Assembly (NCBI GenBank): GCA_030595715.1
Contig: JAUVCN010000013.1
Location: 1 to 38,231 of the forward strand
DNA length: 38,231 bases
Source: Thermoplasmatales archaeon
GTDB lineage: Archaea; Thermoplasmatota; Penumbrarchaeia; Penumbrarchaeales; Penumbrarchaeaceae
Direction: 5' to 3'
Made by a program: the position numbers and the translations under genes. Positions 1 through 38,231 of the stretch are shown in pieces (within the stretch, counting starts at the first letter, position 1; each line of letters begins with the position of its first letter). The notes beneath the pieces were generated by a model that saw only the letters and a list, made by a program, of their open reading frames with translations, did no database searches and was not told the DNA's origin.

Positions 1-2040
<2,040 letters not shown>

Positions 2041-2230
2041 CTACCGGCTCAACTAACGTCCAGGATGCATATGATCGAGATCATAGGCTTCATTGCCCTA
2101 CGGGCTCCACCTTCCTCCTTCCCCCATAATATACATAGATCTTACTCATGGGGTGCACGTAACTACCCGCAAAAAAGTAGGTCCAGACAAGTCCGAACCA
2201 CCCTTGCGGGAAGGGGAGTAAGAAACATCC

Positions 2231-2240
2231 CCTATATATC
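2231..2240 (-). promoter_or_regulatory. TATA box, probable 23S rRNA promoter
   Basis: The minus strand reads GATATATAGG here. With the usual spacing of about 25 nt, transcription would start near 2210, giving a leader of about 170 nt before the mature 23S 5' end. A second AT-rich candidate near 2125-2135 would give a shorter leader, so the choice between them is inference. Confidence 0.5.
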
Positions 2241-2242
2241 AC

Positions 2243-2263
2243 TTGCCATTCAGATCATGGCAA
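2243..2263. repeat. Perfect 7-bp inverted repeat next to the 23S TATA box
   Basis: TTGCCAT (2243-2249) and ATGGCAA (2257-2263) are perfect inverted arms around a 7-nt centre. The repeat sits two bases upstream (minus-strand sense) of the putative 23S TATA box, where a BRE or activator would bind. It could be a protein-binding site. No known factor is assigned. Confidence 0.4.
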
Positions 2264-2330
2264 TTTCAGACCCCCTCGAAAGAGAGTTTGACGCCCGATT
2301 CCTATTGCAAGCAACTCCTGTAAGTTGGTC

Positions 2331-2340
2331 ATATATATAA
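2331..2340 (+). promoter_or_regulatory. TATA box of hisS
   Basis: ATATATATAA is a near-ideal archaeal TATA box. The predicted transcript start near 2361 lies downstream of the ATG at 2342, which argues that translation begins at the ATG at 2375. Confidence 0.7.
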
Positions 2341-2374
2341 GATGAACCCATTCGACCGGGCAGAGGGCATTCAA

Positions 2375-3637
2375 ATGGCACAGTTCCAAAGACCCAGAGG
2401 AACAAGGGATTTCGGACCGAAAGAAATGATAGATAGAAAATGGGTTGAAAAACGTATGAGAAAGGCCATCGGATCGTTCGGGTACGAGGAGGTCTCGACC
2501 CCAACTTTTGAACATACCGATCTTTTCGTTGCAAGGTCAGGACCCCAGGTGATCGAGCAGATCTATTCCTTTTTCGATAAAGGAGGACGCGAGATCGCCC
2601 TTAGACCTGAATTGACCGCACCTGTTATGCGGTTTTATAATTCTGATATGAGAAACCATCCAAAACCGATCCGTATATTCTATTTTGGGAACTGCTTCAG
2701 ATATGAACGACCTCAGAAAGGGAGATACAGGGAATTCTGGCAGATGGGGCTGGAATATATTGGTAAGAGATCACCACTAGCGCTTTCAGAGGTGGTGGCA
2801 GCCGCGATAGCAGCGTTGAATGCGGTTGGCCTTCAGGGATATACTGTCAGAATAGGACACGTTGGTCTCCTTGCCTCTATTCTGAAACGCCATGGTGCTG
2901 ATCCCGAGAAGGACAAGGACCTGATGATAGCAATAGACAAGAAGGACAAAGATGGGATCATCTATCATTTAAGTAAAATCGGAGATAATGACCCTGATGG
3001 TATAGTGAAGTTTGTCACTGAGATATATGATAGAGACACTTATGAAAATGCACTCGACTCGCTGGTGGTATCTGATGAGGGATCGAATCTATTCATAGCC
3101 GAGATCAAAGCTGTTCTGGACACTTTGAGGGGGCTTGATGCAGACATTAAATTCGACCCGTCCATCTCAAGAGGTCTCGATTATTACGACAGCCTGGTAT
3201 TCGAGATAGATGCCCTGGAGCTAGGAGCGGAGAAACAGATCTGCGGTGGTGGAGCTTACTCGCTAACATCTGTATTCGAGAACGATGTCGAGGGAATAGG
3301 TTTTGGACTGGGTTTTGACAGGGTCATCGTTGCCCTGGGTGACATTCCCTCGGATGAGGACTCTGAAAAAGCCGTCTATATGATGCCAATAGGGGATGGA
3401 ACACAGGAGAAGTTGTTCCAATTGGCAATTGAGATAAGAAAAAACGGCCGTGTGTGTATCTTCGAGACCGCAGACCGGAATTTCAAGAAGGTTATCAATG
3501 CAGCAGTTACAAAGGGATGCTCCCACCTCATAGTGATGGGGGAAGATGAATTGAAAAGGGGAGCCATATCAGTCAAGGACCTGATGACAAAAGAACAAAA
3601 AGAGGTTCCAATTGACAGGATCATGGATCACATCTGA
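2375..3637 (+). CDS. hisS: Histidyl-tRNA synthetase
   Basis: This class II aminoacyl-tRNA synthetase charges tRNA-His with histidine in the cytoplasm. The 420-residue protein opens with the family's QRPRGTRDF segment. It has LRPELTAPVMR, a motif 2 region with NCFRYERPQKGRYREFWQ, the histidine-specific RGLDYYDSLVFE loop, and motif 3 GFGLGFDRVIVAL. A C-terminal anticodon-binding domain follows (about residues 325-420). An in-frame ATG at 2342 is rejected as start because a TATA box ends at 2340 and would place the transcript start near 2361. ATG 2375 has a GAGG ribosome site about 8 nt upstream and matches the usual family N-terminus. The gene is divergent from the 23S rRNA gene and followed by the coiled-coil gene after 124 nt. 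Confidence 0.96.
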   Translation: MAQFQRPRGTRDFGPKEMIDRKWVEKRMRKAIGSFGYEEVSTPTFEHTDLFVARSGPQVIEQIYSFFDKGGREIALRPELTAPVMRFYNSDMRNHPKPIRIFYFGNCFRYERPQKGRYREFWQMGLEYIGKRSPLALSEVVAAAIAALNAVGLQGYTVRIGHVGLLASILKRHGADPEKDKDLMIAIDKKDKDGIIYHLSKIGDNDPDGIVKFVTEIYDRDTYENALDSLVVSDEGSNLFIAEIKAVLDTLRGLDADIKFDPSISRGLDYYDSLVFEIDALELGAEKQICGGGAYSLTSVFENDVEGIGFGLGFDRVIVALGDIPSDEDSEKAVYMMPIGDGTQEKLFQLAIEIRKNGRVCIFETADRNFKKVINAAVTKGCSHLIVMGEDELKRGAISVKDLMTKEQKEVPIDRIMDHI

Positions 3638-3761
3638 TCACAACTTGTCTCTTTTGAAAATGATGCTGAAAAATATAACTAGGTAAAGGGTATTAATTAC
3701 CAATCTGCCATAAGGGATGTTGAAAATAAGGGCTTCAATAGGAATGGGGAAGGTGAATTGA

Positions 3762-6700
3762 TTGGAATGTTCATTCTGCGGTTCCCAAGAAGATGTTGAT
3801 GAGGAAACACTTCTTTGTAAAGTGTGCCTGTCGGCATTTGAAAAGAACCAGGCCCCACCGATCGATTTCAAGAGATATTTCTCAAGTAGATTGGAAAAGA
3901 AGTTGAAGCAGATCGACTCACTCCTTCTCACCTTACCCGAAAATTTCTTCTTATGGTATTTGAAGGGCCATCTGGAGCATGAACTTGGTGAATCAAAAAA
4001 GGCCCTGAGGTCTATAAACACCTCCATATCATATAAAAAAGACTTTGGAGATTCCTGGATCAGACTCGGATTGATCTATTCGGATATGCACAGAGAGAGC
4101 GAAGCAAGGGATGATTTTCAGAGAGGGCTGAGGTATCCCCTTTACGATCCATCTAATCTGATAGATGCAGGAGCGGCCCTTCAGGCCTCTGATCAACCTA
4201 TTATCGCAGCTAAGATCCTTCAAAGGGCATTGGACCTTGTTCCAGATGATGACAGAGGACTAATGGCTCTGTCAAAGGTACTGATCAAGTCAGGGAAATT
4301 GGAGGAAGCAAAGAAGATCATGGAGAGGGCAGTAGAACTTTATCCTCACAATGAAGAGATCCTGAGAGGAATGGCCCAGACCATGATGGGGCTGGATGAC
4401 CTGGAATCCGCAATGGACATGTATTCAAGGATCCTTGACCAGCATCCAAGAGATTTCGAAGCCCTCCTTGGTAAGGCTGAGATCTATCTTCAGAATGGTC
4501 AATTGACCCTTGCGCTGAAATCATATATGGCCGTAAGGGACCTGGACGTCCAGATCTCATGGGGAGGCATACTCCGCTTCATTGTATCGTCTATCAGATC
4601 TTTGATCGGTAGGAACGAGAACCATCCATCCTACCGGGAGGATCTAAAAAAGGAATACCGCAACATCGAACTCTTTCTGGAAGAACTGGATGAAAAGGTC
4701 CATTCCTCCAAGGGTCCGGAAATGCTGGATGAATTGGAGAGCCTTATGAAGGTCATTGAGAACATGAGGATATCACAGAAGGAACAGATCGGCCAATACG
4801 AGGAATTGCTGGAAAAATATAAAGTGGACGATCCATTCCATCTGCATCTGCAAAAGAAAGTGTCCTCTCTCAAGCATTACCATTCCAAGATGAGATTCTT
4901 CGATGGAAAGCAGATCTCACTTGAACTATCTCCGTTCCTCACTGATCTGGGAAAGATGGATTCCAGAACTGAAGGAAGATTGAGAACGGAGATAGAAAAA
5001 AGATTCGATGAACTCAACGAAGTAGGCCTGATGGATACAGAACTCCATTCCAAGATGGAGGAAGTGGATAAGTTGGAAGAGGAAGGCAACATCGAAGGCG
5101 CCTCATTCCTCTTGAAGGAGATCCAGATATCCCTTGATGAGCAATGGCAGGACGATGGAAGAAAATATTTCAATGGAAAAGCAGCTGAAATGGAAGGCCT
5201 CCTTAAGAAAGGGAAGGAACAATTTGACACATCAGGATTGAAGAAAAAGTTCAAAGAATTCAAGAAGATGTTCAAAAAGGGTCCAATCGCAGTTAGAAAT
5301 TCATATCTGGAATTTACGAAGACATATGCCGAGGACTCGGAGAACTATTTCCAAAAGGAAGTCGAAAGGACATTGAGAGAGATACAATACAAGATCATCA
5401 TCCTGGAAAAAGATGGTAGTTCCGCCAAGACCCAAAAACGGAAATTGAAGGAATTAAGAAAAAGGTTCGACAACGGAGAGAGACCTATAGAATTGCATCA
5501 GGAAACAATGGACCTTCTATCCAAGGTTTCGAACATTGAACTGAAACAGAAGATTGCGCTCACCAGAGAAAAGCTGATGGACCTTGACAAACTGCTCGGA
5601 GATGTGGATGCACTTGGCATGGATGAAGAGATAGCCAGGAACGTTGAACCGGTAAGACGTGTCATTGAAAGGTCCTTGAAGAACGAGAACTACAGATTGT
5701 CCGACATCCTCACAAGTGAGCTTTATGATAATGTGGAGAAACTCCTGAAAGATAACTACATCGATGATCTTAAGAACAATATGTATGAGTCACTCGGAGA
5801 GATCGATCGTTTGAGAAAATTGGGTGTTCAGGAAATTGAGTGGGATTCTCTGCTCGATATGAGCCGCCGGATCCTTGAATCCGATGAGATATCAGTACCG
5901 TTGATCCCGATAGTGAATTGTCTGGCTGAACTTCAAACCTTGATCCAAAATTTCTATGTAGAACGTTTGACCGGGGAGATCGATGATCGGATATTGCGAT
6001 TGAAGAAATTTGTATCTGAAGGAGTGAAATACGGATTTGACCTGAATTGCCACATCGAACAACTCGATGAACTTGAAAAGAGGGCAGAAGAGATATCTTC
6101 CCTTGAGATGCTTGAAGAATCCGTATCACTCGAATCTCAACTGGAGGTGAAGATCAAGGACCTCCTTGCCAATAAGGTAAGATCGATCAATGGAAAGATC
6201 AAAAAAGATGTCGATCAGTTAACAGAAGAAGGAGCGAACCAGAAGGCGGTAATGGTTGTTCTTTCCAAAGCCAATAGGGCCGAAATGTTGCTTGAGGTAG
6301 GAAGAGAAAGGGAAGCATATAAAAAGATCATGGGATCAAAAACCAAGCTCGAGTCCATAGATAATGATCTCAAGGACAGGAAGATCAAGGCGATCTCTGA
6401 ACAGATCGAAAAGATGCTCGAGTCGGCAAATATTATGGGAGTGAAGATGGATCGGTTCAAGAAAAAATATCTTACAATAACAATGAACGATCCGACCGAC
6501 AGACTGGAACAGCTTTCATCCCTTGAAAAGTTAGAGAAGTCATCCAGGAAGGAATACGATCTCAGGATCCAATACCTGTACGAGGAACTGGAGACATCTG
6601 CGGATAACATCTACTGTCAAGCTCAAGGGATCCTTCCCAATGAGGATGTCCAAGCGATCAAGGAATATTTGGATGAACTTAAAAAAATTATTGCATCTGG

Positions 6701-8219
6701 GGACATGACCATGATACCCGATCACATATCAGAGACAGAGAATATCATCGAATCCCGCAGTAAAAAGATAGTAGAGCTGTCATTGCTCTCGAAATGTTCA
6801 ATATTGATAGAGGAGGGATTGTCGCTCAATGATGATAGAGCCAGTGATATTGTGAAAAAGATACAGAAGATTGCTGGAAGGATAAGAAAAGGCGACCTTG
6901 ATGAAAGTGATAAGGAGATCCAGAGACTCGAAAAGGAGATCGGGGAGATCAGATCCATCCATCATATCCAACATATAGAGACCATGCTCAAGGAAATTGG
7001 GGACCTGGATGATATTGCAACCAACATCTTCAAGGAGATCGAAGATAAAGAGCTGAATACGGAGAAGAGAACGATCACCAATAAGATTGAAAAATTGATC
7101 GATTCCACTTCGATCCTATATAGCGATCCTGATCCGGAAACGATCGTGAAAATGAACGATACCATTTCACAGACCAGAGAGGATATGATCCATCTGGAAA
7201 ATAAATGGAGAGCATGTAAGAGGATCAGGTCATTGAAGGAAATGGGAGTGTTCGATATCAAGATCAATAACAAACTGGTCCAGAAAGATATTGACAACTT
7301 GATGGATATCTATGAACAGGACGACCTTGTCAAGTTCTTCCGTGTATGGGAGCGAGTGGAAGGAAAACTTGATACGATCAAAAGACAGATCGTCATGGAG
7401 AGTACGACACGTGAGGGGGGGGAGGCTATGGATGTCCTTGTTCGTGGAAAGGGAAAGAAGAAAAACGATCTTGCTGAGAACAGGGAGAGGACCGGAGGAC
7501 TTGCCGGCATCCAGAGGTTGGCCCAGGACATGGGTGAGAAAAGAAAACGACTGGAAAGGACAGAAGGACCAGGAGAGGGAACATCCAAGGATATCAAAGA
7601 AGGAAGTAATAGTGGAACCCTGACAAAGGTAGAGGGTGAGACGGATATCTCCAGCATAGCCAAGACCATTGCCGGAGAGCGGATCAAGAAACTCGAAAAG
7701 ATGGATCGTGATAAGGCCTGTGGGAAGGGGGGAAAACACCTGGATCTTCCATGGTCCAAGGATAAGGACCTGGACCTGAAGGGTTTATCTTCAATGATCA
7801 AGGATCTCGATTCGATCGAGGGAAGTAAAGAGGCAGTGGATGCTGCAATGACGGAAGCTGAAAGGATCAGAGACCGCCTGGATGGTTTCTACAATAAATT
7901 ACCCCAGAACCTTAGCCTTGATGAATCATTTTCCAAATATGAAAAAGGAGTGGAGAATATGAATGGAGGGGACCATAACGCTGCATTGAGGGAGTTCAGA
8001 CTAGCCACCTCATCTGCCGTAAAAATGGCAAAACTCCATACGGAGATCACCAAGGCGATCTCAAGCATAAACAGGGAATTGTCCGTCAGAAGAAAAATGG
8101 GAGAAACTGACCCGAAAGCTGAAAGGATCTATATAAAGGCCGAGAATGCATTGAAGAACGGCGAACTGGCAGATTGTGCAACCCTTATCAAGGCCATAAA
8201 GAATATCCTTTTCAATTAA
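3762..8219 (+). CDS. Giant zinc-ribbon / TPR / coiled-coil protein
   Basis: I do not recognise a named family for the whole protein (1485 residues). The N-terminus has two CxxC pairs (residues 3-22, CSFC and CKVC) typical of a small zinc ribbon. About six TPR-like helical pairs follow (roughly 60-270). Then comes a very long, Glu/Lys/Leu-rich stretch predicted to be coiled coil (about 270-1210), a charged Gly-rich linker (about 1213-1330), and a C-terminal helical segment. No signal peptide or membrane segment is seen, so it is probably cytosolic. Start choice: TTG at 3762 follows GGAAGGTGA with about 6 nt spacing, and the CxxC pair begins at the third residue. An AT-rich AAATATAA at 3671-3678 could be its TATA box, giving a leader of about 60 nt. 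A scaffold or cytoskeleton-like role is only inference. Confidence 0.85.
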   Translation: MECSFCGSQEDVDEETLLCKVCLSAFEKNQAPPIDFKRYFSSRLEKKLKQIDSLLLTLPENFFLWYLKGHLEHELGESKKALRSINTSISYKKDFGDSWIRLGLIYSDMHRESEARDDFQRGLRYPLYDPSNLIDAGAALQASDQPIIAAKILQRALDLVPDDDRGLMALSKVLIKSGKLEEAKKIMERAVELYPHNEEILRGMAQTMMGLDDLESAMDMYSRILDQHPRDFEALLGKAEIYLQNGQLTLALKSYMAVRDLDVQISWGGILRFIVSSIRSLIGRNENHPSYREDLKKEYRNIELFLEELDEKVHSSKGPEMLDELESLMKVIENMRISQKEQIGQYEELLEKYKVDDPFHLHLQKKVSSLKHYHSKMRFFDGKQISLELSPFLTDLGKMDSRTEGRLRTEIEKRFDELNEVGLMDTELHSKMEEVDKLEEEGNIEGASFLLKEIQISLDEQWQDDGRKYFNGKAAEMEGLLKKGKEQFDTSGLKKKFKEFKKMFKKGPIAVRNSYLEFTKTYAEDSENYFQKEVERTLREIQYKIIILEKDGSSAKTQKRKLKELRKRFDNGERPIELHQETMDLLSKVSNIELKQKIALTREKLMDLDKLLGDVDALGMDEEIARNVEPVRRVIERSLKNENYRLSDILTSELYDNVEKLLKDNYIDDLKNNMYESLGEIDRLRKLGVQEIEWDSLLDMSRRILESDEISVPLIPIVNCLAELQTLIQNFYVERLTGEIDDRILRLKKFVSEGVKYGFDLNCHIEQLDELEKRAEEISSLEMLEESVSLESQLEVKIKDLLANKVRSINGKIKKDVDQLTEEGANQKAVMVVLSKANRAEMLLEVGREREAYKKIMGSKTKLESIDNDLKDRKIKAISEQIEKMLESANIMGVKMDRFKKKYLTITMNDPTDRLEQLSSLEKLEKSSRKEYDLRIQYLYEELETSADNIYCQAQGILPNEDVQAIKEYLDELKKIIASGDMTMIPDHISETENIIESRSKKIVELSLLSKCSILIEEGLSLNDDRASDIVKKIQKIAGRIRKGDLDESDKEIQRLEKEIGEIRSIHHIQHIETMLKEIGDLDDIATNIFKEIEDKELNTEKRTITNKIEKLIDSTSILYSDPDPETIVKMNDTISQTREDMIHLENKWRACKRIRSLKEMGVFDIKINNKLVQKDIDNLMDIYEQDDLVKFFRVWERVEGKLDTIKRQIVMESTTREGGEAMDVLVRGKGKKKNDLAENRERTGGLAGIQRLAQDMGEKRKRLERTEGPGEGTSKDIKEGSNSGTLTKVEGETDISSIAKTIAGERIKKLEKMDRDKACGKGGKHLDLPWSKDKDLDLKGLSSMIKDLDSIEGSKEAVDAAMTEAERIRDRLDGFYNKLPQNLSLDESFSKYEKGVENMNGGDHNAALREFRLATSSAVKMAKLHTEITKAISSINRELSVRRKMGETDPKAERIYIKAENALKNGELADCATLIKAIKNILFN

Positions 8220-8234
8220 TGGTCCTTCAGACGA

Positions 8235-11200
8235 TCACTCATACCTGAGAGCTTCGGCTGGAGATACCTTTGTTGCCATTCTTGAGGGTGGTATACATGA
8301 TAACAGAGCGAATGTGAGTGCTATTCCACCTACGATGAGAATTCGGACCACCGGGATCCCGAAAAGGGGAAGATCGGAACTCACTTCCTCTCGCCAGAGA
8401 TTCCACCCCAGGATAACTCCCATTACAGATCCGAGAATGATCCCGGATGAAGCGATGAAGGTCGACTCTCCCAGAAATGAGGCCAGGACAGCACGCTTTT
8501 TGAACCCTATCGCCCTCATCATTCCAATCTCGTGCCGCCTTTCATATACGGATCTCAGTGTAACAATACCCAGGCCAACTATCCCGATTATCAATCCAAG
8601 GGAGAGGTAAGCATTGAAAAGATCGAAGAAGGAGTTCTGGAATTTGAGGATCTCCTTAACGAACTCCCTGACATCGATCGTGATGAATCCGAAATCTATC
8701 AGAGACCGCCTCAATCCATCGGAGACTTCTTCAGGATCGTTTCCTTCCTCGAGCTCTATCAGATGCAGAGTACTCTGGGTGGTATTGTATTCGCTTGCAG
8801 CGATGTCACTGTTCGTGAATATCGCACGGATGGCAAACTGATCCGTTATCGCAGCGATCTTCTTTTCGACCAATGTACCGTTCTCGAGTATAATGGAAAG
8901 AACGTCCCCAGGTTTCCTCCCGAGTCCCGGCGGACCAAATTGATTCTCCCCCAGGGTAGAATCAACTATCACAAGATCGGGTTCCTTGAGAATGGACCAG
9001 ACATCCTTGTCCTCTCTTCCATTGATACCTCGTTCTTCAAGCAGGTCCCAATCCACATCATTGAAACCGTATGTATTGAAACCCTTGAAATCGTCCGTCA
9101 CTCCACAAACAGGATAGGAGATCTCCAGAGAATGACGAAATGGAAGAGATATGTTCAAAGAAACATATCCGATCGTCAAGGATGTTGTGGGAGTCCAATC
9201 TATTGCGGTGGAATTTTCAAGACCCCACCTCTCCTCGACCGTCACCTGAAGATCGGGTATCTCTCTCGTATTGGATATTCCAATGATATCATAACCCCCG
9301 CCCACGCTCCTTTCGAACTCGGAAATATTGATATTGAATATATGGACGACCATGGATGTTCCTGTCACAGTGAAAATGATCAGGGCGAACATGAAGATCG
9401 TGATGCCTGTCCTGAACCTCTTCTTCAATGGATAGGAGATCGCCATTTTTATCGGAGCTGGAGAGGAGCCAAGTGCCTTGAAGATCGAAGTGATCACAAA
9501 CAGAAGGAGGTCCGTATTCCAGACGATCATCACCACACCGGATGTTACCATGAATAGACCGGAGAACAGGAATATCTCAAGACCTCCTGAAAAGGAATTG
9601 AACAGTGGCACCTTAACAGACCAGAGGATCAAGATCAGGATCGAAGTTACGGTATATACCACCCTGTCCGGCAGAAGATTTCTGAGGAAAAGAGCGACAC
9701 CTATCAGTATTATTGACACGCCTATCTGGGCTGGTGCTAGTTGTCCTGTCAGGTATCCGGCAAAGAGGGTAAACCCTCCCAGTATAGTTGCTGCTAACCC
9801 CCAGAGGATCGACCGTTCTAGCAATCTGTCCAACATTCTGGAAAGTGCGCAGAAAAACGTCCCACCTTTAGAATTACATGATCTCGATATCCTCTGTATG
9901 AATCTCTGGGGCGAGGTATGGACCAAGGGTGGAGGGATCCCCTTGATAGCCGAAACTATGTTCAGGTTGGCGATCCTCTGAGTTATAACCCAGGTGGTTC
10001 CAAGGGTTATTGTGAACCCCCCGGCAAAAGAAACGAGCAGGGTCAGTGGAACCACAGAAAAAGATGAAAGTATATTGAAATCCATCTCGGTGAATCTCGA
10101 GATCAGACCCTCAAGAAGATATATTATCCCATATGCCGCGAGAACGCCCATGATCACTCCGATAAAAGAAGAAAGAAAAGAATAGAGGGCCCCTTCGAAA
10201 AGATAGGATGATCTCAGATGGGACCGCCTGAGTCCAATGGCCCTGGAGATCCCCATCTCTTCCCTTCTTTCCTCCGAAAGCATAACGAAGATATTTACGA
10301 TGAGAGTGATCCCGGCAATGATCGAGAAAGCGGCCAATGTGATGAAAAGCTTCGTGAAAGTGCTGATCCGTTCCATGGCCATATCCACACCGGAATCCTT
10401 GTCAAATACCACCCTTATCTCCCTTCCGGACCCGGGTGGGACCTCGAGGTCTTCAAGCGAACCATCTATGAGTGGAACAACCTTATCACACAGTTCCCCT
10501 CCCTCCACCCTGTCCCCTCTATTGGAAATATATAGAGTATTGTAGTATCCGCCCGACCAGTTTCCCGGGCCAATATCCGTTACTCCCTCACTGATCGAGA
10601 TGTTCATAAGTGACCATGCTGTTGAAAAAGATACATAGAGGGTCTCCCCTCCAAAGAAGTTGGCCCTTTCCTTCTGGTCCAATACATGGGTATAGTTGAG
10701 GATGAGGGTTCGGTGGCCAGATGAAATGACAAGTTCATCGCCCGGAACCGCATCCACAAGGTCTGCGGCATTCTTTGTCAGGAACACCTCCCCTGGACCG
10801 GGTTCGATCGCTTCCCTCCCGCCCTCATACAAACGTCCAAATGCGTTGTTTGTTTCCCACGAGAATGCCCGTAGTGTTATGGAAGGTTCAACAAGCCCTG
10901 AATTTGGAGATCTCATTGCTACTTCGAGGTCCACTTCCCATGAGACCCCGTCAATAAGGGTCTCTCCTTCTTCGATCGATAGGATCCGATCCTCAATGAT
11001 ATTTGCATCTTCACCGTTGAAGACCGTAAGGTTTCCGGATGATTCCCTGAGATATATGACCTCATCGACATTATGATAGTTCTCATAGATCAGGGACTCG
11101 ACCAGGCTGGTCATGGTATCACCGATAACAAGGGATGAGCAGATTATCGATGTCCCTACCATGAATCCGATTATTGCAATAACCGAATCGCTCTTGTGAC

Positions 11201-11438
11201 GGATGAGATTCCTTATTCCTAGTCTTGCCATGAGGGGATTGATCCACCCTTTGATCAGAAGAATGACAAGGATCGATAGAAGAATCAATGGAATGAAAAG
11301 ACCCGCGAGTTCAATGGAACCCTCCGGACCATATATGCCGTAGGCCGTGACGGCGAAGCTGACAATCAGCAGGATCAGGATCAGGGCCTCGGTGGTCTTC
11401 TCTCCAATGGACCTCTTTTTCAGCATCTTCCACACCAT
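8235..11438 (-). CDS. ABC transporter permease with two FtsX-type halves (MacB/LolC-like)
   Basis: The 1067-residue membrane protein has two FtsX-type permease cores joined in one chain. Two N-terminal hydrophobic segments (about 15-65) come first. The first half then has a membrane segment (about 85-105), a large extracytoplasmic domain (about 120-350) and a three-helix FtsX core (about 365-520) containing EERREEMGISRAIGLRR. A middle group of membrane helices (about 560-680) precedes a second extracytoplasmic domain and a second FtsX core at the C-terminus (about 945-1067) with YERRHEIGMMRAIGFKK. These 'E-MG-RAIG' cytoplasmic loops normally contact the ATPase. Such permeases act as mechanotransmitters or lipoprotein/peptide exporters rather than channels. 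No ATP-binding subunit is in the window. A start at the fifth codon (11426) is equally possible. It converges on the coiled-coil gene with a 15-nt gap. Confidence 0.88.
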   Translation of the reverse strand: MVWKMLKKRSIGEKTTEALILILLIVSFAVTAYGIYGPEGSIELAGLFIPLILLSILVILLIKGWINPLMARLGIRNLIRHKSDSVIAIIGFMVGTSIICSSLVIGDTMTSLVESLIYENYHNVDEVIYLRESSGNLTVFNGEDANIIEDRILSIEEGETLIDGVSWEVDLEVAMRSPNSGLVEPSITLRAFSWETNNAFGRLYEGGREAIEPGPGEVFLTKNAADLVDAVPGDELVISSGHRTLILNYTHVLDQKERANFFGGETLYVSFSTAWSLMNISISEGVTDIGPGNWSGGYYNTLYISNRGDRVEGGELCDKVVPLIDGSLEDLEVPPGSGREIRVVFDKDSGVDMAMERISTFTKLFITLAAFSIIAGITLIVNIFVMLSEERREEMGISRAIGLRRSHLRSSYLFEGALYSFLSSFIGVIMGVLAAYGIIYLLEGLISRFTEMDFNILSSFSVVPLTLLVSFAGGFTITLGTTWVITQRIANLNIVSAIKGIPPPLVHTSPQRFIQRISRSCNSKGGTFFCALSRMLDRLLERSILWGLAATILGGFTLFAGYLTGQLAPAQIGVSIILIGVALFLRNLLPDRVVYTVTSILILILWSVKVPLFNSFSGGLEIFLFSGLFMVTSGVVMIVWNTDLLLFVITSIFKALGSSPAPIKMAISYPLKKRFRTGITIFMFALIIFTVTGTSMVVHIFNINISEFERSVGGGYDIIGISNTREIPDLQVTVEERWGLENSTAIDWTPTTSLTIGYVSLNISLPFRHSLEISYPVCGVTDDFKGFNTYGFNDVDWDLLEERGINGREDKDVWSILKEPDLVIVDSTLGENQFGPPGLGRKPGDVLSIILENGTLVEKKIAAITDQFAIRAIFTNSDIAASEYNTTQSTLHLIELEEGNDPEEVSDGLRRSLIDFGFITIDVREFVKEILKFQNSFFDLFNAYLSLGLIIGIVGLGIVTLRSVYERRHEIGMMRAIGFKKRAVLASFLGESTFIASSGIILGSVMGVILGWNLWREEVSSDLPLFGIPVVRILIVGGIALTFALLSCIPPSRMATKVSPAEALRYE

Positions 11439-11530
11439 TCAATATTCATTTGTAATGAGGATCGAATGGTGGTAAGAGTAAAAGGTCCTTTTTATTGTTA
11501 ACGAGATATCCATCTAACCTATTGGACAGA
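11439..11530 (-). promoter_or_regulatory. Promoter region of the FtsX permease
   Basis: This is a 92-nt gap between two leftward genes. The minus strand carries an A/T-rich ACAATAAAAAGG segment near 11490-11501 that could serve as TATA element. A transcript start near 11470 would leave a leader of about 30 nt. No other feature is seen. Confidence 0.35.
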
Positions 11531-12184
11531 TCAGCCCTCGGCGTCGGAGATCCGCTTCTCAAGGATCTCGATGGTCTCTTCAAGATCGTAAACACCTGTG
11601 AACTTCAAGTCGGTGTTGGAAACCGTCTTGGGCATGTCGAGAACGTAATACTCCTCTGCCAATGGTGGAAATTGGATCAGGTCAACAACAGCGCATTTCA
11701 CATTTTTTGATATGTATGAGATCTTGATGAGCATCTCAAGATATCCATCCAGACCTGGTACCGATGGAGTTACAAGGACCATAAGATCATTCTCTTCCAG
11801 TTTATTGATCCTCTCCAATGGTTCCCCTTCAAATCCATGTGCAAGGTTGGAGAAAAGGATGATCGCTTCAATGAAAGCATTGAAAATATTGTTCGTGGGA
11901 ATGCCATAGAACCTTATTCCATGGTCGTTCCCATCCTTGTCAAGAAGAACGATCGCAGGGAACATATCAACATCGTGGATCATGTCCTCATCCGTTTCCA
12001 TTTCCACCATGCCCTGGAACTTGAGAAGATCGCTAATCTCACACATTTCCTCCATCGCGGATGTGAAATCATCAAAATGCTCCACTTTTCCCTCCGGCTT
12101 ATGGAACAATATGGTTACGGGCTCCTTCAGAGCCTCGAACTTCTTCTCGATCTGCGCTTTATCTTCTGAAGAGAGTCCTACCAT
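11531..12184 (-). CDS. PDO/glutaredoxin-like double thioredoxin-fold protein without CxxC sites
   Basis: The 217-residue protein matches archaeal protein disulfide oxidoreductase (PDO) end to end as I recall that family. It has a first thioredoxin fold (about 1-115) with VTILFHKP and GIRFYGIPTNN where PDO has its FxGxP-like segment, then a second fold (about 135-217) with LVTPSVPGLDG and DMPKTV. The cis-proline positions (MFPAIV, DMPKTV) are kept. Both active-site CxxC motifs are gone: the first falls in the PEGKVEH region, and the second is VPGL instead of CPYC. It is therefore unlikely to be a disulfide oxidoreductase, and a binding or chaperone role is inference. The start at 12184 is supported by GGAGG 8 nt upstream and by a TATA box at 12221-12230. 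A longer frame reaches 12220, but that start would lie at or upstream of the predicted transcript start. Confidence 0.8.
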   Translation of the reverse strand: MVGLSSEDKAQIEKKFEALKEPVTILFHKPEGKVEHFDDFTSAMEEMCEISDLLKFQGMVEMETDEDMIHDVDMFPAIVLLDKDGNDHGIRFYGIPTNNIFNAFIEAIILFSNLAHGFEGEPLERINKLEENDLMVLVTPSVPGLDGYLEMLIKISYISKNVKCAVVDLIQFPPLAEEYYVLDMPKTVSNTDLKFTGVYDLEETIEILEKRISDAEG

Positions 12185-12220
12185 TTCAGTGCCTCCGATA
12201 CAATCGATTGATGGGGACAT

Positions 12221-12230
12221 GATATAAAGA
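12221..12230 (-). promoter_or_regulatory. TATA box of the PDO-like gene
   Basis: The minus strand reads TCTTTATATC. The predicted transcript start near 12199 leaves a leader of about 15 nt containing the GGAGG ribosome site, which fixes the start codon at 12184. Confidence 0.65.
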
Positions 12231-12290
12231 CATTATCATCTGATCGAGGAAGGTGCATGTTCAATATCATTGACCTGGAAGAAAGGGCCG

Positions 12291-13235
12291 TTAGATCGTC
12301 AAGATGAACTTTCCCTGCGTCACTATGGCATTCCCATCTATCTCCAATGTCGGCGAGTAGAGCATTCCATCATTATGCATGTCACAGGATATATCGCCTC
12401 CGAAAGTGGAGTTGTCACCAAATCCGATATGGACCGTCCCCTTGGCCTTCTGGTCTTCCAGTATATTGCCCACTAAGCGCGCCTTGGGATTCATTCCGAT
12501 CCCGATCTCACAAACTGTCCTTCCGCATCTGGACTTCCCAAGCAGGTCCTTTATCTCCTTTGGCCCGTCGATCTTCTCCGCCACACCATTCTTGATCTCC
12601 ATCTTGATGATCCCTTCGACACGGGGAAGGAACACTCCATCGATGACAAGTGTTCCGTTAACAGACCTTTCATTTGGAGGGATGAATACCTTTCCGGCAG
12701 GGAGGTTCGTGATCATTCCACGTTTATTGCAAAGGCCATTATCATCCAGTATCCATCTTCTTCCTTCGATCGAGGCTGTCAGGTCCGTTCCGTTGTCGGT
12801 AGTGACCCTAATCTCCTTGGCCCCCTGTAACTTCTTTCCGAACTTCTTGATGGTCTTTGCTACCTTCACATAATCTGCATCAAGGCCACCTCTTCTGAGC
12901 ATTTCCATGGTGATCCCTGGCATCGTGACCACCCTTGCGCCCCTGGCAAGGGATGCCCTGGTGGCATTGGTATAGGTAATGGAATAGGTGGTTGGAGCAA
13001 TTATCACATTGGAATGGATCATTGCATCCGCAACGGTATTGGATGGCTCCATTCCATGATGGGAAGATATCGGCATCTCGATCATAAGAGAATATTTGGA
13101 TATCTTTTCGGACGCATCAAAGAAGGTCTGTCCAATTGGTAAGGTATTGCGATCACAGAGGATCAGAACACGATCCGATCTTTTTAATGATAGACAGTTC
13201 TTCAATATCTGCTCCGCTTTATCTATACTCTTCAT
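12291..13235 (-). CDS. M29-like (aminopeptidase T / leucyl aminopeptidase-like) metallopeptidase
   Basis: The 314-residue protein resembles the COG2309 group of M29-type aminopeptidases, which use paired divalent metals to release N-terminal residues from peptides. Visible motifs are NLPAGKVFIPP, ERSVNGTLVIDG, CEIGIGMNP, the His of GTVHIGFGDN, and the HxD pair in CDMHNDGM. These match the C-terminal metal-site region. The family's usual acidic residue after NLPAG is Lys here, which may weaken one metal site. It is slightly shorter than classical M29 enzymes (about 400 residues). ATG 13235 has GAGG 7 nt upstream, while an in-frame ATG at 13253 has none. Its 5' leader contains the structured element at 13257-13366. 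It may be cotranscribed with pdxS upstream or have its own promoter. Confidence 0.78.
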   Translation of the reverse strand: MKSIDKAEQILKNCLSLKRSDRVLILCDRNTLPIGQTFFDASEKISKYSLMIEMPISSHHGMEPSNTVADAMIHSNVIIAPTTYSITYTNATRASLARGARVVTMPGITMEMLRRGGLDADYVKVAKTIKKFGKKLQGAKEIRVTTDNGTDLTASIEGRRWILDDNGLCNKRGMITNLPAGKVFIPPNERSVNGTLVIDGVFLPRVEGIIKMEIKNGVAEKIDGPKEIKDLLGKSRCGRTVCEIGIGMNPKARLVGNILEDQKAKGTVHIGFGDNSTFGGDISCDMHNDGMLYSPTLEIDGNAIVTQGKFILTI

Positions 13236-13256
13236 GATAGCGCCTCTCTTCATATT

Positions 13257-13366
13257 GGGTGGGATGCACAGGCAAAGGCCTGGCGGGCGGCCCGAGCAGT
13301 AAGAATCTTGGGGTACCTAGTTAAAGGTACGTAAGTGAAAGGGACTTAAACCCTATGCACCCCGGA
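13257..13366 (-). ncRNA. Putative structured RNA / riboswitch-like leader of the M29-like gene
   Basis: On the minus strand, GGGGTGCATAGG (13363-13352) pairs with CCTGTGCATCCC (13272-13261) over 12 positions with two G-U wobbles. The plus strand would have two A-C mismatches instead, which favours a minus-strand RNA. Inside lie a 6-bp hairpin with a 6-nt loop (GTACCT/AGGTAC, 13313-13330) and a GC-rich CGGG/CCCG hairpin (13284-13294). Two local hairpins, AGGG/CCCT (13340-13354) and CAGGC/GCCTG (13269-13282), compete with the ends of the long stem, as expected for a switch. It ends about 15 nt before the ribosome site of the downstream gene. No known riboswitch, tRNA, 5S or SRP RNA was recognised. 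A T-rich run at 13385-13396 and a TATA-like CTTTATCTATA (13217-13227) on the plus strand leave a plus-strand RNA possible. Confidence 0.4.
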
Positions 13367-13412
13367 TAATTAGAGCAGGGGCATTATTTCTTTTTTGTGG
13401 AACGAGTTTCTC

Positions 13413-14321
13413 CTACCATCCTCTATTCTGGAGCTGCTTCTCCGGGGGAATATCGGCGACATTTATTCCAGCCATCGGGTCGCCTATTCCTCTTGAGACC
13501 TTGGCAAGGACCTCCGGATCATCGAAATGTGTTGTCGCCTCTACGATCGCCTTTGCCATGAACTCGGGTTTTTTCGATTTGAATATTCCCGATCCGACGA
13601 AAACTCCATCCACACCCATCTGCATCATCATGGCTGCATCTGCAGGAGTGGCTATTCCCCCGGCTGCGAAATTGACAACCGGAAGTCTCTGAAGTTGAGC
13701 AACTTCCACTACCAGATCGTAGGGTGCCTCAATATCACGTGAGACCTGAAAAAGTTCCTGATCGCTCTTGGACTTCAACGACCTGATCATTCCCATTATG
13801 GCATGCTGATGTCTCACGGCTTCAATGACGTCTCCCGTTCCAGCCTCCCCTTTGGTCCTTATCATGGCGGCACCTTCGTGTATCCTTCTAAGAGCCTCTC
13901 CAAGGTTTCTGGCACCGCACACGAATGGGATCTGGAATTCCCTCTTGTCGATATGAAAATGTGGATCCGCAGGTGTCAATACCTCCGATTCATCGATCAT
14001 ATCGGCTCCAAGCACCTGAAGGATCTGGGCCTCAACGAAATGTCCGATCCTTGCTTTGGCCATCACGGGTATCGAGACCGTGTCGATTATCTCGATTATC
14101 TTTGTGGGATCTGCCATCCTGGCTACCCCTCCCTGTGCCCTGATATCTGCCGGCACCCTTTCAAGGGCCATCACCGCAACCGCTCCGGCCTCTTCAGCGA
14201 TATGGGCCTGATCGGCATTGGTGACGTCCATAACGACGCCTCCTTTTTGCATCCGGGCAAACCCTCTTTTGAGAAGTTCTGTTCCGTGGCGCATCTTCTC
14301 CAGATCTATCTCTCTTGTCAT
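13413..14321 (-). CDS. pdxS: Pyridoxal 5'-phosphate synthase, PdxS (Pdx1) subunit
   Basis: PdxS builds pyridoxal phosphate from ribose 5-phosphate, glyceraldehyde 3-phosphate and ammonia supplied by the glutaminase PdxT. The 302-residue protein is full length and highly conserved. The catalytic lysines are in VMAKARIGH (Schiff base with ribose phosphate) and [10 protein letters not shown]. The N-terminal [15 protein letters not shown] and the C-terminal phosphate-site region [15 protein letters not shown] and [11 protein letters not shown] are intact. It would form the usual dodecamer of TIM barrels in the cytoplasm. PdxT is not in this window. The ATG at 14321 is preceded by a weak purine-rich site. 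An AT-rich stretch near 14358-14365 may be its TATA box, divergent from nreA. The PLP-dependent aminotransferase nearby (15701) is a potential consumer but not an operon partner. Confidence 0.97.
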
Positions 14322-14405
14322 GATATCATCTCAGGTGGTCCCTCATAAGTAAAGGCATATTTGAGCTTTATCAGTGAAACGGGAAATGAGGGTCGTGGTA
14401 GTTTT

Positions 14406-14412
14406 CATATAT
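14406..14412 (+). promoter_or_regulatory. TATA box of nreA
   Basis: CATATAT is centred about 26 nt before the ATG at 14435, so the mRNA is predicted to be leaderless. The C-rich tract 14417-14424 between box and start contains no ribosome site, which agrees with that. Confidence 0.65.
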
Positions 14413-14434
14413 TGCTCCCCCCCCTCATCCATCA

Positions 14435-15706
14435 ATGGTATTTCCCTACTGCCACAAATGCAAAGGGACCAAGGACCTTTGCGGATCGGGTCGCTGCCCC
14501 CTTCTTGAAGAGGTAAGAGGAAAGATACAGCCAATGGCAGGGACAGGTAGATCGGTGGACGGGGCATCACCTCCATCTGTCTTTGTTGGAAGTTTTGGTT
14601 ATCCCAAACTGACGATAGGTCCTCTAACCTCTCCTACTCCCGTACCGATCCCCGAGAGATTGGAAAGGAGTGATTTCCTTTATGAAAGGAGCATCGGGGA
14701 CATCTACTCCATCAGATCATCTCTCGTTCGTGGAAAATACAAGGTTGATGTTGGAACGGCCGGCAATACGGGGCCAAAAGGTTCTGCACCTCTATACGAT
14801 ATCGAACCGAAAATGCAGATAAGAGGCAGGAAGATCCTGGATTCCGTCCAGGAGCTGTCACTTTCATCAAGACATATTGAAACGGAGATGAAGCTCACCA
14901 GGGACCTCAGGAAGATCGAGCCGGTATCTGTTGATGCGATCACGATGCCAATGGGACCTTCCGTGGACCTCAGATCGGTGAGCCTTCATGAGAATGCAAA
15001 GGTCCCTGCTGCTGTTGAGAGATCTTCATCGGATGATGATGTCACTGCTTCTGTAGCGACCGTTGAAATGTATGACAGTGGCATCCCGACCGATCATCTT
15101 GTTAGACTGCTCTCGGTCGGAATGATGGGGGAGGGGAGAAGGCGAAGACTCGTCCCAACAAGATGGTCGATAACTGCCGTGGATGATACCCTCTCCCTTG
15201 ATAAAAAGGAAAAGGTGCTGGAACTCCCTCCGCTGGATCGGTATCTGCTGTACGAGGGAGAACGATTCGGGAATCATTTCCTCATAGCTTTCTTCCCCCC
15301 ACCTTTCAGATTCGAGATGATGGAACAGTGGCAACAGGGTTCATTGTGGGGTGAGGGAGATGTTATCATCGACCATGAAGGACCCCGTGGAAGGAAAAAC
15401 TATGCATCGAAGATCACAGGCGCATATTATGCAGCTAGATTGTCCGCTCTGGAGCATCTGGAGATGATACGTCGTTGTGGCGGTATTTCCGTGATCAGAT
15501 GGATAACGGAGGAATACTGGGCTCCGCTCGGAGTATGGGTTATCAGGGAGACCGTCCGAAGAGCCCTGAAAGGGGAAGCCCTGGAATTCGAGGATATGGG
15601 CTCTCTGGTCCGGACCGTGGATAGAAAATGTGGTATGAAAGGTTGGAAGAAGAAGACAAAATATCTGAACAATAGAGAGGATACTTCCTTGGATCGGTTT
15701 CTATAG
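14435..15706 (+). CDS. nreA: NreA-like archaeal DNA repair protein
   Basis: This is the archaeal Nre family, linked to repair of DNA damage such as mitomycin C lesions and to PCNA binding (established in haloarchaea). The 423-residue protein begins with a cysteine cluster (C6, C9, C16, C21; CHKCKG...CGSGRCPL) expected to bind zinc. The family signature FVGSFGYPKLTIGPL follows. The central domain includes RRRRLVPTRWSITAVDD and, later, a GEGDVIIDHEGPRGRKNYA-type segment. The C-terminus ends SLDRFL, fitting a degenerate PIP-box (PCNA-interacting) tail like those reported for Nre proteins. The start is fixed by a TATA box giving a leaderless transcript. The stop overlaps the convergent aminotransferase by 6 nt. 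Confidence 0.92.
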   Translation: MVFPYCHKCKGTKDLCGSGRCPLLEEVRGKIQPMAGTGRSVDGASPPSVFVGSFGYPKLTIGPLTSPTPVPIPERLERSDFLYERSIGDIYSIRSSLVRGKYKVDVGTAGNTGPKGSAPLYDIEPKMQIRGRKILDSVQELSLSSRHIETEMKLTRDLRKIEPVSVDAITMPMGPSVDLRSVSLHENAKVPAAVERSSSDDDVTASVATVEMYDSGIPTDHLVRLLSVGMMGEGRRRRLVPTRWSITAVDDTLSLDKKEKVLELPPLDRYLLYEGERFGNHFLIAFFPPPFRFEMMEQWQQGSLWGEGDVIIDHEGPRGRKNYASKITGAYYAARLSALEHLEMIRRCGGISVIRWITEEYWAPLGVWVIRETVRRALKGEALEFEDMGSLVRTVDRKCGMKGWKKKTKYLNNREDTSLDRFL

Positions 15707-16801
15707 AGAATCTAACATATCATCTATCCGTCCCAGTGCTTCCTTCAAGATATCATAATCCACGGCAAGGCTCAATCTGAAGCCATTCTCATGATGGAAG
15801 AACTCTCCAGGTATGACCCTTACATCTTTCTCGGTGTACAACCTCCTGCACATCTCCACTGATGGGACATCATGGTCATACATCAGGAATCCCACAGCAC
15901 ATCCGTCAGGCGATGACCATTCGACATCGTTCCTTCCGGCCGCCCATTGAGAAACGAGTCTTTCTTTGGTCCGAATGTCGTTGAAATATGTTGGGAGGAC
16001 CTTGTAGGAGTTCTTCAATATCTCAAGTACCTGAAGGTTCGCGATCATGTTCACCATTGGCACCGAATAGCTCTTCACTCTCCTTGCCTTGTTGATGACC
16101 CTCCTGGGACCGATCAACCATCCACCCAGCAATCCGCCTGCACCGTAAACCTTGGTAACCGATGAAGTGATCAATGCCCTGTCGTACATCTCCACCATCG
16201 AAGGGAAAGCATTGATACCTGGACCATCATCGAATGTGATGGCGAAATCACGATATACCTCATCGGAAAGGACATATGTCCCATGATCGTCGAGAACCGA
16301 TGATAGCTCTCTCAGGTCATCTTCGAAAAGGGCCCTACCGGTCGGATTGTTCAGGTTCTGCATGACGAACAGGTCCACACCCTCGGATAACTTCTTATCA
16401 AGCTCTTTCAGATCGAATTTGAACTCGGGAGCCCTTCTCTTGATCATGCTGACATCAGCCCCGAGCGCTCTTGGTATCTCGAGAAGAGGAGTGTAGATCG
16501 GTTTTTCAACAAGCACTTTTGAACCCGGTTCGATCATAGACAGGAATCCAAGCCAGTTCGCTTCCGAACACCCGTTCGTGAGTAATACCCTGGATGGATC
16601 GACACCGTAGCACCCTGATAGATGATCGATCAATTCCTGGCTTCCTTCCGGTGCCGAGGCGGAGAACTTTGAGATATCCACCATATCTTCAACTACACCT
16701 GACCAATCCGGTCTTAGATCGGACCAGGCAAGGTCCAGTTTTGGAGCCTTCTCGTTCATGATCCATTCGACATGTTTGAACTGGGGAAAATTGAACCTCA
16801 T
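15701..16801 (-). CDS. PLP-dependent class I/II aminotransferase
   Basis: The 366-residue fold-type I aminotransferase has the substrate/cofactor motifs NLNNPTGR and SDEVYRDF, the PLP-binding lysine in SSVTKVYGAGG, and the C-terminal carboxylate-binding arginine in GFRLSLAVD. Substrate specificity cannot be read from the sequence; the aspartate/aromatic aminotransferase-like group fits. A longer frame extends to 16915 but its extra residues are unlike the family. GGGTGA precedes two adjacent ATGs (16804 and 16801), and the second has the better 5-nt spacing. The gene is divergent from the membrane-EEP gene, with a shared AT-rich promoter, and converges on nreA with a 6-nt overlap. Confidence 0.92.
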   Translation of the reverse strand: MRFNFPQFKHVEWIMNEKAPKLDLAWSDLRPDWSGVVEDMVDISKFSASAPEGSQELIDHLSGCYGVDPSRVLLTNGCSEANWLGFLSMIEPGSKVLVEKPIYTPLLEIPRALGADVSMIKRRAPEFKFDLKELDKKLSEGVDLFVMQNLNNPTGRALFEDDLRELSSVLDDHGTYVLSDEVYRDFAITFDDGPGINAFPSMVEMYDRALITSSVTKVYGAGGLLGGWLIGPRRVINKARRVKSYSVPMVNMIANLQVLEILKNSYKVLPTYFNDIRTKERLVSQWAAGRNDVEWSSPDGCAVGFLMYDHDVPSVEMCRRLYTEKDVRVIPGEFFHHENGFRLSLAVDYDILKEALGRIDDMLDSL

Positions 16802-16829
16802 CATATTCACCCTGCTTTCGACCAATAAT

Positions 16830-16854
16830 GGGATAAATGGAGAAATACATAAAG
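16830..16854. promoter_or_regulatory. Bidirectional AT-rich promoter, aminotransferase / membrane-EEP gene
   Basis: GGATAAATGG and AAATACATAAAG provide TATA-like elements on both strands. Rightward, a start near 16874 precedes ATG 16883. Leftward, a start near 16809-16822 precedes ATG 16801. This spacing is the main reason for rejecting the longer upstream starts of both genes. Confidence 0.5.
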
Positions 16855-16882
16855 AATGTGCTTGCAGGGCGGGAATAGTGGT

Positions 16883-19180
16883 ATGACAGCAAGAACTGAT
16901 CCGGATAATGGACAAGTTGCCATCAGGGCCACATCTCTCCAGGTGATCTCATACCACCTGGCAATATCCCTTACTGTTCTCATCCTCTTGCAATCATTCA
17001 AGGAAACCATCTCATCGATATATTATTACAATCTTGTCGAAATGGGATTGACCCCGGTAATAGGTGTAATGCTTGTTTTTCTCCTTCCACTGATCACCGG
17101 ACCGTTGGCCAGGAGACTTGGCTGGAAGCTCTCATTCCTGGTAATTGGAGGTGTGATGGTATCTACCAGACTTCCTATGGGTCTGGGATTGGAGCAGCCG
17201 TTCCATCTTGTCTTTTCCACTGTGGCACTAGTCTCTTCGGGGATCATGATGGCACTGTTCTTCTCATTCCACAGGCGGGAGAGGGCCGTTGACGGAGATG
17301 CTTTCTCATCACAGTCGATCACAGCCTCTTTCGGGATCGCACTTCTGGCAATGATCGTGTTCAGGATAGCTGGCGGGGGATTAGATATTACCATTGTTCC
17401 CACATCCGCAGGGATCGTTCTCTCCCCGCTTCTATCGGGAATCATCTCCATTGGGCTCGGCCTATTGATCTTCGCACTGCGTAACAGCCCTATCCTTGAC
17501 GATGTCAGGGAGAAAGAGGAGGTCCCCGGATATTCGATCACAGGAGGCGCGGCGGACTCATGGATACCCGCGATCGGTCTTGGTGGTTTCCTAGTGATAT
17601 CGACATCCGTCATCATCGACCCACAGGTGATCACCGGATGGACCGGCGAGGATATTACCACTGCCACATCCTTTGCTGTCATCTCCCTATCCCTTTTCAT
17701 ATTCTCTCTACTATCCGGAATGTCCTGGTTGATGTCGATCCGGAGAAGCTTCGCGAATCCCTGGGGGGCACTTCTGGGAAATGCCATTCTCATAGGAGGT
17801 GCGTTCAACCTCCTTTTCGTCCGTATCAGTGTCGGTGTTTCACCCGGTCCGATGGTCTGGATCGTAATGGTAGATCTGTGGGTGATCCTTGACGCCATGT
17901 CCGACCCTACACCTTTCGCAGGCGAACCTGTAAAAATAATGAAAAAGGATGGGACCTCGCGGATAATTGGCTGGCCGGAGAAGAAGAAAGTAAGGGCATC
18001 ACCATCACTTTTCGCGATGGTAATGACCATCATGATCGGAACGGGTATGATCTTCGTTGTTCTCATTTCTTTTTCCCTGAACTGGTCATTCGTTCCGCTC
18101 GGTTCGCTGTTCAAGGGCGGAATACCTGTGTTCATGATCATATTCACTTCGATATTTGCAATAGCGGGATTCTCCTGCTCGAAAGGGAGGATCGATGAAC
18201 CAGTGCTTTCAGAACAGGGTAAATTCAAGTTGAATATGGGTTCTCCCACAACCGCTGCTGGAAAGGGAGGAGTCCATATATCCCGCGGTGGATCAGGGCC
18301 CACAAGATTGAGGAACCTGTTCTTGGCAATGGGGGTGGTGACAATGGTCCTGATAGTCACCTCCGGCCTTTCGACATTCTTCGTTCAATCCATATCCGTA
18401 GACGAAAGCGGAGTTGAAGTGGGTGAGAGTATCACCGTGGTAACCTACAATATCCTGCACGGATATTCCGCAGATGGAAGAATAGATCCGACCCCACACC
18501 TCGAGGAGTTGGAGAAGCTGGACCCTGATATAGTGTTCCTGCAGGAGGCCGACTCTCTCCTCATCAACGAGGGTAATTTCGATCCCGGTGCATTCCTTGC
18601 GGAAAAATTGAAGATGCACTATTTCCGGGGAGCTGATCCCGGCCTGGGAAACCCGGGAACTGCGATCCTTTCCAGGTTCCCACTGAGCGATCTCAAGGTC
18701 GTAAAATTGAGATCGAACAGCATTCAGAGGATAGCCGTGACAGGGGTAGCGGACCTGGGATCGATGAAAGTGGGATTGATCGGAGTCCACTTTGGACTGG
18801 AGGAGGGGGAGAGAAGGGAGCAGTTCAATGATCTGTTTCGGATCATCGATACAATGAAGAACTTGTCCCTGATCATCGGTGGAGACTTCAACACAGGCCC
18901 CCATGAGGACATGTTGGTTCCCATGAACCCATCTGTTTTCGGTTCGAACACGACAAGCTTCAACGGAACCGGATACATTTTCAACAGTGGTTGGCATTCA
19001 ACTCCCGCTGGTATGAACGACCCGGATAGGCCCACCTACCCGGCGGAAGGCATTGAAGGAGAAAAGGAGCACATTGATTACCTCTTCTTCTCCCATGATC
19101 TTCAGGTCCTTGACTCTGGTATCGAACCTGGACAAGGAGCTTCCGATCATCGTCCGGTCTGGGCATCTGTCAGGTTATAG
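16883..19180 (+). CDS. Polytopic membrane protein fused to an endonuclease/exonuclease/phosphatase (EEP) domain, Cwh43/PGAP2IP-like layout
   Basis: The 765-residue protein has about 13 hydrophobic segments (residues about 12-510), then an EEP domain (about 515-765). The EEP catalytic set is complete: TYNILHG, FLQEAD, GGDFNT, HIDYLFF and SDHRPVW. Before the metal site it contains GNPGTAILSRFPL. An odd number of membrane segments would put the EEP domain on the opposite face from the N-terminus, probably outside. The order 'multi-TM then EEP' is that of eukaryotic Cwh43/PGAP2IP, which remodels GPI-anchor lipids; EEP enzymes also include sphingomyelinases and inositol phosphatases. A phosphodiesterase acting on membrane lipid or sugar-phosphate substrates is therefore inference. 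ATG 16883 is chosen over 16856 because of the promoter spacing. Confidence 0.85.
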   Translation: MTARTDPDNGQVAIRATSLQVISYHLAISLTVLILLQSFKETISSIYYYNLVEMGLTPVIGVMLVFLLPLITGPLARRLGWKLSFLVIGGVMVSTRLPMGLGLEQPFHLVFSTVALVSSGIMMALFFSFHRRERAVDGDAFSSQSITASFGIALLAMIVFRIAGGGLDITIVPTSAGIVLSPLLSGIISIGLGLLIFALRNSPILDDVREKEEVPGYSITGGAADSWIPAIGLGGFLVISTSVIIDPQVITGWTGEDITTATSFAVISLSLFIFSLLSGMSWLMSIRRSFANPWGALLGNAILIGGAFNLLFVRISVGVSPGPMVWIVMVDLWVILDAMSDPTPFAGEPVKIMKKDGTSRIIGWPEKKKVRASPSLFAMVMTIMIGTGMIFVVLISFSLNWSFVPLGSLFKGGIPVFMIIFTSIFAIAGFSCSKGRIDEPVLSEQGKFKLNMGSPTTAAGKGGVHISRGGSGPTRLRNLFLAMGVVTMVLIVTSGLSTFFVQSISVDESGVEVGESITVVTYNILHGYSADGRIDPTPHLEELEKLDPDIVFLQEADSLLINEGNFDPGAFLAEKLKMHYFRGADPGLGNPGTAILSRFPLSDLKVVKLRSNSIQRIAVTGVADLGSMKVGLIGVHFGLEEGERREQFNDLFRIIDTMKNLSLIIGGDFNTGPHEDMLVPMNPSVFGSNTTSFNGTGYIFNSGWHSTPAGMNDPDRPTYPAEGIEGEKEHIDYLFFSHDLQVLDSGIEPGQGASDHRPVWASVRL

Positions 19181-19200
19181 GATAAACACTTTTATCCCGG
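19178..19200 (+). promoter_or_regulatory. Promoter with perfect inverted repeat before the M20 peptidase gene
   Basis: GGATAAA (19180-19186) and TTTATCC (19191-19197) are perfect 7-bp arms around CACT. The segment starts at the stop codon of the upstream gene. It gives TATA-like sequence on the plus strand with a predicted start near 19213, upstream of the TTG start codon at 19233. The symmetry could also mark an operator. Confidence 0.45.
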
Positions 19201-19232
19201 CATCCATCATGTTCTTTGAAAGGAGGAATTAT

Positions 19233-20468
19233 TTGTCCGACACATCAGCAATAGTTGATTCCATTGACGACCTTGAACAGGAGATCATTGAATTCGCCAG
19301 GGATATCCTTTCCATCCCGGCCATAGCTCCGGAATCAGATGGGACCGGTGAAATGAAGAAGGGCGAAAGGATAATCCAACTTGTCAAGGACTGGGGCTTT
19401 GATTCCATCGAGAGGTTCGATTCGCCCGATGATAGGGTGCCTGAAGGAAAGAGACCGAACATACTCCTCAGGGTAAATGGCACACAGGTGGACCTTCCTG
19501 CGATCTGGGTATTTGCACACATCGACGTGGTCCCGCCGGGAGATCTCGACAAGTGGACCGGCGACCCCTGGACACTCAGGGTGGAGGGGAACAGGATGAT
19601 CGCAAGGGGGATCGAGGATAACGGGCAGGACCTGATGACATCGCTCTTTGCTATCAAAGCGATCCTTGCCTCCGGGCAGAGACCAAAGAGGAACATCAAT
19701 CTGTTCCTTGTCTCAGATGAGGAGGTTGGATCGGCAAAGGGAATGGTTTACCTCATCAACGAACATGAGGACCTGTTCTCCAAGGATGATCTTTACATCG
19801 TCCCCGATGCGGGTGAACCGGATGGATCGATGATAGAGGTTGCAGAGAAATCGATCATGTGGGTGAAGGTGAAGACTTATGGAAAGCAGGTCCATGCCTC
19901 TGTCCCGCAGAAGGGGATCAACGCCAATCTGGCCGCAATGAGGTTCCTTGTAGCCATCCACGATGAGCTGCACGAGATGTATCCCGATGAAGATGAATTG
20001 TATGACTATCCGAGATCATCGTTCGTTCCATCGAAAAGAGAGGCGAACGTGCCCAACATCAACACGATCCCGGGTGAGGATGTGAGTTATATCGATTGCA
20101 GGATCATGCCCCATTACAATGCCGAGAAGGTCCTTGATCACATCAGGATGAGAGCATTGGAGCATTCAAAGGAACATGAGGTTCAAATGGAGATCGAGAC
20201 CCTCCAATTTGAACAGGCAGCCCCTCCCACACCCGCGGACCACCCGATCGTGGATCTATTGAAGGATGCCATTCAGAAGGTGTATAGCGTCGAGGCGAAA
20301 CCACAGGGCATCGGTGGAGGGACCTGCGCTGCGATACTCAGGAGGGCAGGTTATCCCGCTGCTGTCTGGTCCAAGATGGAGGATTCCGCTCACATGCCTG
20401 ATGAGGTAGCACTGATCAGCAATTATATCGGAAATTCTAAGGTCTTCGTCCATGTTTTCATGTCGTAG
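19233..20468 (+). CDS. M20 family zinc metallopeptidase / deacylase (ArgE/DapE type)
   Basis: The 411-residue M20 enzyme hydrolyses an amide bond with two zinc ions. It shows the metal ligands and catalytic residues in order: FAHIDVVPPG (HxD), RGIEDNGQDL (bridging Asp), SDEEVGSAKG (catalytic Glu-Glu), IVPDAGEPDG (Asp ligand) and the C-terminal His in DSAHMPDE. The dimerisation 'lid' domain lies between (about 205-320). GGGTCAAILRRAG is the usual glycine-rich loop near the end. Relatives include ArgE, DapE and di/tripeptidases, and specificity is not readable here. The start is TTG 19233, six nt after GGAGG and downstream of the predicted transcript start near 19213. The in-frame ATG at 19209 lacks a ribosome site. 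The 3' end overlaps the convergent Nudix gene by 11 nt. Confidence 0.92.
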   Translation: MSDTSAIVDSIDDLEQEIIEFARDILSIPAIAPESDGTGEMKKGERIIQLVKDWGFDSIERFDSPDDRVPEGKRPNILLRVNGTQVDLPAIWVFAHIDVVPPGDLDKWTGDPWTLRVEGNRMIARGIEDNGQDLMTSLFAIKAILASGQRPKRNINLFLVSDEEVGSAKGMVYLINEHEDLFSKDDLYIVPDAGEPDGSMIEVAEKSIMWVKVKTYGKQVHASVPQKGINANLAAMRFLVAIHDELHEMYPDEDELYDYPRSSFVPSKREANVPNINTIPGEDVSYIDCRIMPHYNAEKVLDHIRMRALEHSKEHEVQMEIETLQFEQAAPPTPADHPIVDLLKDAIQKVYSVEAKPQGIGGGTCAAILRRAGYPAAVWSKMEDSAHMPDEVALISNYIGNSKVFVHVFMS

Positions 20469-20907
20469 ATCCGATCTCCCACAGTCCGCTGTCGATAAGT
20501 ATCTGATCAACGAGAGGGATGTCACCCTCAACGAAGGGGAGGGACTTCATCTCCTCCTTATCGACCCAGCAGAGATCCTGGCAGTCGAGGGGTTCGGGTT
20601 TTCCTTTCAGGATCCTGCAAATGTAGAACAGAAGGACCACGTGCCTGATGTCACCATTGTTGTTGTAAACATGCGAGATGACCTCGTAGAGAGGTCCTGT
20701 CTCTATCTCGACACCCATTTCCTCCTTCAGTTCTCTCTTCAATGACTCCTCCGGGTGTTCACCGAAATCGACCTTTCCACCGGGAAATTCCCACTTGCTG
20801 GGTTCGAACCTTGATGTGGGATGGCGCTGTGCGATCAGGATCCGTTCATCTCTGGGAATTATTGCCCCCGTTACCAGCAATGGTCTATCAGACATCTCAA
20901 CATCCAT
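20458..20907 (-). CDS. Nudix hydrolase (MutT-like)
   Basis: The 149-residue single-domain Nudix protein has a complete Nudix box GX5EX7REUXEEXGU at about residues 44-66 (GKVDFGEHPEES then RELKEEMGV). This binds Mg2+ and hydrolyses nucleoside diphosphate-linked substrates. The preceding SKWEFPGGKVDFGE resembles the MutT group that sanitises oxidised (d)NTPs, but substrate specificity is not certain. The start at 20907 (or the in-frame ATG at 20895) lies just downstream of an AT-rich promoter shared with the divergent methyltransferase. The gene converges on the M20 peptidase with an 11-nt overlap. Confidence 0.94.
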   Translation of the reverse strand: MDVEMSDRPLLVTGAIIPRDERILIAQRHPTSRFEPSKWEFPGGKVDFGEHPEESLKRELKEEMGVEIETGPLYEVISHVYNNNGDIRHVVLLFYICRILKGKPEPLDCQDLCWVDKEEMKSLPFVEGDIPLVDQILIDSGLWEIGSTT

Positions 20908-20934
20908 GTATTATGGCCTTTTATCAGTTATCCT

Positions 20935-20944
20935 ATTAAATATG
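20935..20944. promoter_or_regulatory. Shared TATA element, Nudix gene / RsmB-like gene
   Basis: ATTAAATATG lies between divergent genes. Rightward it predicts a start near 20965, 8-14 nt before the methyltransferase start. Leftward it predicts a start near 20913, almost leaderless for ATG 20907. Confidence 0.5.
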
Positions 20945-20972
20945 TGAGGACCTTGCGATGTAAGGTGCTTCT

Positions 20973-22184
20973 TTGGAGATGAACCGTGATTTCGCACATG
21001 AGATATTCAAGGTGATCAGGCAGGTCATCGATGGGAAGAGACATGCTTCATCGGTAATCTCCGAGGTCCTGTCGGACCATCACTCCTGGTCCGATAGACA
21101 GAGGGCGCTCTTTTCCAATACATGTTATGATATCATCAGATGGTGGAGGCTTCTCTGGACGACCCTCGGGAAAGACCCTTCTTTCGAGAGCAGGGACCTG
21201 TGGCATCTTCTGGGAGCCTACATGATCAAGATGAAAGAAAATGTCCCTGACCGTCATGAGTACAGAGGTATGTCGCCTGCAAGGGTCTCCAACAGATTGA
21301 ACAAGATCGGGCACAAGAGGTCCATAAGGGAGTCGATCCCAGAACATCTGGACCAGCTAGGTGAAAGCGAGCTCCACGACGATTGGGATACAATTCTCAG
21401 AGCCCTCAACACTTTCCCTCCTCTTGCGGTCAGGGTCAATACACTGAAGACCAACAGGACCGAATTGAGAGGTATCCTTCACGAAGAGGGACATGATACG
21501 AACATTGTCGAATGGGCTCAGGATGCACTTGTCCTGAAAAAGAAAGGCAACATCTTCAAACTGAGCTCATTCCACAAAGGCCTCTTCGAGGTTCAGGACC
21601 CTGCGTCCCAGATGATCGCTCCTTTCCTGAAGGTCGAACCTGGTATGAAGGTAGTGGATGCCTGTGCTGGTCAGGGTGGGAAAGCCCTTCATCTGGCCTC
21701 ACTGATGGAAAACAAGGGACAGCTTGTTGCGATGGATGATGTGAAATGGAAGCTCAATGAACTGATGAAAAGGGCTTCCCGGGCAGGGGCGCAGAACATC
21801 AGAACGATCCATGTCACCGGGACAAAGTCCTACAAGAGGATGAAGGGTCTGATCGACAGGGTCCTGCTGGATGTGCCATGTACCGGCCTTGGTGCACTGA
21901 GAAGGAATCCCGATATCAAGTGGTCCTTCAATGAAGAGACGCTGGATCGATTGATAGAACTTCAGAGATCGATCATGGAGACCTATTCCCCGCTGGTGAA
22001 GGAAGATGGAAAGATGGTCTATGCCACCTGTTCCATCCTTCCATCAGAGAGTGAGGAGCAGACCGAATGGTTCCTCAAGGAACATCCCGACTGGGAGCTG
22101 GAGGAAGAAAAGAGGATGAGGCCGGATATCGACGGTTTCGATGGATTCTACATGGCCAGGCTTATCAGGACCTCTTCCCCTTGA
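20973..22184 (+). CDS. RsmB/NOP2/Sun-family RNA m5C methyltransferase
   Basis: This is an S-adenosylmethionine-dependent cytosine-5 methyltransferase for rRNA or tRNA (403 residues). The N-terminal part (about 1-140) looks like the NusB-type helical domain found in RsmB. The catalytic domain has FEVQDPASQMIAP, the SAM loop VVDACAGQGGKALHLA, the motif IV cysteine in DVPCTGLGALRRNPD and the motif VI nucleophile in YATCSILPSESEEQ. Both catalytic cysteines are present. The start is either TTG 20973 (AAGGTG 5 nt upstream) or ATG 20979; the protein differs by two residues. The stop overlaps the convergent surface-protein gene by 20 nt. Confidence 0.93.
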   Translation: MEMNRDFAHEIFKVIRQVIDGKRHASSVISEVLSDHHSWSDRQRALFSNTCYDIIRWWRLLWTTLGKDPSFESRDLWHLLGAYMIKMKENVPDRHEYRGMSPARVSNRLNKIGHKRSIRESIPEHLDQLGESELHDDWDTILRALNTFPPLAVRVNTLKTNRTELRGILHEEGHDTNIVEWAQDALVLKKKGNIFKLSSFHKGLFEVQDPASQMIAPFLKVEPGMKVVDACAGQGGKALHLASLMENKGQLVAMDDVKWKLNELMKRASRAGAQNIRTIHVTGTKSYKRMKGLIDRVLLDVPCTGLGALRRNPDIKWSFNEETLDRLIELQRSIMETYSPLVKEDGKMVYATCSILPSESEEQTEWFLKEHPDWELEEEKRMRPDIDGFDGFYMARLIRTSSP

Positions 22185-23196
22185 GAAAATACGCCAAAAA
22201 AGCCAATACTCCTATTATGATCAATATGGAAAACACAATGATGATCAAGATCGAATTGTCATCACCTGATGTATCCTCGGAGTGGTCCGTCGTCCCCGGG
22301 TAAATTGGATCATCGTCCGAAGAGGAGGGTCCCTCATCGGGATCGTCCACCATACCTGTTCCCGGTCCGATATCATCCCTCTTTTCGACCACTTCAATGA
22401 AAGAGGAAGTGATCTCATAGTTGAATTCTTCCCCGCTCATCTTTGCCTGTTTCGAATAGATATGGACCTCGATCTCGAACCTTCCAATGGTTGTACTCGA
22501 AGAAAGCATGATCACAACAGGATATGACCTCGTTTGCTTTTCCGGAATTACGATCTCATCAACCTTTTCCCTGGCGATTATCCCATGATCTTCAAGGTCC
22601 TCCTTGTTGAGGATCTCCATTACAATTATATCCGCACCATTCCCCCGATTAATGGTTTCATAATTGATATCTACCACATCTCCAAGCTCTACTGTATCTA
22701 GCGAAGACGATGGTGAGATGGAGTATTGAAAATATTGTTGGATATTGATGATGGCGGTTGTGGGATCTATTGTTCCGCCCATGGTACCCGGACTGTAACT
22801 CCATCTACCGGAAACGGTCAACTGCCCCTGTGTTCTGGTTGATGTCTCGGAGGGGATCTGGATGCTGACGGTGAAGTTGTGTTCAGTGATCTCGTTGGTG
22901 AATTCCATAGATGGAGGGGCAGATACCGGCCAACCTCCGGCCTCTGCTTGTAATGTTACCACAAGTACCTGTCCAGGGGGCATGGCTGGCGCCTCCGCTG
23001 TTACAACACCTGTGAATTCAACTATCCCTGAAGCTCCGGGAGAAACATCGACCGTCTCACTGGTACTGTCCAGAACGATCGTGATCGCGGGAGCTCCGAT
23101 AGCATCCACTTCAGAGGTGAAAAGCACCATGAATGAGATCGGCATCAGCAGAAATGACAGAAGCACCATTCCCTGCCATCCGTTCTTCCCTCCCAT
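22165..23196 (-). CDS. Secreted membrane-anchored protein, paralogue 1 of 3
   Basis: The 343-residue protein has an N-terminal signal/anchor (about 8-30) ending near EVDAIG, an extracellular region, an acidic Ser/Asp/Pro linker (about 278-315) and a single C-terminal membrane helix (about 316-338) with a basic tail. The first 160 residues align with the next two genes: VSPGASGIVEFTGVVTA, a Q-LVVTL-A segment, GWPVSAPPS-EF, and a YSPG-containing turn followed by TTAIINIQQYFQYSISP. The middle carries a second beta-rich domain. Unlike its neighbours it lacks the two cysteines in the first domain and the E/D-P repeat. Function is unknown; surface attachment or a structural role is inference. It converges on the methyltransferase gene (20-nt overlap). 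Confidence 0.85.
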   Translation of the reverse strand: MGGKNGWQGMVLLSFLLMPISFMVLFTSEVDAIGAPAITIVLDSTSETVDVSPGASGIVEFTGVVTAEAPAMPPGQVLVVTLQAEAGGWPVSAPPSMEFTNEITEHNFTVSIQIPSETSTRTQGQLTVSGRWSYSPGTMGGTIDPTTAIINIQQYFQYSISPSSSLDTVELGDVVDINYETINRGNGADIIVMEILNKEDLEDHGIIAREKVDEIVIPEKQTRSYPVVIMLSSSTTIGRFEIEVHIYSKQAKMSGEEFNYEITSSFIEVVEKRDDIGPGTGMVDDPDEGPSSSDDDPIYPGTTDHSEDTSGDDNSILIIIVFSILIIIGVLAFLAYFLKGKRS

Positions 23197-23218
23197 GACA
23201 AATGGAATGGCCCTGATG

Positions 23219-23243
23219 GGTAATCACTCTTTTGCAGAATTAT
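23219..23243 (-). promoter_or_regulatory. Conserved upstream element of paralogue 1
   Basis: The minus strand reads ATAATTCTGCAAAAGAGTGA then TTACC. The AAAGAGTGATTA core recurs upstream of the other two surface-protein genes. Its distance from the start codon (22 nt) and AT-rich core suit a BRE/TATA pair. Confidence 0.5.
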
Positions 23244-23259
23244 CCAGTTCATCACGGGA

Positions 23260-24327
23260 TCAAGCAGCTTTTTTCCCCTTCCTGGTGAAGATATATATCC
23301 CCACCAATGTAAAGATGAACAGAAGGACCCCACCACCCACAATGAAGGGCCATATGCCAATACCACTCTTGGTCTCGGGATCAATGAATGTCTCATCGAT
23401 ATCGGATGGGTCATCAACGGGATCTTCGATCGGATCTTCTACGTCATCATCAGGCTCTGGCTCAGGTTCTGGATCGGGATCAGGTTCAGGTTTGGGTTCA
23501 GGTTCCGGTAGGGAACCTTCCCTGACAACCTCCAGGTATCCTGTGGCCTTCTCTCTATCACTGATAGCGCCAACTGATTCTGCAACCTGGGACCAGATAA
23601 CAATGTCTACAGGGTAAAGATCTGTCAGAACAGAGTTGTCCGTTCTCAGTATGACGAATATCTCTTCTTCTCCTCCGTATGGTATGGATATCGAATCCCG
23701 GGACAATGATGCATGAATACCCTCTTTCAGGAGTTGTTCAGCATTTTCCACTTCTATTCCTATTGATTCATCTCCATTTCCAAGGTTTTCAACGAGGAAA
23801 GGCATTTCTCCGACCCCACCTCCCTCGACGTAGGAAACAGATTCAACTGGAGATATGGTAAAGGAATAATATTGTTTGATAACAATTATTGCAGTTGCTC
23901 CCTCGCAATCTCCGCTTGATACACCCGGAGAATACATCCAGGTCCCGTTGATGTAAAGAATTGCATTTGTGGATCGAGGGGTTCCGATCGGTACCTGAAC
24001 AGATATTTGAAAATTCTGAACTGACACAGCACGATTGAACGTCAAGCTTGGTGCCCCGGATACTGCCCATCCCTCACAGTAAGCGGTCAATGTAACCACC
24101 AAATATTGCACACTGGGTGCCCATGGAATATCAGCTCTGACCTCACCGGTGAAGGTAACAACACCGTCCTGTCCTGGTGCCACATAAGCGGTCTGCTTGG
24201 TCTGTGTAAGAATGATCTGAACATCTGGATCTCCCACACCGCTGACATCCTCTGGCATAACAATGAGAATAGATAGCGAACTCAAAATGATCACAAGGGA
24301 AAACACGTATGACATCCATTTCTTCAT
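23260..24327 (-). CDS. Secreted membrane-anchored protein, paralogue 2 of 3
   Basis: The 355-residue protein has a signal peptide (about 1-31), then a beta-rich domain with [20 protein letters not shown] and two cysteines (in AYCEGW and SSGDCEG), and a second domain containing [15 protein letters not shown] linker of nine E/D/K-P dipeptides follows, then [17 protein letters not shown], a C-terminal membrane helix (IWPFIVGGG...) and a basic RKGKKAA stop. It is very similar to paralogue 3, nearly identical in the last 60 residues and over the first domain, while the second domain has diverged. The start is ATG 24327, behind GGTGG. The layout is that of a surface protein held by its C-terminal helix. 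Function is unknown. Confidence 0.87.
   Translation of the reverse strand: MKKWMSYVFSLVIILSSLSILIVMPEDVSGVGDPDVQIILTQTKQTAYVAPGQDGVVTFTGEVRADIPWAPSVQYLVVTLTAYCEGWAVSGAPSLTFNRAVSVQNFQISVQVPIGTPRSTNAILYINGTWMYSPGVSSGDCEGATAIIVIKQYYSFTISPVESVSYVEGGGVGEMPFLVENLGNGDESIGIEVENAEQLLKEGIHASLSRDSISIPYGGEEEIFVILRTDNSVLTDLYPVDIVIWSQVAESVGAISDREKATGYLEVVREGSLPEPEPKPEPDPDPEPEPEPDDDVEDPIEDPVDDPSDIDETFIDPETKSGIGIWPFIVGGGVLLFIFTLVGIYIFTRKGKKAA
23453..23508 (-). repeat. Short hexamer-type repeat encoding nine x-P dipeptides
   Basis: A degenerate GGNTCN hexamer (plus strand) encodes the E/D/K-P linker of paralogue 2. It has about 9 units, against about 21 in paralogue 3. Confidence 0.7.
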
Positions 24328-24358
24328 CTATTCCACCGGCTGTGATAATGCAATGAAA

Positions 24359-24383
24359 GATAATCACTCTTTCGTAGAATGAT
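24359..24383 (-). promoter_or_regulatory. Conserved upstream element of paralogue 2
   Basis: The minus strand reads ATCATTCTACGAAAGAGTGA then TTATC, 31 nt before the ATG. It shares AAAGAGTGATTA with paralogue 1 and closely matches the paralogue 3 element in position. Confidence 0.55.
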
Positions 24384-24398
24384 ACCCCATATCACAGA

Positions 24399-25538
24399 TC
24401 AATCTGCTCTTTTTCCCTTCCTGGTGAAGATATATACCCCCACCAATACCAATATGAATAGAAGGACCCCGCCACCAATAATGAAAGGCCATATGCCGAT
24501 ACCGCTCTTGGTCTCGGGATCAATGGATATCTCATCGATATCGGATGGATCATCAACGGGCTCGTCGGTCGGATCATCGACGTTATCATCGGGCTCGGGT
24601 TCAGGTTCGGGCTCTGGATCCGGATCAGATTCGGGTTCAGACTCTGGTTCGGGTTCTGGATCGGGTTCAGGTTCCGGATCAGGCTCTGGTTCGGGTTCAG
24701 GTTCTGGATCCGGATCAGGTAGAGAACCTTCCCTTACTACTTCGATGTGTGTTGATGTCCTTTCAATATCATTGATGTCACCCAGTTCTTTTGCGGTATA
24801 GGACCAGATAGCGATTTCGAGATCGTAGAACCCGGTAGATGTGAAATCGGCCAAAAACAATTCTACAAAAATGATCTCTTCTCCTTCAAAGGGAATGGTA
24901 ATTGTCTTTTTGGGTAATGAGGCAAAGATGCCTTCCTCGGTGAGTTGATCATCATTCTCGATCTCAATTTCTATCTCATCATTTCCGTTTCCAAGGTTTT
25001 CAACAAGGAAAGGGACCTCACCAATACCGCCTTCTTCAACATAGCTAACAGATTCAACTGGAGAGACGGAATAAGAGAAATATTGTTTTATGATAATTAT
25101 TCCCGTTGTTCCATCGCAATCTCCACTGGACACTCCGGGAGAATATTCCCATGTCCCGTTGACGAAGAGAGTTGCACCTGTGGCTCGTGGTGTTCCAATT
25201 GGTACCTGGACCGATATTTGAAAGTTTTGAATAGTTACAGCACGATTGAAAGTAAGTGTGGGTGGATTTGAAACCGACCAACCTTCGCAGAATGCGGTCA
25301 ACGTGACAATTAGATATTGAATATTGGGTGCCCAGGGGACCTGAGCTGTGACCTCACCTGTGAATGTTACAACACCATCCTGTCCAGGTGCAACATAAGC
25401 AGTCTGTTTGGTTTGTGATAGAATGATCCTGATCGCGGGTGAACCCACACCGTCAGCCTCCTCGGAGATTCCAACGATAAGGGAAAATGAACTCAGAATA
25501 ATTGCTATCGAGACAGCGTATGTCATCCACCTCTTCAT
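24399..25538 (-). CDS. Secreted membrane-anchored protein with long E/D-P repeat, paralogue 3 of 3
   Basis: The 379-residue protein has the same architecture as paralogue 2: a signal peptide (about 1-31), a first domain with [22 protein letters not shown] and the cysteine pair (AFCEGW, SSGDCDG), and a second domain with [15 protein letters not shown] rigid acidic linker of about 21 D/E-P dipeptides (interrupted by two E-S) follows, then [18 protein letters not shown], the C-terminal helix and a basic tail. The linker is the main length difference from paralogue 2. The start is ATG 25538 behind GGTGG, with the shared upstream element 31 nt before it. It is probably a surface protein projecting its N-terminal domains through the cell envelope. 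Function is unknown. Confidence 0.87.
24591..24720 (-). repeat. Tandem hexamer repeat encoding about 21 D/E-P dipeptides
   Basis: The plus strand is a run of GGNTCN hexamers (GGTTCA, GGTTCG, GGCTCT, GGATCC, GGATCA) for about 126 nt, encoding the acidic proline-rich linker. Such in-frame hexamer arrays can change length by slippage without shifting frame. Confidence 0.85.
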
Positions 25539-25569
25539 CTATTCCACCAATGGTGGTATCACCATGTGG

Positions 25570-25594
25570 GTTAATCACTTTTTCGGGAAAGAAT
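25570..25594 (-). promoter_or_regulatory. Conserved upstream element of paralogue 3
   Basis: The minus strand reads ATTCTTTCCCGAAAAAGTGA then TTAAC, 31 nt before the ATG. GAAAAAGTGATTAAC suits a BRE/TATA pair giving a leader of about 10 nt. Confidence 0.55.
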
Positions 25595-25631
25595 AACAGG
25601 GCATTGTGTAATACCCGTTGGAGGCTAGATC

Positions 25632-26078
25632 ATGTCAAAGATCGAAGAAGCGGTCGAAAGGTTCCGGTCCGATCACAATTGCTCCCAGTCGATCCTGACC
25701 ATATATGGAAAGGACCTTGGTTTGAACGAAGAGACAGCTGTTCAACTCGCAGGCCCATTCGGTGGGGGGATGGCACGGAAAGGACAGGTCTGTGGGGCGG
25801 TGACAGGTTCACTGATGGTCCTTGGATTGAAATATGGATCCGGGGATCCGGGAGATAAAGGTTCCAAAGAAAGACTATTGAATATATCAAGATCTTTCAT
25901 GGACAGGTTCAACGAGAAGAATGAGAACCTTCGCTGCAATGATCTCCTGGGTCATGATATTGGAACACCAGAGGGGAGAGCGGAAGCCAAGAAAAGGAAC
26001 CTGTTCAAGGAAAGATGCCCCGGATTCGTGGGGAGCGCTGCCTCGATCCTCGAGGATATCATGGATGAGGAATGGTGA
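25632..26078 (+). CDS. C_GCAxxG_C_C family protein
   Basis: The 148-residue protein of the C_GCAxxG_C_C family is a putative redox protein of unknown function, sometimes found with electron-transfer partners. The conserved cysteines are visible: HNCSQSIL (C17), GQVCGAVTG (the GCAxxG-type loop after FGGGMARKG), NLRCNDLLG and RCPGFVGSA near the C-terminus. No signal peptide or membrane segment is seen. The start ATG 25632 follows GGAGG with about 8 nt spacing. It is the first gene of a tight rightward operon: its stop overlaps the reading frame of the 5-oxoprolinase-type gene, suggesting translational coupling. Confidence 0.9.
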   Translation: MSKIEEAVERFRSDHNCSQSILTIYGKDLGLNEETAVQLAGPFGGGMARKGQVCGAVTGSLMVLGLKYGSGDPGDKGSKERLLNISRSFMDRFNEKNENLRCNDLLGHDIGTPEGRAEAKKRNLFKERCPGFVGSAASILEDIMDEEW

Positions 26079-26089
26079 CAAATGATTTT

Positions 26090-29000
26090 ATGGACCTTAC
26101 CGGTTCAAGTTCGATGAATGAAAGGAATGGTGGGTGGCAGTTCTACATCGATCGGGGTGGCACATTCACCGATATCGTTGCCGTTCCACCATCAGGAGAT
26201 ATCAAGGTACAAAAACTACTCTCCGAGGACCGGTCGAGATACAGGGACGCAGCGGTCCACGGCATCCGAGAGATCCTTTCGATCGAAGAAGGTGAGGAGA
26301 TCCCCATGGACCGGATCGACTCGATCAGGATGGGTACTACGGTAGGAACCAACGCGTTACTGGAAAGAAAGGGAGAACAAACCGCTCTTCTGATAACAAA
26401 AGGATTTCGAGACCTGCTCCGGATCGGTTATCAGAACCGGCCCGACCTCTTCGCTCTTGATATCAGATTACCGGAACAGCTTTACTGCCATGTGGAAGAG
26501 ATCCATGAGAGGATCCTTTCTGACGGAACAATAAGTGTGCCCCTGGACAGGGATGATGCAAAGGATGCCTTCGAAAGGATCAAGGCCAAAGGGATCGGAT
26601 CGGTCGCTATCGTTCTGATGAACTCATACAAGTATCCTGTTCACGAGACCGAACTGGCAGGGATCGCCAGGGATATTGGTTTCTCCCAGATATCGGTATC
26701 CTATCAGGTAAGCCCCTTGATGAAAATAGTAGGGCGAGGTGACACTACAGTGGTGGATGCCTATCTCTCCCCGATCCTTCTGAGATATATCGACAGTGTC
26801 AAGAATGAACTGGATGGCGATCGCGATCTTCTTTTTATGCAGAGTTCAGGCGGCCTTGTGGACCACTCCCTCTTCAAGGGAAAAGACTGCATCCTTTCCG
26901 GGCCGGCAGGAGGGATCGTCGGGGCGGTGAGGACATCGCTCGACGCAGGTTCGAAGAAGATCATCACATTCGACATGGGTGGGACCTCGACAGATGTTGC
27001 CCATTACAGTGGGGAAATGGAGAGATCATTTGAAACTGAGATCGCCGGTGTAAGGATCAGGGCACCCATGCTCAGGATCCATACCGTCGCTGCCGGTGGG
27101 GGATCGATATTGAAGTTCGAGGATGGAAGGTTCAAGGTCGGTCCTGATTCGGCAGGAGCCGACCCCGGTCCCGCTTCTTATCGAAAGGGGGGCCCGTTAT
27201 CGGTCACCGATGCGAACCTGCTGCTTGGAAGGATACAGGCAGACCATTTTCCGGGAGTGTTCGGAAAAGAAGGGAATGAACCACTGGACATAGATATCGT
27301 AAGGAAGAAGTTCAGATCGTTGGCCGAAGAGGTCTCTCTTGGGTCCGGAGTGAAGAGAACACCGGAGGAGGTCGCCCATGGCTTTCTTCAGGTCGCCATC
27401 GAGAACATGGCACAGGCGATAAAGACGATCTCTACCATGAGGGGATATGACGTGTCCGATCATATCCTCGCATGTTTCGGTGGTGCCGGAGGCCAGCATG
27501 TCTGCGGTGTCGCTGATTCCCTTGGAATTAAAAAGGTTCTCATCCATCCTCTTGCAGGTGTCCTCTCGGCATATGGAATGGGACTTGCAAAGATCTCGGT
27601 TATCAAAGAGAGGACGATCGAGAGAACCTTCGACGCCGGATCCATACCATTGATCGAAGAACTTATCTCGGAACTTGGTTCAAGGATCGAAAAGGAACTG
27701 AAAGAGCAGAAAATCGAGGAAGATGATATCGATATCAAGACAAGGATCCACCTGAAATACAGCGGAACCGATACTCCGATACCCATCGAATACAGTGGGC
27801 TCGATGGGACCACAGAGGCCTACGAGAAGGAGCATATGGAGAGGTTCTCTTTCATTATGCGAGGAAAAGACCTTGTTATCGAGACCATCGAGGTTGAAGG
27901 TATCGGAGGCGGGATACCTACACCTTCCAGAAAGGAAGAAATGTTGGAACATCAAGTAGAGGCCCATGGAAGGGTATATCTGAATTTCAATAATGAATGG
28001 ACTGAAGTTCCCCTGTATCAAAGAGACCGATTGAGACCGGGATCGATAATGAACGGACCTGCCGTGATCACTGAAGGGACCGGAACCAATATTGTCGAAC
28101 CCGGATGGAAGGCATCGATCAGCGGGTCATCCGACCTGATCATGGAAAGAGCGGGATCGCAAGATAGAGAAATAGCAGTGAGAACAGACGTGGACCCGGT
28201 CATGCTCGAGATATTCAATAGACTGTTCATGTCGATCGCGGAGCAAATGGGTTACTCTCTGCGCAACACATCATATTCCGTGAACATCAAGGAGAGACTG
28301 GATTTCTCCTGCGCTCTATTTGATGGAGGGGGAGGCCTTGTGGCAAATGCACCTCATATACCGGTCCACCTCGGTTCGATGTCAGATTCGGTCAGAAGAT
28401 GGCTTGATGATAAGAAGGAAATGATCGAACCGGGTGACACATACCTGATCAACTCCCCTTACCACGGTGGAACACACCTTCCGGATGTCACCCTGATCAC
28501 TCCCGTTTTCGGTGATGATACGAAAAAGCCACTCTTCTTCGTTGCTTCGAGAGGGCATCATGCTGACATCGGAGGAAAGACCCCGGGATCGATGCCACCC
28601 GATTCAAGGACGATCGACGAAGAAGGGGTTCTCTCATCGGGTTTCAGGATCGTGAGTTCCGGTGTCTTCATGGAAGAACGGGTCCGCGATTGGCTCACAT
28701 CCGGCAAATATCCTGCAAGAAACCCTGACAGGAACATATCGGACCTGAAAGCCCAGATAGCTGCCAACGAGAAAGGGCAAAAAGAATTGATGAAAATGGT
28801 GGAAAGATACTCATTGGACATGGTGAGGTCCTACATGCTCCATGTCCAGAAGAATGCGGAAGAATCTGTCAGGAACGTGATAAGCAAACTTCACAGCGGC
28901 TCATCAAATTTGATAATGGACCTGGGAGGGAAGATATCTGTCGATATCATCATTGATAAAGAGGGCAGGTCCGTGATCGTCGACCTGACAGGATCCTCGG

Positions 29001-29734
29001 ACCAACTTGATTCGAACTTCAATGCACCCAGTGCCGTTTGCACTGCTGCTGTTCTCTTCGTATTCAGGACCCTTGTCAAGAATGATATTCCACTGAACAA
29101 GGGATGCCTTGAACCGATCGATATAAGGATCAAGAAAGGGTCGATGCTCGATCCACTTCCACCGGCAGCAGTGGCTGCCGGGAACGTTGAGACATCAATG
29201 TTCATTGCAGATGCTCTTTTCTCCGCCCTTGGAACACTTGGAGGTTCGCAGGGTACAATGAACAATCTCACATTCGGTAATGAACGATACCAGTATTACG
29301 AAACAATATGCGGGGGGACAGGAGCGGGTGATGGTTTCGATGGAACTGATGCCGTCCATTCCCATATGACCAATACCAGGATCACGGACCCCGAGGTTCT
29401 TGAACACAGGTACCCCGTTGTCCTGGAGGAGTTCTCCATCATGAAAGGCTCCGGTGGTAGAGGCAGGTTTACGGGTGGTAATGGTGTCAGAAGGATCATC
29501 AGGTTCAATGAACCGATGACGGTTTCGATCATCTCGGAGCACCGCAAGGTCCCACCTCTGGGCATCTGTGGTGGTGGTCCAGGGGCACTGGGAAGGAACA
29601 CTATCATCAGGAAGGATGGCACACACATCCCTCTTGATGGATGCGGTTCGATGGAGGTTGATGAGGGGGATCTTATCAGGATCGAAACCCCGGGTGGAGG
29701 TGGCTTCGGACGCATGGAGGTGAAAATGTCATGA
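26090..29734 (+). CDS. Fused HyuA-HyuB hydantoinase / 5-oxoprolinase-type ATPase
   Basis: The single chain of about 1214 residues combines the A and B halves of ATP-dependent hydantoinase/5-oxoprolinase enzymes, as in eukaryotic OPLAH, which opens 5-oxoproline to glutamate. The A half (about 1-690) shows [60 protein letters not shown] and [15 protein letters not shown], the sugar-kinase-like ATP and metal sites. The B half (about 700-1214) shows [48 protein letters not shown] and [12 protein letters not shown]-like glycine loops. The substrate could be 5-oxoproline, hydantoin or acetophenone-type. Start: ATG 26090 follows GGTGA (26074-26078) at 11 nt. ATG 26072 and ATG 26114 are in-frame alternatives. 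The stop overlaps the next start (ATGA). Confidence 0.93.
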   Translation: [1214 protein letters not shown]

Positions 29735-30312
29735 GCGCTCTCCCCTTGGGTATTATCTTGCCTCTTGTAATGTTCTTCTTCATCACCCTATTTGTACTGA
29801 TCATCATCTCATGGAGAATACAGAAAAGCAGCGGGTCGAGCAAGACATGGACCATCCACATGAAGAGAGGATCAGGACCTCACATGAATGCAAGGGACCT
29901 TATGAAGGATGTTGACGGTGACGGCATACCAGACATTGTTGAAATGGGCATGGATCATGGGGATGGGACACATAGCATCAAATGGATGATGGGGTCCTCG
30001 ATAGCAGGTCCGTCAAAGACGGATTCAACTTTCAGATGGGGTGGTGGGGAAATGATCGAGGTGAACGGAAGACGGAAGGTGAGGACATACGGGAACATCC
30101 ATGGGCCTTCGATAAGGGAGGGAAGGCCGGATCGGACCGGATACGAAGAAGTGGTCAATATTGATCCGGAAAACATACCTTCCGCAGGGTCGGATGAAGA
30201 AAACAAGGTCCTGAAAGCCATTATGGCCCTTGCAGATAGATTGGAGAAGGGTGAGATATCAAGGGAAGAATATGAAAGAATGAAGAAGTTCATCATAAAT
30301 GTCGATGAATGA
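29731..30312 (+). CDS. Small membrane protein with Ca-loop-like motif and SHOCT-like tail
   Basis: I do not recognise a named family. The 193-residue protein has one N-terminal membrane helix (about 5-28), then a soluble region with DVDGDGIPDIVEMG (about 60-73), which has the DxDxDG pattern of calcium-binding EF-hand or thrombospondin/dockerin loops. The C-terminal segment LADRLEKGEISREEYERMKK resembles the SHOCT domain, a short helical pair often at the end of membrane proteins. It overlaps the oxoprolinase gene by 4 nt (ATGA) and has a strong GGAGGTGA site (29717-29724), so it is translated from the same operon. Its role with the enzyme is unknown; a membrane partner is inference. Confidence 0.8.
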   Translation: MSALPLGIILPLVMFFFITLFVLIIISWRIQKSSGSSKTWTIHMKRGSGPHMNARDLMKDVDGDGIPDIVEMGMDHGDGTHSIKWMMGSSIAGPSKTDSTFRWGGGEMIEVNGRRKVRTYGNIHGPSIREGRPDRTGYEEVVNIDPENIPSAGSDEENKVLKAIMALADRLEKGEISREEYERMKKFIINVDE

Positions 30313-30551
30313 CCTTATCACGAGACCGCAACGATTTTTGATGTGATGTTTCCCGATATCCAGGATCCGATCCCTTTGTGATCAACGGCCAGCTTCCATT
30401 GTTTTGATCGTGAAGGAACCTGATCCAGAAGATGGATCATCAATAAAAGCCAAATCAACGATCCGAGCCTGGTTCAGATGGAGAGGCTATAAAAAGAGTT
30501 TTATATCACGTTGATGTAAACCAAGCTAGCTTTCCCCCCGGAGACTTTTGG
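30313..30551 (+). promoter_or_regulatory. Intergenic region and promoter of the 30552 gene
   Basis: A T-run (30332-30336) just after the preceding stop may end the operon transcript. Near the right end, GTTTTATATCACG (centre about 30504) is a good TATA box, predicting a start near 30530. GGAGA about 9 nt before ATG 30552 is the ribosome site. No RNA gene or convincing small frame was seen in the rest. Confidence 0.55.
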
Positions 30552-31730
30552 ATGGATAAGAACAATTTCAAGATATCCGCAGAGATATTGCAAAAGAATG
30601 CCATGAAGGCATCGATTCGCGACCTCAATGCGGAGTTTCAGATGAAAGGGGGAAAAGTGATCTACAAAACCTCCAAGAATGGAGATACATATCAGCTCTC
30701 CCATATGGATGAAGAATATCTGGAGAAGTTCAGGCTCCGTCTTCTGTTGGAACTCGGGTTGATCGAGGAGAAGGACATCCCCAAAGAGGCAAAGGAACCC
30801 ACGGGACCACCACCGAGATACGGAGAAGACCATAAACTGAGAAGAGGCTGGAACGTCAGAAGCCCAAAGGAATTCAGGGAAGGACATTACAATCGTGATG
30901 AAAAAGGAGCCAGATCCGAAGGTGACCGATATGAAAGAAGGGACCACAGGGATCAACAACAAAGAGGACACACATCACGAAACAACTACAGATCCGGACC
31001 AACAAGGGAAACCTCACCTTCAACATATGATCGGGAACATGAGGAAGTGGATGATTCAAAGACCTTCGAGGAGAGGTGGGGAAATGTATCCGAATATCTG
31101 GACCTGGTCAGGGAAGCCTTGAAAGAAGGGGCGGTCGATGACGGGGAGATCATCAAACATGCCTACAATAAAAAAGTGGACAAGGAGAAGATCCGGACAC
31201 TGAAAAAGATCCTCTGGGATAATAGATGCCGTGGACCAAGGACAAAATGTCCCCATGGAAAGAAGAAATTCAGGTTCGAGGACCTCATGAAGGTCTGCTC
31301 CGGAAAGGTTGAAGGTTGGGACAAGATAGATTCACCCTTCATCCAGTTCAATGACCTCTGGAAGGAGAACATCGAAAAGATGTATGGTGGTCTTGAGAAG
31401 AAGATCATCGATGTAGAGGGGAAGATCTCGTCCTACAAACCTGTGAACAGGAAGAAGCATGAGCATCTCAAGATACTTGTATACGATACCATTGTAACAC
31501 CGGAAGGATCCGATGAGAAAAGGGATACCCGAAAACTCTGGATCAAAGTCACCAAAGAGGAATATGAGAAGCTTATCGATGGATCGGCCATTCATGTGGA
31601 TGATCTGATATCTCTCAAAGGAAAATGCATCTATGACAGTTACTTCCATGATCACTGGGTGATCGATATCGTTGAGTTCAAGGTACTGACATCATCCGAC
31701 GGAGAATTGCTAAAATTCCCGGAATCGTGA
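30552..31730 (+). CDS. Unknown charged protein with disordered linker and Cys/His cluster
   Basis: I do not recognise a named family for this 392-residue protein. The N-terminal 80 residues look like a small folded helical domain. Residues about 85-175 form a hydrophilic Arg/Asp/Gln/Ser-rich linker (RDHRDQQQRGHTSRNNYRSG), typical of disordered RNA-binding tails. A helical region follows. A Cys/His cluster C226, C233, H235, C249 (CRGPRTKCPH... and KVCSGK) may bind metal. The C-terminus (about 290-392) is beta-rich with KLWIKVTKEEYEKL and LKGKCIYDSYFHDHWVIDI. No signal peptide or membrane helix is seen. A nucleic-acid-binding role is inference from composition. It has its own promoter and converges on the pilin-like gene with a 2-nt gap. 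Confidence 0.8.
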   Translation: MDKNNFKISAEILQKNAMKASIRDLNAEFQMKGGKVIYKTSKNGDTYQLSHMDEEYLEKFRLRLLLELGLIEEKDIPKEAKEPTGPPPRYGEDHKLRRGWNVRSPKEFREGHYNRDEKGARSEGDRYERRDHRDQQQRGHTSRNNYRSGPTRETSPSTYDREHEEVDDSKTFEERWGNVSEYLDLVREALKEGAVDDGEIIKHAYNKKVDKEKIRTLKKILWDNRCRGPRTKCPHGKKKFRFEDLMKVCSGKVEGWDKIDSPFIQFNDLWKENIEKMYGGLEKKIIDVEGKISSYKPVNRKKHEHLKILVYDTIVTPEGSDEKRDTRKLWIKVTKEEYEKLIDGSAIHVDDLISLKGKCIYDSYFHDHWVIDIVEFKVLTSSDGELLKFPES

Positions 31731-31732
31731 TC

Positions 31733-32212
31733 TCATTCGGCCAATGATACAACAAGGTGGTCCTGTCCATCATCCATTGACCTTTTGATCCGTATTCGAT
31801 ATGATCCTCCTCCGATCGTCAATCCGGACCCATCTTCCGATGTGATCGGAAATGGAGGGTCAAGGGCGAATTTTCCGGTGGATCCTGTTGTCAGGGAGTA
31901 CTGGATCAGATATCGACCGACACCTTCGGACAGAGACCCTCCAATGTTCAATTCATCCATGCTGCATGATCCAAACCCGTCGAGATCGATATCCACGTAG
32001 GATACGCTTCCGATATCTCCCGATAGGACATCCTCCATGGCCGATATCATTCGTTCTATCGATCTTGTTACCACACCTTCGGTCAGGTCCTCCGACAGGT
32101 CCCCATATGCGGAAAAGAAGATAGGGACCGCCAGTGACATCATACAGGCTCCGATCAATAATTGCATGGGTAGGTCTGATAGACCGCGGGTTGAAGCACC
32201 CGATCCTCGCAT
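31733..32212 (-). CDS. Type IV pilin-like small secreted protein
   Basis: The 159-residue protein begins with a short basic leader ending TRG, followed by LSDLPMQLLIGACMMSLAVP, a hydrophobic stretch right at the would-be mature N-terminus. This is the pattern of archaeal class III (prepilin peptidase) signals, cut after the G. An acidic residue follows at about position 3 of the mature part. The rest is a beta-rich soluble domain (DIDLDGFGSCSMDELNIGG... to IRIKRSMDDGQDHLVVSLAE). Known archaeal pilin-like proteins of this size form pili or sit in secretion systems, but no PilB/PilC partner is in the window. The start ATG 32212 is chosen because the TATA box at 32231-32240 predicts transcription near 32211, giving a leaderless message. 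An ATG two codons upstream (32218) is possible. Confidence 0.65.
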   Translation of the reverse strand: MRGSGASTRGLSDLPMQLLIGACMMSLAVPIFFSAYGDLSEDLTEGVVTRSIERMISAMEDVLSGDIGSVSYVDIDLDGFGSCSMDELNIGGSLSEGVGRYLIQYSLTTGSTGKFALDPPFPITSEDGSGLTIGGGSYRIRIKRSMDDGQDHLVVSLAE

Positions 32213-32230
32213 GTCCAAGCATCGGGTTCC

Positions 32231-32240
32231 TTGTATAAAT
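32231..32240 (-). promoter_or_regulatory. TATA box of the pilin-like gene
   Basis: The minus strand reads ATTTATACAA, about 25 nt before ATG 32212, predicting a leaderless mRNA. It lies just past the stop codon of the FtsZ-like gene, so the two need not be cotranscribed. Confidence 0.6.
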
Positions 32241-32250
32241 CATTGACAGG

Positions 32251-33210
32251 TCAGAGCGATGTGTCGGGGGTGATGTCCTCCATGTCAATGGATCTCATCA
32301 TCTCATCGAACGACCGTATGGTCCCGGCCCCTGATCGGTCGGATCCAGTCTGAACATCCTGAATGAAAGGGGATATCATGACCAATCTCCAAGAGGTCGT
32401 TCCTTCGGGTCCTTCCGTGATACCTATGTTGACACCCTCCGATCCACCGGTTGCAGATGCAAGCAGTTCATTTACCTCGGTGGTAGTAGCTGTTCTATCG
32501 ACCTCGATCACAATTGAAGATGGAGTATGGATCCGATCAAGTACACGGGGTGGTTGTCCATCCTTCATGAATTCCAGTATCGATAGATCGAATGATGAAC
32601 CACTCTCCTTCAAGAGGTTCCAGGACATTGGGGGCAATTGAACGATGGCCGACCGGGAAACGGCTCTATTTATCATTTGCAGTGAATCCATCAGTTCCTG
32701 ATGAGAGAGCTGTCCATTCTCCGATGTTTCCGGGTCCTCGCCGGTCAAGGTGACCTTGACACCGGGACTCAGAGGGCCGTTGACAAGGACCCGGGCCATA
32801 TCCCGGGACCTCTGGGTGGCTTTTCTTAAACCCTCTTCGATGATCAGAACGATCAGGGATGGTAGGCCGACCTTGACAAGAAGGGAATTGATCTCGACCG
32901 CTCCCGCGATGGAAGTGGCCCCCTCGATATCTGCAAGTATCATTACAAGAGGTCTTCCCAGAACGATCGGGGCAATATCCTCCATCTGCTTCTTGAAACA
33001 AGCTCTGGCAAGGTTCAAATTGCCACCGGAACCCTCCCCTGCAACAACATCTTCCCCTACCAGGAGTGACAGGTCCATCTCATCGGAGACCGACCTTCTA
33101 TCGGTATCCAGGAAAAGGATATTCGAACCTCTCGGCCCGAATGAAGAACCGATCCTGCAGGAATTGCCACCTATGCAGACCATCAAAGGTCCCTTCGTCG
33201 GTTCGGTCAT
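32251..33210 (-). CDS. Divergent FtsZ/tubulin-superfamily-like protein with decayed GTP signature
   Basis: The 319-residue protein follows the FtsZ layout from start to end. Residues 10-21 (MVCIGGNSCRIG) sit where FtsZ has its first glycine-rich strand-loop. ILFLDTDRRS (31-40) matches the INTDAQ segment, and VVAGEGSGGNLNLAR (55-69) matches the G-GAGGNP loop. LVMILADIEGATSIAGAVEI (88-107) occupies the place of the GGGTGTG tubulin signature. The C-terminal third has TEVNELL then GVNIGITEG and RLVMISPF, matching the FtsZ terminal domain pattern EVNEA...NIIFGA...VRVTVIATGF. The signature itself is changed (IEGATSIAG), so GTP hydrolysis is doubtful. This is my reading by eye, not a search result. 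Start ATG 33210 has GGTGGAGG immediately upstream; a TTG at 33255 has no ribosome site. It sits between a thioredoxin-like and a pilin-like gene. Confidence 0.55.
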   Translation of the reverse strand: MTEPTKGPLMVCIGGNSCRIGSSFGPRGSNILFLDTDRRSVSDEMDLSLLVGEDVVAGEGSGGNLNLARACFKKQMEDIAPIVLGRPLVMILADIEGATSIAGAVEINSLLVKVGLPSLIVLIIEEGLRKATQRSRDMARVLVNGPLSPGVKVTLTGEDPETSENGQLSHQELMDSLQMINRAVSRSAIVQLPPMSWNLLKESGSSFDLSILEFMKDGQPPRVLDRIHTPSSIVIEVDRTATTTEVNELLASATGGSEGVNIGITEGPEGTTSWRLVMISPFIQDVQTGSDRSGAGTIRSFDEMMRSIDMEDITPDTSL

Positions 33211-33251
33211 GGTCCTCCACCGACCATTGCATGCTGGATTATTAACAGTTT

Positions 33252-33905
33252 TCAAAGGAGCGACCTGATGTCGCTCTCGAGGATACTTGCGCCGGTCACA
33301 CCAACATGGGTCTTTCCCATGTTGCCATCCTTATCAAGGATATACAAGGTCGGAATCGATGAAGATGGGAAAGCGGAGTTGAATTCTGGACTGGACCTGG
33401 CGAATGTCCAGGTTGCCCCCTCATCCCTCTTGAACTCTGTTATCAATCCCATCGATTCCGAGAGATCGACCCCGACCGAGAGTATTACCATCTCCCCGAA
33501 AGAGAACCTTGTTTTCAGAATATCCAGCTCCTCCATCTGGGTCTTGCAGGGACCGCACCATGTTGCGAACAGGTCCAAAACGATGACCTTTCCTTTGTAT
33601 TGGTCCAGGAATATCTTACCACCATCGGTGGTATCGAGAATTATCGACCCTGTACCGGAGCCTGTTGGTGTATCGTTGTTGTTATCATTGTCATTTATGA
33701 TGATGTTGTCATTGCTGTCCGGTCTATTGGCATACATCACCACACTGACGGCTATGAGGGTCAGAATGATCCCGATGACGATCACCGGAGCAAATGGGAA
33801 TGGAGGCTTCTCAACAGACCTGTTCTTTCTCTTCGGACGATCATAATTACTGGCCTTATGCTTGTTCGATCTGCTTTTCACCTTGTCGGAATATGACTTC
33901 CCCAT
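33252..33905 (-). CDS. Membrane-anchored TlpA/ResA-like thioredoxin
   Basis: The 217-residue protein has a basic cytoplasmic head (about 1-35), one membrane helix (about 38-60), an Asn/Asp-rich linker (NDNIIINDNDNNND) and an extracytoplasmic thioredoxin domain (about 85-217). The active site is FATWCGPCKTQ and the cis-proline is in SSIPTLYIL, so it can exchange disulfides. TlpA/ResA proteins typically reduce or mature secreted cysteine proteins. In this window two of the tandem surface proteins have a cysteine pair and are possible clients, which is inference. The start ATG 33905 is favoured because the TATA box at 33928-33938 predicts a transcript start near it. A GTG at 33926 would lie upstream of that start. 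Confidence 0.92.
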   Translation of the reverse strand: MGKSYSDKVKSRSNKHKASNYDRPKRKNRSVEKPPFPFAPVIVIGIILTLIAVSVVMYANRPDSNDNIIINDNDNNNDTPTGSGTGSIILDTTDGGKIFLDQYKGKVIVLDLFATWCGPCKTQMEELDILKTRFSFGEMVILSVGVDLSESMGLITEFKRDEGATWTFARSSPEFNSAFPSSSIPTLYILDKDGNMGKTHVGVTGASILESDIRSLL

Positions 33906-33927
33906 GGGAGTGCATGGCACTTGCACT

Positions 33928-33938
33928 TACATATGGTT
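33928..33938 (-). promoter_or_regulatory. TATA box of the TlpA-like gene
   Basis: The minus strand reads ACCATATGTAA in this 58-nt gap after mutL. The predicted start near 33907 gives an essentially leaderless mRNA for ATG 33905. Confidence 0.5.
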
Positions 33939-33963
33939 TGGGATTAACATGTTCGAACGCGGT

Positions 33964-35805
33964 TCAAAGAACCCTTTTAAACCACTTCTCGAGAACCTTC
34001 AATGGAAGCCTGACCATGGTTGGCCTGCCATGCGCGCAATGGAGTGGGATCTCACATTTGAGCAGGTCCTCGATCAGGTCCTCCATCTCCTTGAGGGATA
34101 GACCCTCATGAGCTTTGATAGCCCCTCTGCATGCCGTCAACGCAATGAGTCGCTCCTTGATCGGCAGTTCGACCCGGAACGATTCATCGGGATATGAACA
34201 TCCCTCATGATGCTCATTTCCGGTGATCATGTCCCTGAGGACCTCATGTCCCTCTGTCCTTCCAAGGAACCTTGGAAGTCCCCTGACCGTTATCATATCC
34301 GTTCCAAAGGTCTCGAATTTGAACCCCAGGTCCTTCAGGTCCTGATCCATCCTTCTCAGGTTCTCGGAAGAGAAACCATCCAGTTCGATCTGGACCGGTT
34401 CCAGTAGTTCCTGAACGATCACCTTATCGTTCCAGTGTTTCTTCTTGAGCATCTCCAATCTGATCCGCTCATGGGCTGCATGTTGATCGATCAGCAGAAG
34501 GTCAGCCCCGATCTCGCACAGGATGTAGGACCGATCAAGCTGCCCGATGATCCTTATCCTCTTCCTGCCCGGTCCGGTAGGAAGACCAGGGGATAATTTG
34601 TCCATTCCCTCGATGGAAGGGACCTCGTTCCAGGGTCCGGGAGTGGTGTCCTGTGGTCTTACCTCATCTTCCATCAGAGGAACCTGCCTGGGAGACCTGT
34701 CAATGGGCGTTCTATCCTCTTTTGACATCAGGTAGATACCCGATCCCATATTATCTTCCGGAGTCTCTGCTGCAGGTGTGGGTCTCCTCAGCTTTCTCCC
34801 TTTTCCGGAGAAGAGGGTTCTCGAGACCATGGATTCCAGCGAGTTGAGGACCGCACCCTCGTTGCTGAACTTCACAATATCCTTCGTTGGATGGACATTG
34901 GCATCCACATCCTTGCCGTCCATTTCAACGAAGATCACGGCAAGAGGGAATCTGCCTTTCATCAACCTGCTGCCGTAACCCCTTCTGATCGCCTCCACCA
35001 TGGATCGGTCCTTCACCACCCTTCCCCCGACGGATATGGTGATACCTCCGGAATTGGACCTTGTCTCCCATGGAAGTGATATCAATCCGGTCATTCTCAT
35101 TCCAGATACATCCCCGGATTCGAGCTGAATCATTCCCTTGGCGGTTTTCACGCCAAGGACCTCGGCGGCCCGATGCCGGGTGTCATCCGATGATATGCCC
35201 GAAAGCCTATCATCTCCATCGATGAACATCTTGAAACCAGTATGTGGATTCACCAGCATCAATCTCTGGAAGATATCCATGCAGGCGGCCTTTTCGGCCT
35301 GTACCGACCTGAGGAACTTCTTCCTGGCAGGAACGTTCTCGAAGAGATCGGTGACGGTTATCCGGGTGCCTTCGGGACAGCCAGCATCTTCCATCGTCAG
35401 GATCCTTCCCGCGGATACGACTATCCTGGTTCCATTCTCCTCAGGCGATCCCTTCTCCCTTGTCAGTAGCTCCACATTGGCAACTGCGGAAATGGATGCG
35501 AGAGCCTCGCCCCTGAAACCCAGTGTCGATAGCTTGTTCAGGTCCTCGATCGTGGATATCTTGGATGTGGAGTGCCTTATGAATGCCACCTCCGCATCCT
35601 CTCTTGACATTCCGTCTCCGTCATCTATCACGGTGATCCGACCTATCCCACCCTTGTCGAAATAGATCGTGATCGATGTTGCTGATGCATCAATGGAATT
35701 CTCCACGAGCTCCTTGATCACACTTGAGGGAGAACCCACTACCTCCCCGGCGGCGATCTTGTTGACCGTTACCCGGTCAAGGACCCTTATCCTCCTTGGC
35801 ATCAT
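33964..35805 (-). CDS. mutL: DNA mismatch repair protein MutL (endonuclease type)
   Basis: MutL couples MutS mismatch recognition to strand processing. The 613-residue protein has a GHKL ATPase domain with IAAGEVVGSPSSVIKELVEN, NSIDAS, DDGDGMS and GFRGEALASISAVA, a transducer domain (to about 330), a linker, and a C-terminal dimerisation/endonuclease domain. The nuclease motif DQHA-X2-E-X4-E is complete from residue 440 (DQHAAHERIRLE). The supporting ACRGAIKAHE and CAHGRP motifs are also present (usually CPHGRP). The frame extends upstream to 36054, but family similarity starts at MPRRIRVLDRVTVNKIA. ATG 35805 (or the adjacent 35802) is leaderless relative to the AT-rich promoter near 35826. 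MutS is not in the window. MutL is patchy in archaea and commonly regarded as bacterial-derived. Confidence 0.96.
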   Translation of the reverse strand: MMPRRIRVLDRVTVNKIAAGEVVGSPSSVIKELVENSIDASATSITIYFDKGGIGRITVIDDGDGMSREDAEVAFIRHSTSKISTIEDLNKLSTLGFRGEALASISAVANVELLTREKGSPEENGTRIVVSAGRILTMEDAGCPEGTRITVTDLFENVPARKKFLRSVQAEKAACMDIFQRLMLVNPHTGFKMFIDGDDRLSGISSDDTRHRAAEVLGVKTAKGMIQLESGDVSGMRMTGLISLPWETRSNSGGITISVGGRVVKDRSMVEAIRRGYGSRLMKGRFPLAVIFVEMDGKDVDANVHPTKDIVKFSNEGAVLNSLESMVSRTLFSGKGRKLRRPTPAAETPEDNMGSGIYLMSKEDRTPIDRSPRQVPLMEDEVRPQDTTPGPWNEVPSIEGMDKLSPGLPTGPGRKRIRIIGQLDRSYILCEIGADLLLIDQHAAHERIRLEMLKKKHWNDKVIVQELLEPVQIELDGFSSENLRRMDQDLKDLGFKFETFGTDMITVRGLPRFLGRTEGHEVLRDMITGNEHHEGCSYPDESFRVELPIKERLIALTACRGAIKAHEGLSLKEMEDLIEDLLKCEIPLHCAHGRPTMVRLPLKVLEKWFKRVL

Positions 35806-35816
35806 TTGCCGAAGGT

Positions 35817-35833
35817 AAGGATAAATATTAAGG
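35817..35833. promoter_or_regulatory. Bidirectional promoter core, mutL / lhr
   Basis: AGGATAAATATTAAGGG gives TATA-like sequence on both strands. Leftward it predicts a start at about 35800-35805, at the mutL ATG. Rightward it predicts a start near 35853, about 14 nt before the lhr TTG start. The two genes are probably fired from one AT-rich core. Confidence 0.6.
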
Positions 35834-35866
35834 GTTTTCAGTCCTTCCGAGCTCCGGAGTGAACCA

Positions 35867-38231
35867 TTGGCATCAAATGATGAGAAAAGTAGCGACATAG
35901 AACATATCGAAGGGCTAGAAAACCTTTCGAAGAACGTCGCCCGCCACATGAAAAGAAAGGGGATCAAAAAGGCCACGGATCCACAGAAATTGGCTTTCGG
36001 CCCGGTAATGAGTGGAAAGGATGTTCTGCTGATAGCTCCGACCGGACATGGCAAGACCGAGGCAACGTTCGCTCCACTTTTGCAAAAGCTTCATGAAGAA
36101 GGTTCGGCAAAAGGGATCAGACTTCTCTATATTGCCCCGTTGAGGGCCCTGAACAGGGACATCCTCGAGAGGATGAAATACTGGTGTGAAGACCTTGACC
36201 TCACCATAGGGGTCAGACATTCGGATACAACACAGTCAGAGAGGAATAAACAATCCAGGAAACCACCTGATGTACTTGTGACCACACCGGAAACACTGCA
36301 GATAATGTTCACAGGCTCGAGGCTGAGAAAGGGACTTGCAAATGTCAGATACATCATACTGGATGAGATACATGAATTGTACGGGGGCGAGAGGGGGGCT
36401 CAACTGGATGTCGCCCTATCAAGGCTAGATCGGATCACGGGAATTGATGTTCAGAGAGTTGGCCTATCCGCCACCGTTGAGGATCCGAAAGATGTGGCCA
36501 GATATCTATCCGGCCCATGTAGAAGCCCCGAGATCATCATGGGAAGGGAGGAAAAGGAGTATTCTTTCACAGTTGACTCCCCTCTGACATCACTTGATGA
36601 TATCGAATGGGCCAGGACCCTCGGATGTTCTACCAAGGTGGCCGGGGTCGTTCGAAGGATCAGAGAGCTTTCGGAAGATGTGAGATCGGCACTTGTATTC
36701 GTGAATTCCCGGGACCTTGCAGAAGCGCTGACAACTAGATTGAGGGCTTACGATCCCGAACTGAAAGTAGGCATACATCATGGATCCCTGTCCAGGGAAG
36801 CCAGAATGGAGATGGAGACCGAGTTCAAGGATGGGCAGATGAAATTGATGGTCTGCACCTCCTCCATGGAACTTGGAATGGACATAGGGGTCGTGGACCT
36901 TGTCATACAGTTCAAATCACCCAAAGAAGTGTCGAGACTGCTTCAAAGGGCAGGGAGAGCCGGCCACAGGATAGGGGACATCTCGAGATGTGTTGTACTT
37001 GCAACGGAGCCCGATGATATCCTGGAGGCGGGAGTGATCGCACATCTCGCAATCGGAGGAAAACTTGAGGCAGGAAAGGCCAGGAAGGGCATACTTTCCG
37101 TTCTGGCGAACCAGGCCCTTTCCATGGCCTCCGCAGACAAGGAATATCATATCGACGAGTTCCTCGAAATGGTAAGAAGATCGTATACATTCTCGGACAT
37201 GACAAGAGAGACACTCGAGGAAGTGATCGGCTATCTACATTCATCAAGGCTCATCTACTACGAGAAGGAGACCGGAATTGTAAAGGGAGGTCGAAGGTCC
37301 AGGGAATATTTCTACGAAAATATCTCGATGATACCCGATGAGAGGGTGATGTTGATAAGGGACCTGTCCACAAGGAAGGTGATCGGATCACTGGACATGG
37401 ATTTCGTCCTGTCAAACCTGGAACCGTTCGCCAAGTTCATAGTCAGAGGCCAGCCCTGGAGGGTCGTGGATATCGGGGATGATGAGATCACTGTTGAGCC
37501 TATCACAGAGCTTGGCCCGGTCCCGGCCTGGAGTGGATCTGACATTCCCGTTCCATGGGAGGTTGGCAGGGAGGTCGGAAAGTTCAGGAAATTGATCGTC
37601 GGAGCTATTGAAAGAGGAGAGGAAGTCAAGGATATCATATCGGACCTGCCATTAAGCGAGGATGCTATTGAAGCTGTTGTCAAGATATTCTCCGAACAGG
37701 TGGAAGAAGATTTCGTAACTCCAGATTCGGATACCATCACCATCGAGATCGGTCAGGAGGGGATCGTTATCGGGAACTGCGGCGGGACCAGGGTCAACGA
37801 GACCATAGGCCGGGTGATAGCCGCACTTCTATCAGCCAAGCATGGCGGTAATGTTGTGGTCGATTATGACCCGTACAGGATCCTTCTGATGGGGGATCTC
37901 CGACTAAGGGCCAGTGATATCGAATGGGCCTTCTCCCATGCACCCACGGACGATATGGGTTACATGGTTCCGGTCCTGTTGAAGAACTCTCCACTGCTTC
38001 GATGGCAGATGCTGCATGTTGCAAAGAAGTTCGGCGTGCTGAAAGGTGACATCGATCCGAAGAAATTCCCCCTGAAGAGATTGATGTCCCGATGGAAGGA
38101 CACCCTCATCATGGAAGAGGCCACAAGGAAGATCATGCATGAGAGACTGGACATGGAACATGCCAGTGAGGTCCTCCTGTCATTGATCGAGGGCAGGACC
38201 GAATTGGTCGTTCAGAAGGTGTCTCCTCTTT
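35867..38231 (+). CDS. lhr: Lhr-type superfamily 2 helicase, N-terminal part (3' end beyond window)
   Basis: This is an ATP-dependent Lhr ('large helicase-related') nucleic-acid helicase, implicated in DNA repair or RNA metabolism in archaea. About 788 residues are present. They include Walker A APTGHGKTEATF (about residue 57), PLRALNRDI (motif Ia), DEIHELYGGERGAQL (motif II, DEIH form, about 165), LSATVEDP (motif III, about 200), the SMELGMDIG segment and QRAGRAGH (motif VI, about 359), then the winged-helix and Lhr-core domains. The frame is open to the last base, so the C-terminus is missing. The start is TTG 35867, four nt after GGAGTGA. The first in-frame ATG, at 35948, would cut the N-terminus. 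It is divergent from mutL with a shared promoter. Confidence 0.94.
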   Translation, partial: MASNDEKSSDIEHIEGLENLSKNVARHMKRKGIKKATDPQKLAFGPVMSGKDVLLIAPTGHGKTEATFAPLLQKLHEEGSAKGIRLLYIAPLRALNRDILERMKYWCEDLDLTIGVRHSDTTQSERNKQSRKPPDVLVTTPETLQIMFTGSRLRKGLANVRYIILDEIHELYGGERGAQLDVALSRLDRITGIDVQRVGLSATVEDPKDVARYLSGPCRSPEIIMGREEKEYSFTVDSPLTSLDDIEWARTLGCSTKVAGVVRRIRELSEDVRSALVFVNSRDLAEALTTRLRAYDPELKVGIHHGSLSREARMEMETEFKDGQMKLMVCTSSMELGMDIGVVDLVIQFKSPKEVSRLLQRAGRAGHRIGDISRCVVLATEPDDILEAGVIAHLAIGGKLEAGKARKGILSVLANQALSMASADKEYHIDEFLEMVRRSYTFSDMTRETLEEVIGYLHSSRLIYYEKETGIVKGGRRSREYFYENISMIPDERVMLIRDLSTRKVIGSLDMDFVLSNLEPFAKFIVRGQPWRVVDIGDDEITVEPITELGPVPAWSGSDIPVPWEVGREVGKFRKLIVGAIERGEEVKDIISDLPLSEDAIEAVVKIFSEQVEEDFVTPDSDTITIEIGQEGIVIGNCGGTRVNETIGRVIAALLSAKHGGNVVVDYDPYRILLMGDLRLRASDIEWAFSHAPTDDMGYMVPVLLKNSPLLRWQMLHVAKKFGVLKGDIDPKKFPLKRLMSRWKDTLIMEEATRKIMHERLDMEHASEVLLSLIEGRTELVVQKVSPL

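Follow-up and report, generated by a model that had tools for sequence, protein, structure and literature searches.

Known FtsZ relatives and the ftsZx locus

In FtsZ the T7 loop provides the catalytic aspartate that acts on the GTP of the adjoining subunit. CetZ is a non-division tubulin-superfamily paralogue of archaea that already hold FtsZ, and CetZ1 has been linked to archaellum placement in Haloferax (PMC11621097). FtsZl1 and FtsZl2 are divergent FtsZ-like families. In FtsZl1 the T6-H7 region is lost or blurred; its proteins combine a coiled coil with a helical C-terminal domain, and vWA, GTPase and kinase genes are its neighbours. FtsZl2 keeps its nucleotide loops intact, T6 and T7 among them, and is extended at the C-terminus by about 300 aa (Makarova and Koonin 2010, PMC2875224). 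Uncharacterised FtsZ-like proteins, some of them from Thermoplasmata, also form a non-canonical Thermoplasmata/Culexarchaeia clade (PMC9723716). FtsZ pseudo-enzymes are hardly described in the literature searched, and a search for GTPase-deficient FtsZ paralogues returned nothing specific.

FtsZx is a 319 aa protein encoded in the window, the 38,231-nucleotide stretch of Thermoplasmatales DNA analysed here. Its open reading frame spans 32251-33255 on the minus strand, with the 319-aa form starting from the ATG at 33210, immediately upstream of which lies GTGGAGG. The preliminary description had given the range 32251-33905, which takes in both genes because the thioredoxin gene has its start codon at 33905. 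Comparisons cover eight genomes of the host family (the Thermoplasmatota family of the window genome), namely the window genome and G001-G007. The features of the locus are as follows, the motifs being those of the orthologue alignment.

30552..31730, plus strand: gene30552, 392 aa, convergent, conserved downstream neighbour
31733..32212 (ORF to 32218), minus strand: pilin-like protein, DUF7311-related, with a 52-residue N-terminal helix and a beta domain in the model
32251..33210, minus strand: ftsZx, divergent FtsZ-family protein, 319 aa (profile searches, fold model, tree)
32254..32316, minus strand: C-terminal tail, residues 299-319, a conserved helix-like segment without a GID motif
32620..32637, minus strand: LPPMSW, residues 192-197, at the site of the T7 loop NLDFAD, W197 invariant
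32761..32778, minus strand: GPLSPG, residues 145-150, a conserved motif peculiar to FtsZx that lies between H5 and S6
32902..32928, minus strand: T4/tubulin signature equivalent IEGATSIAG, residues 95-103 (PGGGTGTPG in G001, G004 and G006)
33022..33039, minus strand: T3 equivalent GEGSGG, residues 58-63
33154..33174, minus strand: T1 equivalent IGGNSCR, residues 13-19, GG invariant in all eight orthologues
33252..33905 (ORF to 33926), minus strand: tlpA-like membrane-anchored thioredoxin with WCGPC (Pfam, alignment)
33964..35970, minus strand: mutL, conserved upstream neighbour of the tlpA-like gene

FtsZx is rated a new lineage-restricted FtsZ variant, which the descriptions of FtsZl1 and FtsZl2 do not fit. 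Like CetZ it is a paralogue beside ordinary FtsZ, but in a search of PDB its family profile matches CetZ2 (1.3e-4) much more weakly than Methanocaldococcus jannaschii FtsZ (1.2e-10), its closest solved sequence relative. FtsZl1 and FtsZl2 are set apart by description: unlike FtsZl1, FtsZx has only 319 aa, a modelled alpha/beta C-terminal domain and mutL, tlpA and pilin-like neighbours, and unlike FtsZl2 it lacks T6, T7 and the extra C-terminal region, ending soon after the FtsZ C-terminal domain. The Culexarchaeia-clade proteins (PMC9723716), likened to FtsZx by description only, could be the same proteins.

Family membership, loops and descent of FtsZx

That the window protein is a divergent member of the FtsZ family is close to certain. 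As a single sequence it matches FtsZ among PDB chains at 1.5e-5 (phmmer), and an independent HMM, for which 15 canonical Thermoplasmatota FtsZ proteins were aligned, scores it at 25.9 bits, against a maximum of 7.2 bits for 5000 composition-preserving shuffles. NCBIfam ftsZ matches seven of the eight family members and Pfam Tubulin six, the G001 and G004 orthologues exceeding the Pfam cut-off in a genome-wide search, and the HMM-HMM comparison of the FtsZx and canonical FtsZ profiles gives an E value of 1.6e-9. An AlphaFold2 model based on an alignment of eight sequences (mean pLDDT 73, pTM 0.75) shows a Rossmann-like GTPase domain, a short H7 helix and a C-terminal domain. For this model Foldseek retrieves FtsZ structures (probability 1.0, E 4e-11, TM 0.60-0.65), the match extending over about 320 columns and across both domains. 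Searched alone, the window protein does fall short of the cut-off for Pfam Tubulin, scoring 15.7 of 33 bits, and finds no match in NCBIfam, as would be expected if it were no FtsZ relative and the resemblance arose by chance. The shuffle control, the profile comparisons, the near-canonical loops of some orthologues and the fold match leave this explanation next to no probability, and the orthologue alignment and fold search rule it out. The preliminary description had recognised a paralogue of the FtsZ family whose tubulin signature is degenerate, which profiles, orthologue alignment and tree bear out; its proposed check by profile search and fold prediction has been survived, the FtsZ profile being matched and the FtsZ fold predicted.

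All the landmarks quoted for the 319-residue product are present (IGG 13-15, LDTD 34-37, GEGSGGN 58-64, IEGATSIAG 95-103 and EVNE...NIG...MISPF) and align, in the expected order, first with the FtsZ loops T1 to T4 and then with the C-terminal domain. The phosphate-side loops T1-T4 are recognisable in all eight orthologues, with GG, DTD, GEGxG, G-x-T and GAVE invariant. The T4 region reads PGGGTGTPGAVE in the G001, G004 and G006 orthologues versus DIEGATSIAGAVE in the window, with intermediates in G002 (CEGGTGLSGAVE) and in G003, G005 and G007 (xGATGxAGAVE). The signature GGGTG[ST]G is thus nearly preserved in the first three (GGGTGTP) and gone from the window protein (EGATSIA), T4 being eroded in five of the eight. 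Since PGGGTGTPGAVE is still found in three sister orthologues, the DIEGATSIAGAVE of the window represents erosion within an FtsZ lineage. GTP binding and polymerisation may persist in the orthologues that read PGGGTGTPG.

FtsZx shares with archaeal FtsZ1 and FtsZ2, which occur in the same genomes, the two-domain fold and the order of T1-T4. Unlike them, it lacks T5 (PFxxE) and T6 (NDxLL) with the start of H7 (NDKLLE...PLNAAF) in all aligned orthologues, as well as the catalytic T7 loop (NLDFAD, NxDxxD) in every orthologue covering the region, and its C-terminal domain is shortened by the loss of the S7-S8 segment. Archaeal SepF binds FtsZ through a C-terminal GID motif (PMC8178401); one of the canonical FtsZ proteins of the window genome (L002) ends in FGIDFIR, whereas a comparison of the tails finds no GID motif in any FtsZx orthologue. 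As T7 supplies the catalytic aspartate in FtsZ, normal hydrolysis is expected to be lost, and FtsZ-type hydrolysis has likely disappeared from FtsZx. The loss of GTP hydrolysis had been put forward from the tubulin signature, and the case is now stronger, given that T7, which that account left aside, is missing from every orthologue. Other positions are newly conserved: GPLxPG before S6, in which G145, P146, L147, P149 and G150 are invariant; a LPxSxW-type motif in the place of T7 with an invariant W197; and a conserved tail different from the FtsZ tail. From the Rossmann topology, both motifs would be expected on the surface through which an FtsZ subunit touches the one next to it.

FtsZx orthologues occur in all eight host-family genomes and in none of the other genomes searched. 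The seven others are 25-36% identical to the window protein and every reading frame is intact, the G001 copy being broken solely by contig ends. In an FtsZ tree that took in no CetZ sequences, the eight form one clade (support 100/100) on a very long stem of 3.41 changes per column. The tree resolves no sister group for them because long branches meet, and long-branch joins are flagged. The evolutionary rate of FtsZx is close to those of the adjacent tlpA and pilin-like genes, while tree distances in the same genomes show FtsZ1 and FtsZ2 to be far more conserved. A phylum-wide search yields matches outside the host family in the N-domain only, on canonical FtsZ or short FtsZ-like proteins; those placed in the tree all stand outside the FtsZx clade, and 12 neighbourhoods of such relatives contain no convincing match to mutL, tlpA or the pilin-like gene. 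A contig scan with the single FtsZx protein gave no match, and one with the FtsZx alignment recovered seven loci, corresponding to the seven family genomes already found. Viral contigs contain no FtsZx relative, and thus there is no sign of a viral origin.

Neighbouring genes and other FtsZ-like proteins

The order mutL-tlpA-ftsZx-pilin-gene30552 is kept in all eight host-family genomes, which answers in the affirmative the question of conservation raised at the outset (the G001 neighbourhood was read across two contig ends and that of G006 up to one). Beyond gene30552 the outer genes vary within the family. In the sister family, the pilin-like gene of G009 adjoins gene30552 without ftsZx or tlpA, its tlpA lying on a different contig amid unrelated genes, and mutL of G008 is also found amid unrelated genes. 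The cluster from mutL to gene30552 is therefore restricted to the host family, and ftsZx is its sole member without a counterpart outside, an absence that may reflect gain here or loss elsewhere and is to be read against the incompleteness of the sister-family genomes (54% and 80%). Gene30552 itself was found, among the relatives searched, only in the host family, G009 and G010; by eye, the C-terminal part of its 392-aa product, encoded beside mutL/mutS, resembles an OB fold. MutL and mutS are DNA repair genes, and their proximity to ftsZx may therefore mean little.

As first described, ftsZx lies between a gene for a membrane thioredoxin and one for a pilin-like protein. The thioredoxin has a Redoxin match (5e-11), the WCGPC motif and one N-terminal membrane segment. 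The pilin-like protein, modelled as a 52-residue N-terminal helix with a beta domain, has no matching fold among solved structures; DUF7311 matches five of the seven pilin-like proteins, and relatives are spread through the phylum, some adjoining other small, probably pilin-like proteins. At three loci of other Thermoplasmatota (L131:5513-6469, L133:5723-6722 and L134:5820-6864) a DUF7311-like pilin gene adjoins a small protein with an Ig-like/carboxypeptidase-regulatory domain, perhaps as a minor pilin pair. Genes for the pilus platform (T2SSF) are located elsewhere in all four host-family genomes examined. The window has two further features: a 1220-aa ORF (26072-29734) resembling fused hydantoinase/oxoprolinase A and B subunits, with an ORF also of 1220 aa near the pilin gene of L134 (592-4254), and a tandem array of three mutually paralogous ORFs (343, 355 and 379 aa; 22165-25538), of which G005 and G002 have a single copy or two.

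A functional unit of tlpA, ftsZx and the pilin-like gene is plausible. Each of the three has its own conserved TATA-like element about 25-35 nt upstream of its start; judging by these elements, the genes are probably not one transcript, and a simple operon is weakened as an explanation. A disulfide-based action of the thioredoxin on the pilin-like protein is unsupported, as a search of the latter for conserved cysteines found none. The separate TATA-like elements, the lack of a solved-fold match for the pilin-like protein and its lack of conserved cysteines all speak against the proposal of the preliminary description that FtsZx, thioredoxin and pilin-like protein make up one envelope system; an undescribed envelope system may still be hypothesised.

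The preliminary description asked whether the genome has a canonical ftsZ at another site, and FtsZ1 and FtsZ2 are indeed both encoded away from this locus in all eight host-family genomes, with SepF in seven. The division set being intact, FtsZx is an addition and not a replacement. Another FtsZ-like paralogue in the window genome, 352 aa long (L003:1462-2520, contig C122), reads GKGTASG at T4 and has T7 changed to SLSISDLR; its tail, RWDIPMIR, resembles the SepF-binding GID tail, and it has counterparts in the other family genomes. A 512-aa tubulin-superfamily protein with TADGGTGGGL is encoded in the same genome on the minus strand (L004:481-2019, contig C110), downstream of a gene that by eye resembles a tRNA synthetase of the aspartyl type, and has weaker matches in G003, of similar size, and perhaps in G005. 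Other Thermoplasmatota families encode short FtsZ-like proteins of about 230-300 aa (L066-L089) with an intact GGGTG[TS]G; in the five aligned, the T7 loop and C-terminal domain are absent.

Possible roles of FtsZx

The reading given somewhat better than even chances is that FtsZx is a lineage-restricted, non-hydrolysing paralogue with an FtsZ fold that acts as a scaffold or regulator, a surface structure being the best guess for its client. Without the T7 aspartate, FtsZx would be unable to trigger GTP hydrolysis of the next subunit and so would not treadmill as FtsZ does. Given the new motifs on the presumed subunit-contact face and a tail unlike that recognised by SepF, its most likely mode of action is to bind a dedicated partner via this reworked face and tail, and it would work at the membrane as a static scaffold or as a positioning or regulatory subunit. 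Going by the neighbours of ftsZx, the best guess for the client is a surface structure whose assembly uses machinery of the type IV pilus kind, a link that may be hypothesised from conserved proximity and by analogy with CetZ1. Several points weigh against this reading: the separate TATA-like elements of the cluster genes, the pilin-like protein without a solved-fold match, the DNA repair genes close by, the chance that orthologues with PGGGTGTPG retain GTP binding and polymerisation, and a fold model built on eight sequences at a mean pLDDT of 73. A more specific form casts FtsZx as cytoplasmic scaffold for an envelope module of tlpA-like and pilin-like proteins that originated in a single Thermoplasmatota family; static and GTP-independent, it would position a surface structure, and living intermediates would lead from PGGGTGTPG to IEGATSIAG. 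This form is doubtful.

It is conceivable, if rather unlikely, that FtsZx instead modulates the ordinary division ring by capping or co-assembling with FtsZ1/FtsZ2. Its upper (nucleotide) face would dock under a canonical FtsZ, and its bottom face, devoid of T7, would stop hydrolysis and growth. The candidate partners FtsZ1 and FtsZ2 are available in every family genome and SepF in seven of eight, T1-T4 are the best-kept part of FtsZx, above all in G001, G004 and G006, and a cap would need exactly the loss of T7. However, that top face is eroded in the window's own lineage, FtsZx has no SepF-binding tail, ftsZx is remote from the ftsZ genes, and a partner of FtsZ might be more constrained than a protein evolving about as fast as tlpA and the pilin-like gene. 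FtsZx might also be an active nucleotide-dependent polymer that binds a nucleotide through T1-T4, hydrolyses it slowly or with a different residue and forms its own filaments for surface or shape, as CetZ does. The PGGGTGTPGAVE of three orthologues and the GG, DTD, GEG and GxT positions invariant in all eight fit such a polymer, but the loss of T5, T6 and T7 from all orthologues and the erosion of T4 in five of eight make it improbable.

Long branches and progressive motif erosion would also be seen in a decaying, functionless paralogue that happens to lie beside unrelated genes. This is very improbable, since the frame is intact in all eight genomes, the locus and the new FtsZx motifs are conserved, and dN/dS, which is 0.20 and 0.25 for the two most closely related pairs, indicates purifying selection and therefore argues against decay.

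Within the host family, then, the GTP loops range stepwise from near-intact to eroded while the fold is preserved, and ordinary FtsZ1 and FtsZ2 stand alongside; the role of an FtsZ fold without hydrolysis therefore becomes testable. If FtsZx is tied to its pilin-like neighbour, it would be a second tubulin relative, after CetZ1, that serves an archaeal surface structure.
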